Shown here: in pieces, positions 1-64,000 of the stretch
How positions within the stretch are numbered: position 1 is the stretch's first letter
Layout of the letters: every line of letters starts with the position of its first letter
Assembly: GCA_002840975.1 (NCBI GenBank)
Contig: PHDN01000004.1
Location: 1-64,000 of the forward strand
Source: Bacteroidetes bacterium HGW-Bacteroidetes-16
GTDB lineage: Bacteria > Bacteroidota > Bacteroidia > Bacteroidales > F082
Direction of reading: 5' to 3'
DNA: 64,000 bases
The notes under the pieces: model-generated
Seen by the model: the letters and a program-made list of their open reading frames with translations, nothing else
The model's database searches: none
Told to the model about the DNA's origin: nothing
Made by a program: the position numbers and the translations under genes

Positions 1-28
1 TAGGTGAAAGGTATTTATTAATTTCCTG

Positions 29-36
29 CAAAGTTA
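29..36 (-). promoter_or_regulatory. Possible promoter -7 box reading leftwards out of the window
   Basis: On the minus strand this reads TAACTTTG, a match to the Bacteroidetes -7 box TAnnTTTG. It would serve a minus-strand gene beyond the left edge. No clear -33 TTG is seen, so this rests on one box. The rest of bases 1-104 shows no gene. Confidence 0.3.
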
Positions 37-104
37 ATGGATATTTGGCGGAAAGTACAGGTTTCCAGTTTAAATAGTTGTAATCAGAAGAAAGATCAAG
101 CAGG

Positions 105-785
105 TTAAAACGGGGGTGTTAAAGTATCGGGATTAACGTTGGAAATAACCGATTGGCTGTTATTGAATGCCGAATTGATCAGATCACTGATGGGATAGAC
201 CTCCATTTCATCCGACTGGAATGGTGCAAGCAAGGACATAAGATCATCTGTGTTAGTTGATTTCAGCCACACCATTTCCTGCTCCCTGTTTAAAATTACA
301 GGCATGCGGTTGTGGATGGGTGTCATCAATTCGTTGGGTTGGGTGGTGATAATAGAAAAGGTATGCAGCATGTTGTTTTCTTCATCTTACCAGGTTTCCC
401 AAAGGCCTGCCATGGCAAACAGGTCTCCATTTTTTAAGAAAACCCTGAAAGGTATTTTTTTTGTGTCTTTTTTCCATTCAAAAAATCCATTGGCCGGAAC
501 CAGGCAACGCCGGCGTGTAAAAGCAGCTTTAAAAGAAGGTTTTTCCAGAATAGTTTCCGCACGTGTGTTGATGAGTTTGTTGCCAATTTTAGGGTCCTTT
601 GCCCAAAATGGGACCAGTCCCCATTTGAAAAAACTCAGCTTCCCGGGTTCGGTATTGGTGATCACAGGTAAATTTTGCCCGGGAGCACAGTTGAAACTGG
701 GTTTATACATCTCATCAAACACCTCCACATTAAAGCGTTCGCTGATGTGTTTTCCCTTTACCGAAAGTTGGAATCGTCCGCACAT
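105..785 (-). pseudogene. yedK: SRAP (YedK/HMCES) abasic-site protein gene interrupted by an in-frame stop
   Basis: SRAP proteins form a thiazolidine crosslink with abasic sites in single-stranded DNA through Cys2. The reading frame has Cys2 (MCGRF), Asn73 in NTRAE, Glu103 in FFEW and, further on, His158 in HNRMP. These match the family's catalytic Cys, Asn, Glu and His. Codon 133 (minus strand, 389-387), just after ...GLWETW, is TAA. The same frame then continues without a shift through DEENN and the C-terminal third to position 105. The whole frame would be about 226 codons, the usual SRAP length (E. coli YedK is about 222 aa). A product ending at codon 132 lacks the catalytic His and the C-terminal strands. 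One AAA (Lys) to TAA change would explain it, so it is a recent nonsense mutation or a sequencing error. It is the last gene of the cbpA operon, 6 bp after the DinD-like gene. Confidence 0.85.
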
Positions 786-791
786 AATGAA

Positions 792-1154
792 CTACTTTTT
801 CGATAGTAACCTGTTGACCAGTTCCAGCTGAATTCTGGCCACCTGTTGATTTTCCACATCCCCATTGATGCTCACCAACAGATATGCTATATGTGATAGT
901 TTATAATCGCAGAAAACATATTCTCCCCTGGTCCGGTAAATTTTCCTAAAATGCTCCTCCACAGGCAAATTAAGGGTTGCCATCACCCGTTTGGCTTTGC
1001 GAATCGAAATCATAAAATCCACTTCATTGGCCAATTCGAGTTCGGGCAACAAATCGGAAGCATAATGAATAAGCCGTGCATCCCTAAGGGCTATTAAAAA
1101 TTCACTGAGTGCGCTGTGCATCTGCAGGTCCTGAAGTCTAATGAGGTTGTCCAT
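792..1154 (-). CDS. DinD/BRO C-terminal-like small protein, translationally coupled to cbpA
   Basis: This is a 120-aa protein. Its second half, from about residue 52, reads RKAKRVM, then LPVEEHFRKI, then DYKLSHIAYLLVSINGD, then VARIQLE. That is the motif order of the C-terminal domain of DNA-damage-inducible protein D and BRO-like proteins (KAKEAC, VEDHF, DYxLSRYACYLIxQNGDP, VAxAQ). The assignment comes from motif reading only. The ATG at 1154 lies inside the 3' end of cbpA (17-bp overlap), which implies translational coupling. An upstream in-frame extension would run far into cbpA and is unlikely. At this place many genomes carry the CbpA modulator CbpM, but the sequence does not look like CbpM. 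The SRAP gene follows after 6 bp, so two DNA-damage-type genes sit behind a chaperone gene. Confidence 0.6.
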   Translation of the reverse strand: MDNLIRLQDLQMHSALSEFLIALRDARLIHYASDLLPELELANEVDFMISIRKAKRVMATLNLPVEEHFRKIYRTRGEYVFCDYKLSHIAYLLVSINGDVENQQVARIQLELVNRLLSKK

Positions 1155-2070
1155 GGCTTTTCTCTTTGAGTTCAACAAATAACTTTTCTTCTTCGGGTGA
1201 AAGGTGGGAAGGAATTTTGATTTGTGTTGTAACGTACAGATTACCAAACAGATCAGGTTGATCATAAACTGGCATTCCCTTGCCTTTTAACCGGAGTTTT
1301 TGCCCTCCCTGTGTCCCTTTGGGGATGTTCAGGGTTACATTTCCGTTCATGGTTGCAACATTTACTTTCCCGCCAAGGACGGCAGTATAAATATCCAGCA
1401 TCAAGGCACTGTAGAGGTCATTTTCCTTTCGTTTAAAAACGGGATGTTTCAATACATGAACAGTGATGTACAAATCGCCACCGGGTCCGCCATTCATTCC
1501 GGGTCCTCCCTTTCCCTTCAACTTAAGCTTTTGCTGATGATGGGTTCCCGGTTTGGTGGTAATGCGCAGTTTTTTGTCGTGGAGTTGCAAAATCCGGGAA
1601 GTACCATGAAAAGCCTCTTCCAGGGTAATTTCCATGTCGGCGGCATAATCCTGCCCCTGCATTTGTCTGCTACGGCCGCTTTTCTGGCCACCGAAGCCCG
1701 AAAATCCACCACCAAATATATTGTTGAAAAACTCGGAAAAATCTTCCGGATCGCCCTGATAAGTCTGATGATGACTGCGTTGTCCGCCTGCCTGATTGTA
1801 AAACTGAGAAAAATCGAATCCGGGATCGCCCCCTGATTGTTGAGCCTGTTTCCAGTTGGCACCCAACTCATCATATTTTTTTCTGTTTTCATCATTGCCC
1901 AGCACCTGGTAAGCTTCGGAAACCTCCTTGAATTTCTCTTCTAAATTCTTGTTTCCTTTGGTCTTGTCAGGATGATATTCCTTTGCCAGCTTGCGGTATG
2001 CTTTCTTTATTTCATCCTTGGAGGCAGATTTCCCAACTCCCAGTATCTTATAATAGTCTTTGTAGTCCAT
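1138..2070 (-). CDS. cbpA: DnaJ-class co-chaperone, CbpA type
   Basis: This is a 310-aa J-domain protein that stimulates DnaK ATPase and delivers substrates. The N-terminal J domain (residues 1-70) carries the HPD motif at 33-35. A Gly/Phe-rich linker follows (about 75-135), rich in GGG, FSGFGG and FFNNIFGG. Two beta-sandwich substrate-binding domains make up residues 140-300. There is no CxxCxGxG zinc finger, so it is class II (CbpA) and not canonical DnaJ. Length and domain order are normal. It heads a minus-strand operon with the DinD-like gene (overlapping) and the SRAP gene. No clear TAnnTTTG box was found directly upstream. Confidence 0.93.
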   Translation of the reverse strand: MDYKDYYKILGVGKSASKDEIKKAYRKLAKEYHPDKTKGNKNLEEKFKEVSEAYQVLGNDENRKKYDELGANWKQAQQSGGDPGFDFSQFYNQAGGQRSHHQTYQGDPEDFSEFFNNIFGGGFSGFGGQKSGRSRQMQGQDYAADMEITLEEAFHGTSRILQLHDKKLRITTKPGTHHQQKLKLKGKGGPGMNGGPGGDLYITVHVLKHPVFKRKENDLYSALMLDIYTAVLGGKVNVATMNGNVTLNIPKGTQGGQKLRLKGKGMPVYDQPDLFGNLYVTTQIKIPSHLSPEEEKLFVELKEKSHGQPH

Positions 2071-2249
2071 AGGATCAATTGAAAGCCTAAAATTAGTGAA
2101 AAATTGGACTGATGAAAGTTAAATTTCGTGAAAAACAAAAGACAAACATTGAAGAATCCGGGCCAATAGCTGAACATCGTGTTTACTAAATCGTTAAAAC
2201 CAAGAACCTATTTTGCCAACAACCCCATTATTTTACCCATTGATGATTT

Positions 2250-2680
2250 CCAGGAATCAGTCAGCGTGAACTGGCAGACAAATTCGCTGAAATGGAATGC
2301 AGAAGACCAAGTATATTTGGATAGGTATAATGTGTCGGGACGGACACACCACTGGAGCTAAAGTAGTTGCTACAGGTTATACCGAATAAGCTTTGATGTT
2401 AATATAGGGCCTTTGTTTAAAACTCCGACATAAGCTGCCCGTCAGGCCGTTGAAAATGATGGGCATATTTTGGGTACTTCCGGTCTGGCTGTAGTTCACA
2501 TAACACTGGTTCCCAAGGTAATTGACGAACGTAAAAAACTGGGTCGCGAAGACATCATGGTGATTGTTGTTGGAGTAAAACAAACTCAGAAGTAGGTTGT
2601 GTTTGCTCAAGTGTTAGCGTTGTATTTGATCCCGGAACCATTATTTCTGAAACAGTATTCAAAAGCTGTATTTACTGATT
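2250..2680 (+). pseudogene. Decayed 3' end of a methylmalonyl-CoA mutase gene (B12-binding domain)
   Basis: Three-frame reading recovers the C-terminal cobalamin-binding domain of methylmalonyl-CoA mutase in order: ELADKFAEME, RDGHTTGAKVVATGYTE (family DGHDRGAKVIATG, including the B12-ligand His), GPLFKTP, ARQAVENDGHILGTSGLA, TLVPKVIDERKKLGREDIMV and FDPGTIISETVFK. Several stops (TAG, TAA) and at least two frameshifts break it. Only about the last 140 codons are present, and no mutase gene lies upstream in this window. It is therefore an orphan gene end of a propionate-metabolism enzyme, not a functional protein. Confidence 0.8.
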
Positions 2681-2937
2681 GAGTCAAGGAAATAGAATCT
2701 TTAGCCAACTTAACTGAAACGCATTGTCATTATATATAATTGGCAATGCGCTTCTTACATCTATTCTAAAATAGTTCTCAAACTTTTTTTGTTATTTAGA
2801 ATAATTCTACATAGTTTTGTTGCATTGAATCTGGTATTGATAGCAACACTATCGGGATTGTATAAAAGACTACTGCTAGTACTAAAAAATTAATTGCTAT
2901 CAATTCCGGTTTTTTTTTGTACTTAAAAAAAAGAGAT

Positions 2938-3945
2938 ATGAAAATACTAACTTACCTCATGATTGGCTTATTAGCCCTTTTGATGGCATCCTCAGGTTGC
3001 TCCAAAAAAGAAGACTCCAACCAAAACCCGGAAGTCTCCTCAGTTCAGGTTAATCCATCCAGTGTTACAGTCAACGGAATGGCTTCCATTTCGGTGAGTG
3101 CCAATGATGCAAATGGCGATGAACTTTCCTATGATTATTTTGTTTCAGGTGGCTCCATCAGTGGAAGCGGCTCGTCGGTTTCATGGAATGCTCCGGCCAA
3201 CGGAGGTGTATTCACTGTTGAAGTTACCGTTTCTGACGGCAAAGGAGAAGCCACGGGCTCCGGACAACTGACGGTTTTAGCTCCGGTAAATAACAACCCT
3301 GTAATCAGCAGTATACAATTAAGCCCCACCACCGCCAATCCCGGACAAGTGGTTTCCATTTCTGTGTCGGCAAACGATGCTGATGGCGACCAGCTTACCT
3401 ATCAATATCAGGTTACAGGAGGTGCCGTTAGCGGAAGTGGGCCTTCAGTTTCATGGACGGCTCCTTCACAAGCTGGTTCCTACTCCGTTACCGTGACGGT
3501 GATGGATGGAGAAGGGGGTCAGGCCGTGAGCAATGGCTCCATCACCGTAAGTCAGCCTGTGACCAAAATTACCGGAACAGCCAGTTTCCCTGCAGGTTCT
3601 TCGGGCGATTTATCCAACGCCAAAGTGAGTATTTACACTTCTTACGATAACTGGAACAACAACAACCCCCTGCAATACATCGCTGCCAACGGATCGGGTT
3701 CCAATGTGTCGTTTGAACTGACCAATGTAACCCCCGGCATCTACTATCTGGATGTTTGGAAAGACAACGATAATAGCGGTGGTTGGTCGTTTGGCGATTT
3801 CGTAGGTTGGTATGGCGATGGCGGATTGGGCGCACCCAGTTTGACCGAAATTTCCGTGCAGGGAGGACAAACAACAAACGTGTCCATAACCATGATGACC
3901 ATCACTGGCAAACAACCCGGTGGAAACACCAAAGTCAATCGCTAA
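2938..3945 (+). CDS. Lipoprotein with two tandem Ig/cadherin-like repeats
   Basis: This is a predicted 335-aa lipoprotein. An N-terminal hydrophobic stretch ends in ASSGC (Cys21) followed by SKKED, a Bacteroidetes lipoprotein signal. Two homologous beta-sandwich repeats of about 90 residues follow. Each has the pattern NP(V/E)(I/V)SS(I/V)Q, then SISVSANDA(N/D)GD(Q/E)L(T/S)Y, then G(S/A)(I/V)SGSG, then VSW(N/T)AP. The C-terminal part, from about residue 205, resembles a carboxypeptidase-regulatory-like beta domain (VTPGIYYLDVWKD). The ATG at 2938 was preferred over an in-frame TTG 21 bp upstream because it begins the signal sequence. It lies 41 bp before another lipoprotein gene and probably shares its transcript. 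The function is unknown; a surface adhesion or binding role is inference. Confidence 0.8.
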   Translation: MKILTYLMIGLLALLMASSGCSKKEDSNQNPEVSSVQVNPSSVTVNGMASISVSANDANGDELSYDYFVSGGSISGSGSSVSWNAPANGGVFTVEVTVSDGKGEATGSGQLTVLAPVNNNPVISSIQLSPTTANPGQVVSISVSANDADGDQLTYQYQVTGGAVSGSGPSVSWTAPSQAGSYSVTVTVMDGEGGQAVSNGSITVSQPVTKITGTASFPAGSSGDLSNAKVSIYTSYDNWNNNNPLQYIAANGSGSNVSFELTNVTPGIYYLDVWKDNDNSGGWSFGDFVGWYGDGGLGAPSLTEISVQGGQTTNVSITMMTITGKQPGGNTKVNR

Positions 3946-3986
3946 TTCTACACTAACTATCTATATTTCAATTAAATATCTGAATA

Positions 3987-5435
3987 ATGAAAAAACTATT
4001 GATTATCACCTTCTCTCTGATGATCGTCTTTAACTTCTCGAACTGCAGCAAAAAGAACGACGAACCATCAACACCTCCTGTTACCGAGGCAGCCTATGAT
4101 GTATTGATTTATGAACCCAACAATTTCAGCAGGGAGTACAAAAGCGACCAACTTCAGGCAACAGTGAAAAAGTCTGACATGCAGTTTTCTACCTTTGGCG
4201 ACGTGAACACAGGAACCGCTCTGGGCGCTTTCAACAAGGCCTACGTATACAATACCGTTGAGAACAAGGAGTCGTTTATGCTGTTCGACGACATGGGCGA
4301 ACCGGCCTTTTTATACCAAATTGATTTGGCTACGGGTGAGAAAAAACCTTCGGTGGTAGAATTTCAGCGCGAAGATGCCAACAATTTTTACGTGCGGTTT
4401 TTTTATTACGACTGGACCAATCGCTTGGGAACTTTGCTATTTGAAACCATGATCACCAAAAACGGAGACAACTATGTGAGCAACCCCACATTCACCATCG
4501 AAAATTTTGACACCAAGAGCACCGATGGAGTGAAAAGTGGAAATACCAGTTTTCCGGTTAAATTGGCCCGTTTTGAGGAGTTGATGTTGCCCATGAAATC
4601 ACGTGTTACACTCAAAAACACCAATGGAGGCATTGAGGAATGGAAGGCATCCTTCGACAACATGCGTAATTCCACCATCGCCGATTGGTTGGTATTTACC
4701 CGAAAAGCAGGTGCTGTTTTAACACTTACCGGATTGGGAGTGAGCGAAACCGTAATTGGTGCCCCTGCAGGCGTGTGGTTGGTGGCGGGTGGTAGTACGC
4801 TCATTGTAGCCTCCACAGCCATCGAAGTGGTTTTAACGGACAAGTGGAGTAATTTTATTACCGAAACCCAAACAAAAATAGAAACCCTCACCGAAACGGC
4901 TACCAAAATTGGCGACAACATGGTACAAAAATTTCAAGGCTATTCACATGACTTGAAAGATCACTGGGTGAATACCAACACCACGAAAACAAGTCTGGTT
5001 GAACTCACTACTTTTATTGAAGAGGAAGAAATTATCGTGGACAAAGACGACCTCAACGACTTGCCCAACAAGGATGGCGTACTGCAAATTGGTTTGTCGT
5101 GGAACACCGATGACACGGATGTTGACCTATGGGTAACCGATCCTTCAGGTGAAAAAATATACTACTCCAATACCACCTCAGCCAGTGGAGGTTATCTCGA
5201 CCGTGACGACACTAATGGCTTTGGCCCCGAGAATATCTACTGGGTGGACAATATCCCTGATGGCAACTACCTTATTCAGGTACATTATTATTCCGGTGAT
5301 CCCGCTACCGGATATCAGGTGAAAGTGACCAATGGATTGGGCTTTTCGGCCACCTTCAACGGAACGTTGATGGTTTCAGATCAGGTGGACAATGTGGCTA
5401 CCATTTCCAAGTTTGGTTCACAACTCAGCTACTAA
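3987..5435 (+). CDS. Lipoprotein with C-terminal DUF2135 (YfaP-like) domain
   Basis: This is a 482-aa lipoprotein. The signal peptide ends in SNC (about Cys20) followed by SKKNDEPS. The middle (about 30-340) has no recognisable family and includes a Gly/Ala-rich hydrophobic stretch near residues 245-275, which could be a membrane-active or buried helix pair. The C-terminal 110 residues begin GVLQIGLSWNTDDTDVDLWV and continue with ENIYW, PDGNYLIQVHYY and YQVKVTN. That is the DUF2135 pattern of YfaP-like proteins (LxWxTDxTDxDLWV). It is followed by a strong terminator and was probably transcribed with the preceding lipoprotein. The role is unknown. Confidence 0.8.
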   Translation: MKKLLIITFSLMIVFNFSNCSKKNDEPSTPPVTEAAYDVLIYEPNNFSREYKSDQLQATVKKSDMQFSTFGDVNTGTALGAFNKAYVYNTVENKESFMLFDDMGEPAFLYQIDLATGEKKPSVVEFQREDANNFYVRFFYYDWTNRLGTLLFETMITKNGDNYVSNPTFTIENFDTKSTDGVKSGNTSFPVKLARFEELMLPMKSRVTLKNTNGGIEEWKASFDNMRNSTIADWLVFTRKAGAVLTLTGLGVSETVIGAPAGVWLVAGGSTLIVASTAIEVVLTDKWSNFITETQTKIETLTETATKIGDNMVQKFQGYSHDLKDHWVNTNTTKTSLVELTTFIEEEEIIVDKDDLNDLPNKDGVLQIGLSWNTDDTDVDLWVTDPSGEKIYYSNTTSASGGYLDRDDTNGFGPENIYWVDNIPDGNYLIQVHYYSGDPATGYQVKVTNGLGFSATFNGTLMVSDQVDNVATISKFGSQLSY

Positions 5436-5453
5436 CATTCTTTTTTTTGGTTT

Positions 5454-5490
5454 GAAAGGCCTTCATCTATTCAGATGAGGCCTTTTTTTT
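5454..5490 (+). terminator. Rho-independent terminator after the lipoprotein pair
   Basis: The stem AAAGGCCT(T)CATCT / AGATG(A)GGCCTTT closes on an ATTC loop and is followed by a run of eight T. It ends the 2938-5435 unit. Confidence 0.85.
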
Positions 5491-5514
5491 ATTCCACCGA
5501 ACAAAAATCTATCC

Positions 5515-5522
5515 TATCTTTG
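5515..5522 (+). promoter_or_regulatory. Promoter -7 box for glgB
   Basis: TATCTTTG matches TAnnTTTG exactly and lies 41 bp before the glgB ATG. No clear -33 TTG was found. Confidence 0.5.
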
Positions 5523-5562
5523 AAAAATCTACCTTCAATTGTACACGCCTTATTTCTGTCAG

Positions 5563-7545
5563 ATGAATAAACTCTCCCTCGTACAAAACGATCCCTGGCT
5601 GGAACCATATAACGGTGTTCTGCTTCACCGTCACCAGCGGACCATGCAAAAAATACTGGATTTAACCGAAGGAACCGGGAAATTGATTGATTTTTCAAAC
5701 GGACATCTTTATTTTGGGTTGCACCGAACCCCGGATGGTTGGGTATTTCGCGAGTGGGCTCCTAATGCAACCGCTATTTATCTCCTAGGCGATTTTAATC
5801 ATTGGAAAAAAAGCGCGGATTATAAACTAATCGCGCTTGATCATGGTGTTTGGGAAATTTCGCTTTCGCCTGATACATTGCATCATGGAATGTTGTACAA
5901 ACTGCTGATAGAATGGGATGGTGGCAGTGGAGAACGTATTCCGGCCTGGTGCAGGAGGGTTGTTCAGGATGAAAACACCCATCTTTTTTCTGCGCAGGTT
6001 TGGAATCCGAAAAAGCCATTTCAATGGAAAAATAAGTTGCCGGCTAAGGTTAAAAGCCCGCTCATTTATGAAGCACATGTGGGAATGGCTACGGCAGAGC
6101 TGAAAGTAGGAACCTATGTTGAGTTTACACAAAACGTACTGCCAAGAATTGCCAAGCTGGGTTACAACACATTGCAGCTCATGGCCATACAAGAACATCC
6201 CTATTATGGGTCATTCGGTTATCAGGTGTCGAGTTTCTTTGCTCCTTCCAGTCGTTTTGGCTCGCCAGAAGAGCTGATGGAGTTGATTGATGAAGCCCAT
6301 GGGCTGGGAATTTCGGTACTCCTCGATGTAGTGCATTCACATGCAGTAAAAAATTCAATTGAGGGCCTGGCACGTTTTGACGGATCTGATTATCAGTATT
6401 TTCATGCAGGGTCAAAAGGCGATCACCCGGCTTGGGATTCGCGTTGCTTTAACTATGGCAGCGATGAAGTGGTTCATTTTTTATTGTCGAACCTGAAATA
6501 CTGGATGGATGAATTTCATTTCGACGGATTCAGGTTTGATGGAGTAACGAGCATGATCTATACCCACCATGGCCTGGGGGTGGATTTTTCAAACTACGAC
6601 ATGTATTTTAACGGCGACCAGGATGAGGATGCACTCACCTATTTATCGTTGGCCAATATGCTGGTGAAAGAAATCAATAATAAAGCCATTACGGTAGCCG
6701 AGGACGTGAGCGGTATGCCCGGAATAGCTTCTCCATATCAAGACGGAGGCGTTGGTTTTGATTTTCGCATGTCGATGGGGGTGGCCGATTACTGGATCAA
6801 GATCATCAAAGAGCGAAAAGATGAGCACTGGCTGATGGGAGAAATGTACTATCAGCTGTCGAACAAGCGGGCCGATGAGCGAACCATCAGCTATGCCGAG
6901 TGTCACGACCAGGCCATGGTTGGCGACAAAACCATAATATTCAGGCTGATAGATGCCAAAATGTACACCTCCATGCAGAAGATTGATGAAGACATCATTA
7001 TCGACCGGGGATTGGCACTGCACAAAATGATACGCCTGATATCGCTGGTCACGGCAGGTGATGGCTACCTAACCTTTATGGGCAACGAGTTTGGCCATCC
7101 CGAATGGATTGATTTTCCCCGACAGGGAAACAACTGGAGCTATACCTATGCCCGCCGGCAATGGAACCTGGTAGACAACAAAGAGTTGCGCTATCACCTG
7201 TTATCCGATTTCGACAGCGCCATGATTAATCTGGAGAAAGAAAATCATTGGTTATCACAATCCATGCAGCCTATCTCATTAAACGACGGTGATCAGGTGA
7301 TGATTTTCAGCCGTGCAGAGCTGTTGTTTATCTTTAATTTTAATCCTTCGATTTCGTTTACTGACTATGGATTTGTTACTCCTGAAGGCAAATATCAGGT
7401 GGTTTTAAATACAGATGATAAAAAATTCGGTGGTTTTGGCCGAAACAACGATGCCGTTATCCATGCCACTCAACAGGTGGGTAATCAACCGTGGTTGTTG
7501 TTGTATTTGCCCAGCCGATCGGCTGTGGTACTGAAGAAAGTCTAG
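5563..7545 (+). CDS. glgB: 1,4-alpha-glucan branching enzyme (GH13)
   Basis: Glycogen branching enzyme of 660 aa. It cuts alpha-1,4 chains and reattaches them as alpha-1,6 branches. An N-terminal CBM48 domain (about 50-140: GWVFREWAPNATAIYLLGDFN) precedes the GH13 barrel. Visible catalytic residues are the nucleophile Asp326 in GFRFDGVTSM, the acid Glu380 in VAEDVSGMPG and the HD pair in ECHDQAMVGD (Asp449). The wording around these motifs is closer to the eukaryote-like GH13_8 branching enzymes than to E. coli GlgB (GH13_9). ATG 5563 was chosen; an in-frame TTG at 5539 would add 8 residues. It stands alone, without glgA or glgC in the window. Confidence 0.95.
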   Translation: MNKLSLVQNDPWLEPYNGVLLHRHQRTMQKILDLTEGTGKLIDFSNGHLYFGLHRTPDGWVFREWAPNATAIYLLGDFNHWKKSADYKLIALDHGVWEISLSPDTLHHGMLYKLLIEWDGGSGERIPAWCRRVVQDENTHLFSAQVWNPKKPFQWKNKLPAKVKSPLIYEAHVGMATAELKVGTYVEFTQNVLPRIAKLGYNTLQLMAIQEHPYYGSFGYQVSSFFAPSSRFGSPEELMELIDEAHGLGISVLLDVVHSHAVKNSIEGLARFDGSDYQYFHAGSKGDHPAWDSRCFNYGSDEVVHFLLSNLKYWMDEFHFDGFRFDGVTSMIYTHHGLGVDFSNYDMYFNGDQDEDALTYLSLANMLVKEINNKAITVAEDVSGMPGIASPYQDGGVGFDFRMSMGVADYWIKIIKERKDEHWLMGEMYYQLSNKRADERTISYAECHDQAMVGDKTIIFRLIDAKMYTSMQKIDEDIIIDRGLALHKMIRLISLVTAGDGYLTFMGNEFGHPEWIDFPRQGNNWSYTYARRQWNLVDNKELRYHLLSDFDSAMINLEKENHWLSQSMQPISLNDGDQVMIFSRAELLFIFNFNPSISFTDYGFVTPEGKYQVVLNTDDKKFGGFGRNNDAVIHATQQVGNQPWLLLYLPSRSAVVLKKV

Positions 7546-7653
7546 AAAGCTGTAAATACCTTCGGGTTGATTTGGGGATTTAATGATTTCCCATCATCAT
7601 TCAGGCAAAGCCAACCTTGCGGGTTGAGGATCTTTGTTGACAAGGCCTTCATT

Positions 7654-7676
7654 CTCCTTGGCTTCAGCCAGGGGAG
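7654..7676. repeat. Palindrome of the CCTGGCTTnAGCCAGG type
   Basis: CTCCTTGGCT TC AGCCAGGGGAG is an imperfect inverted repeat downstream of glgB. Its core is shared with palindromes at 37400-37427 and 62552-62567. It could act as a terminator, but no T run follows. The rest of 7546-7764 shows nothing. Confidence 0.55.
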
Positions 7677-7771
7677 TAGAGAAAAATAAATTTACCTTCT
7701 GATACACCATCTGCTTTCGGTAGGATTGGTCATTTTAATCTGACGGTAATTATAAAAATTTTATTTGATTG

Positions 7772-7801
7772 TTGTATGTACAAACATCTTTTATATCTTT
7801 G
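7772..7801 (+). promoter_or_regulatory. Promoter of the MarR gene with overlapping palindromic operator
   Basis: The -33 TTG (7772-7774) and the -7 box TATCTTTG (7794-7801) are 19 bp apart, the normal Bacteroidetes spacing. The -33 element is part of the perfect palindrome TTGTATGTACAA (7772-7783), a plausible MarR operator for autorepression. The ATG at 7807 begins only 5 bp after the -7 box, so the transcript would be leaderless or nearly so. Confidence 0.6.
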
Positions 7802-7806
7802 CCCAC

Positions 7807-8235
7807 ATGTTAAATAAATGTGACTCCAAATATTGCTCGTGTCTGTATTATTCAGCCAACGCCTTGTCGAGAATAATGACCCGGATGGCCGATGAAAGTT
7901 TTGCCAATACAGGACTTTCTTCATCTTACGCTTTTTTGCTGATGATCGTAAATGAAAGGCCTGGAATTCAGCCCAAGGAAATCAGCATTCAGATGCTATT
8001 AACACCTTCAACCGTAACCCGTTTAATTGAGAAATTGGAGTTTAAAGGTTATCTGGAGCGAAAACCGGCGGGAAGAAATACCGAGGTATTTCCCAAAAAG
8101 CGAAGCCTTGAGTTAAACGAGGCATTAAAAGAATCGTGGCGCAACTTGTTTAAAAAATATTCTGAAATACTGGGCGAAGAGCAGGGTGTTCAACTAACGT
8201 CGGATATTTACGGAGCCATACAAATGCTTGAATAA
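7807..8235 (+). CDS. MarR-family transcriptional regulator with Cys-rich N terminus
   Basis: This is a 142-aa winged-helix repressor. The wHTH covers about residues 50-100 (QPKEISIQMLLTPSTVTRLIEKLEFKGYLERKPAGRNTEVF), including the beta wing. The N terminus carries three closely spaced cysteines (MLNKCDSKYCSC), which could sense thiol stress or bind a metal, although no family rule establishes this here. ATG 7807 was chosen because it starts the Cys motif and lies just after the promoter. A further in-frame ATG about 28 codons in would remove these cysteines. The NADP-binding oxidoreductase gene 94 bp downstream on the same strand is the likely co-regulated target. Confidence 0.88.
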   Translation: MLNKCDSKYCSCLYYSANALSRIMTRMADESFANTGLSSSYAFLLMIVNERPGIQPKEISIQMLLTPSTVTRLIEKLEFKGYLERKPAGRNTEVFPKKRSLELNEALKESWRNLFKKYSEILGEEQGVQLTSDIYGAIQMLE

Positions 8236-8329
8236 TTGAGATGTTCTAAACTTACTAAACTACCATTATACTAAGCGTCTGAATATGCCGAAAAAGGACG
8301 TTAAACAGGAGTAGGAAATCATTCTTAAA

Positions 8330-8983
8330 ATGAAAAAAATGAAAAAAATTGGAATTATAGGATCAGGTGTAGTTGGACAAACCCTGGCGAATGGTTTTAT
8401 CAAACATGGCTATCAGGTGATGATTGGGAGTCGTGATACTTCCAAATTAAATGAATGGAAGCAACTGGCTAAAAATAATGGTCATACCGGATCTTTCGAG
8501 GAAGCAGCGATTTTTGGCGACATTATTGTGCTGGCGGTTAAAGGAACTGGTGCTAAATCGGCTTTGGAAACGGCGGGTATTGAAAACCTAAAAAACAAAA
8601 CGGTTATTGATGCCACCAACCCCATAGCAGACGAGGCTCCTGACAATGGTGTACTAAAATTTTTCACAAATCTGAACAAATCTTTGATGGAAGAGCTTCA
8701 GGAAACTGCACCCGAAAGCCGTTTCGTAAAGGCTTTTAACAGCGTAGGAAATCCATTTATGGTCAATCCGGCATTCGACAGCAAGCCAACAATGTTTATC
8801 TGCGGAAACAATGAAAATGCCAAAATTGAGGTGAAAAATATATTGGAACAATTTGGCTGGGAAGTGGCCGATTTTGGTGGTGTTGAAAGTGCCCGGGCCA
8901 TTGAGCCACTGTGTATTCTTTGGTGTATTCCGGGCATGCTGCGCAACGAATGGACACACGCCTTTAAATTGATAACTCTTTAA
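8330..8983 (+). CDS. NADPH-dependent F420 reductase-like oxidoreductase
   Basis: This is a 217-aa Rossmann protein of the NADP oxidoreductase, coenzyme F420-dependent family. The N terminus has the dinucleotide motif GIIGSGVVGQTLANGF followed by GSRD at the end of beta 2, the NADP(H)-preferring version. Further family features are AVKGTGAKSALE, DATNPI and VKAFNSVG. Bacteroidota generally lack F420, so the substrate is probably another small molecule; such proteins are often annotated only as NAD(P)-binding. A second ATG 9 bp downstream is an equally possible start. The gene follows the MarR gene and converges with the ABC exporter, leaving a 15-bp gap. Confidence 0.85.
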   Translation: MKKMKKIGIIGSGVVGQTLANGFIKHGYQVMIGSRDTSKLNEWKQLAKNNGHTGSFEEAAIFGDIIVLAVKGTGAKSALETAGIENLKNKTVIDATNPIADEAPDNGVLKFFTNLNKSLMEELQETAPESRFVKAFNSVGNPFMVNPAFDSKPTMFICGNNENAKIEVKNILEQFGWEVADFGGVESARAIEPLCILWCIPGMLRNEWTHAFKLITL

Positions 8984-8998
8984 TTTACTAAACAGGTT

Positions 8999-10819
8999 TT
9001 ACTTAAAAGTCTGCAGATCCTGCAGTCTCTTATAAGGGCCGTCCTGTTTCAACAATTCATTGTGGGTGCCTCGTTCAACGATTTCTCCCTTTTTCAGCAC
9101 GATGATTTCATCTGCATGTTGAATGGTGGATAGCCTGTGGGCGATGACCACCGTTGTGCGGTCTTTCATTACATTAAACAAGGCATTTTGTACCAATTTT
9201 TCCGATTCTGTATCCAGTGAAGAAGTCGCTTCATCGAGAATTAATACCGGAGGATTGGCCAACACAGCCCTGGCAATACTCAGGCGCTGACGCTGTCCTC
9301 CCGATAATTTTACACCCCGGTCACCAATATTGGTCTCATAACCAAATTCCGATTCCATAATGAACTCATGGGCATTGGCTACCTTGGCAGCATTTACCAC
9401 CTGTTCTTCTGTCACATCTTTTCGTCCAAAAGCGATGTTGTTGAAAATACTGTCGTTGAACAGAATACTTTCCTGTGAAACAATACCCATCAGACCACGG
9501 GTATCGTCAATTCTAAGGTCTTTGATGTTTTTCCCATCAATCAACATGCTTCCTCCGGTTACATCATAAAAGCGAGGAAGCAAATCGACCATGGTCGATT
9601 TTCCGCCACCTGATTCTCCCACCAGCGCAATCATTTTGCCTTTCTCGATGGTGAGGTTGATATTTTTAAGGATATTCTCATTCTCATACTTGAAGTAAAC
9701 GTTCTTATATTCAATTGATTTTTCAAATCCCTTTACGGGAATGGCATCTGTTTTTTCAATAATAATTTCTTCTGCATCCAGCACTTCAAAAATACGCTCG
9801 GCAGAGGCGATCCCTTTTTGAATGCTGTAAAATCCCTGTGCAAAAGTCTTTGCAGGTGGGATAATCTGTGAGAAAACAACGATGTAAGTAATAAAATCCG
9901 CTGCCTGGATGGTAGGATTGTCTGACAACACCATTCTTCCACCAAACCATAAAACAAAGATGATGACAGCAGAAGATAAAAACTCACTCATGGGCGACGA
10001 CAGGTCGCGGCGACGGTAAATCCAGATGAGTAACCTGGAGAAATCCTCGTTCTGGCCTTTAAATTTATTTTTTGAATAATCGATGGCGTTGAAAGCCTTG
10101 ATGATGCGCAACCCGGAAATGGTTTCCTCTATATTCGAAAGCAATCCGGCAAATTTGTTTTGGCCAATTTTAGATTGTTTCCGTAGACTTTTCCCAATCT
10201 GGCCAATTAAAAATCCCGTAACGGGCAGTATCAACAGCACAAACAAGGTCAACCTGGGACTCATGCTCAGCATAAAGGCCACATAGGCAAGAATGGTCAC
10301 CGGATCTCGGATGATCATCTCCAGTGAGTTCATGATTGAAAATTCAACTTCTTGTACATCCGTAGTTACCCGTGCGATGATGTCGCCCTTTTTGTTTTTC
10401 GAGAAAAAGGAAAGGGGCAGTATCAGCAGCTTGTTATAAATGGCATTCCTCATTCCTTTGATGGCCCCGATACGCACGTTGGCCATGAAATACATGGAAA
10501 AAAACCGGGCCAGGTTGCGCAGGAAAAAGGCTATAATGAGCACAACACAAATATAAACCAGCGCCGTTACTTTTCCATTGGTTACGATAACGTTGCTGAT
10601 TTGATAATTCAAATAGTTCAAAAATGCCTTGGTATTCATGGCAAATTCAGGTTTCACCGTTACCAGGTCCTCGATGCCAAAAAGTAGGTTCAAAAAGGGG
10701 ATGAGCAAAGCAAACGAAAACAATGAAAAGACAATGGTCAACAGGTTAAAGAGTACATTTAATCCCGCGTAAGGCAATTCCGGTTTGATGTATACCAGGA
10801 TTCTATAAAACTTTTTCAT
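8999..10819 (-). CDS. ABC exporter, MsbA-like (fused permease and ATPase)
   Basis: This is a 606-aa half-transporter with six transmembrane helices (about 20-310) and a C-terminal nucleotide-binding domain. The latter has Walker A GESGGGKST, the signature LSGGQRQR, Walker B VLILDEATS and the H-loop IAHRLST. Length and organisation match MsbA-type lipid A or multidrug exporters that work as homodimers in the inner membrane. The substrate cannot be told from sequence. It is a single gene, divergent from the glycosyltransferase at 10984, which would fit an envelope role (inference). A -7 box TACCTTTG lies upstream. Confidence 0.92.
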   Translation of the reverse strand: MKKFYRILVYIKPELPYAGLNVLFNLLTIVFSLFSFALLIPFLNLLFGIEDLVTVKPEFAMNTKAFLNYLNYQISNVIVTNGKVTALVYICVVLIIAFFLRNLARFFSMYFMANVRIGAIKGMRNAIYNKLLILPLSFFSKNKKGDIIARVTTDVQEVEFSIMNSLEMIIRDPVTILAYVAFMLSMSPRLTLFVLLILPVTGFLIGQIGKSLRKQSKIGQNKFAGLLSNIEETISGLRIIKAFNAIDYSKNKFKGQNEDFSRLLIWIYRRRDLSSPMSEFLSSAVIIFVLWFGGRMVLSDNPTIQAADFITYIVVFSQIIPPAKTFAQGFYSIQKGIASAERIFEVLDAEEIIIEKTDAIPVKGFEKSIEYKNVYFKYENENILKNINLTIEKGKMIALVGESGGGKSTMVDLLPRFYDVTGGSMLIDGKNIKDLRIDDTRGLMGIVSQESILFNDSIFNNIAFGRKDVTEEQVVNAAKVANAHEFIMESEFGYETNIGDRGVKLSGGQRQRLSIARAVLANPPVLILDEATSSLDTESEKLVQNALFNVMKDRTTVVIAHRLSTIQHADEIIVLKKGEIVERGTHNELLKQDGPYKRLQDLQTFK

Positions 10820-10867
10820 AAGCCGTTTGACAGAGTTCCTCTAATTAAGAGGACCGGTTAGCGGCGT

Positions 10868-10875
10868 CAAAGGTA
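10868..10875 (-). promoter_or_regulatory. Promoter -7 box of the MsbA-like gene
   Basis: The minus strand reads TACCTTTG, matching TAnnTTTG, 48 bp upstream of the start codon. Confidence 0.5.
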
Positions 10876-10949
10876 ATTAATCCCGACAAATAAAAACCAG
10901 ACGAATCAGACTGGAGAAAGGGTAGTTTTTAGCCGGAGTTAAAAACCAT

Positions 10950-10957
10950 TATCTTTG
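10950..10957 (+). promoter_or_regulatory. Promoter -7 box of the glycosyltransferase gene
   Basis: TATCTTTG lies 26 bp before the ATG at 10984, with a T-rich -33 region about 20 bp upstream. It is divergent to the promoter at 10868. Confidence 0.55.
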
Positions 10958-10983
10958 GCTCTTTTATTTTATATTGTAAAACC

Positions 10984-11877
10984 ATGACCGCCGGGCTTAA
11001 AGAGATAAACCGATCAGAAAACACACAACAATTTTCCATTGTGATTCCTACCTGGAACAGCCTCGAATATTTGCAACTCTGCCTTGGAGGATTGCGCAGG
11101 CATTCGCATTTCTTTAACCAGGTTATTGTGTTTGTGAACGATGGCAACGATGGCACGATAGAATGGCTTGAAAATCAAACCGATATTGATTTTGTACATG
11201 CCGAAAAAAACATGGGGGTTTGTTTTGCCGTGAATGCGTGCCGATCGCTGGTAAAGCATGATTATATCGTCTACATGAACGACGATATGATTCCCTGTCC
11301 CGACTGGGATTTACATCTGGCCAACGAAATCAAACAATTGAACACCGACTTTTTTTACCTTTCGGCAACACTCATCGAGCCTAAAAGACTCAACAATCCC
11401 AATTATGTCGCCATTATTCATGATTTTGGCACTTCCCCCGAAAACTTCCGGGAAGAAGAACTGCTGGAAGCCTGTTCCTCGCTCAAGAAAGAAGATTGGC
11501 AGGGCGGTTCGTGGCCACCCAGTGTGGTTCATAAAAAAATATGGGATCTTATTGGTGGGTTTAGCATCGAGTTTTCGCCGGGGATGTACAGTGATCCCGA
11601 TTTCTCGATGAAACTTTGGTCAATAGGTGTGCGCATCTTTAAGGGGATTGGAAAAAGCAAGGTGTATCATTTCGGATCACGTTCTACAAATCGCATCCGA
11701 AAAAACAAAGGAAGCCGCCTGTTTTTAAATAAATGGGGCATGACCTCGCGCACCTTTTACAGCGAAGTATTGCAGGTGGGAAAGCCCTGGAAAAGTGCCT
11801 ATCCCGATGAAGTCCTGCTTTCATTTTTACCAAAAACACGCAACAAGTTAAAGAAATTAATAAATTCGCTAACCTAA
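10984..11877 (+). CDS. Glycosyltransferase family 2
   Basis: This 297-aa protein has a GT-A fold, probably in the cytoplasm or at the inner membrane. It begins with FSIVIPTWNSLEYLQLCLGGLRRH and has the metal- and nucleotide-sugar-binding DxD-type motif at YMNDDM. GGSWPPSVV and FSPGMYSDPDFSMKLW follow, as in GT2 enzymes. There is no transmembrane segment. The acceptor and sugar are unknown. The diacylglycerol kinase-like gene starts 9 bp after its stop, so the two are co-transcribed and may both serve glycolipid synthesis (inference). Confidence 0.9.
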   Translation: MTAGLKEINRSENTQQFSIVIPTWNSLEYLQLCLGGLRRHSHFFNQVIVFVNDGNDGTIEWLENQTDIDFVHAEKNMGVCFAVNACRSLVKHDYIVYMNDDMIPCPDWDLHLANEIKQLNTDFFYLSATLIEPKRLNNPNYVAIIHDFGTSPENFREEELLEACSSLKKEDWQGGSWPPSVVHKKIWDLIGGFSIEFSPGMYSDPDFSMKLWSIGVRIFKGIGKSKVYHFGSRSTNRIRKNKGSRLFLNKWGMTSRTFYSEVLQVGKPWKSAYPDEVLLSFLPKTRNKLKKLINSLT

Positions 11878-11886
11878 TTCGATATT

Positions 11887-12864
11887 TTGGAAAAATCACC
11901 TCCCTGGTTAGTTGTAATAAATCCACATGCCGGTGGATCGAAAGCCAAATCCGACTGGCCCAAAATCCGGGCCTTGCTGGAAGAAGCCTCCTTTAAGTTC
12001 GATGCCGTATTTTCTGAGTATCCGCACCACGCCATCCCGCTCGTAAAACAGCTTATCGAAGAAAAGGGCTATACCCGGGTGCTGGCCGTTGGCGGGGATG
12101 GCACTTTGAATGAGGTGGTGAATGGGATCTTTCAGCAACAGCGTTTCGATCCCAAGAAGATCATCCTGGGTTTAATCACCATTGGCACAGGAAACGACTG
12201 GGGGCGCATGTATGCCATGCCCAAGAGTTATAAAAAACAAATTAAAATCCTGAAAAAGGGGCATGTACTTATGCAGGATGTGGGCAAAGTAAACTACCTG
12301 CACAACACCGAGGTAAACGACCGGTTTTTTGTGAATATTGCCGGTATGGGATTCGATGCCCTGGTGGCAAAAAAAACCAACTTGCTAAAGGAAAAAGGAT
12401 CGGGTGGTCCCCTATCCTATTTATACAGCCTGGTGACCGGCCTGTTTGAGTTTCATCCCATTCATCTGGATATTGATAGCGACGGAAAATCACTTTTTTC
12501 AGGTAATATATTCAGCGTCAGCATTGGCATTTGTAAATACAATGGAGGAGGTATGAAACAGCTTCCCAATGCCATTCCCAACGATGGACTGTTTGATGTC
12601 ACCATCATCAAAAAGATGCCCAAGGCCAAGGTGTTACGCAGCATTCACAAAGTGTATGATGGAACTTTCGTTCAAATGGAGGAGGTGAAAACGTTTACCG
12701 GAAAAGAATTTACACTGACCTCATCGCCTATACACAAAGCCTTTCTGGAGACTGATGGTGAATCGCTTGGACATTCCCCGCTGCATTTCAAGGTGGTGCC
12801 TTCAGCCATTGGCATGTTGGTACGAAAAAAAATGAAAGTGCTGTATGCAGGTAAGGGAAATTGA
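11887..12864 (+). CDS. Diacylglycerol/lipid kinase family protein (TTG start)
   Basis: This 325-aa protein of the DAGK catalytic family phosphorylates diacylglycerol or a related lipid with ATP. The nucleotide-binding motifs NPHAGGSKAK near the N terminus and GGDGTLNEVVNGI followed by IGTGNDWGR are all present. The beta-sandwich C-terminal domain ends normally. NPHAGG lies too close to the 5' end for any in-frame ATG, so the start must be a rare codon; TTG at 11887 is the best candidate, without a clear Shine-Dalgarno sequence. It follows the GT2 gene by 9 bp. Confidence 0.9.
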   Translation: MEKSPPWLVVINPHAGGSKAKSDWPKIRALLEEASFKFDAVFSEYPHHAIPLVKQLIEEKGYTRVLAVGGDGTLNEVVNGIFQQQRFDPKKIILGLITIGTGNDWGRMYAMPKSYKKQIKILKKGHVLMQDVGKVNYLHNTEVNDRFFVNIAGMGFDALVAKKTNLLKEKGSGGPLSYLYSLVTGLFEFHPIHLDIDSDGKSLFSGNIFSVSIGICKYNGGGMKQLPNAIPNDGLFDVTIIKKMPKAKVLRSIHKVYDGTFVQMEEVKTFTGKEFTLTSSPIHKAFLETDGESLGHSPLHFKVVPSAIGMLVRKKMKVLYAGKGN

Positions 12865-13055
12865 ATAGAATCTTCCGAAATTAAAGTGGCAAGATCAAAG
12901 TTCTGTACATTATCTGAACAAGGTTCAAATAATACCCTTTTCTATTTCGACTAAATAATTGCCCGCTTACTTTTACAAGAGTGAGTATTCTTCTGTGTCT
13001 CCGTATTACACAAACTCGCCAAACAAAATTGTAAAATCTCAAAGTATTCAATGTT

Positions 13056-13085
13056 TTTGAGGCATTGCATAATTCCCTATCTTCG
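13056..13085 (+). promoter_or_regulatory. Promoter of the endonuclease gene
   Basis: -33 TTTG (13056-13059) and -7 TATCTTCG (13078-13085, one mismatch to TAnnTTTG) are separated by 18 bp, about 115 bp before the ATG. Nothing else is seen in 12865-13173. Confidence 0.45.
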
Positions 13086-13200
13086 CGCCACTTTTCTGAG
13101 AAGGATCGCTCGAAATACCTACAATTTCCCCCTTACATCAGAAGAGTATTAATTACTGATTTGGCCCATTATAATGTTACCCAACACTAAGAAGGTCACT

Positions 13201-15078
13201 ATGTTACATAAGGCCTTGACGTTGTTTGTAGTGCTCCTGAGTATTACCCTTTCGGCACAAATACCCACCGGGTATTACGATCCCGCCATCGGTAAAACAG
13301 GTGCCGAATTACAAACCACATTATATTCCATTATCAACAACCATACGGTGGTGAGTTACACACCCGGTGTCTGGAACGCTTTTTACACCACCGACGACAA
13401 ACCCAATGGCTACGTTTGGGATATGTACAGCGATTTGCCGGGTGGTGATCCTCCGTACAATTACACGTTTGGAAGCGGACAGTGTGGGACTTCTTCGCAG
13501 GAAGGAGACTGTTACAGCCGAGAACATGCTTTCTGCCAGAGTTATTTTGCCGGGGCATCTCCCATGTACTCCGACTTGCACCATGTATTCCCTGTAGATC
13601 AGTATGTGAACAATGCAGGTCATAGCAATCATCCTTTTGGTACAGTTACCGTGCCTGCCTATACCTCGCTAAACGGCAGCAAACGAGGTCCGTGTACTTT
13701 CCCGGGATATACGGGCACTGTATTTGAACCCATTGATGAATACAAGGGTGATTTCGCACGGGCCTATTTCTACATGGCTACCCGCTATCAGGATTTGATT
13801 GCAAGTTGGGAGGCCAACACGCCCGAAGGCGATGCTATCCTCAATGGGACATCTTATCCCGCCTATGAAAGCTGGTTTCTTAATTTGCTTCTGACCTGGA
13901 ACGCTGATGATCCTGTATCGACGAAAGAGGTGGACCGCAATGATGCCGTTTATACCATTCAAAATAACCGCAATCCCTATATCGACCATCCTGAATATGT
14001 GGAGGGGGTTTGGGCTCCCGGTGGAATTAAAGCGGAGCCAACCAATCACCTGACAGACCTCGTTTCTATTGCAGGCGATCCAGGCAGCAGCCAAATTATT
14101 CTGAATTGGACAGATGCCACAGGAGCGGTGCTGCCGGATGGTTACCTTATAAAGGGCAGCACAGTGAGTTTCGCAGATATTGCCGATCCCGTTGATGGTG
14201 TGGCAGTGGCCGATGGCGGATTGAACAAAAACAGGATTTACGGAACAGAAACCTATACCTACAATAATCTCACAGCCAGTACCACTTATTATTTTAAAGC
14301 ATATTCATATACCAATTCAGGGGTGGAAATTGACTATAAAACCGACCCCGTTATCCCAACCGCAACCCTGGCCACCACGGTTGGAACCAGTGTGTTGCAA
14401 CCCGGAGAGATTGCTTTTATTGGCTATGGAACGGATGATCCCGACAAATTTGCTTTTGTGCTGCTCACCGATGTGGCCGAAAACACCCAAATCACATTTA
14501 CTGACAATGGATGGATGGGTTCTGTACTCAGAACAGGTGAGCAAACGGGTACCTGGACGGCTCCTACCGGAGGATTGATCAAAGGAACAGTGATTGTCAT
14601 ACAAGGCACGACGGTTACGGGTGGAGGGACCATGTCAAGCGGGCTGACGGGTCTTTCAATATCAGGCGATCAAATCCTGGCTTTTCAGGGAACAACCGAT
14701 TCGCCTGCATTTGTTGCCGGGATTTCAACCACAGGTTGGATCGATACAGGCGTACCCACCAGCAATGAATCTTATTTACCCGCAGAACTGACCCTGTTTT
14801 CATCGGCACTGGGCTTTACTTCCGAGATGGATAATCGAATTTACAATGGCCCTTTAACGCTTGGAAACAGCACCATCAATGCTTTCATCAGCCACCCGGC
14901 GAACTGGCTAAGTGACAATACCATACAAACTTTTCCTTCATGGACATTTGTAATTGGTACACAGACAATAATTAATGTAAATGCCTCGGTTGAAAGTATA
15001 ACTCTGGCGACGGGAGAAACAATAACGGTGCAGGAAAACATCCAACTAACGGTGACAGGAACAGGGGTGAGTAAATAG
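13201..15078 (+). CDS. Secreted endonuclease I family nuclease with fibronectin-type and C-terminal beta domains
   Basis: This 625-aa exported nuclease has a signal peptide (MLHKALTLF...SAQ). The endonuclease I (EndA/NucM, His-Me finger) domain spans about residues 20-270. Its hallmarks are REHAFCQSYF, DLHHVFPVDQYVNNAGHSNHPFG and a conserved NRNPYIDHPEYV near the end. A fibronectin type III-like domain (about 280-400) and a lamin-tail-like beta domain (about 405-590: GEIAFIGYGTDDPDKFAFVLLTD) follow. An earlier ATG at 13174 is possible; 13201 was chosen because it starts a clean signal peptide and is preceded by AAGGT. The protein ends in QLTVTGTGVSK without a T9SS sorting domain. It is followed by a toxin-antitoxin pair and then a decayed second copy of its own 3' end (15650-15885). 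Confidence 0.9.
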   Translation: MLHKALTLFVVLLSITLSAQIPTGYYDPAIGKTGAELQTTLYSIINNHTVVSYTPGVWNAFYTTDDKPNGYVWDMYSDLPGGDPPYNYTFGSGQCGTSSQEGDCYSREHAFCQSYFAGASPMYSDLHHVFPVDQYVNNAGHSNHPFGTVTVPAYTSLNGSKRGPCTFPGYTGTVFEPIDEYKGDFARAYFYMATRYQDLIASWEANTPEGDAILNGTSYPAYESWFLNLLLTWNADDPVSTKEVDRNDAVYTIQNNRNPYIDHPEYVEGVWAPGGIKAEPTNHLTDLVSIAGDPGSSQIILNWTDATGAVLPDGYLIKGSTVSFADIADPVDGVAVADGGLNKNRIYGTETYTYNNLTASTTYYFKAYSYTNSGVEIDYKTDPVIPTATLATTVGTSVLQPGEIAFIGYGTDDPDKFAFVLLTDVAENTQITFTDNGWMGSVLRTGEQTGTWTAPTGGLIKGTVIVIQGTTVTGGGTMSSGLTGLSISGDQILAFQGTTDSPAFVAGISTTGWIDTGVPTSNESYLPAELTLFSSALGFTSEMDNRIYNGPLTLGNSTINAFISHPANWLSDNTIQTFPSWTFVIGTQTIINVNASVESITLATGETITVQENIQLTVTGTGVSK

Positions 15079-15110
15079 AAGGATTAGAAACCATTGTTTG
15101 AAAATAATAG

Positions 15111-15118
15111 TAAATTTG
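15111..15118 (+). promoter_or_regulatory. Promoter -7 box of the TA operon
   Basis: TAAATTTG matches TAnnTTTG, 16 bp before the antitoxin ATG. It lies in the 55 bp between the nuclease stop and the TA pair, so the pair has its own promoter. Confidence 0.55.
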
Positions 15119-15133
15119 TACAAAAAGACTGAT

Positions 15134-15316
15134 ATGCTGACAAAGGAAAAAATAAAAAAGACAATTGATTTACTGCCGGAGAATGTAACAATAGATGAAA
15201 TAATCAGCAGAATTATCCTCCTTGACAAAATTGAACAAGGACTTGATGACATTGAAAAAGGAAATGTTTATACAACTGAAGAAGTTGAAAACAAATTGAA
15301 TAAATGGTTAAAATAA
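15134..15316 (+). CDS. Antitoxin of a RelE/ParE-type TA pair
   Basis: This 60-aa acidic, mostly helical protein (MLTKEKIKKTIDLLPENVTIDEIISRIILLDKIEQGLDDIEKG, then YTTEEVENKLNKW) resembles short Bacteroidetes antitoxins found before RelE/ParE toxins. The C-terminal part would wrap the toxin. Its last 13 bp overlap the toxin gene, a normal coupling. ATG 15134 was chosen because it lies just after the promoter; a longer in-frame reading from 15098 would overlap the promoter box. There is no clear HTH or ribbon-helix-helix in the first residues, so DNA binding is uncertain. Confidence 0.75.
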   Translation: MLTKEKIKKTIDLLPENVTIDEIISRIILLDKIEQGLDDIEKGNVYTTEEVENKLNKWLK

Positions 15317-15603
15317 TCTGGACAGCCAGGTCTCTTTCTGATCTTGAAGATATTGGTGAATTCATATCTAAGGATTCACCCCGATATGCCGGGTTGACTA
15401 TTGATAAGTTGATTGAAATGGCCAAGATGATTGAACAAAATCAAAAAATTGGAAGAATTGTACCAGAATTGAACCAGAACGATATCAGAGAAATTATCAC
15501 AGGGAATTATCGAATTATTTATCAGATATTTAATGCTGAAGCATTATACATTCTTACAGTACATCACAGTTCAAGACTACTATCGAATAATCCACTATTT
15601 TAA
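15304..15603 (+). CDS. RelE/ParE-family toxin
   Basis: This is a 99-aa toxin of the RelE/ParE superfamily. Family features are VKIIWTARSLSDLEDIGEFI at the N terminus, GRIVPELNQNDIREIITGNYRIIYQI in the core and ILTVHHSSRLL at the end. The pattern PEL..xxIREIxxGNYRIIYxI is more ParE-like (gyrase) than RelE-like (ribosome), but the target cannot be settled by eye. It overlaps the antitoxin by 13 bp. The module stands alone, without integrase or transposase, between two copies of the nuclease gene end. Confidence 0.88.
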   Translation: MVKIIWTARSLSDLEDIGEFISKDSPRYAGLTIDKLIEMAKMIEQNQKIGRIVPELNQNDIREIITGNYRIIYQIFNAEALYILTVHHSSRLLSNNPLF

Positions 15604-15649
15604 TACAAAAACAAAGTAAGATTGAGACTATTCAATGATACATTGTTAC

Positions 15650-15885
15650 TTTTATTGGTGAACAACTCTCACAACCAGCACCGCCCATGCTTTCATCAGC
15701 CACCCGACTAACTGACTAAGTGACAATACCATACAAACATTTCCTTCCTGGACCTTCGCTATTGGCACCCAGACCATCATCAATGTCAATGCCACTGTGG
15801 GAATCTAAAATTAGGAGTAGGTGAAACATTGAATGTTCAGGACAACAGCCAAATTACTCTTACCGGAACAAGCGCCAGTAAATAG
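15650..15885 (+). pseudogene. Second, decayed copy of the endonuclease gene 3' end
   Basis: This stretch is homologous to the last about 235 bp of the nuclease gene (14843-15078). In frame it reads TLTTSTAHAFISHPTN, stop, LSDNTIQTFPSWTFAIGTQTIINVNATV. After a frameshift it continues as GVGETLNVQDNSQITLTGTSASK and a stop. The intact copy reads TLGNSTINAFISHPANWLSDNTIQ and so on to TGTGVSK and a stop. The two differ at many sites yet end at the same codon. There is no upstream part of the gene here, so it is a displaced gene end and not a second gene. The TA pair lies exactly between the two copies. Confidence 0.85.
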
Positions 15886-16558
15886 AATTTAAATTCTCAT
15901 CCGCGTTTCAAGCCTCCATGCCTTCGGCAGGTTCACCTACCGAAGTCATGGAGGTAGGTAAAACGGCAGACGAGTGAAACACAAATGAAAATCAACTTAA
16001 CAATCTGTATATCTGTTTAATATAAATAGCAACACAATCGTGTTACACTCGTCTGCAGGTATGCCTGAAACGCCTACCTACCGTAGGCAGGCTGACGAGA
16101 GGGATTCCCCCATTTCCCCTTTCTAACTAAAATTTAATGGTAAATCAGTTGCTTTTTTTTATGTATTGTTTTATTTTTGTGCTTTATCGATACTTCTACC
16201 AAGTATAACCTGCTAATTTGTATTGTATTGAACCCAAAAATAAATTTCCATGAAAGGCCTTTACTATTTTGTCCCCCTTGGGGCGACATCCCATATTTTA
16301 TTAGACTCGGAAGTTAAAATCGAATGACACCCGATACCCAAGGCGGAACTCCCTGCTTTGCTGTGGTGTGTTTTCTGATTCTCCATTGGCGGAAACAGAA
16401 CCATTACAGGAGCCGTGTATCCTGCCTTTTTCCATAGATTATTACAGGTAAGTTACTTTACAATGAGTTAAAACAGGTTAACAATCAAGTAATACCACTT
16501 TTGTTCTATTACCTAAAAACATAACAATATTTCGATTTATTAATTAATTTTTAAAGCT
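15886..16558. other. Gene-free stretch with palindromic repeats
   Basis: No convincing gene is seen. It holds short GC-richer palindromic repeats at about 15905-15980 and 16045-16095, for example CCTACC.GTAGGCAGG. Positions 16200-16440 look like decayed coding sequence, but I cannot assign a family. The final 100 bp are AT-rich and precede the T9SS cargo gene. Confidence 0.5.
15966..16056. repeat. Inverted repeat, 11-bp arms
   Basis: GCAGACGAGTG (15966-15976) and CACTCGTCTGC (16046-16056) are exact inverse copies about 70 bp apart, flanked by further CCTACC/GGTAGG palindromes. It resembles a small dispersed intergenic repeat element. Confidence 0.6.
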
Positions 16559-18628
16559 ATGAAAAAAAATTTACAAAAGGCAACCGGGATGGTGCTATTG
16601 ATGATGGTGGTGGGGAGTGCCTGGGGGCAGATAATCAGCCAGTATGTGGAAACTAATTCAGGTACTACTCCAAAGGGAATAGAGATATGGAATAATACTG
16701 CTTCCACATTGGATTTTTCAACAAATAATTTAATTATTCAACAAGGTACCAATGGAGGTGCATTAGCTGATATCGGATCAACTACCATAGCTACAGGTAC
16801 ATTAATTCCAGGTGCTGTTCTTGTGATTGGGACGAGTGACATCGGAATTTATTTGACGGATCAAGATCTTACGTCTATAACTTTTAAAAGTTATGGGTTT
16901 AGTTTTAATGGAAATGATGCTCTAGCTGTAAAATATGGTGGTTCAATCACCGATGTTTTTGGCACTCCCACTGTTGATCCTGTAAGTGCATGGACAGGAG
17001 GTGGTGTGAGTACAGCCAATCAAAATATTTCCTTAAATTCAGGAATAACCACTGGTGATCTCGATGGATGGACAGATCCAAGTACAAGATTCCAGACTTT
17101 TTCTACAAATCCTTCAGGAAGTGGCGGACTTGTTGGGTTTGGACTTCCTCCGGGCACATCCGGTTTCTGGAAACCAAATGCTGCAACGACAAACTGGGCA
17201 ACAGGTTCTAACTGGGATGATAGTAATGTACCTACAATTGCCACAAATGTACTCCTTCCCTCCGGAGCTTCAAATTATCCCACGATAACAGCTCCGGCTA
17301 ATTGTAATGATATCACCATCGAAGATGGAGCCTCTCTAATCGGAGCTGAAAATCTTACAGTAAGCGGAGCAGCTACTATGCAACGATCTATTCCTGCCTA
17401 TACTACCAGTGCTGATGGCTGGCATCTTCTGTCCTCTCCCGTGAACAACATGGCCATAGCAGGTTCCGATTTTGAGCCAGGGACAGTATCTCCAAACCTG
17501 GATGACTTCTATGCTTTTAGTGAATCAACCTATGAATGGTTAAATTATAAAGTTGGAGCCAACAATATCACAAATTTTGTAAATGGAACCGGATACCTTG
17601 TTTCGTACGAAACAACTTCCACCAAAGATTTTACAGGGACCTTGAATACTGAGGATGTTCCCTTTACAAATCTTTCTAAAACAGCCGGAAAAGGCAATGG
17701 CTGGCATTTGTTGGGGAATCCATTTCAATCAGCTTTGCATTGGACCAATAGCGTAATTACTTGGAACCCAACTGCAATAGGAACGGGAGCCAAGATCTTG
17801 AATTCAGGCGGTAGTTATACCGATGTTACCTATGATGGTGCCAACCAATTTATTCCTCCAAATCAGGGCTTCTTTGTTCAGGCAACTGATGCCACAAACA
17901 GCATCACTATACCATTAGATGAGCGAACACATAACTCAACCGATTTTTATAAATCACCTGTTCAAAATTCACTTACTTTGAAAGCTTCCGATGGTGAATT
18001 TTATGTTGAAACCTGGATACAGATGATGGAAGGTGCTACGACAGATTTTGATGAGCAATATGATGTGAATTTCTTAGGTGGTATGTACCAGGCACCTTAC
18101 TTCTATTCAATTATTTCGGGGGAAGGTCATCTTTCCACCAACCGCATTGCCCCGGTTAATGAACAAACCACCGTGCCATTGGCTTTTAAAGCCTTTCTCA
18201 ACAGGGAATACACAATAACTGCCAGCAATGCCAGCACATTTGGGGATGAAATAGATGTGATTCTGGAAGATACACAGGAAAATATTCAAATCGATTTAAA
18301 AGATACACTTGAATACACTTTTATGGCTACTGCCGATGAACTTACAGAACGCTTTGTAGTTCATTTTTTCAATGTTACCGGTATCTCCGAAACCACGCAT
18401 CCCGAAAGTGTACGAATCTATAGCTATGGCAACCGGGTTTATCTGCGTAGCGAGCTAAATACTTATGGAGATGTCACTGTTTATAACATGCTGGCGCAGA
18501 AGGTTTACAATTCTCCAGTTGAGCTCAGTGGTCTGCAATCATTTAGCGTGAATCTGAATAAAGGCTGGTTTGTAGTACAAGTTGTTACTACACAAGGCGT
18601 TAAAAGTAAAAAAGTCTTCATCAACTAA
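16559..18628 (+). CDS. T9SS-secreted protein with lamin-tail-like N terminus
   Basis: This 689-aa exported protein has a signal peptide (ends near SAWGQ). Residues 22-190 form a lamin-tail-like beta domain (ISQYVETNSGTTPKGIEIWNN, then GDALAVKYGG-like motifs). The central region has GWHLLSSPVNNMAI and GWHLLGNPFQSALHW repeats, common in Bacteroidetes surface proteins. The last about 75 residues (VRIYSYGNRVYLRSELNTYGDVTVYNMLAQKVY, then KKVFIN) are a type A T9SS sorting domain, so the protein should be exported through the outer membrane and attached or released. The function is unknown. The small tail-anchored protein gene follows 21 bp downstream. Confidence 0.88.
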   Translation: MKKNLQKATGMVLLMMVVGSAWGQIISQYVETNSGTTPKGIEIWNNTASTLDFSTNNLIIQQGTNGGALADIGSTTIATGTLIPGAVLVIGTSDIGIYLTDQDLTSITFKSYGFSFNGNDALAVKYGGSITDVFGTPTVDPVSAWTGGGVSTANQNISLNSGITTGDLDGWTDPSTRFQTFSTNPSGSGGLVGFGLPPGTSGFWKPNAATTNWATGSNWDDSNVPTIATNVLLPSGASNYPTITAPANCNDITIEDGASLIGAENLTVSGAATMQRSIPAYTTSADGWHLLSSPVNNMAIAGSDFEPGTVSPNLDDFYAFSESTYEWLNYKVGANNITNFVNGTGYLVSYETTSTKDFTGTLNTEDVPFTNLSKTAGKGNGWHLLGNPFQSALHWTNSVITWNPTAIGTGAKILNSGGSYTDVTYDGANQFIPPNQGFFVQATDATNSITIPLDERTHNSTDFYKSPVQNSLTLKASDGEFYVETWIQMMEGATTDFDEQYDVNFLGGMYQAPYFYSIISGEGHLSTNRIAPVNEQTTVPLAFKAFLNREYTITASNASTFGDEIDVILEDTQENIQIDLKDTLEYTFMATADELTERFVVHFFNVTGISETTHPESVRIYSYGNRVYLRSELNTYGDVTVYNMLAQKVYNSPVELSGLQSFSVNLNKGWFVVQVVTTQGVKSKKVFIN

Positions 18629-18649
18629 TCACCTCAAAAATTTAGAACC

Positions 18650-18880
18650 ATGAAAAAGATATTTATCCAACTGATGATCATCGTTAGTTTCACCCTCACC
18701 AGTACATTCTTACCGGCTCAGGATCCACCACCACCACCATCCGACCATGGAGGATCGGGCAACGCACCTGCCGACAATGGCGCCCCCATTAGTGGCGGCC
18801 TGTTTATTTTGCTGGGCCTGGGCGCGGCCTATGGCGGAAAAAAACTCTACGACCTAAGGAAAGAATCCATTGAGGAGTAA
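18650..18880 (+). CDS. Small exported protein with Pro-rich linker and C-terminal membrane tail
   Basis: This 76-aa protein has a signal peptide ending near LPAQ, then the short linker DPPPPPSDHGGSGNAPADNG. A C-terminal tail follows: APISGGLFILLGLGAAYGGKK then LYDLRKE. A Pro-Ile-x-Gly-Gly motif, one transmembrane helix and a basic end are the layout of C-terminal sorting-like tails seen on small Bacteroidetes proteins (the PID-CTERM type, recalled from memory). No processing enzyme is in the window. It lies 21 bp behind a T9SS cargo gene, a common pairing that suggests a surface-anchoring role (inference). Confidence 0.75.
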   Translation: MKKIFIQLMIIVSFTLTSTFLPAQDPPPPPSDHGGSGNAPADNGAPISGGLFILLGLGAAYGGKKLYDLRKESIEE

Positions 18881-18899
18881 GGGTTTATGACCTTTTTAC

Positions 18900-18938
18900 A
18901 AAGCGGGAATTTGTCTTCGGACATGTTTCCGCTTTTTC
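18900..18938 (+). terminator. Terminator after the small tail-anchored protein gene
   Basis: AAAGCGGGAA and TTTCCGCTTT form a stem with one mismatch or bulge, followed by TTTCTTTT. Confidence 0.55.
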
Positions 18939-18957
18939 TTTTGGCATCGGGGGTTCC

Positions 18958-18991
18958 CAACCTTTCAGGTTTTTACCAACCTGAAAGGTTG
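18958..18991. repeat. Perfect 14-bp-arm palindrome
   Basis: CAACCTTTCAGGTT, a 6-bp loop, then AACCTGAAAGGTTG. A diverged relative (AACTTTTCAGGTTGG ... CCTGAATGGTTG) lies at about 19080-19115. It looks like a dispersed intergenic repeat before the dipeptidase gene. Confidence 0.65.
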
Positions 18992-19141
18992 AATACTGCA
19001 CCCAAAAACCAAACCTCATCAAAACAAAAAATCGTAACTTTGGCCTCCGGTATCCCGTATTCCGGTATAAGAAAGTTCCCAACTTTTCAGGTTGGAAAAA
19101 TCCTGAATGGTTGAATAAAAAATAATTATAAATCATTGATT

Positions 19142-20746
19142 ATGACCATAAAAAATTCTCTATCCACCACCTTTTTGCTGCTTTTTGTATGTTTTATTGC
19201 CCAGGCCCAAACCGCCGACAAAAGCGATTGGGTCGGCGGGGTGCCCGATGCCTGTACCTCTATCACAGTTGGTATAAAAGCCAGTTTCGATGGCTCGGTG
19301 ATAACCTCCCATACCGACGACAGCCACCGTACCCGCAGCTGGATCGATATTGTGCCCGATAAAACCCACAAACCGGGCGAGGTAGTCAATATGTACAAAA
19401 GGGTACCCAATGATTCACTGGCCATGCCGGCCTATGGCCATCAACTGATTGGCAGCATTCCACAGGTAAGCGAAACCTATGGTTATATCAACACGGCTTA
19501 TCCCAGCTTAAACACCAAACAACTGGGGATTGGCGAATCCACTTTTGGCGGGCGTGAAGAACTTCAAAGCGATTCTGGACTGATCGATTGTCAGCGTTTG
19601 TGTTTGCTGATGCTTGAACGCGAAAGCACTGCACGCGGCGCCATAAAACTGGCCGGGGAATTGCTAAAGCAATATGGATGGAACGACTATGGTGAAGCGC
19701 TCACCATCGCCGACAAAAACGAAGTATGGCATTTTGAAGTGGTTGGCCCGGGAAAAGGTAAAACAGGAGCTATATGGGTTGCTCAGCGTGTCCCAGATGA
19801 TCATGTCTCAATCAATGCCAATGCCAGTACCATCAAAGAAGTTGACCTAAGCAATCCGGATGAGTTTATGGCTTCTGACAATATTTTTACCATTGCAAAG
19901 GAAAATGGCTGGTGGAACCCCGACAAAGAGGTGTTCAGGTTTTGCTATGCCTATGCGCCCGAAAGCCGTACCTCGCTGGCTTCCCGCCGAAGGGAATGGC
20001 GTGTTTTCGACTTGCTGGCCCCTTCGTTAAAATTAGATCCCAACCAAAGCGATTATCCCTTTTCGGTTAAACCGGATACCTTGGTCACCCTCGAGAAAAT
20101 CATGAACGTTTTTAAGGATTATTACGAAGGCACTCCCTTTGACATGACCAACAACCTGACTGTAACCGACGAAAAGGGAAAAACCATCATTTCTCCTTTG
20201 GCCAGTCCTCACATGCCTTATGATGCAAACAAACTTTTTAAAATCAATGGAGGCTGGGGATGGCTTGGCGAGCGTACCATTGCCCGATGGTACACCATGT
20301 ATGCTACAATTATTCAGTTGCGTGGCTGGTTGCCGGATGAAATCGGTGGTGTGGAATGGCTGGCTATGGACAATGTGGCCACTTCCATTTATGTGCCCAT
20401 TTATGGCTCTGTAACGGATTTGCCCGTTCAGTACAAAACTCCCGGCAGGGTGAATGGATATACCATGAATTCAGCCTGGTGGATTTTTAACCGGCTGGGA
20501 ACACTGGCTTCGCAGCGCTGGGGTGATATGCGCCACGATGTGGATGCCGTTTGGAATCCCATGCAGTTGCAACTGATTCAAAATCAGAAAAAGGTGGATG
20601 AAGAGGCCTTGAAGTTATATGAGAAGAGTCCGGAAAAAGCCATCCTCTTTTTAACGGGGTATTCTAACGAACAAGGAACCAAAGTGATGGATAAAGCCAT
20701 TCAACTGGGCGACTTTCTATGGACTAAATATGACGAAAAATTTTAG
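19142..20746 (+). CDS. C69-family dipeptidase (U34), exported
   Basis: This 534-aa N-terminal-nucleophile peptidase has a signal sequence (about residues 1-24) and a short propeptide. CTSITVGIKASFDGSVITSHTDDS then begins the mature enzyme, the Cys being the expected catalytic nucleophile of PepD/C69 dipeptidases. HFEVVGPGKGKTGAIWVAQRVPDDHVSINAN and the C-terminal WGDMRHDVDAVW are also family-typical. It probably cleaves dipeptides in the periplasm. The first ATG (19142) was chosen over a TTG two codons upstream. Confidence 0.92.
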   Translation: MTIKNSLSTTFLLLFVCFIAQAQTADKSDWVGGVPDACTSITVGIKASFDGSVITSHTDDSHRTRSWIDIVPDKTHKPGEVVNMYKRVPNDSLAMPAYGHQLIGSIPQVSETYGYINTAYPSLNTKQLGIGESTFGGREELQSDSGLIDCQRLCLLMLERESTARGAIKLAGELLKQYGWNDYGEALTIADKNEVWHFEVVGPGKGKTGAIWVAQRVPDDHVSINANASTIKEVDLSNPDEFMASDNIFTIAKENGWWNPDKEVFRFCYAYAPESRTSLASRRREWRVFDLLAPSLKLDPNQSDYPFSVKPDTLVTLEKIMNVFKDYYEGTPFDMTNNLTVTDEKGKTIISPLASPHMPYDANKLFKINGGWGWLGERTIARWYTMYATIIQLRGWLPDEIGGVEWLAMDNVATSIYVPIYGSVTDLPVQYKTPGRVNGYTMNSAWWIFNRLGTLASQRWGDMRHDVDAVWNPMQLQLIQNQKKVDEEALKLYEKSPEKAILFLTGYSNEQGTKVMDKAIQLGDFLWTKYDEKF

Positions 20747-20816
20747 GCGTGAAATAAACTCCGGGGATCCTTTTGTACACAAGAAGCCCAAATACACATG
20801 AACCTAGATCACGAAT

Positions 20817-20833
20817 TGGTTCAATGTGAACCA
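20817..20833. repeat. Small palindrome between convergent genes
   Basis: TGGTTCA ATG TGAACCA lies in the gap between the dipeptidase and the minus-strand glycosyltransferase. It has no T run, so terminator function is unclear. Confidence 0.4.
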
Positions 20834-20904
20834 CCCCCCGGAAACCAGGTGCTTTGGTATCGATCAAAATCCATGGAGTTAATAATTAGAGGAATGTAGT
20901 ATCT

Positions 20905-21666
20905 TTAACTTTTCTCCAGCCTCCACAATTTCTTCAGCTTACTATATTTTAAATAAGTGGCTTTTGCCGAAAGGAGGCAGATTTTAAGACCTGCCTCACC
21001 ATCAAGGAACCCTAAATTTAAAAAATAGTCGCGCATAAACTTGGCTAATGGGCTGAACCATTGCTTTATAAAGGTCGGTTTCTTCCCTGCTTCATAGTAT
21101 GCACGGGCTGCGATATCCGTAAACCGATCTATCTGTCGATGATGATCACTTTCGGTATGGTATGAGTAATGTAACAAATCACCTTCCAGATGACTGAAAG
21201 TGGAACCTTTTTCCATGATAAACCGATCATGTGGATTGATGCCTCCCCAAAGACCCTTTGTCCGGTTAAAAAGCCGTAGTTTGACGTCAGGATACCATCC
21301 GCAGTGTTTGATCCATTTCCCACAATAGTTGGTGTACCGGTTCATGGCAAAACCATCTGCATCGAAGTGTTTCTTTGCTTCCGAAATGCTGTGTTTTAAT
21401 GTGTCCGAAAGGGCTTCGTCGGCATCGAGAGAAAGTATGTGATTGTGGGTAGCGAGCCTGGTGGCATAGTTTTTTTGCCCGATATAGCCTTCAAACGGGT
21501 GTTCTACAAACCGCACTCCGTATTGTTGACAGATTTCTTTGGTCCGGTCGGTGGAAATGGAGTCGACAACGAGTATTTCATCGGCCACAGATGCAACTGA
21601 ATCGAGACACCTGGCAATATTGCGCTCTTCATTTAGAGTAATGATAACCACTGAGAGTTTGATCAT
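20905..21666 (-). CDS. Glycosyltransferase family 2, WaaE/KdtX-like
   Basis: This 253-aa enzyme has the pattern of LPS-core beta-glucosyltransferases. It starts with LSVVIITLNEERNIARCLDSV and continues EILVVDSISTDRT, YGVRFVEHPFEGYIGQKNYA and LSLDADE (the metal-binding D-D-E). The C terminus has a hydrophobic stretch (MRDYFLNLGFLDGEAGL) typical of the WaaE group. The start at 21666 was chosen because it opens the conserved N terminus; the frame is open much further upstream but without similarity. A TATCTTTG box lies 17 bp upstream. Confidence 0.9.
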   Translation of the reverse strand: MIKLSVVIITLNEERNIARCLDSVASVADEILVVDSISTDRTKEICQQYGVRFVEHPFEGYIGQKNYATRLATHNHILSLDADEALSDTLKHSISEAKKHFDADGFAMNRYTNYCGKWIKHCGWYPDVKLRLFNRTKGLWGGINPHDRFIMEKGSTFSHLEGDLLHYSYHTESDHHRQIDRFTDIAARAYYEAGKKPTFIKQWFSPLAKFMRDYFLNLGFLDGEAGLKICLLSAKATYLKYSKLKKLWRLEKS

Positions 21667-21682
21667 GGTCTGCGATTTGGAG

Positions 21683-21690
21683 CAAAGATA
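21683..21690 (-). promoter_or_regulatory. Promoter -7 box of the WaaE-like gene
   Basis: The minus strand reads TATCTTTG, 16 bp upstream of the start codon, implying a very short leader. Confidence 0.5.
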
Positions 21691-21706
21691 AAAGAATGGA
21701 ACAAAA

Positions 21707-22501
21707 CTAATTTCTAAATTCAAAGTCATCCCAATCGGGTGCGACATTAAATTTTTCACGAAAACGCACCAGTTCATCCTTTGATAATAAAACCGAAACG
21801 GCTGTTTCCCTGTTTTCATCCCCTTGTGCCAGAACCTTTCCTTTTGCATCGAGCACCATGGTAAATCCGTTATAATCAAAACCCAGGTCATCATTTCCAA
21901 CCCGGTTGACTCCAATTACATAGGCCAGATTTTCGATGGCCCGTGCGATCAGCAATTGTCGCCATGGATAACTTCTCACCGATGGCCAGTTCGCCAGGTA
22001 CAAAGCCAGGTCGTATTCAAACTCTTGGTTGAGGTAACGGTTTTTACTCCATACCGGGAAACGCAGGTCGTAACAGATCATCGGCTTGATTTTCCATCCG
22101 TTTAGTTCCACAATAAGTTGCCGGTCGCCGGACTGTATCCGCTTGTCTTCGCCTCCCATTGAAAACACATGGCGTTTTTCGTAAAGCCGGTAATCTCCAT
22201 CGGGTGACATCCAAACAAGGGTATTGGCATAACCGGAGTCATTTTCAAGCAACAACGTTCCGGCCACAACGGCACCGGACGTTACCGCCATGTTTTTCAT
22301 CCAGTTCATGGTGGTGCCGGCCGTAGTCTCTGCAAAAATTTTAGGATTTACCGGAAAGCCTGTGGTAAAAGTTTCGGGTAGCAGTATCAGGTGATGTTCA
22401 TCAAGGTGTTTTTCAATTAACTTTCGAAATGCCTGCCGGTTGGCTTCCGGATTTTCCCAGATGAGGTTGGCCTGTAATGCCAGTATTTTTAAATCCTGCA
22501 T
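21707..22501 (-). CDS. Omega-amidase, nitrilase superfamily (YafV/Nit2-like)
   Basis: This 264-aa C-N hydrolase has the Glu-Lys-Cys triad visible: Glu in LLPETFTTGF (about residue 42), Lys in YEKRHVFSMGGED and Cys in MICYDLRFP. It would convert 2-oxoglutaramate to 2-oxoglutarate, or 2-oxosuccinamate to oxaloacetate. The ATG overlaps the end of the upstream transaminase gene by 13 bp. This pairing fits the glutamine transaminase/omega-amidase pathway, in which methionine or aromatic 2-oxo acids are aminated with glutamine and the amidase pulls the reaction forward. Confidence 0.9.
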   Translation of the reverse strand: MQDLKILALQANLIWENPEANRQAFRKLIEKHLDEHHLILLPETFTTGFPVNPKIFAETTAGTTMNWMKNMAVTSGAVVAGTLLLENDSGYANTLVWMSPDGDYRLYEKRHVFSMGGEDKRIQSGDRQLIVELNGWKIKPMICYDLRFPVWSKNRYLNQEFEYDLALYLANWPSVRSYPWRQLLIARAIENLAYVIGVNRVGNDDLGFDYNGFTMVLDAKGKVLAQGDENRETAVSVLLSKDELVRFREKFNVAPDWDDFEFRN

Positions 22502-23646
22502 AGTATTTCTCCTGCCTTTTGAAGAGTCTCTTCGGTTTTAGCAAAACAGAACCTCAAGGTATGGTTATCTACTTTTTCACGATAAAATGGAGAAACGGGT
22601 ACTGCCGCCAGTTGATGCTCTTTCACCAGCCATTCGGCAAATTCCATTTCTTTTTTGTCGGAGATAGCACTGTAATCAAGTAATTGAAAATAAGTACCGT
22701 GGCAGCTCAAGGGCTTAAATTTAGAGCCTTTGATGGTGTTGAGAAAAAAATCGCGCTTTTGTTGGTAGAATTCGCCCAGATGGAGATAGTTCTTGGGGTT
22801 TTTCAAGAACTCGGATACGGCGTACTGAACAGGCGTATTGACGGCAAACACCATGAACTGATGTACTTTTCGCACCTCTTTTGTTAATTTTTCAGGAGCC
22901 AATATGAATCCCGTTTTCCATCCGGTGGCATGAAATGTTTTTCCAAATGAGCCAACAATCAGGCTTCGAGAAGCCAATTCCTGAAAAAGACAAACACTGT
23001 CGTGTTTTAGCCCGTCAAAAATCAAGTGTTCATACACTTCATCGCTCAGAATCACGATGTCTGTTCCATGGGTGAGCCGTTCCAGTCGCATTAAATCTTC
23101 TTTGGTGAGAATACTTCCTGTGGGATTGTGCGGTGAGTTGATGATGATCATGCGCGTACGGCTCGAAATCATTCGTGTCACCTCTTCCCAATTGATGCGG
23201 TAGTCGGGAAAATGAAGCTGTGAATGTTTTACCAAACCTCCATTGAGGGTGATAGCAGGAGCATAGCTGTCGTAGGCAGGTTCAAAAATAAGTACCTCAT
23301 CGCCTTTGTGTACCAGGGCTGTGATAATGGTATACAGGGCCTGGGTAGCACCTGCCGTGATGGTGATTTCTGTTTCCGGGTTGTAAACAGCAGCATAATT
23401 TTGCCTGAACAGTTTCGACAAGGCATCACGCAAAGGCTTGATACCGGGCATGGGCGCGTATTGATTGAGCCCTTTTTTCATGTAATGATTTACCAGCTCA
23501 ATCAATTGTTCGGAAACGGGAAAGTCCGGAAAACCCTGCGCTAAGTTTAGTGCTTTATGCTGTGTGGCCAATTGTGTCATGACCGCGAAGATTGAAGTAC
23601 CTGTTTGCGGTAATTTGGATGTGATATTGCCTTCGTACGCGTTCAT
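22489..23646 (-). CDS. Methionine/glutamine aminotransferase, class I/II PLP (YbdL-like)
   Basis: This 385-aa fold-type I aminotransferase has the PLP-binding Lys in SFGKTFHATGWKTGF. Other landmarks are NLAQGFPDFP, ITAGATQALYTII, INSPHNPTGS, LSDEVYEHLIFDG and the C-terminal Arg in NHTLRFCFAKTEETL. It is closest to E. coli YbdL (methionine aminotransferase) and to glutamine transaminase K. It overlaps the omega-amidase gene by 13 bp. A TATTTTTG box is upstream. Confidence 0.9.
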   Translation of the reverse strand: MNAYEGNITSKLPQTGTSIFAVMTQLATQHKALNLAQGFPDFPVSEQLIELVNHYMKKGLNQYAPMPGIKPLRDALSKLFRQNYAAVYNPETEITITAGATQALYTIITALVHKGDEVLIFEPAYDSYAPAITLNGGLVKHSQLHFPDYRINWEEVTRMISSRTRMIIINSPHNPTGSILTKEDLMRLERLTHGTDIVILSDEVYEHLIFDGLKHDSVCLFQELASRSLIVGSFGKTFHATGWKTGFILAPEKLTKEVRKVHQFMVFAVNTPVQYAVSEFLKNPKNYLHLGEFYQQKRDFFLNTIKGSKFKPLSCHGTYFQLLDYSAISDKKEMEFAEWLVKEHQLAAVPVSPFYREKVDNHTLRFCFAKTEETLQKAGEILCRI

Positions 23647-23668
23647 GGTTATTTTTTTCGGTGGGTTA

Positions 23669-23676
23669 CAAAAATA
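23669..23676 (-). promoter_or_regulatory. Promoter -7 box of the aminotransferase operon
   Basis: The minus strand reads TATTTTTG, 22 bp before the ATG. Confidence 0.45.
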
Positions 23677-23686
23677 AGGAAAAGTA

Positions 23687-25003
23687 TCATTGTTTGTCCA
23701 ATTGATTCAAATCATCCTGTTCTTTTTTGATTTTGGGTTTAATGAGCAACCTCAATGTTTGGTTATAACTGAAATAATTCCATATCCAATCCCACATGAT
23801 AAAAAACCGGTTTTTTACTCCTATAATCGACATTAGGTGAACTGCCGACCACAACACCCAGGCTACAAACCCATTGAAGTGCATGCCGGGTAAATCGGCC
23901 ACCGCCAGATTATGCCCAACGGTGGCGAGCGATCCTTTGTCTTTGTAAACGAATTTTTGCCATGATTGACCTGCCTTTTCGTTACGCAGGTTTTTGGCTA
24001 GATTTTTGGCTTGCTGAATGGCTACCTGAGCTACCTGGGCATGTCCTTTTGGCGTGGTTTCATTTTTCATCAAACAAACATCGCCAATGGCAAACAGGTC
24101 CGATGTTCCTAAAACTTTATTGAACTCATCCACCAATAACCTTCCGGCATAACCGAGACTTGAACCGGGTAATCCTTTCATGCTATTGGCCTTAACACCT
24201 GCGGCCCAAATCAAGGTATGGGTTCGATGGACACTTCCATCTTTCAGCAACACCTCTCCTTTTGAAGCATCAACCACCTGTGTGTTAAGTTTAACATCCA
24301 CATCAAGCCGATGGAGGTACTCGAGGGCACGGGCGCCAGATTTTTCTGACATCCCACTTAATAAGTTGCCAGCGGCTTCAAACAAATGGATCTTCATCAG
24401 GTTAAAGTCCAGCTCGGGATAATCTTTGGGCAGGATATTTTTTTTCATCTCAGCCAGCGCCCCTGCTAACTCAACTCCCGTGGGGCCACCGCCCACAATT
24501 ACCATGTTCAGGTAAGCAGCCATTTTCTCCTGATTGGTATGGTTAAGGGCCTTTTCGTAATTTTCGAGAATGGTGTTTCGGATCAGGATAGCATCCGACA
24601 CCGATTTCATCGTAAAAGCTTGTTTTTCAATATTAATATTACCAAAAAAATTGGTAGTGCCACCCGCGGCAATAACAAGGTAATCGTAATTGAGTTCGCC
24701 GATCGTGGTGGTAATCTCCTTTTTTTCGGGACGAATTTCCAATAGTTCGGCAATGCGAAAATGAAACCGCTCCTGTTTTTGAAACAAGATCCTTAAAGGG
24801 AATGAAATGGCACTGGGCTCAAGGCCGGCGGTGGCTACCTGATAAAACAAAGGCTGAAACTGATGGTAGTTGTTTTTGTCGATGATCACCACCTGGTATC
24901 CTGAATTGAAAAGACTTCTGGCGAGTTTTAAACCGGCAAATCCGGCACCGACAATGACAATACGCTTATATTGAGGTACCGGAATGTGGGCTATCCTGGT
25001 CAT
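23687..25003 (-). CDS. ndh: Type II NADH dehydrogenase (NDH-2)
   Basis: This 438-aa membrane-associated flavoprotein passes electrons from NADH to quinone without pumping protons. The FAD motif is IVIVGAGFAGLKLA. The quinone-site region is QPLFYQVATAGL. The NADH motif is MVIVGGGPTGVELAGALAE. AIGDVC and AQVAIQQAKNLAKNL are typical near the C-terminal FAD region. The C terminus is hydrophobic and ends in a basic/acidic tail that probably sits on the membrane. The ATG at 25003 was chosen; the frame is open 12 codons further upstream across the promoter. Confidence 0.92.
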   Translation of the reverse strand: MTRIAHIPVPQYKRIVIVGAGFAGLKLARSLFNSGYQVVIIDKNNYHQFQPLFYQVATAGLEPSAISFPLRILFQKQERFHFRIAELLEIRPEKKEITTTIGELNYDYLVIAAGGTTNFFGNINIEKQAFTMKSVSDAILIRNTILENYEKALNHTNQEKMAAYLNMVIVGGGPTGVELAGALAEMKKNILPKDYPELDFNLMKIHLFEAAGNLLSGMSEKSGARALEYLHRLDVDVKLNTQVVDASKGEVLLKDGSVHRTHTLIWAAGVKANSMKGLPGSSLGYAGRLLVDEFNKVLGTSDLFAIGDVCLMKNETTPKGHAQVAQVAIQQAKNLAKNLRNEKAGQSWQKFVYKDKGSLATVGHNLAVADLPGMHFNGFVAWVLWSAVHLMSIIGVKNRFFIMWDWIWNYFSYNQTLRLLIKPKIKKEQDDLNQLDKQ

Positions 25004-25024
25004 AGTATATTTTTTTAGTGGCGT

Positions 25025-25056
25025 CAAAATTACACGCAATCCATTGCGCTTGTCAA
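25025..25056 (-). promoter_or_regulatory. Promoter of ndh
   Basis: On the minus strand a -33 TTG (25054-25056) and the -7 box TAATTTTG (25025-25032) are 21 bp apart. Confidence 0.5.
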
Positions 25057-25128
25057 TAATGAGTCAATTAATAACAAGATTTAACGATATATTTCTGCCG
25101 TTAAAGGGGCTGAATCACATGAGTTTCT

Positions 25129-25136
25129 TATTTTTG
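25129..25136 (+). promoter_or_regulatory. Promoter -7 box of pgk
   Basis: TATTTTTG matches TAnnTTTG, 39 bp before the pgk ATG. No clear -33 TTG is seen. Confidence 0.4.
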
Positions 25137-25175
25137 TGAAAAGTTCTCCCGATCACTAATACTTAAACCTGAATC

Positions 25176-26366
25176 ATGAAAAATATTGATAATTACGACT
25201 TTAGAAATAAAAAAGTAATCGTACGTGTCGATTTTAATGTGCCTTTGGATGCTCAATTCAATGTAACTGACGATACCCGCATTAAAGCGACCATTCCCAC
25301 CATCAAAAAGATACTTCAGGGTGGAGGTTCTGTCATTTTAATGTCGCATCTGGGGAGGCCAAAAGGTGGTCCTGAAGACAAATTTTCACTGCGACATGTA
25401 TTGGATGATTTATCGAAAAAATTGGGCTTGGACGTGCAGTTTGCGGATGATTGTATTGGTGAATCGGCCCGCCGCATGGCCGCGGCTTTACAACCCGGAC
25501 AGGTGTTGTTGCTTGAGAACCTGCGTTTTTATAAGGAAGAAGAAGCCGGAGATGTTGGTTTTGCTAAAAAACTGGCCGATTTGGCCGACGTATACATGAA
25601 CGACGCCTTTGGAACGGCTCACCGGGCACACGCTTCCACTGCTGTGATAGCACAGTTTTTTCCGGAAAACAAACTCTTTGGCTATGTGATGGGTGGCGAA
25701 GTAAGCAGCATTAACAAGGTGCTGAAGGAAGGTCATAAACCCGTTACTGCCATCCTTGGAGGTGCCAAAGTTTCGGGAAAGATCGAAATCATCAACAACC
25801 TGCTCGACAAAGTGGATAATCTGGTGATCGGTGGCGGAATGATGTTTACCTTTATCAAAGCCATGGGTGGAAAAACCGGAAATTCGCTGGTGGAAGATGA
25901 TTTGATCAAAACAGCTAAATCGGCCATGGAGAAAGCTAAAAAGCTGGGTGTTCACTTTTACATTCCCACAGATGCCGTGATTGCTGATCAATTTGATAAT
26001 GAAGCCAATTTTAAAACCTGTAAGGCTGATGTCATTCCTGACGGATGGATGGGCCTGGATATCGGACCCAAATCTGTTGCCGCCATCAAGGAGATCATCC
26101 TGAGTTCGTCCACCTTGTTGTGGAATGGTCCCATGGGCGTATTCGAAATGGACCATTTTGCACAGGGTACCATCGAAATTGCCAAAGCCATTGCCGAAGC
26201 TACGCAAAAAGGCGCCTTCTCGCTGGTAGGTGGTGGCGATTCGGTAGCCGCTGTTAATAAATACCACCTCAGCGACCAGATCAGTCATGTTTCAACTGGT
26301 GGTGGCGCTATGCTGGAATTTATCGAAGGAAAAGAGCTGCCGGGAGTAGCGGCAATAGAGGCTTAA
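25176..26366 (+). CDS. pgk: Phosphoglycerate kinase
   Basis: Glycolytic enzyme of 396 aa, transferring phosphate from 1,3-bisphosphoglycerate to ADP. All landmarks are present: [70 protein letters not shown] and the nucleotide-loop [11 protein letters not shown]. The protein is intact and of normal length. What is odd lies downstream: after its terminator and a HigBA toxin-antitoxin pair, the last 60 codons of pgk occur again in a decayed form (27238-27417). Confidence 0.97.
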
Positions 26367-26397
26367 CGCGAATTTCGGTTTTATTGAATTATTTTCC

Positions 26398-26437
26398 AAC
26401 CCTGATCCGTGTGACCCAATCCCGGATCAGGGTTTTT
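26398..26437 (+). terminator. Rho-independent terminator of pgk
   Basis: AACCCTGATCCG ... CGGATCAGGGTT, followed by TTTGG. The displaced pgk end carries a diverged version of the same structure (27444-27480). Confidence 0.8.
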
Positions 26438-26471
26438 GGTTGAATTAGGTTTTTGTTTGCAACATTTCGGA

Positions 26472-26798
26472 TTAAACAAGTTGTACATATTGTTTTTCAA
26501 TCGTTACATTAAAATGGATGTCGGCTTTAAGCGCTTTAAATACTTTTAAAATAGTGTCGATTGTAGCACTGTTTGTATGGCTTTCAAGTTTAGAGATTTG
26601 AGATTTTTGCACACCAACGAGTTGTCCCAATTGTTCTTGTGTTAAATTTCGTTCGGTTCGCGCCTTTTTAATCATCTTACCTAAAACGTCCATACGAAGT
26701 TCGTATTCATACTCTTCCCTGTCACCAGACCCGATTTTGCCAATATATTTGTCCTTCATTTCAGCTAATGAATATGATTTAATTTCTGTCTTTTCCAT
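26472..26798 (-). CDS. higA: HigA-type antitoxin (XRE helix-turn-helix)
   Basis: This 108-aa antitoxin has an XRE HTH at about residues 40-95: KKARTERNLTQEQLGQLVGVQKSQISKLESHTNSATIDTILKVFKAL. The N-terminal 35 residues are charged and probably bind the toxin. It is the second gene of a toxin-first operon, 11 bp after the toxin, which is the HigBA order. It should repress the operon through the palindrome at 27167-27189. It is convergent to pgk, whose terminator lies between them. Confidence 0.88.
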   Translation of the reverse strand: MEKTEIKSYSLAEMKDKYIGKIGSGDREEYEYELRMDVLGKMIKKARTERNLTQEQLGQLVGVQKSQISKLESHTNSATIDTILKVFKALKADIHFNVTIEKQYVQLV

Positions 26799-26809
26799 GG
26801 TCTATTTTT

Positions 26810-27142
26810 TTATTTGTTATTGAAATAATTTGTTCTGATATTTATTGCTCTCTCGATTTCACTATTGGGTACTTTATCAGACTTTTTAATAAACCCGTGA
26901 GTAGCAAAAACCAATGTTTTCATGTTGTCGGTTTTATCCCAAAATGCCAATAACCTCACCTGAAGTCCCGAATAATTTGTCCGAAATTCCCAAATGTCAT
27001 TTTTAAGTTTTTTAAACAACTTTGGGTCATTGGTCTGTTCAGCAAGATCAAGGTTGTACAATATTTTCTTCACGATTTTTGGGTCGAGTTGTGAAATAAA
27101 CCCGACAGCTTCCTCTAAAAATCTGGTTTGAAAATAGTGCAT
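26810..27142 (-). CDS. higB: HigB/Gp49-family toxin
   Basis: This 110-aa RelE-superfamily toxin of the HigB/Gp49-like type is expected to be a ribosome-dependent mRNA nuclease. Family features are FLEEAVGFISQLDPKIVKKILYNLD, KLKNDIWEFRTNYSGLQVRLLAFWD and LVFATHGFIKKSDKVPNSEIERA. The last motif (THGFxKKxxKxPxxEIxxA) is the hallmark of Gp49-like HigB. It is the first gene of the operon, before the antitoxin. No integrase or transposase accompanies it. Confidence 0.9.
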   Translation of the reverse strand: MHYFQTRFLEEAVGFISQLDPKIVKKILYNLDLAEQTNDPKLFKKLKNDIWEFRTNYSGLQVRLLAFWDKTDNMKTLVFATHGFIKKSDKVPNSEIERAINIRTNYFNNK

Positions 27143-27155
27143 CTATTTTTTTTAC

Positions 27156-27189
27156 AAAGATAGTTAATGTTTCCAAATATTGAAACATT
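27156..27189 (-). promoter_or_regulatory. higBA promoter with palindromic operator
   Basis: The minus strand has a -7 box TATCTTTG (27156-27163), 13 bp before the toxin ATG. Overlapping the -33 region is the perfect inverted repeat AATGTTTC (27167-27174), a 7-bp spacer, then GAAACATT (27182-27189). This is a convincing HigA autoregulatory operator. Confidence 0.7.
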
Positions 27190-27237
27190 GTCTTGCAAAA
27201 AGATTAACTGTCTCTTAAGTGATAGTAAAATAACAGT

Positions 27238-27417
27238 GCCATTGCCGAAGCCACTCAAAAATGAGCCTTCTCATTGGTAGGTGGCGGCGACTTAGTAGCA
27301 GCCGTCAACAAGTACCACCTCAGCGACCAGATCAGTCATGTTTCAACTGGTGGTGGCGCCATGCTGGAATTTATCGAAGGCAAAGAGCTGCCGGGAGTAG
27401 CGGTGATTGAGGTATAG
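27238..27417 (+). pseudogene. Second, decayed copy of the pgk 3' end
   Basis: These 180 bp align without gaps to the last 60 codons of pgk (26187-26366) with 157 identities by my count (about 87%). Of 18 altered sense codons, 14 changes are synonymous. The exceptions are Gly to TGA (premature stop), Ser to Leu in the GGGDS nucleotide loop and two Ala to Val near the end. A 47-bp block in the middle is identical. No upstream part of pgk is present. The mostly synonymous pattern means the two ends diverged while both were functional, before this one decayed. Confidence 0.9.
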
Positions 27418-27443
27418 AATTTTTATTGTTTTCTAATTTTTTT

Positions 27444-27480
27444 CCTGATACTGTTTAATAATAGCGGTATCAGGTTTTTT
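27444..27480 (+). terminator. Terminator belonging to the displaced pgk end
   Basis: CCTGATAC ... GTATCAGG followed by TTTTTT. It has the same position and half-conserved arms as the terminator after intact pgk, so the duplicated unit was gene end plus terminator. Positions 27481-27652 hold nothing else that I can recognise. Confidence 0.7.
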
Positions 27481-27652
27481 CCTTTTAATGGCCATGGCAA
27501 ATTGCTGAACACATTACCCTTTTATACCAGTCCATGCAACCTCCTGAGTTGCTTATTTAGCATCAATACAAATATCAAACAAATCATTGCTGACGCCATG
27601 TGTACCCGGATTTAAGTCGTAATTTTACCTCTTGTAAACAACCCTTATTACA

Positions 27653-29917
27653 ATGGATAAACTTTTTAGAAAAGATGCGTTTAACTACCACGCACTCGGT
27701 CGTCCCGGAAAAATAGAAGTAGTCCCCACAAAGCCTTATACCACCCAACGCGATTTGTCGCTGGCCTACACTCCGGGTGTGGCCGATCCTTGTCTGGCTA
27801 TTGAGAAAAACCCTGAAGATGTGTATAAGTATACCGCCAAGGGAAATCTGGTAGCCGTTATTTCAAATGGAACGGCCGTTTTGGGCCTGGGAAACATCGG
27901 CCCTGAAGCCGGTAAACCGGTGATGGAAGGAAAAGGCTTGCTGTTTAAGGTATTTGCCGATATAGATGTGTTTGATATTGAGGTAAACGAAACCGATACG
28001 GAGAAGTTTATCCAGGTTGTAAAAGCCATCGCACCTACCTTTGGAGGCATTAACCTGGAGGATATCAAAGCTCCTGAGTGTTTTGAAATTGAGGAGCGTC
28101 TGAAAAAGGAACTGAATATTCCCATCATGCACGACGATCAGCATGGAACAGCCATCATCACTTCTGCCGGTTTGTTGAATGCGCTCAAAATCAACAAGAA
28201 AAAAATTGAGAACCTAAAAATTGTGGTCAATGGTGCCGGAGCGGCCGCGGTATCATGTACCAGATTGTATATTGCTTTGGGCGCTAAACCAGAGAATATT
28301 ATCATGCTCGACAGTCGCGGCGTTTTGCACAAAGACCGCTCCGATTTGAATACCACCAAATTGCAATTTGTTGTGGATACACCTGCCCGTACACTGGAGG
28401 AGGCTTTGGTGGGAGCCGACATGTTTTTAGGTCTTTCAGTTGGTGGTGTGCTGAAGAAAAATATGTTGCTGGCCATGGCAGATGACCCAATCGTGTTTGC
28501 GCTGGCCAATCCCAACCCGGAGATTACCTACGATGACGCTACGGAAACCCGTAAAGACATTATTATGGCTACGGGACGATCCGATTATCCAAACCAGATC
28601 AACAATGTACTTGGTTTCCCGTTTATCTTCAGGGGAGCGCTGGACGTACGTGCCAATACCATCAACGAAGAAATGAAACTGGCCGCTTCAAAAGCCCTGG
28701 CCGAACTGGCACAGGAAACTGTTCCAGAAGAGGTAAACCTGGCTTTTAAGGTGCACAACCTGACCTTTGGACGTGAATACATTATTCCCAAACCAACCGA
28801 TCCACGTTTGATTGAACGTGTGGCGCCGGCTGTGGCCAGAGCGGCAATGGAATCGGGTGTAGCCGCACAACCCATCACCGACTGGGACCAGTACCGGGTA
28901 ACGCTTCAAAAACGACTTGGCTTGTCGAATCCCCTGAAACGTCAGGTTAAATCCATCTGTAAATCCGATCCAAAACGAATTCTTTTAGCTGATGCTGAAA
29001 GTTATACCATGCTTAAGGCCGCTGAAATCATCGTCAACGAAAAACTTGCCTTACCAATTTTGATTGGCGATAAAAAATTGATAACCAACCTCATCAGGGT
29101 GAACGAACTGGATTTGGGAAAAGTGGAGATTATCGACCCAAATTCAAAAGAAATGTTGGATAAACGCGAGGCATTTGCCCAAATACTTTATAAAAAACGC
29201 AACCGCCGTGGAATGACCATAGTTGCAGCCCGCGAAGCACTTCAACACAAAAATTATTTTAGTTTGATGTTGCTCGAAACGGGCATGGCTGATGGTATGA
29301 TTTCAGGTTTAACCCGCAGTTATCCTGATAGCATTCGTCCGGCATTGCAGGTAATAGGAAAGAAAACCAATACCAATATCGTGAGTGGCATGTACATTAT
29401 CAACACGAAAAGTGGCCCTCTATTTTTAAGCGACTGCACCGTGAACCTGAAACCCAGCACAGAAGAACTTGTTGAAATTACGTTGCAAACTGCCGAAGCT
29501 GTGAAACGCTTTAAAATAGAACCCAGAATCGCCATGTTGTCGTATTCGAATTTCGGAACGGTAAACAGCCCGCTAACCATACGTCAACGCGATGCCATCG
29601 CCATCCTGCACCGCGATTATCCCGAACTGATTGTGGATGGAGAAATGCAGGCGAACACCGCGCTAAACGAGGAACTTTTAAAAGGTAGTTTTCCCTTTTC
29701 AAAACTGAATGGTGTGCGTGCCAACACATTGATATTCCCGACACTGGGAGCCGCCAACATTGCCTATAAACTGTTGCAGGAATTGGCCGGTGTTGAAGTA
29801 GTTGGCCCTATTTTAAACGGGATGAACAAACCGGTACACGTACTCCAGATGGGAAGCGGAGTAAACGACATCGTCAGTATGATCATGATTGCGGCATTAG
29901 ATGCCATCAATAAATAG
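27653..29917 (+). CDS. maeB: NADP-dependent malic enzyme with phosphotransacetylase-like domain
   Basis: This 754-aa MaeB-type enzyme decarboxylates malate to pyruvate. The N-terminal half holds the malic enzyme domains: [15 protein letters not shown], then the metal- and substrate-binding region [17 protein letters not shown] with [11 protein letters not shown], and the NADP fold [16 protein letters not shown]. The C-terminal half (about 425-754) is a phosphotransacetylase-like domain ([41 protein letters not shown]). In MaeB proteins this domain is regulatory, binding acetyl-CoA, and not catalytic. Length is normal and the gene stands alone. Confidence 0.95.
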
Positions 29918-29924
29918 CAACATT

Positions 29925-29956
29925 AGTTCCCCGATGGAAATTTCCATCGGGGAACT
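29925..29956 (+). terminator. Perfect 32-bp palindrome, terminator of maeB
   Basis: Two 16-bp arms (AGTTCCCCGATGGAAA and its exact complement) join directly with no spacer, so the hairpin loop comes from the AAATTT centre. ATTATTT follows. It could end transcripts from either side. Confidence 0.7.
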
Positions 29957-29975
29957 ATTATTTCAGAGAATTGTT

Positions 29976-29983
29976 TACTTTTG
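29976..29983 (+). promoter_or_regulatory. Promoter -7 box of tRNA-Leu
   Basis: TACTTTTG matches TAnnTTTG, 24 bp before the mature tRNA 5' end. Confidence 0.5.
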
Positions 29984-30007
29984 CAAACCCAATTCAAATA
30001 ATGCGTT

Positions 30008-30091
30008 GCCCGAGTGGCGGAATTGGTAGACGCGCTGGTCTCAAAAACCTGTGAGGTTACACTCGTGCCGGTTCGATCCCGGCCTCGGGTA
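30008..30091 (+). tRNA. tRNA-Leu (anticodon CAA)
   Basis: This is an 84-nt class II tRNA. The acceptor stem pairs GCCCGAG with CTCGGGT (first pair G-U), followed by discriminator A; CCA is not encoded. The D arm contains GGAATTGGTAGAC, as in tRNA-Leu. The anticodon loop CTCAAAA gives CAA, decoding UUG. A variable arm of class II size precedes the T arm GCCGGTTCGATCCCGGC. The anticodon stem has one apparent U-U mismatch (CTGGT/ACCTG), which should be checked. Confidence 0.93.
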
Positions 30092-30106
30092 CAGATTGAA
30101 AATAAT

Positions 30107-30143
30107 GCCTCTATGTTAGTTTATTGACATAGGGGCTTTTTCT
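30107..30143 (+). terminator. Terminator of tRNA-Leu
   Basis: GCCTCTATGT ... ACATAGGGGC followed by TTTTTCTTTT. Confidence 0.8.
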
Positions 30144-30209
30144 TTTATCCCTTTTGTTTTCCATTCATGAAAAAGTACTTTCTTGAAGCATCTTGAAAAC
30201 ATAGTTCAT

Positions 30210-30265
30210 TCCGATCCGCCAGGCGGATGATCCTGCCTGGCGATTTACCCACCGGAGGCACGGAG
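30210..30265. repeat. GC-rich intergenic palindromes
   Basis: ATCCGCCAGGCGGAT is a near-perfect palindrome, followed by CCTGCCTGGCG and a GGAGGCACGGAGGCAGG repeat. It resembles small dispersed intergenic repeats in related genomes. Confidence 0.45.
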
Positions 30266-30321
30266 GCAGGGAATCTTATTTCAAATAATCCAGAAATTGA
30301 AATTTTACCGGACACTACAAA

Positions 30322-30744
30322 TTAAAAATGATACGATAGTTTGATTCCTGATCCTTCCGATGACACCCTTAACTGTCTGTCCATGGCTTTCTCATTGTTT
30401 TTAGCTTTAATGGCATTGGAAATCCATATTGGAATTCCAATATTGGTCAACATGCCTCCAAGCATGAAAAGTCCAAGTCCAAGAGTTTCGGATTCACTTA
30501 GCGAATTCGAGTTGCCAGGATACTGATTACTTTTTTTTAAGGGATTGTTTAACAGGAACACTCCTGCTCCTCCAACCAAAATTCCGGTAATTGCAATCGT
30601 GCTTCCAAATTTCCTGGATTTACTTGCTTCATGATACTTTTGTGTATAATAATCGGTTCCTTGTGGTTCGGGTTGACTGACTGATTGTGACTGAATTTGG
30701 AAAGAAATCAACAATAAGACACACAGGGTAAGGAAGTTTTTCAT
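30322..30744 (-). CDS. Small exported or membrane protein, unknown
   Basis: This is a 140-aa protein of no family I recognise. It has a signal peptide (MKNFLTLCVLLLISFQIQSQ), then a charged region and two hydrophobic segments (STIAITGILVGGAGVFLLNN; LGLGLFMLGGMLTNIGIPIWI) separated by a polar loop. It ends in KLSYHF, an aromatic end like those of outer-membrane proteins, but it is too short for a barrel. The ATG at 30744 was chosen for the signal peptide. The preceding minus-strand gene encodes another membrane protein. Confidence 0.65.
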   Translation of the reverse strand: MKNFLTLCVLLLISFQIQSQSVSQPEPQGTDYYTQKYHEASKSRKFGSTIAITGILVGGAGVFLLNNPLKKSNQYPGNSNSLSESETLGLGLFMLGGMLTNIGIPIWISNAIKAKNNEKAMDRQLRVSSEGSGIKLSYHF

Positions 30745-30804
30745 GTTTTTGGTTTGATTAAAATGAGCCGGCAAAAATATTGAAAGAATTTCCAAATACC
30801 TATT

Positions 30805-31254
30805 TTAATCATGTAAACCCCCAAAAAGATAAAGCAGAAACAGAGCTATGATGGTGATTGAAGAAATCAAAACAGGAAACCACACCGGAGCAATCCAGGG
30901 CCTGGGAATTAAGAACAGCACATCCGTTGTGGTTAATTTGGGTGGCCATCTGATTAATATATACAACGACAGATAATAAAAGAGATCCCAAAAGGCAAAA
31001 GTCCACAGAAAGAAAACACCATATTCGAGCCAGGTGTTACCGGTTAAAAGGGCCACACAAACCAGCATCACAATGGTGGCAGCCTCTCTTGATTTTTCGA
31101 TTAACAGATATCGCTTAGGGAAATATTTCAACGATTCCTGATTCGATTCGGTTTCTTTTATTCCCAATACTTCCCTCAGGTAAACTACCACAACTCCCTC
31201 TAAATGAGCCATGGCAATTCCAAAAATAGCCAAAATAATCAGTCTCTCAAACAT
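30805..31254 (-). CDS. Integral membrane protein, unknown
   Basis: This 149-aa inner-membrane protein has about four transmembrane segments (near residues 1-25, 57-75, 78-100 and 122-143). A conserved-looking AHLEGVVVVYLREVLG lies near the N terminus and WDLFYYLSLYILIRWP in the middle. I cannot name a family. A minus-strand TATCTTTG box lies 45 bp upstream. It probably forms a short unit with the following small membrane protein gene, 60 bp further on. Confidence 0.7.
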   Translation of the reverse strand: MFERLIILAIFGIAMAHLEGVVVVYLREVLGIKETESNQESLKYFPKRYLLIEKSREAATIVMLVCVALLTGNTWLEYGVFFLWTFAFWDLFYYLSLYILIRWPPKLTTTDVLFLIPRPWIAPVWFPVLISSITIIALFLLYLFGGLHD

Positions 31255-31298
31255 ATTGGTCAGTTTTAATTAAAGTGTAACACGATTTTGAAACCCAT

Positions 31299-31306
31299 CA
31301 AAGATA
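31299..31306 (-). promoter_or_regulatory. Promoter -7 box of the membrane protein genes
   Basis: The minus strand reads TATCTTTG, 45 bp before the start codon at 31254. Confidence 0.45.
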
Positions 31307-31464
31307 ATATCAGAAGCAAAAGAAATAAAAAAAATTCCCGAAACTTGCCTTTACCCGACTGCCTTTACAACCATCAAAAACCGATAACTAAATAATCAAA
31401 GGTAAATCCAACTTTATCAGCTACTTATTCTATTTTTGTATTCAGTTTTATAACAACCGATTGT

Positions 31465-33666
31465 TTGAAAGATCTTCTGCTCATCACCCCGCCGTTTACC
31501 CAACTCAACACTCCATATCCGGCAACGGTTTATTTAAAAGGTTTTCTCAACACCAGGCAGATACCTTCGTTTCAAATGGACTTGGGTCTGGAGGTTTTTC
31601 TGGAACTTTTTTCGAAAAAGAGACTCGGGCCTCTGTTTGAGGTTGCCTTTCATCACAACAAAATCGTATCGGAAAATTCCCGAAGGATTTATTCACTTAA
31701 AGACGAATATTTAAACCCACTTGCAGAAGTGATCACGTTTCTTCAAGGAAATAACCAAACGCTGGCCCGGCAAATCTGTACGGGGTCATTTCTTCCGCAG
31801 GCTTCCCGGTTCAATGAAACGGAGGATATGGAATGGGCTTTTGGAGCCATGGGAATAAAGGATAAAGCCAAACACCTGGCTACTTTATACCTGGAAGATT
31901 TATCGGACTTTATCGTGGAATGCATCGACGAACATTTCGGTTTTAGCCGGTATGCCGAACGGCTGGGAACTAGTGCCAATAGCTTTGATGAATTGCACGG
32001 TCATTTGCAAAAAGAGCCCAACTATATCGAGCAACTTACCTGGAAAATCCTGGAAAAGCATATCAAAACCAAGAAGCCTAAGTTGGTTTGTTTTTCGGTA
32101 CCTTTCCCGGGGAACCTGACCAGCGCTTTTCGTTGCACTCAATTGATCAAAGCCAAATATCCGCACATCAAAACAGTAATGGGAGGTGGGTACCCGAATA
32201 CAGAATTGAGGTCGATTACCGATGAACGCGTTTTTGATTTTTTCGATTATATTACACTTGATGATGGGGAACTACCGCTCGAACTATTGATTTCCAACAC
32301 ACTCAATCCACGGGCAGACAATCCCCATTTCAATCGTCTCAAGCGTACTTTTTTACGTGTTGATGGCCTTGTGGTTTATAACGATGCTTCCTCCCGACCC
32401 GATTATAAACAGTCGGAACTGGGTGTTCCTGATTACACAGATTTGCTTCTTGACCAGTATGTGTCGGTGATAGAAATTGCCAATCCCATGCACAGCCTGT
32501 GGAGCGATGGCCGATGGAACAAGCTCACCATGGCCCATGGGTGCTATTGGGCCAAATGTACTTTTTGTGATACCACCCTTGACTATATTAAGGCCTACGA
32601 GTCCATCGCCGCTAAACTGCTGGTGGACCGAATGGAGCAAATCATTGCCCAAACCGGCGAAAAGGGCTTTCATTTTGTTGATGAAGCAGCCCCTCCTACC
32701 CTCATGCGTGCTTTGGCAATAGAAATCATTCGAAGGAAAATAACAGTCAGCTGGTGGACCAATGTCCGGTTCGAGAAAAGCTTTACCCGCGATTTGTGCA
32801 CTTTACTCCAATCGTCGGGATGCATCGCCGTATCAGGCGGTTTGGAGGTGGCTTCTGATCGGTTATTGGCTTTGATAAACAAAGGCGTTACCGTTGAACA
32901 GGTGGCTCAGGTGACCCGAAATTTTACCGATGCTGGTATCATGGTACATGCTTATTTGATGTATGGTTTCCCCACACAAACCATCCAGGAAACGGTCGAT
33001 AGCCTGGAGATGGTGCGGCAATTATTTGAACTCGGCATTATTCGATCAGGATTCTGGCATCAATTTGCGCTCACTGCTCATAGTCCGGTGGGTCAGCATC
33101 CATCCGATTATGGCATTGTCCCCCATTACCAAAAGATTACGTTTGCCAACAACGATGTCCAATTTACCGATACCACCGCCATTGACCATAGCCGGTTCAG
33201 CAATGGGCTCAGGAAATCCATTTTCAATTTCATGCAAGGGATCGGCTTTGAGCTTCCGTTGCAAAAGTGGTTCGATTTTAAAGTTCCTAACACACGAATG
33301 AACAGCCATGTTATCAGAGACTGTTTATCACATGAAACATTTGTGGTGATTAAACCGACTGCCAAAATTATTTGGCTGGGAGGGAACCCCGTTTCAATCA
33401 ATTTTAAAAAGCATTTTAACGACGAAAACATACAGATGGTGAGAATGATTTTTCATGGTAAAAAAAAGTCTTTTGTAGTCGTGGCAGACGAAACGCGATC
33501 CATGTGGCTGGTCGGTTTTTTGGAGAAAGCATCCATTTACAAAAGTGAGATCCTCACCTTTGCCCAAATGAAATCAGATTACGAGCGACAGTTTGATAAC
33601 TTCGAGCTATTTTGGTATTCAAAGCCGATGGATATTTTAAAAGGAAATGGTTTGTTGGTGTTGTAG
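31465..33666 (+). CDS. B12-binding-domain radical SAM protein with CX4CX2C cluster motif
   Basis: This 733-aa protein starts with KDLLLITPPFTQLNTPYPA, like B12-dependent radical SAM enzymes. The cobalamin-binding-like region extends to about residue 300 (VCFSVPFPGNLTSAFRCTQLIKAKYPHIKTVMGGGYPNTE) but has no DxHxxG, so B12 would be bound base-off or not at all. The radical SAM core begins at HGCYWAKCTFCDT with Cys360, Cys365 and Cys368. Spacing is CX4CX2C instead of the usual CX3CX2C. GGLE and MYGFPTQT follow as SAM-binding motifs. The start is TTG at 31465, without a nearby ATG. The substrate is unknown. A TATTTTTG box lies at 31431-31438. Confidence 0.85.
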   Translation: MKDLLLITPPFTQLNTPYPATVYLKGFLNTRQIPSFQMDLGLEVFLELFSKKRLGPLFEVAFHHNKIVSENSRRIYSLKDEYLNPLAEVITFLQGNNQTLARQICTGSFLPQASRFNETEDMEWAFGAMGIKDKAKHLATLYLEDLSDFIVECIDEHFGFSRYAERLGTSANSFDELHGHLQKEPNYIEQLTWKILEKHIKTKKPKLVCFSVPFPGNLTSAFRCTQLIKAKYPHIKTVMGGGYPNTELRSITDERVFDFFDYITLDDGELPLELLISNTLNPRADNPHFNRLKRTFLRVDGLVVYNDASSRPDYKQSELGVPDYTDLLLDQYVSVIEIANPMHSLWSDGRWNKLTMAHGCYWAKCTFCDTTLDYIKAYESIAAKLLVDRMEQIIAQTGEKGFHFVDEAAPPTLMRALAIEIIRRKITVSWWTNVRFEKSFTRDLCTLLQSSGCIAVSGGLEVASDRLLALINKGVTVEQVAQVTRNFTDAGIMVHAYLMYGFPTQTIQETVDSLEMVRQLFELGIIRSGFWHQFALTAHSPVGQHPSDYGIVPHYQKITFANNDVQFTDTTAIDHSRFSNGLRKSIFNFMQGIGFELPLQKWFDFKVPNTRMNSHVIRDCLSHETFVVIKPTAKIIWLGGNPVSINFKKHFNDENIQMVRMIFHGKKKSFVVVADETRSMWLVGFLEKASIYKSEILTFAQMKSDYERQFDNFELFWYSKPMDILKGNGLLVL

Positions 33667-33732
33667 GAGGAGGGAAATTGTGACGGCATCCATTGCCGTG
33701 AACTTGAGCCCACCGCATTGATTATAACAACC

Positions 33733-33755
33733 AAAGCCACCAGAAGGGGTGGCTT
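33733..33755. terminator. Terminator between the radical SAM gene and YIxDIPF paralogue 1
   Basis: AAAGCCACC agaag GGGTGGCTTT, shared in form with the structures after paralogue 2 and, weakly, paralogue 3. Being symmetrical, it can serve both convergent genes. Confidence 0.75.
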
Positions 33756-33789
33756 TTGAAGGCTATGAAAGCTATGTTGAGAGTGAAGA

Positions 33790-34125
33790 TTACATTTTGG
33801 CTATTTCTTTAGTCGAGAAAGGAATATCGTCGATGTAGGTTTCATTGTCCAGAGTGAATTCAGAAGTCTCCATTTCAATTGAATCTGCTGCAATTTCTGC
33901 TGTGTTGAATGGAATATCTCTGATGTAGCTTTCATCTGTCAACTGGTAGGTATCGGTTAGCGAAACATCAACCAGGCTATCGAAAATTTGTCCGGTGTTG
34001 AAAGGGATATCATCGATATAAGCTTCTTCTGGTAACGCAGCTATGGTTGGAGGCGTGTTGGCATTTACATGGAGTACGAAGGTGAGCAGTGTAAGTGCGA
34101 TTGAGTATTTAACGAGTGTTTTCAT
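33790..34125 (-). CDS. Small exported protein with three YIxDIPF(N/S)T repeats, paralogue 1
   Basis: This 111-aa protein has a signal peptide (MKTLVKYSIALTLLTFVLHVNA). The mature part consists of three repeats with spacers: EEAYIDDIPFNT, DESYIRDIPFNT and NETYIDDIPFST. It is acidic, without Cys and without a T9SS domain, so it is probably periplasmic or secreted by the Sec route only. I know no function for this family. Paralogues occur at 38649 and 43814, and the promoter regions are also conserved. Each gene stands alone with its own promoter and terminator. Confidence 0.85.
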   Translation of the reverse strand: MKTLVKYSIALTLLTFVLHVNANTPPTIAALPEEAYIDDIPFNTGQIFDSLVDVSLTDTYQLTDESYIRDIPFNTAEIAADSIEMETSEFTLDNETYIDDIPFSTKEIAKM

Positions 34126-34161
34126 GACGTTGTATATTTTAAAGTTTCTTAGTTTCTGAAG

Positions 34162-34231
34162 CAAAACTACCATGAAAAAGGGCGCTTGTAAACCGGTTTT
34201 AGGCGAATGGGGGAACTACTTCGGTAGTTGG
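34162..34231 (-). promoter_or_regulatory. Conserved promoter and 9-12-9 direct repeats upstream of paralogue 1
   Basis: The -7 box reads TAGTTTTG on the minus strand (34162-34169). Upstream, in plus-strand reading, are GGCGAATGG (34202-34210) and GGTAGTTGG (34223-34231) with a 12-bp spacer, and GGTTAA about 20 bp further. The same blocks recur before the other two paralogues. Confidence 0.65.
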
Positions 34232-34324
34232 GGAATGGGAACGGTTAAAGGGAATAAATGGCAATAATCATGATTGTTACCGATCCGACCTATTCAAATT
34301 CAATTATTTTAAAGCTTTCAAGGA

Positions 34325-34356
34325 TTGTTTTTTCTTAAACAAAAACATTAAATTTG
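34325..34356 (+). promoter_or_regulatory. Promoter of the FG-GAP T9SS protein gene
   Basis: -33 TTG (34325-34327) and -7 TAAATTTG (34349-34356), 21 bp apart and 31 bp before the ATG. Confidence 0.6.
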
Positions 34357-34387
34357 GTGTCTTGTTGATAACCAAAACCAATTAATC

Positions 34388-37300
34388 ATGAAGAAATCTG
34401 TACTATTTTTATTCATTGTGAATGCACTGATACTTGCCAATCCACTATGGGCAGGGCAGCAATCAGACAAAGGCGACCGCTCCTGGTCCATCCTGCAATC
34501 GTGGGATATACCCGGAAAAGCTTCGGGTCTGGCTTATGATGGCACCTATTTATATTTTGGAATTTACGGTTCCGACGGGGATCACTTTTATCGGTTCGAT
34601 CCATCCAACGGGGCCATTCAACAGCAGTTTATCAACCCGGCCATTGACGATTGTTTTGGTTTAACCTGGGACGGATCGTCGCTTTGGGCCGTGAATCAGC
34701 CTTCCTCCTCAAATCAGCCTGCACAAGCCACCGAACTCAACCTTAGCGGGACCATCCTTTCTACCTTCGACCTGCCCGATCATTATATGAGCGGTATTGC
34801 CTGGGATGCAGGTGAATATTGGGTAGGCACCTATTATCCCGATCCGGGAATTACTTACCAGGTGGACGGATCAGGCAATGTACTCAGTCAGTTTACTCCG
34901 CCTGCCGATCAGATTTGGGATATCTGCATGCAGGGAAACGACTTGTGGATGGTTGACTACAATTCAAATATGATTTACCGAACAAATCAATCCGGCACTG
35001 TATTGGAAAGTCATGCCAGTGAAAACATTAAACCCTCAGGAATTGTATACGACGGAACCTATATATGGTATGTGGATGGGCAGCTTTCGTCGCCAAGCAA
35101 ACTCTACAAAGTGAGTTTGACGGGTGCCGGAACTCCTGAAATCAATATTCCGGTCGATTCGCATAACTATGGAATTGTGACCACCTTCACCTCCGAAACA
35201 TGGAATATGGAGGTAGAAAATGTGGGGAATGCCAACCTGATCATCACCAGCATCGTCATTCCTGGCGCAGTGCCTGTTTCCACCACATTTTCACCACCGC
35301 AAACCATCACACCCGGAAGTTCAATTTTCATTCCTCTCACCTATTCTCCGGTGACGGTCGGTCATCTAAACACCACCATTACGGTTGTATCCTCCGATCC
35401 AATTACGCCAAATGAGTCTGTTACCCTTACGGGAGATGCGGTGAATTCAGGTCCTTCATTGTATGTTCCGTTCGATTCGCATCATTACGGTTTGGTGAGG
35501 CAGCATGCTTTTACCCGCTGGTTTCTTGAGGTAGAAAATATCGGTGACGCCACTCTTGTGGTGAGTAATCTTTCCACAAATCATGAGGTGTTTATCGTTG
35601 ATGAATCCGTCAACTTCCCCATTCAGATAGCACCATTGGATTCGGTACTCGTCGGAATATGGTTCAATCCATTGACAAATGAAGCCTATAATGGAAAAAT
35701 TCAAATCGACAACAACGACCCTGCGAACAATCCTTATTTTGTTCCCCTCACAGGTGATGGAGATGACCGGAAATACCCCATCGGCGATGCCCTATGGCAC
35801 TATAATATTACCACCGGCTACGATCAAAGTCCTAAAGCCATTGCACCCCTTCAGGACATTACGGGTGATATGGTTGATGAGGTTATTGTTTGTTCCGAAG
35901 ACAATTATATACGCTGTTTTAATGGAAATTCTTCCGGCATTGCGGATGTGATGTGGGAATTTGAAATTTATAGCGGTAACGTGTACGATCAACCCGGATT
36001 AACCACCATTGAAGATTTGAATAATGATGGGTATCAGGATGTTATTATTGGTACCACAGGTGGCGATCGTTCCATCAGGGCACTTTCGGGCAAAACCGGC
36101 CAATCGGTCTGGCGGCACAACACCAACGAGTATGGAAATGGGGGTTGGGTTTATCAGGTAAATGCAAGCTACGATTATAACAACGACGGGTTAACGGATG
36201 TGTTGGCCTCCACAGGTGACGACAGCGAAGATACCGGCCCCAAACGCGTATACTGCTTAAATGCTGTTAATGGTGTCGCCCTGTGGGAAGCATACATCGG
36301 AGGTCCTGTTTTTTCGGTTATCGGGGTGGAAGACTTTACCGGTGACGGTAAACCGGATGTTATTGCCGGTGCCTCCACCGCGGATGAAACCCAGGGAAAA
36401 ATCGTAGGCATTGACGGCACCAACGGAAGTATTCAGTGGACCCGAACCACCGGAGGCTCGTCGGTTTGGGCATTGAAGCAACTGGATGACATTACGGGAG
36501 ATGGGGTAAAAGAGGTGGTGGCAGGAGATTTTGGCGGAAATTTCTACTATCTGGATCCTACTGACAACACCCAGATTTTTCATGGCTCTATCAATGGTGC
36601 TTTAATTCTTCGTTTTGAACGACTTGAAGATGTAAACGGCGATGGTTTTGCCGATCTACTGGTAGCTCACAGCAATGCCAACGGAATTGTGCTCAATGGT
36701 AAGGATGGGTCAACCATCTGGTTTAAAAGTCTGGCTGATAAATCGTGGAATGTGGCTGCGATAGATGATATTACCGACGATCAGATCAATGATGTGATCA
36801 TCGGCACGCTTTACTCATCCAATCGCTGTTATTTTCTGAATGGGGTGGATGGTGCCGAACTTGATTCCAGAAATTATCCTTCGCCGGTGGACGCTATTAA
36901 TGGCATTCCGGACATTGTTGGTGATGGTTCTATGGAAATGGTTGCAGGTGGAAGAAATGGCGAAGTCAACTGCTATTCAGGAGGAATCGCTCTCCTGGTG
37001 GGAACAGAGGAACCCGGTGAGATCGAAAAATCATCTCCGGTAACCAACTATCCCAACCCGTTTTCTGATCAAACCACCATTGCCTTTGGTCTCGATCAGG
37101 ATTCATTTGTAACCCTCCGGGTATACGACATCAACGGGAAAGTGGTGACAACGCTTCTTAACCGGCATCTTGCTTCCGGACAGCACGCAGTGGTGTGGAA
37201 CGGCGAAGACAACACAGGAAAGGAACTTCCCACCGGCATTTATTTTTATGAAATCAGAACCGATCAGAATAAAATCAGAAACAAGGTGGTGAAACTATAA
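34388..37300 (+). CDS. T9SS-secreted protein with HYDIN-like and FG-GAP/VCBS repeats
   Basis: This 970-aa surface protein starts with a signal peptide ending near LWAG. Residues 25-245 form a propeller-like part (repeats such as SGLAYDGTYLYFGIYG, FGLTWDGSSLWAVNQ, SGIAWDAGEYWVGTYY). Two HYDIN-like or choice-of-anchor-D beta domains follow (about 250-355 and 358-455: DSHNYGIV, DSHHYGLV). A beta propeller of FG-GAP/VCBS-like units comes next (about 470-870: DITGDMVDEVIV, DLNNDGYQDVII, DVNGDGFADLLV) with Ca-binding DxNxDG. The C-terminal type A T9SS sorting domain is NYPNPFSDQTTIAF and so on. It is presumably an adhesin or polymer-binding protein; no catalytic motif is seen. Confidence 0.9.
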   Translation: MKKSVLFLFIVNALILANPLWAGQQSDKGDRSWSILQSWDIPGKASGLAYDGTYLYFGIYGSDGDHFYRFDPSNGAIQQQFINPAIDDCFGLTWDGSSLWAVNQPSSSNQPAQATELNLSGTILSTFDLPDHYMSGIAWDAGEYWVGTYYPDPGITYQVDGSGNVLSQFTPPADQIWDICMQGNDLWMVDYNSNMIYRTNQSGTVLESHASENIKPSGIVYDGTYIWYVDGQLSSPSKLYKVSLTGAGTPEINIPVDSHNYGIVTTFTSETWNMEVENVGNANLIITSIVIPGAVPVSTTFSPPQTITPGSSIFIPLTYSPVTVGHLNTTITVVSSDPITPNESVTLTGDAVNSGPSLYVPFDSHHYGLVRQHAFTRWFLEVENIGDATLVVSNLSTNHEVFIVDESVNFPIQIAPLDSVLVGIWFNPLTNEAYNGKIQIDNNDPANNPYFVPLTGDGDDRKYPIGDALWHYNITTGYDQSPKAIAPLQDITGDMVDEVIVCSEDNYIRCFNGNSSGIADVMWEFEIYSGNVYDQPGLTTIEDLNNDGYQDVIIGTTGGDRSIRALSGKTGQSVWRHNTNEYGNGGWVYQVNASYDYNNDGLTDVLASTGDDSEDTGPKRVYCLNAVNGVALWEAYIGGPVFSVIGVEDFTGDGKPDVIAGASTADETQGKIVGIDGTNGSIQWTRTTGGSSVWALKQLDDITGDGVKEVVAGDFGGNFYYLDPTDNTQIFHGSINGALILRFERLEDVNGDGFADLLVAHSNANGIVLNGKDGSTIWFKSLADKSWNVAAIDDITDDQINDVIIGTLYSSNRCYFLNGVDGAELDSRNYPSPVDAINGIPDIVGDGSMEMVAGGRNGEVNCYSGGIALLVGTEEPGEIEKSSPVTNYPNPFSDQTTIAFGLDQDSFVTLRVYDINGKVVTTLLNRHLASGQHAVVWNGEDNTGKELPTGIYFYEIRTDQNKIRNKVVKL

Positions 37301-37399
37301 ACGGCCATCCTTGTAACAGGTTGAATTTATGATTGGCATTGTGTTTTTGAAGATCGATAAATGATCATGTGGCAAATGCCCGTTTATTCATTTTGTCTT

Positions 37400-37427
37400 G
37401 TTGCCCCTGGCTTAATCCAGGGGCAAC
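37400..37427. repeat. Palindrome GTTGCCCCTGG ... CCAGGGGCAAC
   Basis: Perfect 11-bp arms with the 6-bp loop CTTAAT, in the gap between the FG-GAP gene and the DUF4421 gene. The core resembles the palindromes at 7654 and 62552. It could terminate the upstream gene, although no long T run follows. Confidence 0.6.
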
Positions 37428-37503
37428 AGATGCCTTACCAATAAAGGGTTTTAGCATGGAAAGACTGTTTTTTGCCGGACACTAAATATAATTTAAACAA
37501 ACC

Positions 37504-38562
37504 ATGAAACGCAAGTTGATTCTGGTGGTAATTTTATGCTTCGCCTCTTCGTTTCAGTTGTTGGCAGTTGAAAAAGATTCGGTGGGTCAGGTAAAACCAT
37601 TAAAGTACGATACTAACTACATCAAAAGCTACCGCGATTTGGTTCACATTGCTCTTGTTGGCGTGAACAAACAAACCGGTGTAACATTTGCCAATGTCAA
37701 CAGCACCTACGACGTGAATTTTGCCACCAACAACCCTTTTGGTTTTGGGATATCCTTTGATTACAAATGGGTCACTCTTGAATACACCAAAACCTTTGGC
37801 GGCTTGGAGTTACGCACGGCTAAAAAGGGGGAAAGCGATGCCTCTTCATTCCGATTCGGATTGACCGGGCGCAGGCTAAGAATGAATTTCTTTGTGCGGT
37901 CGACCACCGGGTTTTATCTTAAAAACATCAAGGATTACGATCCTGACTGGTTCGATCACAACACCAGGTATCCGCACTTCGATAGTCTGAGCAATGTTAC
38001 TTTGGCCCTTTCGGTTTATTATACCTTCAACCATAAGAAGTATTCCAACACGGCTGCACTTTGGCAAATCGACCAGCAGAAAAAGAGTGCAGGATCGTTT
38101 GTACTCGGGTTTTTAACCAACCTGGAGGGCATTTCAACCACCAAGCCCCTGATGCTCAACGACACACTTTTAACCGGCGATGTACATCCACATTTTAAAG
38201 AGGGCGCTTCAATTAAGATTGGCCTTTCAGGCGGATATATGCACACTTTTGTATTCTGGAAGCGTTTCTACATACACGGGGCCATCATCCAGGGCTTTTT
38301 GTATAGCCGGGGTGCCACCGATTTTTATGACCAACAGGAAACCAGGATTTACAATTCGATGGGGATATCCCTGTATTCACGCCTGACAGCAGGTTATAAT
38401 GGCAACCGGATTTATGGCGGCCTCTTTTTCGTCTCCGATGGTTTTATTGACGATGCACTGGGAGATGCCTATGCGGTTACTTCTTACAATTATTTCAGGA
38501 TATACATGGGTTACCGGTTCCCGATAAAAAGCCCGAAGTGGATGCACAAGTTTGGGTTATAA
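37504..38562 (+). CDS. DUF4421 family outer-membrane protein
   Basis: This 352-aa protein has a signal peptide (ends near LLA). The rest is rich in alternating amphipathic strands: GFGISFDYKWVTLEYT, FRFGLTGRRLRMNFFVRSTTGFYL, LSVYYTFNHKKYSN, MGISLYSRLTAGYNG and YFRIYMGYRF. A strand-rich end suggests an outer-membrane barrel of the Bacteroidetes-specific DUF4421 family. Function unknown. It lies between paralogues 1 and 2 of the YIxDIPF family, convergent with paralogue 2. Confidence 0.85.
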   Translation: MKRKLILVVILCFASSFQLLAVEKDSVGQVKPLKYDTNYIKSYRDLVHIALVGVNKQTGVTFANVNSTYDVNFATNNPFGFGISFDYKWVTLEYTKTFGGLELRTAKKGESDASSFRFGLTGRRLRMNFFVRSTTGFYLKNIKDYDPDWFDHNTRYPHFDSLSNVTLALSVYYTFNHKKYSNTAALWQIDQQKKSAGSFVLGFLTNLEGISTTKPLMLNDTLLTGDVHPHFKEGASIKIGLSGGYMHTFVFWKRFYIHGAIIQGFLYSRGATDFYDQQETRIYNSMGISLYSRLTAGYNGNRIYGGLFFVSDGFIDDALGDAYAVTSYNYFRIYMGYRFPIKSPKWMHKFGL

Positions 38563-38591
38563 GGCCGCATTTATCTCAGGATAAAAACAAC

Positions 38592-38616
38592 AAAAGCCAC
38601 CCGTGAGGTGGCTTTT
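38592..38616. terminator. Bidirectional terminator between DUF4421 gene and YIxDIPF paralogue 2
   Basis: Perfect 10-bp arms AAAAGCCACC / GGTGGCTTTT with a 5-bp loop. The similarity to the one after paralogue 1 continues past the hairpin as GGCTAT..AGCTATGTTGAG. Confidence 0.8.
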
Positions 38617-38648
38617 GAAGGCTATAGGAGCTATGTTGAGATAGGAGT

Positions 38649-38984
38649 TTACAGTTTGGCGATGTCTTTAGTTGAGAAAGGTATATCGTCGATGTAGGTT
38701 TCACTCTCCAGGGTAAAAGTGTTCGTGTCAAATTCCACTGAATCGGCAGCAACTTCAGCTGTGTTAAAAGGAATGTCACTGATGTAATTTTCATCAGTCA
38801 ACTGGTAAGTATCAGTTAATGAAACATCATACAGGCTGTCGAAGATTTGCCCGGTATTGAACGGGATATCATCGATATAAGCTTCTTCGGGTAAAGCGGC
38901 TACGGTTGGCGGTGTGTTGGCATTCAGGTGAAGAGCAACGGCGAGCAGTGCGAGTGTGAGTGAGTATCTAAGTAGCGTTTTCAT
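38649..38984 (-). CDS. Small exported protein with three YIxDIPF(N/S)T repeats, paralogue 2
   Basis: This 111-aa protein is closest to paralogue 1 (33790-34125), with most residues identical and the same length. Signal peptide MKTLLRYSLTLALLAVALHLNA. Repeats are EEAYIDDIPFNT, DENYISDIPFNT and SETYIDDIPFST, about 35 residues apart. No Cys, no sorting domain. Function unknown. The equal spacing of the repeats suggests three equivalent binding or cleavage sites (inference). Confidence 0.85.
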   Translation of the reverse strand: MKTLLRYSLTLALLAVALHLNANTPPTVAALPEEAYIDDIPFNTGQIFDSLYDVSLTDTYQLTDENYISDIPFNTAEVAADSVEFDTNTFTLESETYIDDIPFSTKDIAKL

Positions 38985-39021
38985 GGCATTTTAAATTTAA
39001 AAGTTTCCTGGTTTCTTGAAG

Positions 39022-39091
39022 CAAAACTACCACGAAAAAGAGCGCTTGTAAACCGGTTTTAGGCGAATGGAAGTGCTTGTTCGGTGAATGG
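39022..39091 (-). promoter_or_regulatory. Conserved promoter and 9-12-9 direct repeats upstream of paralogue 2
   Basis: TAGTTTTG on the minus strand (39022-39029). Plus-strand reading upstream: GGCGAATGG (39062-39070), 12 bp, GGTGAATGG (39083-39091), then GGTTAACAT 11 bp further. Read in gene direction the half-sites are CCATTCACC and CCATTCGCC, 7 of 9 like the AlgR (LytTR) site CCGTTCGTC for the second. Confidence 0.68.
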
Positions 39092-39156
39092 GGAAATGCT
39101 TCGGTTAACATGTTAAATCCTGGCGAACCACTTGGTGCGCCAGGATTTTTGCAGCT

Positions 39157-42100
39157 CTATTCCAGCACTAAAGTTTTTGAATTGTCGTCGTAAACCCTGT
39201 CGATTAACAAGTGTCGGGGGTCGATGGCAGCTTTTACCGGTAACGAATCCACCACAAATGAAAAACTCATCTCAGGGCGATCGATTTTAACTCTTTTTTC
39301 AAACAATAGTTTCTCTTCATCTTTATCAGAAAAAACACCGATATCGATCCAGTCGTTGATGGGAACCCTGGTTTCGTTTCCAATGGTATCGGCTTTAATT
39401 TTATAAGATTCAATGTTCATCCTTACCTCATATTTCCCATTTTCAAGTTCCTTGTACGAAGCTTCATTTAAACGGTTGTCGTACAGAGTGATTTCCTTAA
39501 ACCAGTCGTCGATTAAATAATGTAACGAATCGGGAATCTGAGGCTCCAGATACTTCATGAAATCCAGGGAGACAGGATAGGGAGGTTTTTGATACTTGAA
39601 TTCTTCCAGAAAATTCCTCATCGCGGTATTTACCTTTTCTTCACCAATATAATCCTGTAGTGCATAAAGGATTACACTTCCTTTACCATAGTGGATATAC
39701 ATTTGGTTTTCAACCTTGTACAAAGGCATCTCCTTGTCCACCTCGCCGCTTCTGCCCCTTAAATACCGGTCATGATCGTATTTAAGGAACTCACGCATTT
39801 TCATGGGGTTTTTGGTCAGGTGCTTCATGGTCATCAGCGAAGAATATTCGGCGAAACTTTCACTTAACATGGTTCCTCCTTGCATTTTAGCACCCATCAC
39901 CTGGTGAGCCCACCACTGATGGGCCATCTCATGTGCAATCACCGCATCGACGATATTGTTTTCTTCGGCATCTTCTAAATTGATCACAAAACCAATGGAT
40001 TCCGAATAGGGCATCGTTCCGGGAAAAGCCTGTGCAAACGTTTCGTATCGTGGAAACTCAATAATCCGGCACTGTTTGTGGTAGTACGGGCCAAAGTTTT
40101 CGGTGTAGTAGGTCAACGAACGTTCCACTGCATCCAGCATTCGTTCCACGTTCACTTCATGTTTTTTATCGTAATACACTTCAATATCCACATCGTTCCA
40201 TTTACGGATGGCTATTTCATATTTGGCCGAAATAAACGCGTAAAAATTTTGCGATGGATGGTCCACTTTGTAGTGATAATAGTTTCTTCCGTTTTCTTCC
40301 CATTTCCTGACCAACGAGCCGGGAGCAATGGCAATCTGATCGGCCGAGGTTGAGATAACAGTTTCCACATTGATGAAGTCAGAACGTCCATCGGTGAGGT
40401 AGTTGGCCATGCAGTGTTCGGTGCAGTTTTCTTCCAGTTCAGGCATCCGGTCCTTCGGTTTGAGACCATATTTTTTCCGGGTATTTTTATCACTTAACTC
40501 CCTGCTTTCGTTGTATCCAAGTGCCGGAAGGATTTCGAAATTGTTCAGAAATGTGCCGTTGTGTATGATGCCGGTATTTCCAGCCGAATTCTCAAATCCT
40601 TGCGAAACAGACTTCGTTTCGATTTCAAGTTCCAACGAATCACCCGGCTGTAGGGGTGTTCTAAGCTGAAAAATCAAATACCCAAGTTCTTTGTCTTCGT
40701 ATACCAAATCGGAGTTTGGAATAAAGAACTCCGGTTTCCAATCTTTGTCAATATTGTAATGCAGCGAGTCGATGGGGGAGTTGGTTTCGTTGGTGTATTG
40801 CAAAACGGCTTTTACCTGTACATCCCGTTTGTAAGGGAAAAGATCGATAAAGTATTTGGCATCGGTAATTTTAGGAAGGTTTACCTTTTCATACTTCTTG
40901 TATTTCTTCTCAAAACTGGCCGAAAGCTGGTCTTCTTCATCGGATGTTATGTAGGTGTTGAGCACCTGGGTATTGTAATATACAAATCCGGCCACTCCCA
41001 TCCAGGCGAACAAAGTGACGAGCATGATCAATCGGTATTGGTGAGGAACCTGCTTCCGTGCTATTTTTACTCTCTGCATCAACGAACTGATGCTTCCCCG
41101 GTTCCACAAAGCTCCGGCAATTAGCAGACACAACAACGAAAACAAAAACCAGTAAGTGTTAAACCACATGGCTCCCGTTAAACCTGGTCCAAATCCGTTC
41201 ATATCGGAATACTCCAGCGAAGGCCGTCCACCAATAGCCAGCATATTGCTTTGAACATCAACGATATTCAGAACAATGCTCCACACAAAAATCACGGCAA
41301 TGGAGATGAAATAGCCAATGTATTTGTTGTTTACCAACACCTGAATCATGATCATCACACCGCTCCAGATGACATACAGCAACAGGCTGGTATAAACAAA
41401 ATCCAACAGGTATACATTGAGTTCGATGCGTGTGTAGCCATTGATCAGCTGATAGGTAACGCCCACCAGGATAAAGAAAAAATGAATGAGTGTGGTGATT
41501 ACCACCAACGAAAGGGCTTTGGCAGCCATCGAATTAAAGGAAGTGTGCGGTGTGGCATCCACCACCTCATTTATTTTGCTGTCGCGGTCGCGCCAGATCA
41601 GCTCTCCGCTGAAAAACACCAGAATAATGATCACAAAAATACCGGAAGCGTTGGTGATAAGATCGATCATTTTATAGGTAAGCGGATAGGACTGTAATCC
41701 AAAATATTCAAAGCCTCCAAACAAATTGGCTATGAGGATAATGGCACTGAAAAGGAAGAGAATTTTAAAGGTAACACTCTTTACAATGCTCAAAAAGTTA
41801 GTAAAAAAGAAGCTTTTAAACTGCAACCAGTCGGTATTGAGGTTAAACTCAGGATGCATTTTTGGCAAATTTACCAGCCTGTATTTCGGCGTTTCCTCCT
41901 CTTTGACAAACTTTATTTTTTTGTTTTTTTCCTTAAACGAAAAGGTCAGGTATGAGGTAATCAGGATAACCAAACCCGCTGCAATCCAAATGATTCGGTT
42001 TAGCAGAAGCAAACCCGTAAATCCCGGACTCAGGGTATTTTTTTCGATGGGAGTAAAATATTTGGCATAAACCGAATAGGCCCTGATGCCAAACGTATCG

Positions 42101-42735
42101 GTGAGAGCAGCCAGGCTTTCGTTGTCGATATCCGACATCAGCGTGCCGGCAATAATGTAACCAATGATAATCACCAACGAACCCACAAAGGAAATGACGG
42201 TATTCTTCCACTTATTGGCCATGGCAAAAATAATGGTGCCGGCGAAAAACATGTTGGGGAGAACAAACAGAAAATAGGTGTTTATGAAAGTTTCCGGGTA
42301 AAAAGGGCCAAACCGGTCGGCATCTACCCAGCCAAAGGCCGGACCCAGAATGGAACCAAGAACCATCCCGATATAAATCCCCAGCATTGGAATGGTCGAC
42401 AACAACAAAGCACCACAAAAGCGCCCAAAGAAATAGCCAAACTTGCTGATGGGAGCACTAAAAAGGATCTCATTAAAATCGTTGTCAAGGTCTTTTAGGG
42501 CGGCATTATTAAAAAAGGCGGTGGCCATCAGCAACCCAAAAATAGTCATGATGGTGGTATAAATGGTGATCACATGAGGAGCATTGCGATACACATTTCC
42601 CACCGAGCCACCAATCTGTACATTATCGCTCACAGTGGCTGCAAACACCAGCAATCCAATCAATACCAGGAAGATATATACCATGGGTTGCCGGAGCGAG
42701 AATTTTATTTCTGATAAAAAGAAGGTCTTAAACAT
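39157..42735 (-). CDS. ABC transporter permease fused to an M1-family metallopeptidase
   Basis: This 1192-aa protein has an N-terminal ABC-2-type permease half with about 12 transmembrane helices (residues 1-600), in two groups around a cytoplasmic loop. The C-terminal half (about 640-1192) is an M1 aminopeptidase-like periplasmic domain. Its zinc site HEMAHQWWAH is followed by the third ligand in ESFAEYS about 19 residues on. The usual GAMEN substrate motif is replaced by MPYSESIGFV. The ATG at 42735 was chosen; the frame is open 20 codons further. The ATP-binding subunit is encoded 16 bp upstream. This fusion is a recognised Bacteroidetes family with unknown substrate. Confidence 0.92.
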   Translation of the reverse strand: MFKTFFLSEIKFSLRQPMVYIFLVLIGLLVFAATVSDNVQIGGSVGNVYRNAPHVITIYTTIMTIFGLLMATAFFNNAALKDLDNDFNEILFSAPISKFGYFFGRFCGALLLSTIPMLGIYIGMVLGSILGPAFGWVDADRFGPFYPETFINTYFLFVLPNMFFAGTIIFAMANKWKNTVISFVGSLVIIIGYIIAGTLMSDIDNESLAALTDTFGIRAYSVYAKYFTPIEKNTLSPGFTGLLLLNRIIWIAAGLVILITSYLTFSFKEKNKKIKFVKEEETPKYRLVNLPKMHPEFNLNTDWLQFKSFFFTNFLSIVKSVTFKILFLFSAIILIANLFGGFEYFGLQSYPLTYKMIDLITNASGIFVIIILVFFSGELIWRDRDSKINEVVDATPHTSFNSMAAKALSLVVITTLIHFFFILVGVTYQLINGYTRIELNVYLLDFVYTSLLLYVIWSGVMIMIQVLVNNKYIGYFISIAVIFVWSIVLNIVDVQSNMLAIGGRPSLEYSDMNGFGPGLTGAMWFNTYWFLFSLLCLLIAGALWNRGSISSLMQRVKIARKQVPHQYRLIMLVTLFAWMGVAGFVYYNTQVLNTYITSDEEDQLSASFEKKYKKYEKVNLPKITDAKYFIDLFPYKRDVQVKAVLQYTNETNSPIDSLHYNIDKDWKPEFFIPNSDLVYEDKELGYLIFQLRTPLQPGDSLELEIETKSVSQGFENSAGNTGIIHNGTFLNNFEILPALGYNESRELSDKNTRKKYGLKPKDRMPELEENCTEHCMANYLTDGRSDFINVETVISTSADQIAIAPGSLVRKWEENGRNYYHYKVDHPSQNFYAFISAKYEIAIRKWNDVDIEVYYDKKHEVNVERMLDAVERSLTYYTENFGPYYHKQCRIIEFPRYETFAQAFPGTMPYSESIGFVINLEDAEENNIVDAVIAHEMAHQWWAHQVMGAKMQGGTMLSESFAEYSSLMTMKHLTKNPMKMREFLKYDHDRYLRGRSGEVDKEMPLYKVENQMYIHYGKGSVILYALQDYIGEEKVNTAMRNFLEEFKYQKPPYPVSLDFMKYLEPQIPDSLHYLIDDWFKEITLYDNRLNEASYKELENGKYEVRMNIESYKIKADTIGNETRVPINDWIDIGVFSDKDEEKLLFEKRVKIDRPEMSFSFVVDSLPVKAAIDPRHLLIDRVYDDNSKTLVLE

Positions 42736-42751
42736 AGTCGGGGTTTTGGTG

Positions 42752-43636
42752 TTAAACAAGTTTGTTGGAGGTGTTGATTTTCGAGAAGAACACATCTTCG
42801 AGGTTTGGATTTACCTGTTCAAAACCTGCACCGGGATCCGATTCGCTAAAAACATGAATCAGAGGTCGTCCTCCCACCATTTTGTTGGAGATAATGGAAT
42901 AATGGCGGGCATAATCGGGCAATTCTTCACGGTTAACTACCTTTTGATACACTTTTCCATTCAACGCATCGATGGCATTTTGAGGGGTGCCATGGTACAC
43001 AATCCGGCCCAGGTTCATGATGGCCATTTTGGTGCACAACTCCCTGATATCGTCCACGATGTGGGTCGACAGGATGACGATCACCTCTTTGCCTACATCG
43101 GCCAGCAGGTTATAAAACCGGTTTCTTTCTCCCGGATCCAGACCGGCAGTCGGCTCATCCACGATGATGAGTTTTGGATTTCCAATGAGTGCCTGTGCAA
43201 TTCCAACGCGTTGTTTCATCCCACCCGAAAAACCCTTCACACTTTTATTTCGTTTGTCGTATAGGTTTACCTTGTCCAACAGATAACGAACCAGTTCTTT
43301 TCGCTCCCTTGAATCGGTGATGCCCTTTAAAATCGACAGATGATCGAGCAATTGAAGTGCCGTAATTTTGGGATAAACACCAAATTCTTGTGGGAGATAT
43401 CCCAACACTTTGCGTACCTCACCGGGTTGATTTAACAAATCAATATCGTCCAGCATGGCGCTACCGCTATCGGCTTCCTGAAGCGTAGCCAGCGTCCGCA
43501 TCAGCGATGATTTTCCGGCACCATTAGGCCCCAGCAGACCGAACATGCCATTTTCTATTTCTAAATTCACCTGATCGAGGGCTACTACGCCGTTTGAATA
43601 CGTTTTTGAGAGGTTGTGGATGATTAATTTATTCAT
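42752..43636 (-). CDS. ABC transporter ATP-binding protein
   Basis: This 294-aa ATPase is the partner of the permease-M1 fusion immediately downstream (16-bp gap). Walker A is GPNGAGKSS, the signature FSGGMKQRVGIAQAL, Walker B LIIVDEPTAGLDP, and the switch His is in LSTHIVDD. It belongs to the group of ABC-2-type drug or peptide export ATPases. No typical promoter box is obvious in the upstream gap. Confidence 0.93.
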   Translation of the reverse strand: MNKLIIHNLSKTYSNGVVALDQVNLEIENGMFGLLGPNGAGKSSLMRTLATLQEADSGSAMLDDIDLLNQPGEVRKVLGYLPQEFGVYPKITALQLLDHLSILKGITDSRERKELVRYLLDKVNLYDKRNKSVKGFSGGMKQRVGIAQALIGNPKLIIVDEPTAGLDPGERNRFYNLLADVGKEVIVILSTHIVDDIRELCTKMAIMNLGRIVYHGTPQNAIDALNGKVYQKVVNREELPDYARHYSIISNKMVGGRPLIHVFSESDPGAGFEQVNPNLEDVFFSKINTSNKLV

Positions 43637-43813
43637 GTTGGATGATTTTGATTTTTGTATAATAATATGATTTGACGATTGAAAAACAGGTTTGTTACAA
43701 AGATGTATTTTTTATGAATCGTATGTTAGCGTTGAATGTTCGTTTCCTAAAACAACGAAAGCCACTTTTTGGGGTGACTTTGCTGGCTATAGGAGCTATA
43801 TTGAGTGTTGCGT

Positions 43814-44143
43814 TTATTGTTTTGCATACAGTTCGGTTGAAAACGGGATGTCGTTGATGTAGGATTCTTCTTCCAGATCAAAGGAGGTGGTGTCCAGGTT
43901 TTGTGAGGCAATTTCTGCTGTGTTGAATGGGATGTCCTGAATATAGTCTTCTTCTGATAAATCGTAGGTATCGGCGATGTTCAGATCCAGAATGCTGTCG
44001 AAAACATGTTGGGTACTAAAAGGAATATCATCGATATAGGCTTCTTCGGCGAGTACGGGTGAGATTACGGGAGTGATGGCATTTGCATTGAAAGTGAAGG
44101 CGAGCAGTGCGAGGGCGAAGGTGTATTTGAGTAGAGTTTTCAT
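43814..44143 (-). CDS. Small exported protein with three YIxDIPF(N/S)T repeats, paralogue 3
   Basis: This 109-aa protein is the most diverged of the three paralogues. Signal peptide MKTLLKYTFALALLAFTFNANA. Repeats are EEAYIDDIPFST, EEDYIQDIPFNT and EESYINDIPFST. Spacers differ from paralogues 1 and 2, while the repeats are kept, so the repeats are what selection preserves. Transcribed alone; upstream region conserved with the others. A weak hairpin related to the paralogue terminators (GAAAGCCACT ... GGTGACTTT) lies near 43757-43780. Confidence 0.85.
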   Translation of the reverse strand: MKTLLKYTFALALLAFTFNANAITPVISPVLAEEAYIDDIPFSTQHVFDSILDLNIADTYDLSEEDYIQDIPFNTAEIASQNLDTTSFDLEEESYINDIPFSTELYAKQ

Positions 44144-44178
44144 GATGTTTAACTTTTATAGTTTCTGTGTTTATGAAG

Positions 44179-44248
44179 CAAAACTACCACGAAAACGGGC
44201 CTGTGTAAATTGGATTTAGGCCAATGGAGGTGCTTGTTCGGTGAATGG
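44179..44248 (-). promoter_or_regulatory. Conserved promoter and 9-12-9 direct repeats upstream of paralogue 3
   Basis: TAGTTTTG on the minus strand (44179-44186). Plus-strand reading upstream: GGCCAATGG (44219-44227), 12 bp, GGTGAATGG (44240-44248), 12 bp, GGTTAACAG (44261-44269): three half-sites at a 21-bp period, two helix turns. Confidence 0.68.
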
Positions 44249-44347
44249 AGAAATGGAATCGGTTAACAGGAGATTGAATATGTGATTTTCTCTGTGTCCT
44301 TGTGGTTTTTTTACCGCAAAGGCGCAGAGGGGTTTACTGTGTTCTGA

Positions 44348-45379
44348 TTAAATTGCACTCAACCTCTCACGTAAACCCTTATACCCGTTGATGGTGCCAT
44401 TAAATACCTTTTCCTTGCGCAAAAAGCGCTGGGTTTCTTCGGGCAGCTGAATAAACTCCTGACATTCAACACTGCAACAGTGATTATTTTTTTCAGCACA
44501 CACAGCGCATTGAATAAATAACAAATGACATGCATCGTTGGCACAATTGACGTGGGTATCCGCCGGAGATCCACACTGGTGGCATTTTCCCACCACCCGG
44601 TGATCAATACTTTCACACATACGGTTGTCGAACACAAAGTTTTTGCCAATGTAACGCGACTGCAATCCCGCTTTTTTAATCTGTTGTGCATATTCAATCA
44701 CACCTCCGTGCAACTGGTTCACATCCCTGAAACCCAAATGTTTGAAATAAGCACTGGCTTTTTCACACCGGATTCCTCCCGTACAATAAAGCAGGATTTT
44801 CCGGTCCTTCTGGTCTTTAAACTCCTCCGTAACCATCTGTATCTCTTCGCGGAAAGTATCCGCCTCCGGGCAAACGGCATTTTCGAAATGGCCAATTTCA
44901 CTCTCATAGCGGTTGCGCATGTCGATGACCAGGGTTTCTTCTTTAGCAGCCAATTCATGAAATTCCAAAGCCGTCAGGTGCTTGCCCACATGGGTTACAT
45001 CGTAGGCATTGTCATCGAGCCCATCGGCCAGAATTCTGTTTTTAAGCCGGACGATAAGTTTGTAAAAGGACTTCCCGTCATCTTCAACGGCATATTTGAT
45101 GGGCATGTTTTTCAGGTACACATCTTTCTCCAGAAGCTCCAGAAATGCCTTTAGATTTTCCGTTGGCACACTCATCTGGGCGTTGATGCCTTCGCGGGCC
45201 ACGTAAATCCTGCCAAAGCAGTTCAACTCATCAAGCTGGGCATATAGCTCATCGCGGAAAACTTGTGGCTGATCGATAATCACATACCGATAAAAAGAGA
45301 GTGTGGTGCGGTTAAATGGTTCGTCTGCCAGGCGTTGTTTAAGGATTTCCTTATTCACGCGGTTATGTAGTGGTGTCAT
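44348..45379 (-). CDS. trhO: tRNA uridine(34) hydroxylase, rhodanese-like (TrhO/YceA)
   Basis: This 343-aa protein makes 5-hydroxyuridine at tRNA position 34. An N-terminal acylphosphatase-like domain (about 25-120: GRIYVAREGINAQMS) precedes a rhodanese domain with Cys199 in YCTGGIRCEKASAY (second Cys205). The C-terminal part is Cys-rich (CHQCGSPADTHVNCANDACHLLFIQCAVC, then CCSVEC) and probably binds zinc. Length and motifs match E. coli TrhO (YceA). It is a single gene, divergent from the Na/Pi cotransporter. Confidence 0.93.
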   Translation of the reverse strand: MTPLHNRVNKEILKQRLADEPFNRTTLSFYRYVIIDQPQVFRDELYAQLDELNCFGRIYVAREGINAQMSVPTENLKAFLELLEKDVYLKNMPIKYAVEDDGKSFYKLIVRLKNRILADGLDDNAYDVTHVGKHLTALEFHELAAKEETLVIDMRNRYESEIGHFENAVCPEADTFREEIQMVTEEFKDQKDRKILLYCTGGIRCEKASAYFKHLGFRDVNQLHGGVIEYAQQIKKAGLQSRYIGKNFVFDNRMCESIDHRVVGKCHQCGSPADTHVNCANDACHLLFIQCAVCAEKNNHCCSVECQEFIQLPEETQRFLRKEKVFNGTINGYKGLRERLSAI

Positions 45380-45431
45380 AGCAATTTTAGTAGAAGCGGC
45401 AAAAATAGGGATTTATGACGATTCAAGGCAC

Positions 45432-45531
45432 GTTGCTTAAAGCAACTTCTCAAGTTCCCCAGCTATTTTGCATACAAATCTAGCGCAACTTTATTTAAAA
45501 ACCAATCAATTGTTCATTACTTGAACAATTG
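45432..45531. repeat. Two inverted repeats upstream of the Na/Pi cotransporter
   Basis: GTTGCTT a AAGCAAC (45432-45446) and CAATTGTTCA ttact TGAACAATTG (45507-45531, perfect 10-bp arms). The second could be an operator or a leader hairpin 120 bp before the cotransporter ATG. The rest of 45380-45654 shows nothing else. Confidence 0.5.
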
Positions 45532-45654
45532 GTCTTCAATCCCCCATTTTAACGGGGTTTAATCTGTAGATAACTTCTGAGAATTTGCCGGTTTTTCTAA
45601 GTCTCAAATCCCGTAAATGTTTTATTATTGAACTTTTAACTGAGCATAAAAGTT

Positions 45655-47388
45655 ATGGCGGATTTCCTTGCCACTATTGGAAAAGTTCTTACCCTGATTG
45701 GTACTCTGGGATTGTTCCTTTACGGGATGAAACTCATGAGCGAATCGCTGCAAAAAGTAGCCGGAAACAAAATGAGACAAATACTGGCTGCCATGACCAG
45801 CAGCCGGATAAAAGGAGTATTTACCGGATTGCTGGTGACTACCACTATCCAGTCGTCATCGGCCACTACGGTGATGATCGTAAGCTTTGTCAATGCAGGG
45901 TTAATTTCGTTGATCGCCTCCATTGGCGTTATCATGGGTGCCAATATAGGCACCACAGTTACGGCTTGGATCATTGCCCTGTTGGGGTTTAAAGTCAGCC
46001 TGAGTTTTTTATCCCTTCCCCTGATCGGGCTGAGCTTTCCGCTCTTTTTCTCCAAAAACAGCGTACGAAAATCATGGGGTGAATTTATCATCGGCTTTGC
46101 CATCCTGTTTATCGGACTGCAATTTCTTAAAGAATCGGTTCCCGACATCAACAACAATCCGGATGCATTAAATTTCCTTTCTTCGTTTACCGATCTTGGC
46201 TTTGGTTCGGTATTGATCTTTATATTGGTGGGGACGCTGTTAACCATCGTCATTCAGTCGTCCAGTGCCACCATGGCTTTAACATTGGTGATGTGCTACA
46301 ATGGATTGATCCCTTTTGAACTGGCAGCGGCCATGGTGTTGGGTGAGAATATCGGAACAACCGTCACAGCTAACATTGCGGCTGTGGTGGCCAATGTTTC
46401 GGCCAAAAGAGCAGCACGGGCGCATTTCATCTTCAATATTTTCGGTGTGCTTTGGATGGTCGCTGTATTTCACTATTTTTTAATGGGCATTGATCTTTTG
46501 ATGCAGCAATATCATGGGATCTCCATTTTAAACACCCACCTATCCAAAGCTGATTATGAAATCATTAAAAATGAATATCCGGTAGCTCTGGCCGTTTTCC
46601 ACACCAGTTTTAACATTATTAATACCCTGATCTTAATCGGATTCGCACCTTTAATCGCCAAAGTCGCCACTAAAATGGTTCCCGATGCAGGGGAAGACGA
46701 TGAGGAATTCCGCCTGAAATTTATCAACACTGGTTTATTCTCCACCAGCGAAATAGCCATTATTCAGGCACGAAACGAAATCTCAACCTTTGGTCGAAGA
46801 ATAGAAAAAATGTATTCGCTGACCCAGATTTTAATGACTGAATACAAAACAAAAAAGTATTATAAAATACTGACAAAAGTTGAGAAATACGAGCAAATTA
46901 CCGATAACCTGGAACTTGAAATTGCCGGCTTCCTGACCAGGGTTTCGGAAGGTGAACTCAGCCACGACAGCTCAAAGAAAATCAGGGCCATGCTGAAAAT
47001 TATCGACGATATGGAAAGTGTGGGCGATGCCATTTATCAGCTTTCAAAGGTTATCGACAATGCGCAGCAGAGTAAGCTGAAATTTACCGAAAACCAGAAA
47101 AAGGCACTCAAGGAAATGTTCGAACTGGTAAAAATGGCCTTTAAAGAGATGAACCTGAACATCGAAAAAGAATACCATACGGTGTCAATTAAAAACGCCT
47201 ATAGCATCGAGAATAAAATCAATGAAAAAAGAAACCAGTTGCGTCAGCAGCATGTGGAAGACCTGAAAGAAAAAAGGTACAAACACAAAACGGGCACCTT
47301 CTACAGCGATATGTTTTCGATAGATGAGCGCATTGGCGATTACATTATCAATGTAAGCGAGGCCATTCAGGAATACCAGGACGGTTAA
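45655..47388 (+). CDS. Na/phosphate cotransporter with C-terminal PhoU-like domain
   Basis: This 577-aa NptA/YjbB-type transporter is in the inner membrane. Two inverted halves each carry QSSSAT (TTIQSSSATTVMIV near residue 65; VIQSSSATMALTLV near residue 205) followed by GANIGTTVTA or GENIGTTVTA. About eight transmembrane helices end near residue 345. The remaining 230 residues are a helical PhoU-like domain (about 375-577). A SodM-like or phosphate-regulated operon is not present: the gene stands alone. A palindrome upstream (45507-45531) is a possible regulatory site. Confidence 0.92.
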   Translation: MADFLATIGKVLTLIGTLGLFLYGMKLMSESLQKVAGNKMRQILAAMTSSRIKGVFTGLLVTTTIQSSSATTVMIVSFVNAGLISLIASIGVIMGANIGTTVTAWIIALLGFKVSLSFLSLPLIGLSFPLFFSKNSVRKSWGEFIIGFAILFIGLQFLKESVPDINNNPDALNFLSSFTDLGFGSVLIFILVGTLLTIVIQSSSATMALTLVMCYNGLIPFELAAAMVLGENIGTTVTANIAAVVANVSAKRAARAHFIFNIFGVLWMVAVFHYFLMGIDLLMQQYHGISILNTHLSKADYEIIKNEYPVALAVFHTSFNIINTLILIGFAPLIAKVATKMVPDAGEDDEEFRLKFINTGLFSTSEIAIIQARNEISTFGRRIEKMYSLTQILMTEYKTKKYYKILTKVEKYEQITDNLELEIAGFLTRVSEGELSHDSSKKIRAMLKIIDDMESVGDAIYQLSKVIDNAQQSKLKFTENQKKALKEMFELVKMAFKEMNLNIEKEYHTVSIKNAYSIENKINEKRNQLRQQHVEDLKEKRYKHKTGTFYSDMFSIDERIGDYIINVSEAIQEYQDG

Positions 47389-47397
47389 CCTGGATTC

Positions 47398-47529
47398 TTA
47401 TTTCAATAAAACAACAAATAAGATCCCACCCAGGCTCCTCAAAAGACTGGCACGATAACCGCCTTCAAAGCCCTCGTCACTCAACAGGGCTACTCTTAGT
47501 AAGATTAACTCTTCAGTGTTCAGTTCCAT
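47398..47529 (-). CDS. Possible 43-aa small protein
   Basis: The minus strand has an open frame MELNTEELILLRVALLSDEGF, then a short basic loop and a hydrophobic end GGILFVVLLK. It begins 20 bp after the stop of the arylsulfotransferase-like gene and could be co-transcribed. No family recognised; chance is possible at this length. Confidence 0.3.
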   Translation of the reverse strand: MELNTEELILLRVALLSDEGFEGGYRASLLRSLGGILFVVLLK

Positions 47530-47549
47530 TTAATCCAAAATTCGAATTT

Positions 47550-50039
47550 CTAGGGTTTGATTACCTTATAGGAGCGGGTAGTTTCATCATTTTGGTTCAC
47601 AATACTGATTAAATAAATACCCGCTTTTAAGGGTTGGGTATCGAACGAAAGGGTTGGTTTTATTGTGTTTGCCATATGCAGACAGGTGCCATTGAGGTTG
47701 TATACCGAGACCCGATGTGGCCCCGGGTCGGCAAACCTGATCGTAATGCAATCGGTAAACGGATTGGGAAAAATAGTCTCTATTGTTTCATCCTCAGATT
47801 CCATACCGGTTATCGTTCCTGTTTCAAAATAGCTCACTTCCGGATTTTGTATCACATACCCATCATAATCAGCCACCAGCTTTCCTCTGAGAACGAAGAA
47901 ATAAAGCTGATTTTCTAATAGTGTGTTTTCGGGATAAATGGTAATCACCGTTTTATTGCCATTTATAACTCCTGTAAAGGCAACCGAATCGCCACTATAA
48001 CTATTTAATTTAAAATTAACCAGATCAGGAATGTCCTGAGAGGTAATTTCTTCGCCTGTTGCGAGCCTCACAGGTTCATCAAATGTAACGGTGATCAACG
48101 TTCCGGGATCAACATTGGTGGAACCTTGCGACGGGCTGATAAATACCGATGGAATGGAGTCGTCCCAGATACCAACCAGATTTACCTGACGGGCGATCCT
48201 CCTGGTATTTCCGGGGTTGTCGTAATTTAGGGTGAGTAAATCGTTGTAGTTCCCATTGTGTGCGGGTTCGAATTTTACAACCATCGTACCTGTTGAATTT
48301 GGCAGAATCTGGAATGGCAAGGGCGTGGTCAGGTAAAACTCTTCCAGGTGGTTGTAAGTGCTGGTAATATAAATGGTGTCGGATGAATGGTTGTGTACAT
48401 GCAGGTAATTCTCTTTAGGCGAGTTGTGTCCTGCATAATTGCCTAACGACAGATTTCGATAAGCTGAAAATAAATTTGTTTTCCATGGTTGTTTAATGGC
48501 ACGGTAACTGGCTACCTCTTGGGGTATCATCAAATCAAACGACACGGAATTATCAGCATTCAGCTCTGTAATATTCAGTGGATCATGAGTCCCCCATCCT
48601 ATTATTTTTTTGCCGCTCCCGAGCATTCGAAAACTACCTGTGGCTGGTGCATAAATACCTTCCCTTTGATAACTCCAGACCAAAGTAGCCTGCATGGTTT
48701 GTTCATTGATTGTGTATTCCATGGCCTGGCTAAAAGGCGGATAGTGGTTATTGCCGTTGTCATAAACGGTGTAATGGCCATTGTTCAGTTTCCTGATATC
48801 ATGCTGGTGCGAAAATCCGAATGGGTCGTTTTGTATCGTAAACATGTTGTTCTCACTGTTTAAACCAAACCTCCAGATGATATTGCCAGTGTTGAAATCA
48901 ATTTTAGTTATTTCGTCCAGGTGTCTGCACGAAAGCAGGATATTTCCGTCTCCATCAATTTCAAAGGAGTTGGCATGCACATAATCTATCACAAATGCTG
49001 TTAAATCAATGTCGTAAGTAGCATCGGTGATGCTGAAATGATCCCAGCTCCTCCATTGAAAATAGACCTGCCTTTCAAGATCAACTTCCTGAATAACAAG
49101 CCCTACGACAGTTGCCTGTGGGTTTCCTCCGGGAACAATTAAACTCATATTGACCAACTGTGGGTCGTACGACATCATCAGGTAATGTCCGTTGTCGAGC
49201 AACAACATGTCATGGCCATCCACATGGTAACCATTTCCCATCATCACCGAATCGAAAATAACATAGGAGCTGTCGAGCAGAAAATATTTCTCCCGCTCAG
49301 GATGAGCCAGGTCATTATTTGAATAAGCTAAATAGCCATCCTCCAGCACACGGAAATCACGGCTGCTCAAATCGGTTCTTTGATAGTATATGGGAGTTCC
49401 ATAGTTGTCTAAAATGGTCAGATAGTTGTTGTAGGTTGAATGATCACGACTGACCAAATTCATAAAGATATATTGGTCGTCAAAAGTGTGATTTTGTCCA
49501 AAAACAACGGTCGGGATCGGATAATCGGATGGAAGATTGTTATCGTTTACAGCGAATTCCGCGTCGGTATTGATGTGATCTTTTGCGTCTGGAACAGCAA
49601 AATCGCAATCCTTGCTTTGCTTGTATTGCTTAAGCAGGGAGAGGGTTTCTCCATTTTTGATATAAAAATCAAAGTGGATTTCTTTAAACCAATTTCCAGT
49701 TTTATCCTTCAACCCGCTTAAAATGGTGATGTCCACTTTTTCACCGTAAAGGAAGTTTTTTTTTGGCTTTACAATCAATGTTTTGGAATCACCTGACAAT
49801 TGAACGCTGCACCCGATATTTCCCGAAAGGGAACCTGTAATGATAAATTTGTTCGATTTCAATCCCGATGGCTCAAATCCATTGGGTGTTTTCAGGATGA
49901 GGGTTTGTTCGGGATTGATAAATTGAGCTCCGGGCTGAGGCGATTGATATGAAAAATCAAGGCTTTGACCAAAAGAATTTAAGAAAGCCATTAAAAAGAA
50001 TGCGACCTGCAACCATCTGTAAAATAACCGTTTTTTCAT
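47550..50039 (-). CDS. Arylsulfotransferase (ASST)-like T9SS-secreted protein
   Basis: This 829-aa protein has a signal peptide (ends near NSFGQ), an N-terminal beta domain (about 25-130) and a six-bladed propeller of the arylsulfotransferase/ASST type (about 160-520: NGYHVDGHDMLLLDNGHYLMM, DYVHANSFEIDGDGNILLSCRHLDEITKID, FSHQHDIRKLNNGHYTVYDNG). A HYDIN-like domain and a Big_5-like domain (SPSQGSTNVDPGTLITVTFDEPV) follow, then a type A T9SS sorting domain (IFPNPFTDCITI to KVIKP). Such propellers transfer sulfate between phenols in true ASSTs. The ATG at 50039 gives the signal peptide; the frame is open seven codons further. Confidence 0.88.
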   Translation of the reverse strand: MKKRLFYRWLQVAFFLMAFLNSFGQSLDFSYQSPQPGAQFINPEQTLILKTPNGFEPSGLKSNKFIITGSLSGNIGCSVQLSGDSKTLIVKPKKNFLYGEKVDITILSGLKDKTGNWFKEIHFDFYIKNGETLSLLKQYKQSKDCDFAVPDAKDHINTDAEFAVNDNNLPSDYPIPTVVFGQNHTFDDQYIFMNLVSRDHSTYNNYLTILDNYGTPIYYQRTDLSSRDFRVLEDGYLAYSNNDLAHPEREKYFLLDSSYVIFDSVMMGNGYHVDGHDMLLLDNGHYLMMSYDPQLVNMSLIVPGGNPQATVVGLVIQEVDLERQVYFQWRSWDHFSITDATYDIDLTAFVIDYVHANSFEIDGDGNILLSCRHLDEITKIDFNTGNIIWRFGLNSENNMFTIQNDPFGFSHQHDIRKLNNGHYTVYDNGNNHYPPFSQAMEYTINEQTMQATLVWSYQREGIYAPATGSFRMLGSGKKIIGWGTHDPLNITELNADNSVSFDLMIPQEVASYRAIKQPWKTNLFSAYRNLSLGNYAGHNSPKENYLHVHNHSSDTIYITSTYNHLEEFYLTTPLPFQILPNSTGTMVVKFEPAHNGNYNDLLTLNYDNPGNTRRIARQVNLVGIWDDSIPSVFISPSQGSTNVDPGTLITVTFDEPVRLATGEEITSQDIPDLVNFKLNSYSGDSVAFTGVINGNKTVITIYPENTLLENQLYFFVLRGKLVADYDGYVIQNPEVSYFETGTITGMESEDETIETIFPNPFTDCITIRFADPGPHRVSVYNLNGTCLHMANTIKPTLSFDTQPLKAGIYLISIVNQNDETTRSYKVIKP

Positions 50040-50152
50040 TTGGCTAAATTTGATTAACAACCGTCAACTGCTGATATATAAGTGACAATAGCAAGGATCA
50101 AAAGTGTGCAATACCCAAAGTCAAAAAATGACTAATTAAGCTGATTAGATGT

Positions 50153-50160
50153 CAAATATA
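50153..50160 (-). promoter_or_regulatory. Possible promoter -7 box of the ASST-like gene
   Basis: The minus strand reads TATATTTG, 114 bp before the start codon. The 369-bp divergent gap 50040-50408 shows no other feature; no convincing plus-strand promoter for the C25 gene was found. Confidence 0.35.
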
Positions 50161-50408
50161 AAAATTTATGTCTGAAACCAGACCCCAACCAGTAAAAAAT
50201 TACCCTGAAATGTGAATATTCCACTAAAAAAAGTACTTTTAACCCGTTTAAAAATAATATTGCCAATACCAGATCATTTTATGATGGGCTTGCTGCAACC
50301 GAAAGCTGGTTAAGGGGGTCATTATTAATCAAATAATGGATACCAATACTTCCCGGATCGTTATTTCAAACTGCATCTTGGCTATTAAATCCTTGAAAAG
50401 AGTTATTT

Positions 50409-53400
50409 ATGAGAAAATCTGTACTTCCAAAAAAAGTTGTTGTTATTCTTTTGTTGATCACCTCCCTGGTGACCAGTGGTTTTTCACAAACAGGCAAATA
50501 CCACTACAACGACAGTTGGGGAAAACCCGGTTTGCAATTAAACGAACAGCGTAGTTCTGATGTAATGCTCACCTATTCGATTCAGGATTTTTCCATTGCC
50601 GGGAAGCAAATCAACGGAGAAACCATGCACGAAATCGTGCTTTCGTCCCACTTGTTGCCCAACAAGGCAGGGGCACCCAACCTTCCCGGAAACGGATATA
50701 TGCTGGCCATTCCCAACGGAGCTACGGCGAGAGTAGAAATCACCAACTCAAGGGTGGAACTCATCGAAAATGTAGTGTTGGAACCATCGCCAGAAATTCC
50801 ATGGGATACTGATAAGTCCCCACTAAGGTATACACAGGACCCATCTCTTTATACAAAAGACGCCTTTTATCCGGCACAACCGGTGATCGTTTCAACACCT
50901 TCGGCTTTGCGTGGGGTAAATGTAGTGCGACTGGGAATTACACCCTACCAATACAATCCGGTCACCAGACAATTGAAGGTATACCGTGACATCAAAATTC
51001 AGGTAATTGCCGAAGGTGGCGACGGGACCTATGGCACCGAGCGGTTGAGAAGCCGCTGGTGGGATCCCATCCTGAAAAACTCCATTGTAAACAGCCAGGT
51101 GTTGCCTGAGATAGATTATGTAAAACAGATCGCGGCCTCCAGAAGCAGCAACGAGTACGAATACCTGATCATCACCCCCAACGACCCTGAATTTATTGCC
51201 TGGGCCGATACCATCAGCCGTTTCAGAAACATGCAGGGCATCCACACCGGAGTGGTTACTTTGGGCGAAATTGGTGGTGTAAACGCCATCGCCCTCGAAG
51301 CCTACATCAACTCCATCTATGCCGATTGGCAAACCCCGCCAGCCGCCGTTCTCCTTTTGGGAGATTATGGCACCAACATGAACAATACCATCATTTCTCC
51401 TATATGGGATAATTACTGTGTTTCGGACAATATCCTGGCCGATGTGGACAACAACAGCATGCCTGACATTGTTTTTGCACGCATCACGGCACAAAACGGT
51501 GATCAGCTTAAAACCATGATCAAAAAGTTTATCGATTACGAAACCAGTCCTCCCACAAGTTTTGATTTCTACGATCATCCTATTACAGCTTTGGGCTGGC
51601 AAACGGAGCGCTGGTTTCAAATTTGCTCCGAAACAGTTGGCGGATTCTGGAAGAACGAGCTGGGAAAACACCCGGTTCGCATCAACGAAGTGTATGAAGG
51701 AAATCCTGATGTTGATCCCTGGTCAACTGCTCCCAACACCTCAGGCGTAATGGAATATTTTGGACCCAACGGTGTAAATTATATTACCGAAACTCCCGGT
51801 GAGCTCGGAGCTTGGCAAGGAGGAAATTCTGACGACATCAACCAAGCCATCAATCAGGGTTCGTTTATGCTGCAGCACCGCGACCATGGCAACGAAGTCG
51901 GCTGGGGTGAACCAGGCTATAACAAAGGCAGCATCAATGGTTTGACCAACACCGATTTAACATTTGTGATGTCCATCAACTGTTTAACAGGTAAATACAA
52001 CAATTCTACGGAAGTATTTTCCGAAAAATTCCACCGCTACACCTATGGTGGTCATGCCAGTGGCGCCCTTGGATTGATTGCCGCCTCGGAGGTAAGTTAT
52101 TCATTTGTAAACGACGCTTATGTATGGGGATTGTACGACTATATGTGGCCCGACTTTATGCCCGACTATGGTGGTAATTTCCCTGAAACCCATGGCACAC
52201 TTCCGGCTTTTGCCAATGCCTATGGAAAAATCTTTCTCGAATACACCGGATGGCCATACAACACCGGTAACAAAGAAGTTACCTACAATTTATTCCATCA
52301 CCATGGAGATGCCTTCCTGAATGTGTACACCGAGGTGCCCCAGGAGTTAACGGTAGATCACAATGAAGTGATATTAAGCGGATTTCCCACTTTTGAAATC
52401 ACTGCGGATGCGGGGTCATTAATTTGCCTTTCAGCTGATGGACAGATTATTGCCGTGGCCGAAGGAACCGGAGAACCACAGGTTATTCCGTTGGATTACA
52501 TTGTACCGGGCACCCTGGTGGATCTGGTCATAACCAAACAAAATTACTTCCGTTATCATACCCAATTGCTTTGTGTGCCACCAAGCGGACCCTATTTGCT
52601 CAACATCGAAAAATCTTTTTTGAATAGCAATGGCAGTGATTTTATTTGTTTTGGAGACGAGACCTATCTTTCATTAAAAATGAAAAATGTGGGTACAGAA
52701 GCTGCCAACAACACCGTGGTGACAGTTTCCTGCGACGATCAATTTATTCAGCTTTCCGATAATACCGAAACCTACGGCACCATCGAAGCCGAGCAGGAAA
52801 TCATGATCGAAAACGGGTTCACCTTTACAGTTGCCGGGAATATTCCCGATCAGCATCAGGTTATCTTTCATGTATCGGCCGTGAGTGGCGAAACTACCTG
52901 GGAATCTGAAATTGAGATGACCGTAAACGCTCCGGACATCAAAGTAAACTTCTTTCACCTAACCCAGGTGACTGGCAATTCAAATGGAATTGTGGATGCA
53001 GGTGAAACCTACGAAATTCAGTTCGACATTCTCAATCAAGGACACAGCGCTACCAAATCGCTTGTCTCTTCGTTGTTTACCGAAAATAACTTTACCCGCA
53101 TCTACACCGACGCCACAACAACCGAAACTTTGCCGGCAGATTCCACCATGGTGGTTACCTTCCTTTTTGAAACCGACGGCAACACGCCGATGGGAACAGA
53201 AATCATTTTGGTCAGCCAAAACGAAACCGGTCTTTACAATACTGTAGATTCGGTATTTGTAAAGATTGGTGTAACTGTCGAAGATTGGGAAACAGGTGAC
53301 TTAACCAAATTTGAATGGTTAAACGACCAGGCCCATCCATGGGTAGTGGATCATCAGGTAAAATATGAAGGGAATTTTGCACTTCGCTCTGCAGATATTA

Positions 53401-54488
53401 CAGCCACCCAAATGTCGATACTGACACTGGCTTACCAGGTATATTCACCTGATTCCGTATCCTTTTTAATCAAATCAGCCACCCTGGAAGGAAACGGATT
53501 GATTAAATTTATCATGGATGGACAGGAAAAGGGCAGTTGGTCAGGTGAGTTCGACTGGAATCGTATTTCCTATCCTATTACCATAGGCAAGCATACGCTA
53601 ATCTGGATGTTTATCAAATTTGCCGAATCAGACGACCTTGAAGATTGCGCCTGGATTGATTTGATCGCCCTTCCTCAGGTGCAAACCACCACAGGTTGGG
53701 CCGGTTTTGATCAGGACATCTGTGACGTTACGGAAATACAACTTTCCGGCATGGCCACCAACTATAACTCCGTGCTGTGGAGCACGCAGGGATCAGGATC
53801 GTTCGACGATCCACAGGTTCTGAATGCTGTTTATTCTCTTTCAAACGATGATATCTCCAGTGGACATTTCACCCTTACACTTACGGTGGAAGGTGCAGGA
53901 GGAACCACAGTAACCGACAACCAGACTTATACCATCCTAAAGTCACCCGAGGCTGCTGAAATCCTGTGGACACAGGATACCGTTTATACGGTACTCACCA
54001 CTTCATCTGCGTTGACAGGTGGAACAGCCGTATATGCCACAGATTATAATTGGTCCTTATCACCGGAGACTGCCGGCAACATTACTTCCAACGGCCAATC
54101 AGCCACCATTGTTTGGAACACTTTGTATTCGGGAGAAGTCGCCATTGGTTATCAGGGATTGAATATGTGTGAAGCGGGAATTACCACGGAAAAAACGGTG
54201 TTTGTAACCAATGCCACTTCCATTAGCGAACTCAACGACTTCAAAAAACTGGTCATCTATCCCAATCCAACTCAGGGAAGTTTTTATCTGAGCCTTGAAT
54301 TGAAGGAGGCTTCAGCCATTCAGCTAACCCTTCTGGATGGAGTGGGTCGAAATGTATGGCATCAATCTATAACGGAAACAGCTTCCCTGCAGATGCAATG
54401 TCAGCCGGGTAAACTGCAACCGGGCCTCTATCAGCTGATTATCGTCACTGAGCAGCAGAGACTGGTAAGAAAAGTAGTGGTGAGATAA
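50409..54488 (+). CDS. Gingipain-like C25 cysteine peptidase, T9SS-secreted
   Basis: This 1359-aa protein has a signal peptide (about residues 1-26), an N-terminal propeptide-like region (about 30-240) and a peptidase C25 domain (about 250-640). The catalytic pair is visible as His493 in LQHRDHGNEVGWG and Cys525 in SINCLTGKYN. The rest is beta-domain repeats (about 650-1280), including a CARDB-like and an Ig-like part, and the C-terminal type A sorting domain (LVIYPNPTQGSFYLS to RKVVVR). It is probably secreted as a zymogen by T9SS, as gingipains and PorU are. The C25 domain plus T9SS tail distinguishes it from the sortase PorU, which lacks the tail. Confidence 0.92.
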   Translation: MRKSVLPKKVVVILLLITSLVTSGFSQTGKYHYNDSWGKPGLQLNEQRSSDVMLTYSIQDFSIAGKQINGETMHEIVLSSHLLPNKAGAPNLPGNGYMLAIPNGATARVEITNSRVELIENVVLEPSPEIPWDTDKSPLRYTQDPSLYTKDAFYPAQPVIVSTPSALRGVNVVRLGITPYQYNPVTRQLKVYRDIKIQVIAEGGDGTYGTERLRSRWWDPILKNSIVNSQVLPEIDYVKQIAASRSSNEYEYLIITPNDPEFIAWADTISRFRNMQGIHTGVVTLGEIGGVNAIALEAYINSIYADWQTPPAAVLLLGDYGTNMNNTIISPIWDNYCVSDNILADVDNNSMPDIVFARITAQNGDQLKTMIKKFIDYETSPPTSFDFYDHPITALGWQTERWFQICSETVGGFWKNELGKHPVRINEVYEGNPDVDPWSTAPNTSGVMEYFGPNGVNYITETPGELGAWQGGNSDDINQAINQGSFMLQHRDHGNEVGWGEPGYNKGSINGLTNTDLTFVMSINCLTGKYNNSTEVFSEKFHRYTYGGHASGALGLIAASEVSYSFVNDAYVWGLYDYMWPDFMPDYGGNFPETHGTLPAFANAYGKIFLEYTGWPYNTGNKEVTYNLFHHHGDAFLNVYTEVPQELTVDHNEVILSGFPTFEITADAGSLICLSADGQIIAVAEGTGEPQVIPLDYIVPGTLVDLVITKQNYFRYHTQLLCVPPSGPYLLNIEKSFLNSNGSDFICFGDETYLSLKMKNVGTEAANNTVVTVSCDDQFIQLSDNTETYGTIEAEQEIMIENGFTFTVAGNIPDQHQVIFHVSAVSGETTWESEIEMTVNAPDIKVNFFHLTQVTGNSNGIVDAGETYEIQFDILNQGHSATKSLVSSLFTENNFTRIYTDATTTETLPADSTMVVTFLFETDGNTPMGTEIILVSQNETGLYNTVDSVFVKIGVTVEDWETGDLTKFEWLNDQAHPWVVDHQVKYEGNFALRSADITATQMSILTLAYQVYSPDSVSFLIKSATLEGNGLIKFIMDGQEKGSWSGEFDWNRISYPITIGKHTLIWMFIKFAESDDLEDCAWIDLIALPQVQTTTGWAGFDQDICDVTEIQLSGMATNYNSVLWSTQGSGSFDDPQVLNAVYSLSNDDISSGHFTLTLTVEGAGGTTVTDNQTYTILKSPEAAEILWTQDTVYTVLTTSSALTGGTAVYATDYNWSLSPETAGNITSNGQSATIVWNTLYSGEVAIGYQGLNMCEAGITTEKTVFVTNATSISELNDFKKLVIYPNPTQGSFYLSLELKEASAIQLTLLDGVGRNVWHQSITETASLQMQCQPGKLQPGLYQLIIVTEQQRLVRKVVVR

Positions 54489-54529
54489 GACAGAAATCAA
54501 AGAATACTTTCAGTAAACAGACTATGTAG

Positions 54530-54573
54530 TGGGAACCTTCTTTGCCAATAGTGAAGAAGGGTTCTCTCTTTTC
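54530..54573 (+). terminator. Terminator after the C25 peptidase gene
   Basis: GAACCTTCTT ... AAGAAGGGTTC, with one extra G, followed by TCTCTCTTTTC. Confidence 0.65.
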
Positions 54574-54692
54574 ATTCTTTTGGAAAATAATTAAAAAAGA
54601 CTTTTGGCGGCCCCCTTTTTATACCCTATATAAATTAGCCCCAAGTAATTGTAAATTCCATTTGAGTGTCCGTGTAGTTGCTTAAAGTTTAC

Positions 54693-54700
54693 TAAGTTTG
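54693..54700 (+). promoter_or_regulatory. Promoter -7 box of the glutamine synthetase gene
   Basis: TAAGTTTG matches TAnnTTTG, 19 bp before the ATG at 54720, so the leader is short. No clear -33 was found. Confidence 0.5.
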
Positions 54701-54719
54701 CGGCCAAATTTTGTTGATT

Positions 54720-56222
54720 ATGAGCGACCATATAACCATGAATCCCAATCCGGTATTACAATATCTGAATAAGTCGGCCAATGAACTTACCAAAGATGAT
54801 TTGATCAGATACATCGTCGACAACGACATTGAGATGATCAACTTCAGGTATGTGGGATGGGATGGAAGGTTGAAAATTTTGAACTTTATCATTGGCAGCC
54901 TCGAACATCTTGACAACATCCTGATGGCCGGGGAGCGTGTGGATGGTTCCAGCTTGCTGCCGTTCGTGGAAGCCGGGTCCAGCGATCTGTATGTGATTCC
55001 ACGCTACAAAACCGCGTTTCGTAATCCATTTTCACAGATTCCGGCCCTTGATATCATGTGCTCTTATTTCGACCGCAATGGCCAACCACTTGGCGGGGCC
55101 CCTGAGAACATCCTGAAAAAAGCCCACGACAGCTTTAAACAGCAAACGGGTATGGAGTTTGAAACCATGGGAGAACTGGAGTATTATATCATTAGCGAAG
55201 ATGACGGCCTTTTCAAGACCGAAGATCAAAAAGGCTACCACGAATCTTCACCATACTCCAAATGGGGAGATTTCAGGACTGAAGCCATGAAGCTGATTGC
55301 TGAATCGGGCGGGCTGATAAAATACGGACATTCCGAAGTGGGTAATTTTACTAAAAACGGGATGGTGTACGAACAAAATGAAATTGAGTTCCTGCCTACC
55401 AATGTTGAAGATGCTGCCGATCAGCTGGTGAAAGCCAAGTGGATTATCCGTACCCTGGCCGAGCAGTATGGCGTGATGGTGACCTTTGCCCCCAAGATTA
55501 CTGTGGGGAAGGCCGGTAGCGGCCTTCATATCCACACCCGTGTGATGAAAGATGGCAAAAATATGATGATCAAAGAAGGTAAATTAAGCGATATAGCCAA
55601 AACGGCTATCGCGGGGTACATGGAGCTTGCCCCATCGTTAACGGCCTTTGGAAATCAAAACCCGACTTCCTATTTCCGTCTGGTTCCCCATCAGGAAGCA
55701 CCCACCAATATTTGCTGGGGCGACCGGAACCGTTCGGTACTCGTGAGAGTTCCTTTGGGATGGGCAATGCCATCCAACATGATTCACAAGGTAAACCCAC
55801 AGGAAAAGGGAAATATCATCGACATGAGCGGTAAACAAACTGTTGAATTGCGCAGCCCTGATGGCTCAGCGGATATTTACATGTTGTTGGCGGGTCTCAC
55901 CGTTGCAGCCCGTCATGGCTTTGAACTAAAAAATCCATTGGAAGTAGCCGCTAATACTTATGTAGACATCAATATTTTTGATGAAGAAAATAAAAAACGC
56001 CAGCAACAGCTGGCCCAGTTACCCACTTCATGCGTGCAATCGGCTAAAAATTTACATGAACAAAGACAGTTTTATACTCAACACGACATTTTTCCCGACA
56101 GGGTTATTGACCATATCATTACTAAACTAACTAAATTTAACGACGAAGGACTGATCACCCGCATACAGGATGATGAAGACGAGGTGATGGCTCTTGTTAA
56201 CCAATACTTTAACTGTGGATAA
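54720..56222 (+). CDS. glnA: Glutamine synthetase family protein
   Basis: This 500-aa cytoplasmic enzyme most likely makes glutamine from glutamate, ammonia and ATP. Motifs are ELEYYI (ligands), EVGNFTKNGMVYEQNEIEF, GSGLHIHTRVMKDG and NPTSYFRLVPHQEAPTNICWGDRNRSVLVRVP, the GSI-type active-site set. The GS beta-grasp domain occupies about residues 20-115. No Tyr adenylylation motif was recognised. The GTG start of the HMG-CoA lyase gene overlaps the last 8 bp, so the two are coupled. AmtB is convergent downstream, so nitrogen genes cluster here. Other glutamine synthetase-like ligases cannot be excluded. Confidence 0.88.
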   Translation: MSDHITMNPNPVLQYLNKSANELTKDDLIRYIVDNDIEMINFRYVGWDGRLKILNFIIGSLEHLDNILMAGERVDGSSLLPFVEAGSSDLYVIPRYKTAFRNPFSQIPALDIMCSYFDRNGQPLGGAPENILKKAHDSFKQQTGMEFETMGELEYYIISEDDGLFKTEDQKGYHESSPYSKWGDFRTEAMKLIAESGGLIKYGHSEVGNFTKNGMVYEQNEIEFLPTNVEDAADQLVKAKWIIRTLAEQYGVMVTFAPKITVGKAGSGLHIHTRVMKDGKNMMIKEGKLSDIAKTAIAGYMELAPSLTAFGNQNPTSYFRLVPHQEAPTNICWGDRNRSVLVRVPLGWAMPSNMIHKVNPQEKGNIIDMSGKQTVELRSPDGSADIYMLLAGLTVAARHGFELKNPLEVAANTYVDINIFDEENKKRQQQLAQLPTSCVQSAKNLHEQRQFYTQHDIFPDRVIDHIITKLTKFNDEGLITRIQDDEDEVMALVNQYFNCG

Positions 56223-57063
56223 CATCATAAAAATTATTGAAACTCCCCGGGACGGATTTCAGGCTCTCGGTACTATAATTCCCACCTCAGAAAAAGTTCA
56301 TTATATCAATCAACTGCTCAGGTGTGGATTTCAAACCGTTGAAGTGGGGAGTTTTGTATCGCCCAGACTCATCCCGCAAATGGCGGATACCGCAGAGGTA
56401 CTTAACCAACTTGACCTGCGCGGAGTAACCTCTGAAATTGCGGTGCTCACAGCCACCGAAAAAGGCGGGCAGCTGGCTTGCAGTTTTAAACAGGTGGATC
56501 AGGTGTTTTTCCCTTTTTCGACCTCGCCCACTTTTTTACGCAAAAACATTAACAGCACGCTTAAACAAGCCGATCAAACCATCGATGGGATTCAGAATAA
56601 TTGCCTTAAGCACAACAAGGAACTGGTGGTGTTTTTCTCCATGGGTTTTGGCAGCGTTTACGGAGATCCCTGGAGTATGGATATCTTGTACGAATGGGTG
56701 GACAGGATGATGGGAAAAGAATTGAATGTGTTTCCCTTTTCGGATATTTTTGGAGAAACCGACCCACTTGTCATTGAAAAGGTATTCAGGTTGCTCATAA
56801 AAGAATTTCCTGATGCGGAGTTTGGTTTGCACCTGCACTCACTGCCGAACAAACGCATCGAAAAGGTGGCTGCCGCCTACCGTGCCGGCATCCGCAGGTT
56901 TGATACTGTAATTGGTGGTTTGGGAGGATGTCCGCAAACCGGTAAGGAATTGGTTGGAAATCTGCCATTGGAAGCACTTCTGGAGTTTTGCGATCTGCAC
57001 AAAATACACCACGATCTCAACCTGAATGAGATAAAAAAAGCGCGGGATCTGTCGCCTGTTTAG
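56215..57063 (+). CDS. Hydroxymethylglutaryl-CoA lyase family protein
   Basis: This 282-aa TIM-barrel enzyme of the DRE-TIM group cleaves HMG-CoA to acetoacetate and acetyl-CoA. Catalytic elements are ETPRDGFQ (Arg-Asp), FQTVEVGSFVSPRLIPQMAD and the metal-binding HLH in FGLHLHSLPNKR. The Cys loop is GGLGGCPQTGKELVGN. It starts with GTG at 56215 inside the glutamine synthetase gene (8-bp overlap, the GTG lying before the stop TAA). A TTG 7 codons upstream is less likely because residue DNIIKIIET already begins the fold. It ends at the bidirectional terminator shared with amtB. Confidence 0.87.
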   Translation: MDNIIKIIETPRDGFQALGTIIPTSEKVHYINQLLRCGFQTVEVGSFVSPRLIPQMADTAEVLNQLDLRGVTSEIAVLTATEKGGQLACSFKQVDQVFFPFSTSPTFLRKNINSTLKQADQTIDGIQNNCLKHNKELVVFFSMGFGSVYGDPWSMDILYEWVDRMMGKELNVFPFSDIFGETDPLVIEKVFRLLIKEFPDAEFGLHLHSLPNKRIEKVAAAYRAGIRRFDTVIGGLGGCPQTGKELVGNLPLEALLEFCDLHKIHHDLNLNEIKKARDLSPV

Positions 57064-57080
57064 CTTTTTACCGGACAAAA

Positions 57081-57123
57081 AAAAGGGCTGATTATTTGAA
57101 GTTTTCAAATAATCAGCCCTTTT
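57081..57123. terminator. Bidirectional terminator between HMG-CoA lyase gene and amtB
   Basis: Twenty-base perfect arms (57081-57100 and 57104-57123) around a 3-base loop. Runs of A and T on the outer sides allow termination in both directions. Confidence 0.9.
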
Positions 57124-57133
57124 GGTTATTAAA

Positions 57134-58351
57134 TTATAACGCTCCCGAATCGTACGCGTTTTCACCATGCAGTGCATAGTCGAGACCCATGGCTTCTTCC
57201 TCTTCGGATACCTTTACTTTGGTGATTTTGTTGATGACCACCAGCATCAGATAAGTAAACAGGAATGCGTAAGCAGCTCCAATCATAACAGCGATCACCT
57301 CTTTGAAGAAAAAGGCACTGTTTCCTTCGAGCAATCCACTTTGTCCGTTGATGGCTTCACTTGCAAAAACCCCCAGTAAGATGGTACCTGTAACGCCACC
57401 CATACCGTGAACGCCCCATACATCCAGTGCATCGTCCCATCCGAATTTGTTCTTATAGTGAACGGCAATATAACATACGATACCTGAGGCAATACCAATA
57501 ATGATGGCAGCCCAAACAGGGATAAATCCGGCGGCAGGCGTTACGGTAGCCAATCCGGCCACAGCACCGGTTAACAAACCAATAAATTTCGGTTTTCCGG
57601 TTTTAACCCATTCAACAATTAACCACGTAACGGCGGCAAAGGAAGCGGCAATGTCGGTATTTAAAAATGCAAGGGTGGTAATCTTATCCACAGCCAATTC
57701 GCTTCCGGCATTAAAACCGTACCAACCAAACCACAACAAACCGGTACCAATGGCTACCAAAGGAATGCTGTTTGGAGGTGACTGCCTATCCTGGCGTTTA
57801 CCCACATAAATAACAGAAGCCAGTGCTGCAAAACCTGCCGTTGCGTGTACCACAATACCACCTGCGAAGTCAAGAATGCCCCATTCGGCCATAATTCCAC
57901 CGCCCCAAATCATGTGGACAAACGGATAGTAGACAAACAATTGCCACAACACCAAAAAGATTAAATAGCCTTTAAAACTGACCCTGTTCACAAATGCTCC
58001 GGTAATAAGGGCCGGGGTAATAATGGCAAACATCATCTGGTAGGCAATAAAAATATACTCCGGAAATTGCTGACCTTGCTGACCAAAAGCGGCATCAATA
58101 GCAATCCCACGCAAGAAAACATGATCGAGATTTCCTATAATGCCCCCTTCGCCTCCGCTAAACGACAGAGAATAACCTACACCAATCCACATAACGGTGG
58201 TAATTCCCAGTGATACAAATGTTTGCATCATAATGCCCAGGATATTTTTCCTACCGGCCAAACCTCCGTAAAAGAAGGCAAGCCCGGGAGTCATCAGCAT
58301 GACCAGGCTGGTGCTGATGAGCATAAATGTTGTTGTACCTGTATTAAACAT
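57134..58351 (-). CDS. amtB: Ammonium transporter AmtB
   Basis: This 405-aa inner-membrane ammonium channel has eleven expected helices and no signal peptide. Motifs are MTPGLAFFYGGLAGRKN (the MTPGLAFFYGG signature), ATAGFAALASVIYVGKRQ, VDVWGVHGMGG (second pore His) and DYALHGENAYDSGAL at the C terminus. The tail has a full GDxxxHGExAY-like motif. No GlnK/GlnB gene follows, unlike in many amtB operons. It is the second gene of an operon, 15 bp after the outer-membrane protein gene. Confidence 0.95.
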   Translation of the reverse strand: MFNTGTTTFMLISTSLVMLMTPGLAFFYGGLAGRKNILGIMMQTFVSLGITTVMWIGVGYSLSFSGGEGGIIGNLDHVFLRGIAIDAAFGQQGQQFPEYIFIAYQMMFAIITPALITGAFVNRVSFKGYLIFLVLWQLFVYYPFVHMIWGGGIMAEWGILDFAGGIVVHATAGFAALASVIYVGKRQDRQSPPNSIPLVAIGTGLLWFGWYGFNAGSELAVDKITTLAFLNTDIAASFAAVTWLIVEWVKTGKPKFIGLLTGAVAGLATVTPAAGFIPVWAAIIIGIASGIVCYIAVHYKNKFGWDDALDVWGVHGMGGVTGTILLGVFASEAINGQSGLLEGNSAFFFKEVIAVMIGAAYAFLFTYLMLVVINKITKVKVSEEEEAMGLDYALHGENAYDSGAL

Positions 58352-58366
58352 GTTTTATAAATTAGA

Positions 58367-59164
58367 TTAAAAAGAAATTCCAAACACTAAAAATACTTTC
58401 TCGGATTGCGGATTTGTGATCACTGCACAGGACAAAGGCATGGAGTAAGAATCGGTGATTTTTACCGATTTGGAAGCCTTTAGTCCCAAATTCACCACTC
58501 CGGGACCTGTTCCATAAAATCCTGTTTCACCGGGATATCCGGTTAACGAATCCGCAGCCTTTGGTTTGTTAAACGTCATCCCTGCAAAGGCATTCATTTC
58601 CATCTCTTTGATTTTAAAAGCATAACCCAGCTCCATATAAGTAGAGTACTGTATACCATCCTTTTTATTAAAATCGGGGCTGTTTGTATCGTCGTTGATT
58701 TTTTGGGCATCGGCACCATAAAAATTAACGGCCACCATCAGCGAAACAGGCACTTTTTCGGTTCCGTTAAAACTAACTGCACCTTCGAGGATATGCCCTG
58801 TTTTGTCTTTGTTGTATTGAAGATACTTATAATCTGTGGTATCGGGAAAATAGTAATCGGTGAAGGTTAAGGTGAACATTTCGTCCACAAAACCGGCCGA
58901 CAAATACAGGTCGAATTCCTGGTATGGATTGGGTCCTGCAAGGGTATAGGCCCCCCAGGCTCCTATGGTTACGGGGCCAACACCCAACTCAGCAAAAGGC
59001 TGGATGCTGGGATAGCTTTCTCCGTACTGTGTTCCGCGCCATACATATTTGCTCATCAGGTCGGCGCCAAAATCGTAACTAAACAGACTGCTTTTTTCTT
59101 GCGCAGAGGCTCCTAAAGCACAGATTACAAGGATAAAAGCAAACAATTGGTTCATCTTCTTCAT
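58367..59164 (-). CDS. Outer-membrane protein linked to amtB (TorF-like porin)
   Basis: This 265-aa protein has a signal peptide (ends GASAQ) and amphipathic strands typical of a beta barrel. Motifs such as DLMSKYVWRGTQYGESYPSIQPFAELGVGPVTIGAWGAY resemble TorF-type putative porins (SxYVWRG). It ends with the aromatic FLVFGISF, as outer-membrane barrels do. Two start codons 9 bp apart (59164 and 59155) are possible. It precedes amtB by 15 bp, which suggests an outer-membrane route for ammonium or a related compound (inference). Confidence 0.85.
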   Translation of the reverse strand: MKKMNQLFAFILVICALGASAQEKSSLFSYDFGADLMSKYVWRGTQYGESYPSIQPFAELGVGPVTIGAWGAYTLAGPNPYQEFDLYLSAGFVDEMFTLTFTDYYFPDTTDYKYLQYNKDKTGHILEGAVSFNGTEKVPVSLMVAVNFYGADAQKINDDTNSPDFNKKDGIQYSTYMELGYAFKIKEMEMNAFAGMTFNKPKAADSLTGYPGETGFYGTGPGVVNLGLKASKSVKITDSYSMPLSCAVITNPQSEKVFLVFGISF

Positions 59165-59301
59165 GTTAATTTCAATTTTAGTGAATCATTGGTTTTAAGG
59201 TGATTCTTAAAGAAGAATCACCTCAACAAGAGTACGGAAGAAAGAAATGTGGGTCAATCGGTGAAACCACCGAAAAAGATTGCATTGATTACGAGGAGGA
59301 T

Positions 59302-59318
59302 CTAGGTATATTACCTAG
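59302..59318. repeat. Palindrome CTAGGTA TAT TACCTAG
   Basis: Perfect 7-3-7 inverted repeat about 140 bp upstream of the porin-amtB operon. It could be an operator for the neighbouring response regulator, but its half-sites are oriented unlike NarL 7-2-7 sites. Confidence 0.45.
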
Positions 59319-59332
59319 TGGGGGAAGTTAAA

Positions 59333-59371
59333 CCCCGAAAGCCTTCCCCGAAAGCCTTCCCCGAAAGCCTT
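59333..59371. repeat. 13-bp tandem repeat, three copies
   Basis: CCCCGAAAGCCTT occurs three times head to tail, then CGGGGAAAG, its partial complement, follows. Confidence 0.8.
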
Positions 59372-59422
59372 CGGGGAAAGTTGGAAGTGGCACTAAATTT
59401 TGAATAGTCATTTTTTTTCACA

Positions 59423-59454
59423 ATCCATTGAGCTGCGGCTTTAGCCCGGCTCAA
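59423..59454. repeat. 32-bp direct repeat, copy 1
   Basis: Identical to 59792-59823. Contains GAGCTGCGGCTTTAGCCCGG (a near-palindrome GGGCTAAAGCC). A dispersed intergenic repeat. Confidence 0.75.
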
Positions 59455-59590
59455 ACACCAAATCATAATTTAAAAACTTCTTCCATCTTGTCTTGTCTGC
59501 GTTTCATGCTCCCTAACTTCGTTAAGCATAAAACGCTGGCAATAATAGGTTAATTATAAAAAAACATTGACTTTTTTAAATCAATAGTAT

Positions 59591-59653
59591 GGTGCTCCGC
59601 ACCTTAAATTTATTGACAATATATTGGCTATAAATATTGCGGTGCACTGCACC
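59591..59653. repeat. Pair of GGTGC..GCACC hairpins
   Basis: GGTGCTCCGCACCTTAAA (59591 on) and GGTGCACTGCACCTTAAA (59641 on), 50 bp apart, in AT-rich sequence. Typical of a repeat unit used in intergenic regions of this group. Confidence 0.6.
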
Positions 59654-59791
59654 TTAAAATCTTTCCTCAAACCAATACAGAATATTCTTGCGTACCGTTC
59701 CTCGTCTCCCTCGTCACATCCACGTTACACTTGTCTACCTTAGGAATGAAACGTTGGATACCGTATCCCGAATAATCTATATTTACCCTCC

Positions 59792-59823
59792 ATCCATTGA
59801 GCTGCGGCTTTAGCCCGGCTCAA
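59792..59823. repeat. 32-bp direct repeat, copy 2
   Basis: Identical to 59423-59454; ends 63 bp before the stop of the response-regulator gene. Confidence 0.75.
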
Positions 59824-59885
59824 CCTAGTCTCTTCCTCATTTCATGCTTACAGCAGATTGGAAAAAAACCGGTGGGTCAAAGATT

Positions 59886-60551
59886 CTACAACTTAATCAA
59901 CCCGTTTTTAATGGCAAATTTTACGATATCGACTGAAGTTTTAAGTTTTAGCTTGTTGATTATGTTGTTTTTGTGCGAATCTACGGTGCGGATGCTGATG
60001 TGTAGTTGATCGGCAATTTCTTTGTTGATGTACCCTTCGGCCACCAGTTGTACCACTTCCAGCTCACGCGGAGTAAGCAAATCTATCTTCGATGCAGACA
60101 CTTTTTGGTTTTCATTGGTTTTAATCAGGCTGTTGACCAACATTCCGGCAATGTGGGGATCGAAATACATGTGACCCAGATGAATGTCGCTAATCGCTTT
60201 TAACAGCACTTCCTTGTCGGTATCCTTGGGCAGATAACCCCGGGCACCGGCCTGAATGGCCTTTTGAACAAACTCCTCACTGTTGTGCATCGAAAGGATC
60301 AGCACACTGACATCGGGAAACTTTTCACCGATCAGCCGGGTAGCTTCAATGCCGCTTATTTCGCCCATCGCCACGTCAACGAGGGCTACATCCACCTGCT
60401 CGGTTTCCAAAAGCGCCAGAAGTTCTTTTCCAGATGAAACCGCCGCCACCACTTCCACCTGACCGGCATCCGACAACAAGGAAACAACGCCATCGCGAAA
60501 CAACTGATGATCGTCGGCCAGAATGACCCTTATTTTTCTTTGATCCACCAT
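59886..60551 (-). CDS. NarL/FixJ-family response regulator
   Basis: This 221-aa regulator has a receiver domain (about 5-125: VILADDHQLFRDGV with the acidic pocket, phospho-Asp in VALVDVAMG, Lys in GARGYLPKD) and a LuxR-type HTH (about 150-215: LTPRELEVVQLVAEGYINKEIADQLHISIRTVDSHKNNIINKL). It is the partner of the histidine kinase encoded 14 bp upstream on the same strand. Its targets are unknown; the porin-amtB operon downstream across a 720-bp repeat region is one possibility. Confidence 0.94.
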   Translation of the reverse strand: MVDQRKIRVILADDHQLFRDGVVSLLSDAGQVEVVAAVSSGKELLALLETEQVDVALVDVAMGEISGIEATRLIGEKFPDVSVLILSMHNSEEFVQKAIQAGARGYLPKDTDKEVLLKAISDIHLGHMYFDPHIAGMLVNSLIKTNENQKVSASKIDLLTPRELEVVQLVAEGYINKEIADQLHISIRTVDSHKNNIINKLKLKTSVDIVKFAIKNGLIKL

Positions 60552-60565
60552 GTTACCTTTTCATT

Positions 60566-62338
60566 TTAGATGGGAATGTCGACAATAATTTCTGTTCCAC
60601 GATTCACCTTTGAATTCAATTGAAAATGCCCGCCCAGCAGGTTGGCACGTTCCTTCATATTGGTAATTCCATTGCCCGAAAAATAGCTCTTTTTTTCAAT
60701 CCGAAAACCCTTACCGTTGTCCTTAATTGTTAACATCAGTCCATCCGAAGATTTGTTTAACCGGATGACTACCTCACTGGCCCCGGCATGTTTAATTACG
60801 TTGTTGAGTGCTTCCTGCACGATGCGATAAAGATAAATCTGAATCCTGTTGATGAGGATTTCTTTTTCCTGAAAATTGCTCTGAAAATCAACTACCAGCT
60901 GGCCATTGGCCGTGATTTCCCTGGCCAGTTTGCCCAGTGCCGCCACCAGGCCAAATTCATGCAATACCGAAGGCATGAGGTTATTCGATATATTCCTGAT
61001 CTCGCTTACGGTAACGCGGATCAAATCGCGGGTTTCTGCTATCAGGAGGTTGTTTTTATCCGTGTTGTCGTCGGTGAGTTGGTTGAGTTTCATGCGGATG
61101 GCCAGTACAAGCTGTCCGAGACCATCGTGCAGTTCGCGCGAAAGATGCTGTCGCTCAGCTTCCTGTGCATCGATCATCGAAGTGGTGCGCATGATTTTCT
61201 CGTGCTCAAGGCGTTCCGACTGTTCCTGCAGGGTTTGCGACATCAGGTTAAAAGCCTCCACCAGATCACCAATTTCATCCTGTTGTTTCAGTTGAATTTT
61301 ATCCCCGTATTTCCCCTTCGAAATCACGTCGGTAGCTGCTTTCAGCTTTTTAATGGGCAGCATAATCCAAGTGGCATTAAAAATGACGATGCCCAATAAC
61401 AACATGGCAATGATTACTGAAAGATAGATGATGCTGTTTCGAAGGACAAAAATCGGAACCATGGCCTCGTTGGCATCAATCTCGGCCAGGATCGCCCAGT
61501 TTAACCCCGACAGGTTGATCCTTCCATACGAGCCGAGCACCTGCATGCCCCGGTAATCCTTGTACATTCCGCTACTCGCAGAATCTTCCAGCGCAAGCAT
61601 GACTCCGGTGGTTTTTACCGGAATCTGCATCACTGCATCCTGGGCAAACCGGGAGGTGCTCCGCATCAGAAAATCTGATCCCACAATATAGGATTCTCCT
61701 GTTTTCCCAAGTCCGTTCAAGGGGTTGTCTTCGAACATGATGCGGCTAAAATTATTGATAGGAACCGTTAACATCACCAGGCCAATCTTCTCCTCTGCCC
61801 GGTACACACCTTTAATCAACAATACCTGAATGGCGGAATCAGCGTTGGCCGCTGAATATTCCTGAATAAAATATTGAGTACTGGATGTTATTCTGTCAAA
61901 TTGCTTCTGTAACCAGACCTGTGGGTAATCTGTCGGATAAGCGGAATCGATCAGGATACTAAAAGGTTCTTTATCAGGAATATAGAAAAGGATGGACGAG
62001 TAGCAATCAGCCGCGCGCAGATAGGCGGTTAAGAATTCTGTAAACAGGATAGTCTCAGGATTTTTTACCCGTTCACTTTCAGGTGGATAGTTCAAGCTGT
62101 TTAACTGGTTAACAGACCCTGAATTTTCCGAAATATTGATCAGGTCATGAATGCGTTGATCCATAAAGGCAGTTACCCGGGCCGTCTTCTCAACCCGTAC
62201 AAAGGTGAGTTGTTCAAAAGTACGCCCAATCAATGCTTCTTTGGCTTTTGAATAAAAGATGGTGTCGATGGCCAAAAGAGGCAACAAGCTCAATACAAAA
62301 AAATTAATAATGAGTTTTTTGGTTACAGTAATCCTCAT
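60566..62338 (-). CDS. Membrane sensor histidine kinase, NarX/HisKA_3 type
   Basis: This 590-aa kinase has one transmembrane helix near residues 8-28 and an extracytoplasmic sensor domain of about 270 residues (dCache-like: DSAYPTDYPQVWLQKQ, GLVMLTVPINNFSRIMFEDN, GKTGESYIVGSDFLM). A second helix (about 300-322) precedes HAMP (LPIKKLKAATDVISKGKYGDKI). The dimerisation region has the phospho-His in LSRELHDGLGQLVLA (about residue 400), and the ATPase has NNVIKHAGAS and DNGKGF, GNGITNMKERA. It is the HisKA_3 class, which pairs with NarL-type regulators, in line with its neighbour. The sensed signal is unknown. Confidence 0.93.
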   Translation of the reverse strand: MRITVTKKLIINFFVLSLLPLLAIDTIFYSKAKEALIGRTFEQLTFVRVEKTARVTAFMDQRIHDLINISENSGSVNQLNSLNYPPESERVKNPETILFTEFLTAYLRAADCYSSILFYIPDKEPFSILIDSAYPTDYPQVWLQKQFDRITSSTQYFIQEYSAANADSAIQVLLIKGVYRAEEKIGLVMLTVPINNFSRIMFEDNPLNGLGKTGESYIVGSDFLMRSTSRFAQDAVMQIPVKTTGVMLALEDSASSGMYKDYRGMQVLGSYGRINLSGLNWAILAEIDANEAMVPIFVLRNSIIYLSVIIAMLLLGIVIFNATWIMLPIKKLKAATDVISKGKYGDKIQLKQQDEIGDLVEAFNLMSQTLQEQSERLEHEKIMRTTSMIDAQEAERQHLSRELHDGLGQLVLAIRMKLNQLTDDNTDKNNLLIAETRDLIRVTVSEIRNISNNLMPSVLHEFGLVAALGKLAREITANGQLVVDFQSNFQEKEILINRIQIYLYRIVQEALNNVIKHAGASEVVIRLNKSSDGLMLTIKDNGKGFRIEKKSYFSGNGITNMKERANLLGGHFQLNSKVNRGTEIIVDIPI

Positions 62339-62361
62339 AACGGTCGCATTGGCTTTTCAGG

Positions 62362-62369
62362 CAAAGCTA
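62362..62369 (-). promoter_or_regulatory. Promoter -7 box of the two-component system
   Basis: The minus strand reads TAGCTTTG, 23 bp before the kinase start codon. Confidence 0.45.
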
Positions 62370-62393
62370 ATGAAAACATAAACAGGAATAAAA

Positions 62394-62534
62394 ATGAAGA
62401 TTGCCCATGTAACCAAAGATGAAAAAATGAAAAACCTGGTGAGGGATTATGAAGTATTGATGAAAGACACCGTCCAGGAATTCGGTCTGTTCGAAATTAT
62501 GGAAGCACCCCATAGTTGGGTTGTGGAGGAATAA
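62394..62534 (+). CDS. Possible 46-aa small protein
   Basis: MKIAHVTKDEKMKNLVRDYE, then VLMKDTVQEFGLFEIME and APHSWVVEE. The start follows AGGAATAAAA, a usable ribosome-binding region, and the composition looks protein-like. I recognise no family; it may be a small protein or the remains of a longer one. Confidence 0.4.
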   Translation: MKIAHVTKDEKMKNLVRDYEVLMKDTVQEFGLFEIMEAPHSWVVEE

Positions 62535-62537
62535 GGG

Positions 62538-63109
62538 TCAGTCTTCCCACTCCTGGCTTAAGCCAGGTTCCCTTGAGTTTGGCCAATTTCTTATATATAA
62601 CGGTGCTAAAACGCTGAGGTTTTTCCCATTTTGAAGGCTTGGTAATACAATATATTTGTTCACGAAGTCGCCGAAATTCATTCCAACTTCTTTTGCTTGC
62701 AAATGAGTTCTAATATTGTTAAGTAAATCACCAGTAGTAATTCTATCTTTATTTTCGTTAGTATACCATTTTGGTCTTGGAATAGTTGGATTACCTGATT
62801 TTTGATACGCTCTGTGACTTACAATATTCAGCTTCCATACATAAGTTCTTTTAAAAGTTTCCATGAATCACGATTCGAGAATGCGTCATGACATTCGTTT
62901 ATCAAGTCATCCAATTCATCAATTAAGTTTCTTTGGAAAGTTTTTTTAGTCTCCAATTCTATCGAATTAGGTCTTTTAAGAACCATTTTTTTCTTGTTCT
63001 CAATAACCCATTCGACAACTTCTCCTTTCTCAAATTCCATTGCTTGTGCAACGGCAGATGGAAAATTAATGCACCATTGTTCGCTGGCCTCTCCTTTAAT
63101 TGATTGCAT
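62538..63109 (-). pseudogene. Degenerate transposase remnant with AbrB-like N terminus
   Basis: The N-terminal piece (from ATG 63109) starts MQSIKGEASEQWCINFPSAV and continues EFEKGEVVEWVIENKKKMVLKRP, an AbrB/SpoVT-like fold, then LIDELDDLINECHDAFSNRDSW. This AbrB-plus-FxxLWxxSxxxFxxRxxW layout is the start of some long IS transposases. A second frame (62864 to 62538) carries a C-terminal-like piece, GNPTIPRPKWYTNENKDRITTGDLL. Together they are far too short for a transposase, so there is a large internal deletion with a frame change. No flanking terminal repeats were recognised. An antitoxin gene is an alternative for the first piece. Confidence 0.5.
62552..62567. repeat. 16-bp perfect palindrome CCTGGCTTAAGCCAGG
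   Basis: Perfect palindrome inside the C-terminal part of the transposase remnant's region. It shares its core with those at 7654-7676 and 37400-37427. Confidence 0.6.
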
Positions 63110-63176
63110 TTTTGTTGGATATCCTATGATTACAAAATTTAATATAACTAGTCTTATAACTAGATACATAACTATA

Positions 63177-63213
63177 AAAAAAGTCAAAAGATCTACATTC
63201 TTTTGACTTTTTT
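63177..63213. terminator. Bidirectional terminator before the FtsX-type gene
   Basis: Perfect 14-bp arms AAAAAAGTCAAAAG / CTTTTGACTTTTTT around a 9-bp loop. Confidence 0.8.
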
Positions 63214-63300
63214 TTATCTAGTTAAATACAAACTCAAGGGAAAGCCGAATCTGTTGATTAGGCTTTTTTTATGTAAACAGGGGCAGTTAAAATATACATA

Positions 63301-64000
63301 CTATTGTACCTTGAGCGCAACGGACGGATTTTCATTCACCACTTTTACCGAACGCACCAGTACCGTAAAAAGCGCGACCAACAAGGCTAGTAGAATACTC
63401 ACAATAAAATAGCCGATGTGGATAGAAATATGGTAGGCAAATCCCTCAAGCCATTTATTGATCAAAAAAAATACAATGGGTGTTGCAATAAGGCCTGACA
63501 AAAAAACCAATTTCAGATAGCCCAGAGCCAACATGGTAATTAATTGTTTTTCAGATCCGCCCAACACCCTTCGGATGCCAATTTCACGTGTACGCTGTTG
63601 TATAAGGAAAGAGGAGAGGCCATAAAGGCCCAGACTGGAGATAAAAACCACAAACAACGAAAAGTAAAAAAACAGGTTGAGCATTTTTTTATCTCCACTG
63701 TACAAACTCCCGATCTTCGACTGCAATGAAATCATGTGTAAAGTACCTCCTGAAGGGACTTTTTTCCAGGTGTCGCTGATGTGCAATTCAGCTTCTTCAT
63801 GTCTTCCGGGCACAACCTTTACCATGATATATCGTGACACATGCGGTGTAAGCAGAAACACCATGGGATCCACATCCTGATGCAAAGAGGATGAGTTGAA
63901 ATTCCTGACGACACCTACAATTTTGCCTCCTTTTTTTCCTGCATAATTAAACGGAACCCCAACCACAGTATCGAGGCCTAAAAAATCAACAGCAGCTTCG
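63301..64000 (-). CDS. FtsX-like ABC transporter permease (3' part, cut by the window edge)
   Basis: This is the C-terminal 232 codons of a MacB/FtsX-type permease; the frame stays open through the right edge (EAAVDFLGLDTVVGVPFNYAGKKGGKIVGVVRNFN). It has the MacB-like periplasmic part, then three transmembrane segments (LFFYFSLFVVFISSLGLYGLSSFLI; LIATPIVFFLINKWL; YFIVSILLALLVALFTVLVRS) and the typical QQRTREIGIRRVLGGSEKQLI loop. The end NPSVALKVQ matches the family terminus NPVxxLRxE. It is probably part of an antimicrobial or lipoprotein export system whose ATPase lies outside. Confidence 0.9.
   Translation of the reverse strand, partial: EAAVDFLGLDTVVGVPFNYAGKKGGKIVGVVRNFNSSSLHQDVDPMVFLLTPHVSRYIMVKVVPGRHEEAELHISDTWKKVPSGGTLHMISLQSKIGSLYSGDKKMLNLFFYFSLFVVFISSLGLYGLSSFLIQQRTREIGIRRVLGGSEKQLITMLALGYLKLVFLSGLIATPIVFFLINKWLEGFAYHISIHIGYFIVSILLALLVALFTVLVRSVKVVNENPSVALKVQ

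Follow-up and report, generated by a model that had tools for sequence, protein, structure and literature searches.

The window, a 64,000-nucleotide stretch of contig PHDN01000004.1, belongs to a Bacteroidales genome of 3.94 Mb (G000). An intact gene for a secreted nuclease of the Endonuclease I family with a C-terminal tail was found on its plus strand at 13174-15078 (634 aa; PF04231, Endonuclease_1, E=3e-79), and the orthologues in the related genomes G001 and G004 were 84-87% identical to it. As the first-pass annotation had stated, a RelE/ParE-type toxin-antitoxin (TA) pair begins 55 bp past the nuclease stop at 15078, with the antitoxin ATG at 15134. The antitoxin gene (15134-15316, plus strand, 60 aa) had a weak RelB/ParD match that stayed under the cut-off (NF050811, 19 bits vs a cut-off of 60). 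The toxin gene on the same strand (15304-15603, 99 aa) was assigned to the ParE/RelE superfamily by PF05016 (ParE_toxin; E=1e-15, 58 bits vs a cut-off of 23) and by TIGR02385 (RelE/StbE; 35.8 bits vs a cut-off of 27.9). The small antitoxin gene is directly upstream of the toxin and overlaps its start at 15304, which is the layout of a type II TA, and the insert held these two genes only, with no integrase gene.

Beyond the toxin, locus comparison delimited a spacer at 15604-15663 that is also present in G004, followed at 15664-15885 on the plus strand by an orphan 3' end of the nuclease gene, whose homologous counterpart in G004 lies at about 3992-4214 of L005. The earlier description of this second copy as homologous yet diverged and ending at the equivalent stop was borne out, but the copy starts at 15664, about 60 bp past the toxin, and not at 15650 within 50 bp of it. 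When 14856-15081 was aligned with 15664-15888, one 1-nt gap was required and the identity was about 75% overall and 81% across the first 140 nt, which gives a flanking direct repeat of about 222 bp. The same TAG terminates both copies (15078 and 15885). The reported frameshift was recovered as the 1-nt gap, whereas the reported stops came down to one nonsense codon (TGG to TGA). The mismatches fell 12/11/32 on the three codon positions of the intact frame, so that 32 of 55 were third-position differences (p=1.4e-4), which indicated that the two copies diverged mostly while coding. On the 3' side of the orphan, a REP-like inverted repeat was noted at 15887-16070, missing there in G001 and G004. 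In the next gene (16559-18628; L004 from about 4031 onward, L014 from about 2347 onward) the leader MKKNL.KATGM.LLMMVVGSAWGQ was conserved and the mature parts were unrelated among G000, G001 and G004, and here a secreted body has apparently been swapped behind a fixed signal peptide.

The second case in the window concerns pgk, the intact phosphoglycerate kinase gene at 25176-26366 (plus strand). A TA pair recognised by profile matches lies behind it on the minus strand, with an HTH antitoxin at 26472-26798 and a Gp49/HigB-type toxin at 26810-27142, and alignment placed an orphan pgk 3' end at 27227-27417 on the plus strand, followed by its own terminator-like hairpin. The pgk orphan was 87% identical to the intact end over a direct repeat of about 190 bp, and the mismatches by codon position were 3/5/17. 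ORFs, profile matches and alignment thus confirmed the order of intact gene end, TA and orphan gene end proposed at the nuclease gene, and the same order was found at pgk with another TA type, the opposite TA orientation and another host gene, as had been claimed.

The loci were compared with those of five genomes of the genus, which are metagenome assemblies. The first-pass annotation had named two full tandem nuclease genes in relatives as the finding that would count against it; G001 carries one nuclease gene at a TA-free, empty site. In G004, the nuclease gene is followed by the same TA (93% identical over the segment) and by an orphan, with the same junction as in G000. The layout is not an assembly artefact, because the same junctions recur in two independent genomes, at the nuclease in G004 and at pgk in G003. 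The 3' flank of the G004 orphan was 97% identical to G001, and upstream of the gene the identity between G001 and G004 was about 82-87%. At the sites where the two copies of G004 differ, G001 matched the orphan at 56 and the intact end at 26, and nearly all of the distal sites favoured the orphan as the G001-like copy. At the sites that separate the window orphan from the G001 gene, the G004 orphan had the window-orphan state by 21:2 up to about 15686, and beyond that point the G001 (empty-site) state by 53:3 (p=6e-14 for the breakpoint). To judge by this breakpoint, the right edge of the G004 cassette is a homologous crossover within the gene end; the first bases of the G004 orphan arrived with the TA and the remainder is the displaced resident end. 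Together with the G001-like flank, the breakpoint indicated that a gene end accompanies the TA when it moves and that the orphan is the resident end so displaced.

The intact nuclease gene of G000 was itself a mosaic, as revealed by sliding identity. It was G001-like to 14040, G004-like at 14040-14840 (up to 92-96%, with G001 at about 68-71%), G001-like again at 14851-15030 and G004-like to the stop; the rest of the gene outside the inner tract was 97% G001-like, and the final 50 nt or so (15031-15078), which are linked to the TA, were 96% G004-like and 71% G001-like. This pattern was reached in 0 of 500 permutations. Where the two nuclease copies of G000 differ, G001 agreed with the intact end by 56:16, and no match to the G000 orphan itself was found among the relatives of the five-genome set; the G000 orphan and its flank probably came from a lineage outside the sampled genomes. 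The expectation that an uninterrupted relative should resemble the downstream copy more closely therefore held in G004 and failed at the nuclease gene of the window genome, and at pgk the likeness of G001 to the two copies was undecided (12:14); the window genome fails or is equivocal on this simple allele test because the locus recombined more than once. Between G000 and G004, the toxin differed by 11 synonymous and 9 nonsynonymous codons, and the differences by codon position were 6/2/14 in the toxin and 1/0/3 in the antitoxin, a third-position excess consistent with selection on the proteins.

The pgk site was also found empty and filled in the genus. It was TA-free in G001, carried the TA and the same orphan junction in G003, and carried the TA without the orphan in G004; the toxin of this locus was internally deleted in both G003 and G004. 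Among the 25 differences between the two pgk copies of G000, 15 were alleles present in the intact pgk of other species (2/1/12 by codon position), and the other 10 occurred in the orphan alone (1/4/5), spread as evenly over the codon positions as decay would predict. Since 15 of 25 were alleles of other species, the two copies did not arise by a recent duplication and later drift, and the coding divergence that was inherited can be told apart from the decay that came afterwards. In a set of 160 pgk-bearing genomes of the family, G000 and G003 were the only ones in which a short, partial second pgk lay next to the gene.

The layout was further sought at other gene ends by a toxin-profile scan of 84,980 species genomes, which yielded 80 ParE loci, 72 of them usable, including the G004 copy of the nuclease locus (L098). 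Tight direct-repeat brackets surrounded the TA in 22 of the 72 loci compared with 12 of 153 control small genes of the same loci (p=3e-5). Gene-end brackets were found in 8/72 ParE loci vs 3/285 control small genes (p=2e-4), the raw control count of 5/287 having been reduced by the two TAs of the window itself; two of the eight, L158 and L127, were counted by rule and may be dispersed repeats, and a strict reading left four cases (p=0.03). A looser control of random 485-bp blocks (7/566) overstated the enrichment and was replaced by the small-gene controls. The same layout was found with other TA types and other host genes: at aconitase in a Melioribacteraceae genome (L122), at pyruvate kinase in an Ignavibacteria genome (L152) and at a TonB_C gene (L146), which is followed first by ParDE and an orphan end and then by HicBA and a third copy, itself decayed (mismatches 4/1/13). 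L120 showed the mirror image, in which the orphan is the start of a gene. The inserts in the clear recurrent cases were TA alone, and in the convincing gene-end cases, which involve four unrelated genes, the insert consisted of the TA and roughly 35-105 bp on each side, with no integrase. In L146 (3020-5800 of the locus, JANXXZ010000167.1), two TA pairs are stacked behind one TonB_C gene; at the 3' end, copies 1 and 3 agree almost completely and copy 2 is different, and the third copy is near full-length.

Other loci did not carry such brackets. In 50 of the 72 ParE loci there was no bracket at all, and in L099, which holds the closest TA beyond the genus, that TA lies behind recJ with no orphan; given such unbracketed loci, gene-end insertion is one of several routes. 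Among 30 HicA loci of the family, none had a clear bracket of coding gene ends. Comparison of L152 with its pyruvate kinase relatives gave no sign that its intact pyk end is foreign, although several of the frames extracted there were not pyk. In one such relative (L188, G178), a RES-Xre TA lies directly downstream of pyruvate kinase at 3076-3965 and no orphan was found; possibly the pyk end is a hotspot for TAs. When 765 kb (19%) of the window genome was scanned, only the two known TA sandwiches and two weaker gene-end repeats with non-TA content emerged. Non-TA cargo was also seen at 1171-1918 of L213 (G000:C2), where the orphan start of a transporter-like gene lies beyond a short ATPase-like ORF in a gene-end bracket. 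In L060 (G042:C328), a HigBA-type TA is flanked on each side by a terminator-like hairpin, the two copies of which (1378-1438 and 2207-2267) are 84% identical. In L047 (G004:C132:198262-200391), L051 (G026:C4) and L045 (G015:C122), TA pairs and other small genes are bordered by repeats of about 80-125 bp; those of L047 and L051 are attC-like, with ends such as AACGGG..GCATATGC / GTATATGCAGTGTTA, and these may be integron-type cassette sites in the family, with no integrase visible nearby. An integron-type cassette was rejected for the nuclease locus, since attC-like repeats flank those other TAs of the clade and not this one, whose borders are coding gene ends.

Any explanation has to accommodate the empty and filled sites with a common junction, the mosaic host gene, the breakpoint inside the G004 orphan and the recurrence at other genes. 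We favour, with a probability of roughly two in three, an insertion of the TA by homologous recombination in the gene end that needs no recombinase of its own and preserves the end of the host gene. The incoming DNA would be linear, with the TA attached to a homologous nuclease 3' end. By recombination inside the gene, the resident gene would acquire the incoming 3' end and stop and stay whole, and the mosaic nuclease gene provides such a homologous anchor on one side. The other edge would join within the resident gene end and strand the old end as the orphan; at the founding event, for which no donor was found, this second join was possibly illegitimate, as in homology-facilitated illegitimate recombination. 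Once formed, the cassette would have gene-end homology on both sides and could enter the empty gene of another genome by crossovers in the gene end alone, and in later transfers the orphan could serve as the second homology arm, as is seen in G004. Provided that the toxin is active, addiction would presumably retain the TA while the orphan decays, and harmlessness to the host gene may also favour persistence. Transformation is a plausible entry route; ComEC was considered as a sign of competence and set aside as uninformative, because E. coli has it as well as the genus. Against the favoured reading, 14851-15030 of the intact end in G000 is G001-like, and only the last 50 nt and the inner tract look cassette-linked. 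This G001-like tract requires several events or gene conversion, and the data leave the direction of transfer free. The closer fit of G001 to the intact end than to the orphan in G000, the lack of a relative that matches this orphan, the pyk end of L152, the orphan-free L099 and the unbracketed ParE loci count against the favoured reading as well.

Several other origins could give the same order of genes. In a long target duplication of the kind attributed to restriction-modification systems, the TA would insert and copy about 200 bp of its target, after which the copies would drift. The geometry and repeat length are the same, the repeats being of the order of 100 bp, and filled and empty sites occur in close relatives; but drift after one duplication predicts changes private to each copy, whereas the nuclease differences are mostly third-position and the pgk differences are mostly states of other species' intact genes, which a single copied target would not supply. 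Plain duplication and drift is largely refuted at pgk by these shared alleles, and long target duplication as a whole was considered rather unlikely. A small circle holding the TA and a gene end, perhaps excised between the copies in a donor, could instead integrate in the manner of Campbell, through a single crossover within that end. A common junction and an orphan with a cassette-like proximal and a resident distal part, as seen in G004, are what it predicts, and it needs no recombinase either. No circle was observed, however, a linear double crossover fits the same data, and the long G004-like tract at 14040-14840 of the nuclease gene suggests linear donor DNA; we regard single-crossover integration of a circle as unlikely.

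An integrative element that targets gene 3' ends by site-specific integration, as e14 does in icd, would leave the same intact and orphan ends, and its deletion down to the TA could produce the present loci. Such a history is improbable, as each of the convincing cases, found at four unrelated genes, holds the TA only and lacks an integrase, and the nuclease, pgk, aconitase and pyk copies share no common core in alignments read by eye. Two full tandem genes, most of the second being deleted, would also account for the codon-position bias, which fits two old paralogues, and the near full-length third copy of L146 agrees with this. The single nuclease gene at the empty site of G001 and the G004 orphan, a resident end by its breakpoint, refute a tandem paralogue for the nuclease in this genus, and the confinement of the partial second pgk to G000 and G003 among the 160 family genomes speaks against it at pgk. 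As a general account, the tandem remnant was judged very improbable.

Lone chromosomal TA pairs carry neither a transposase nor an integrase, and how they reach new chromosomal sites is a question to which the nuclease locus and its relatives, with their filled and empty sites, breakpoints and displaced ends, make one answer testable. The candidate answer is recombination in host gene ends, in which the incoming end keeps the gene intact. From the loci compared here, the layout recurs at unrelated housekeeping genes and would let TA pairs settle without breaking the host gene. The order of intact end, TA and orphan end offers a search signature for integrase-free insertions, which could be dated by the decay of the orphan. 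It is also conceivable, though we put this forward tentatively and hold it to be doubtful, that TA pairs are the smallest known mobile elements: two genes without a recombinase that use copies of host gene ends as portable homology arms and host recombination as the engine, enter core metabolic genes without damage and stack in series.

No description of TA pairs in the layout of intact end, TA and orphan end was found in open-licence papers, and each of the systems known to us resembles it in part. Insertion of restriction-modification units reportedly produces duplications of variable length, on the order of 100 bp (PMC3874152, PMC3031569; Nobusato/Kobayashi). There, as in our loci, an addiction-type pair is inserted alone, the direct repeats around it vary in length from about 100 bp upward, and the insertion is seen from filled and empty sites; here, in contrast, the copies are alleles of different origin, one of which replaces the host gene end, and a type II TA is the cargo. 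In the C-terminal displacement of Rhs and CDI systems, orphan gene ends likewise lie behind a toxin/immunity unit (PMC3150448, PMC5361080), but the duplicated ends here are a nuclease tail and the pgk C-terminus, which are not toxin-encoding. The e14 element supplies a diverged icd 3' end with 10 synonymous and 2 nonsynonymous changes (PMC2973815), so that in E. coli, too, the element brings a replacement end and the housekeeping gene stays whole. However, e14 is a 15 kb prophage with site-specific integration, whereas the TA inserts are about 0.6-0.9 kb, without an integrase or a visible common core. For T6SS effector-immunity arrays, homology-facilitated illegitimate recombination that leaves orphan immunity genes was proposed (PMC5361080). 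A one-sided homologous anchor and a resident segment displaced downstream are common to that model and to the nuclease and pgk loci; the anchor gene of the T6SS case is the effector itself, whereas here it is an unrelated housekeeping or secreted-enzyme gene.
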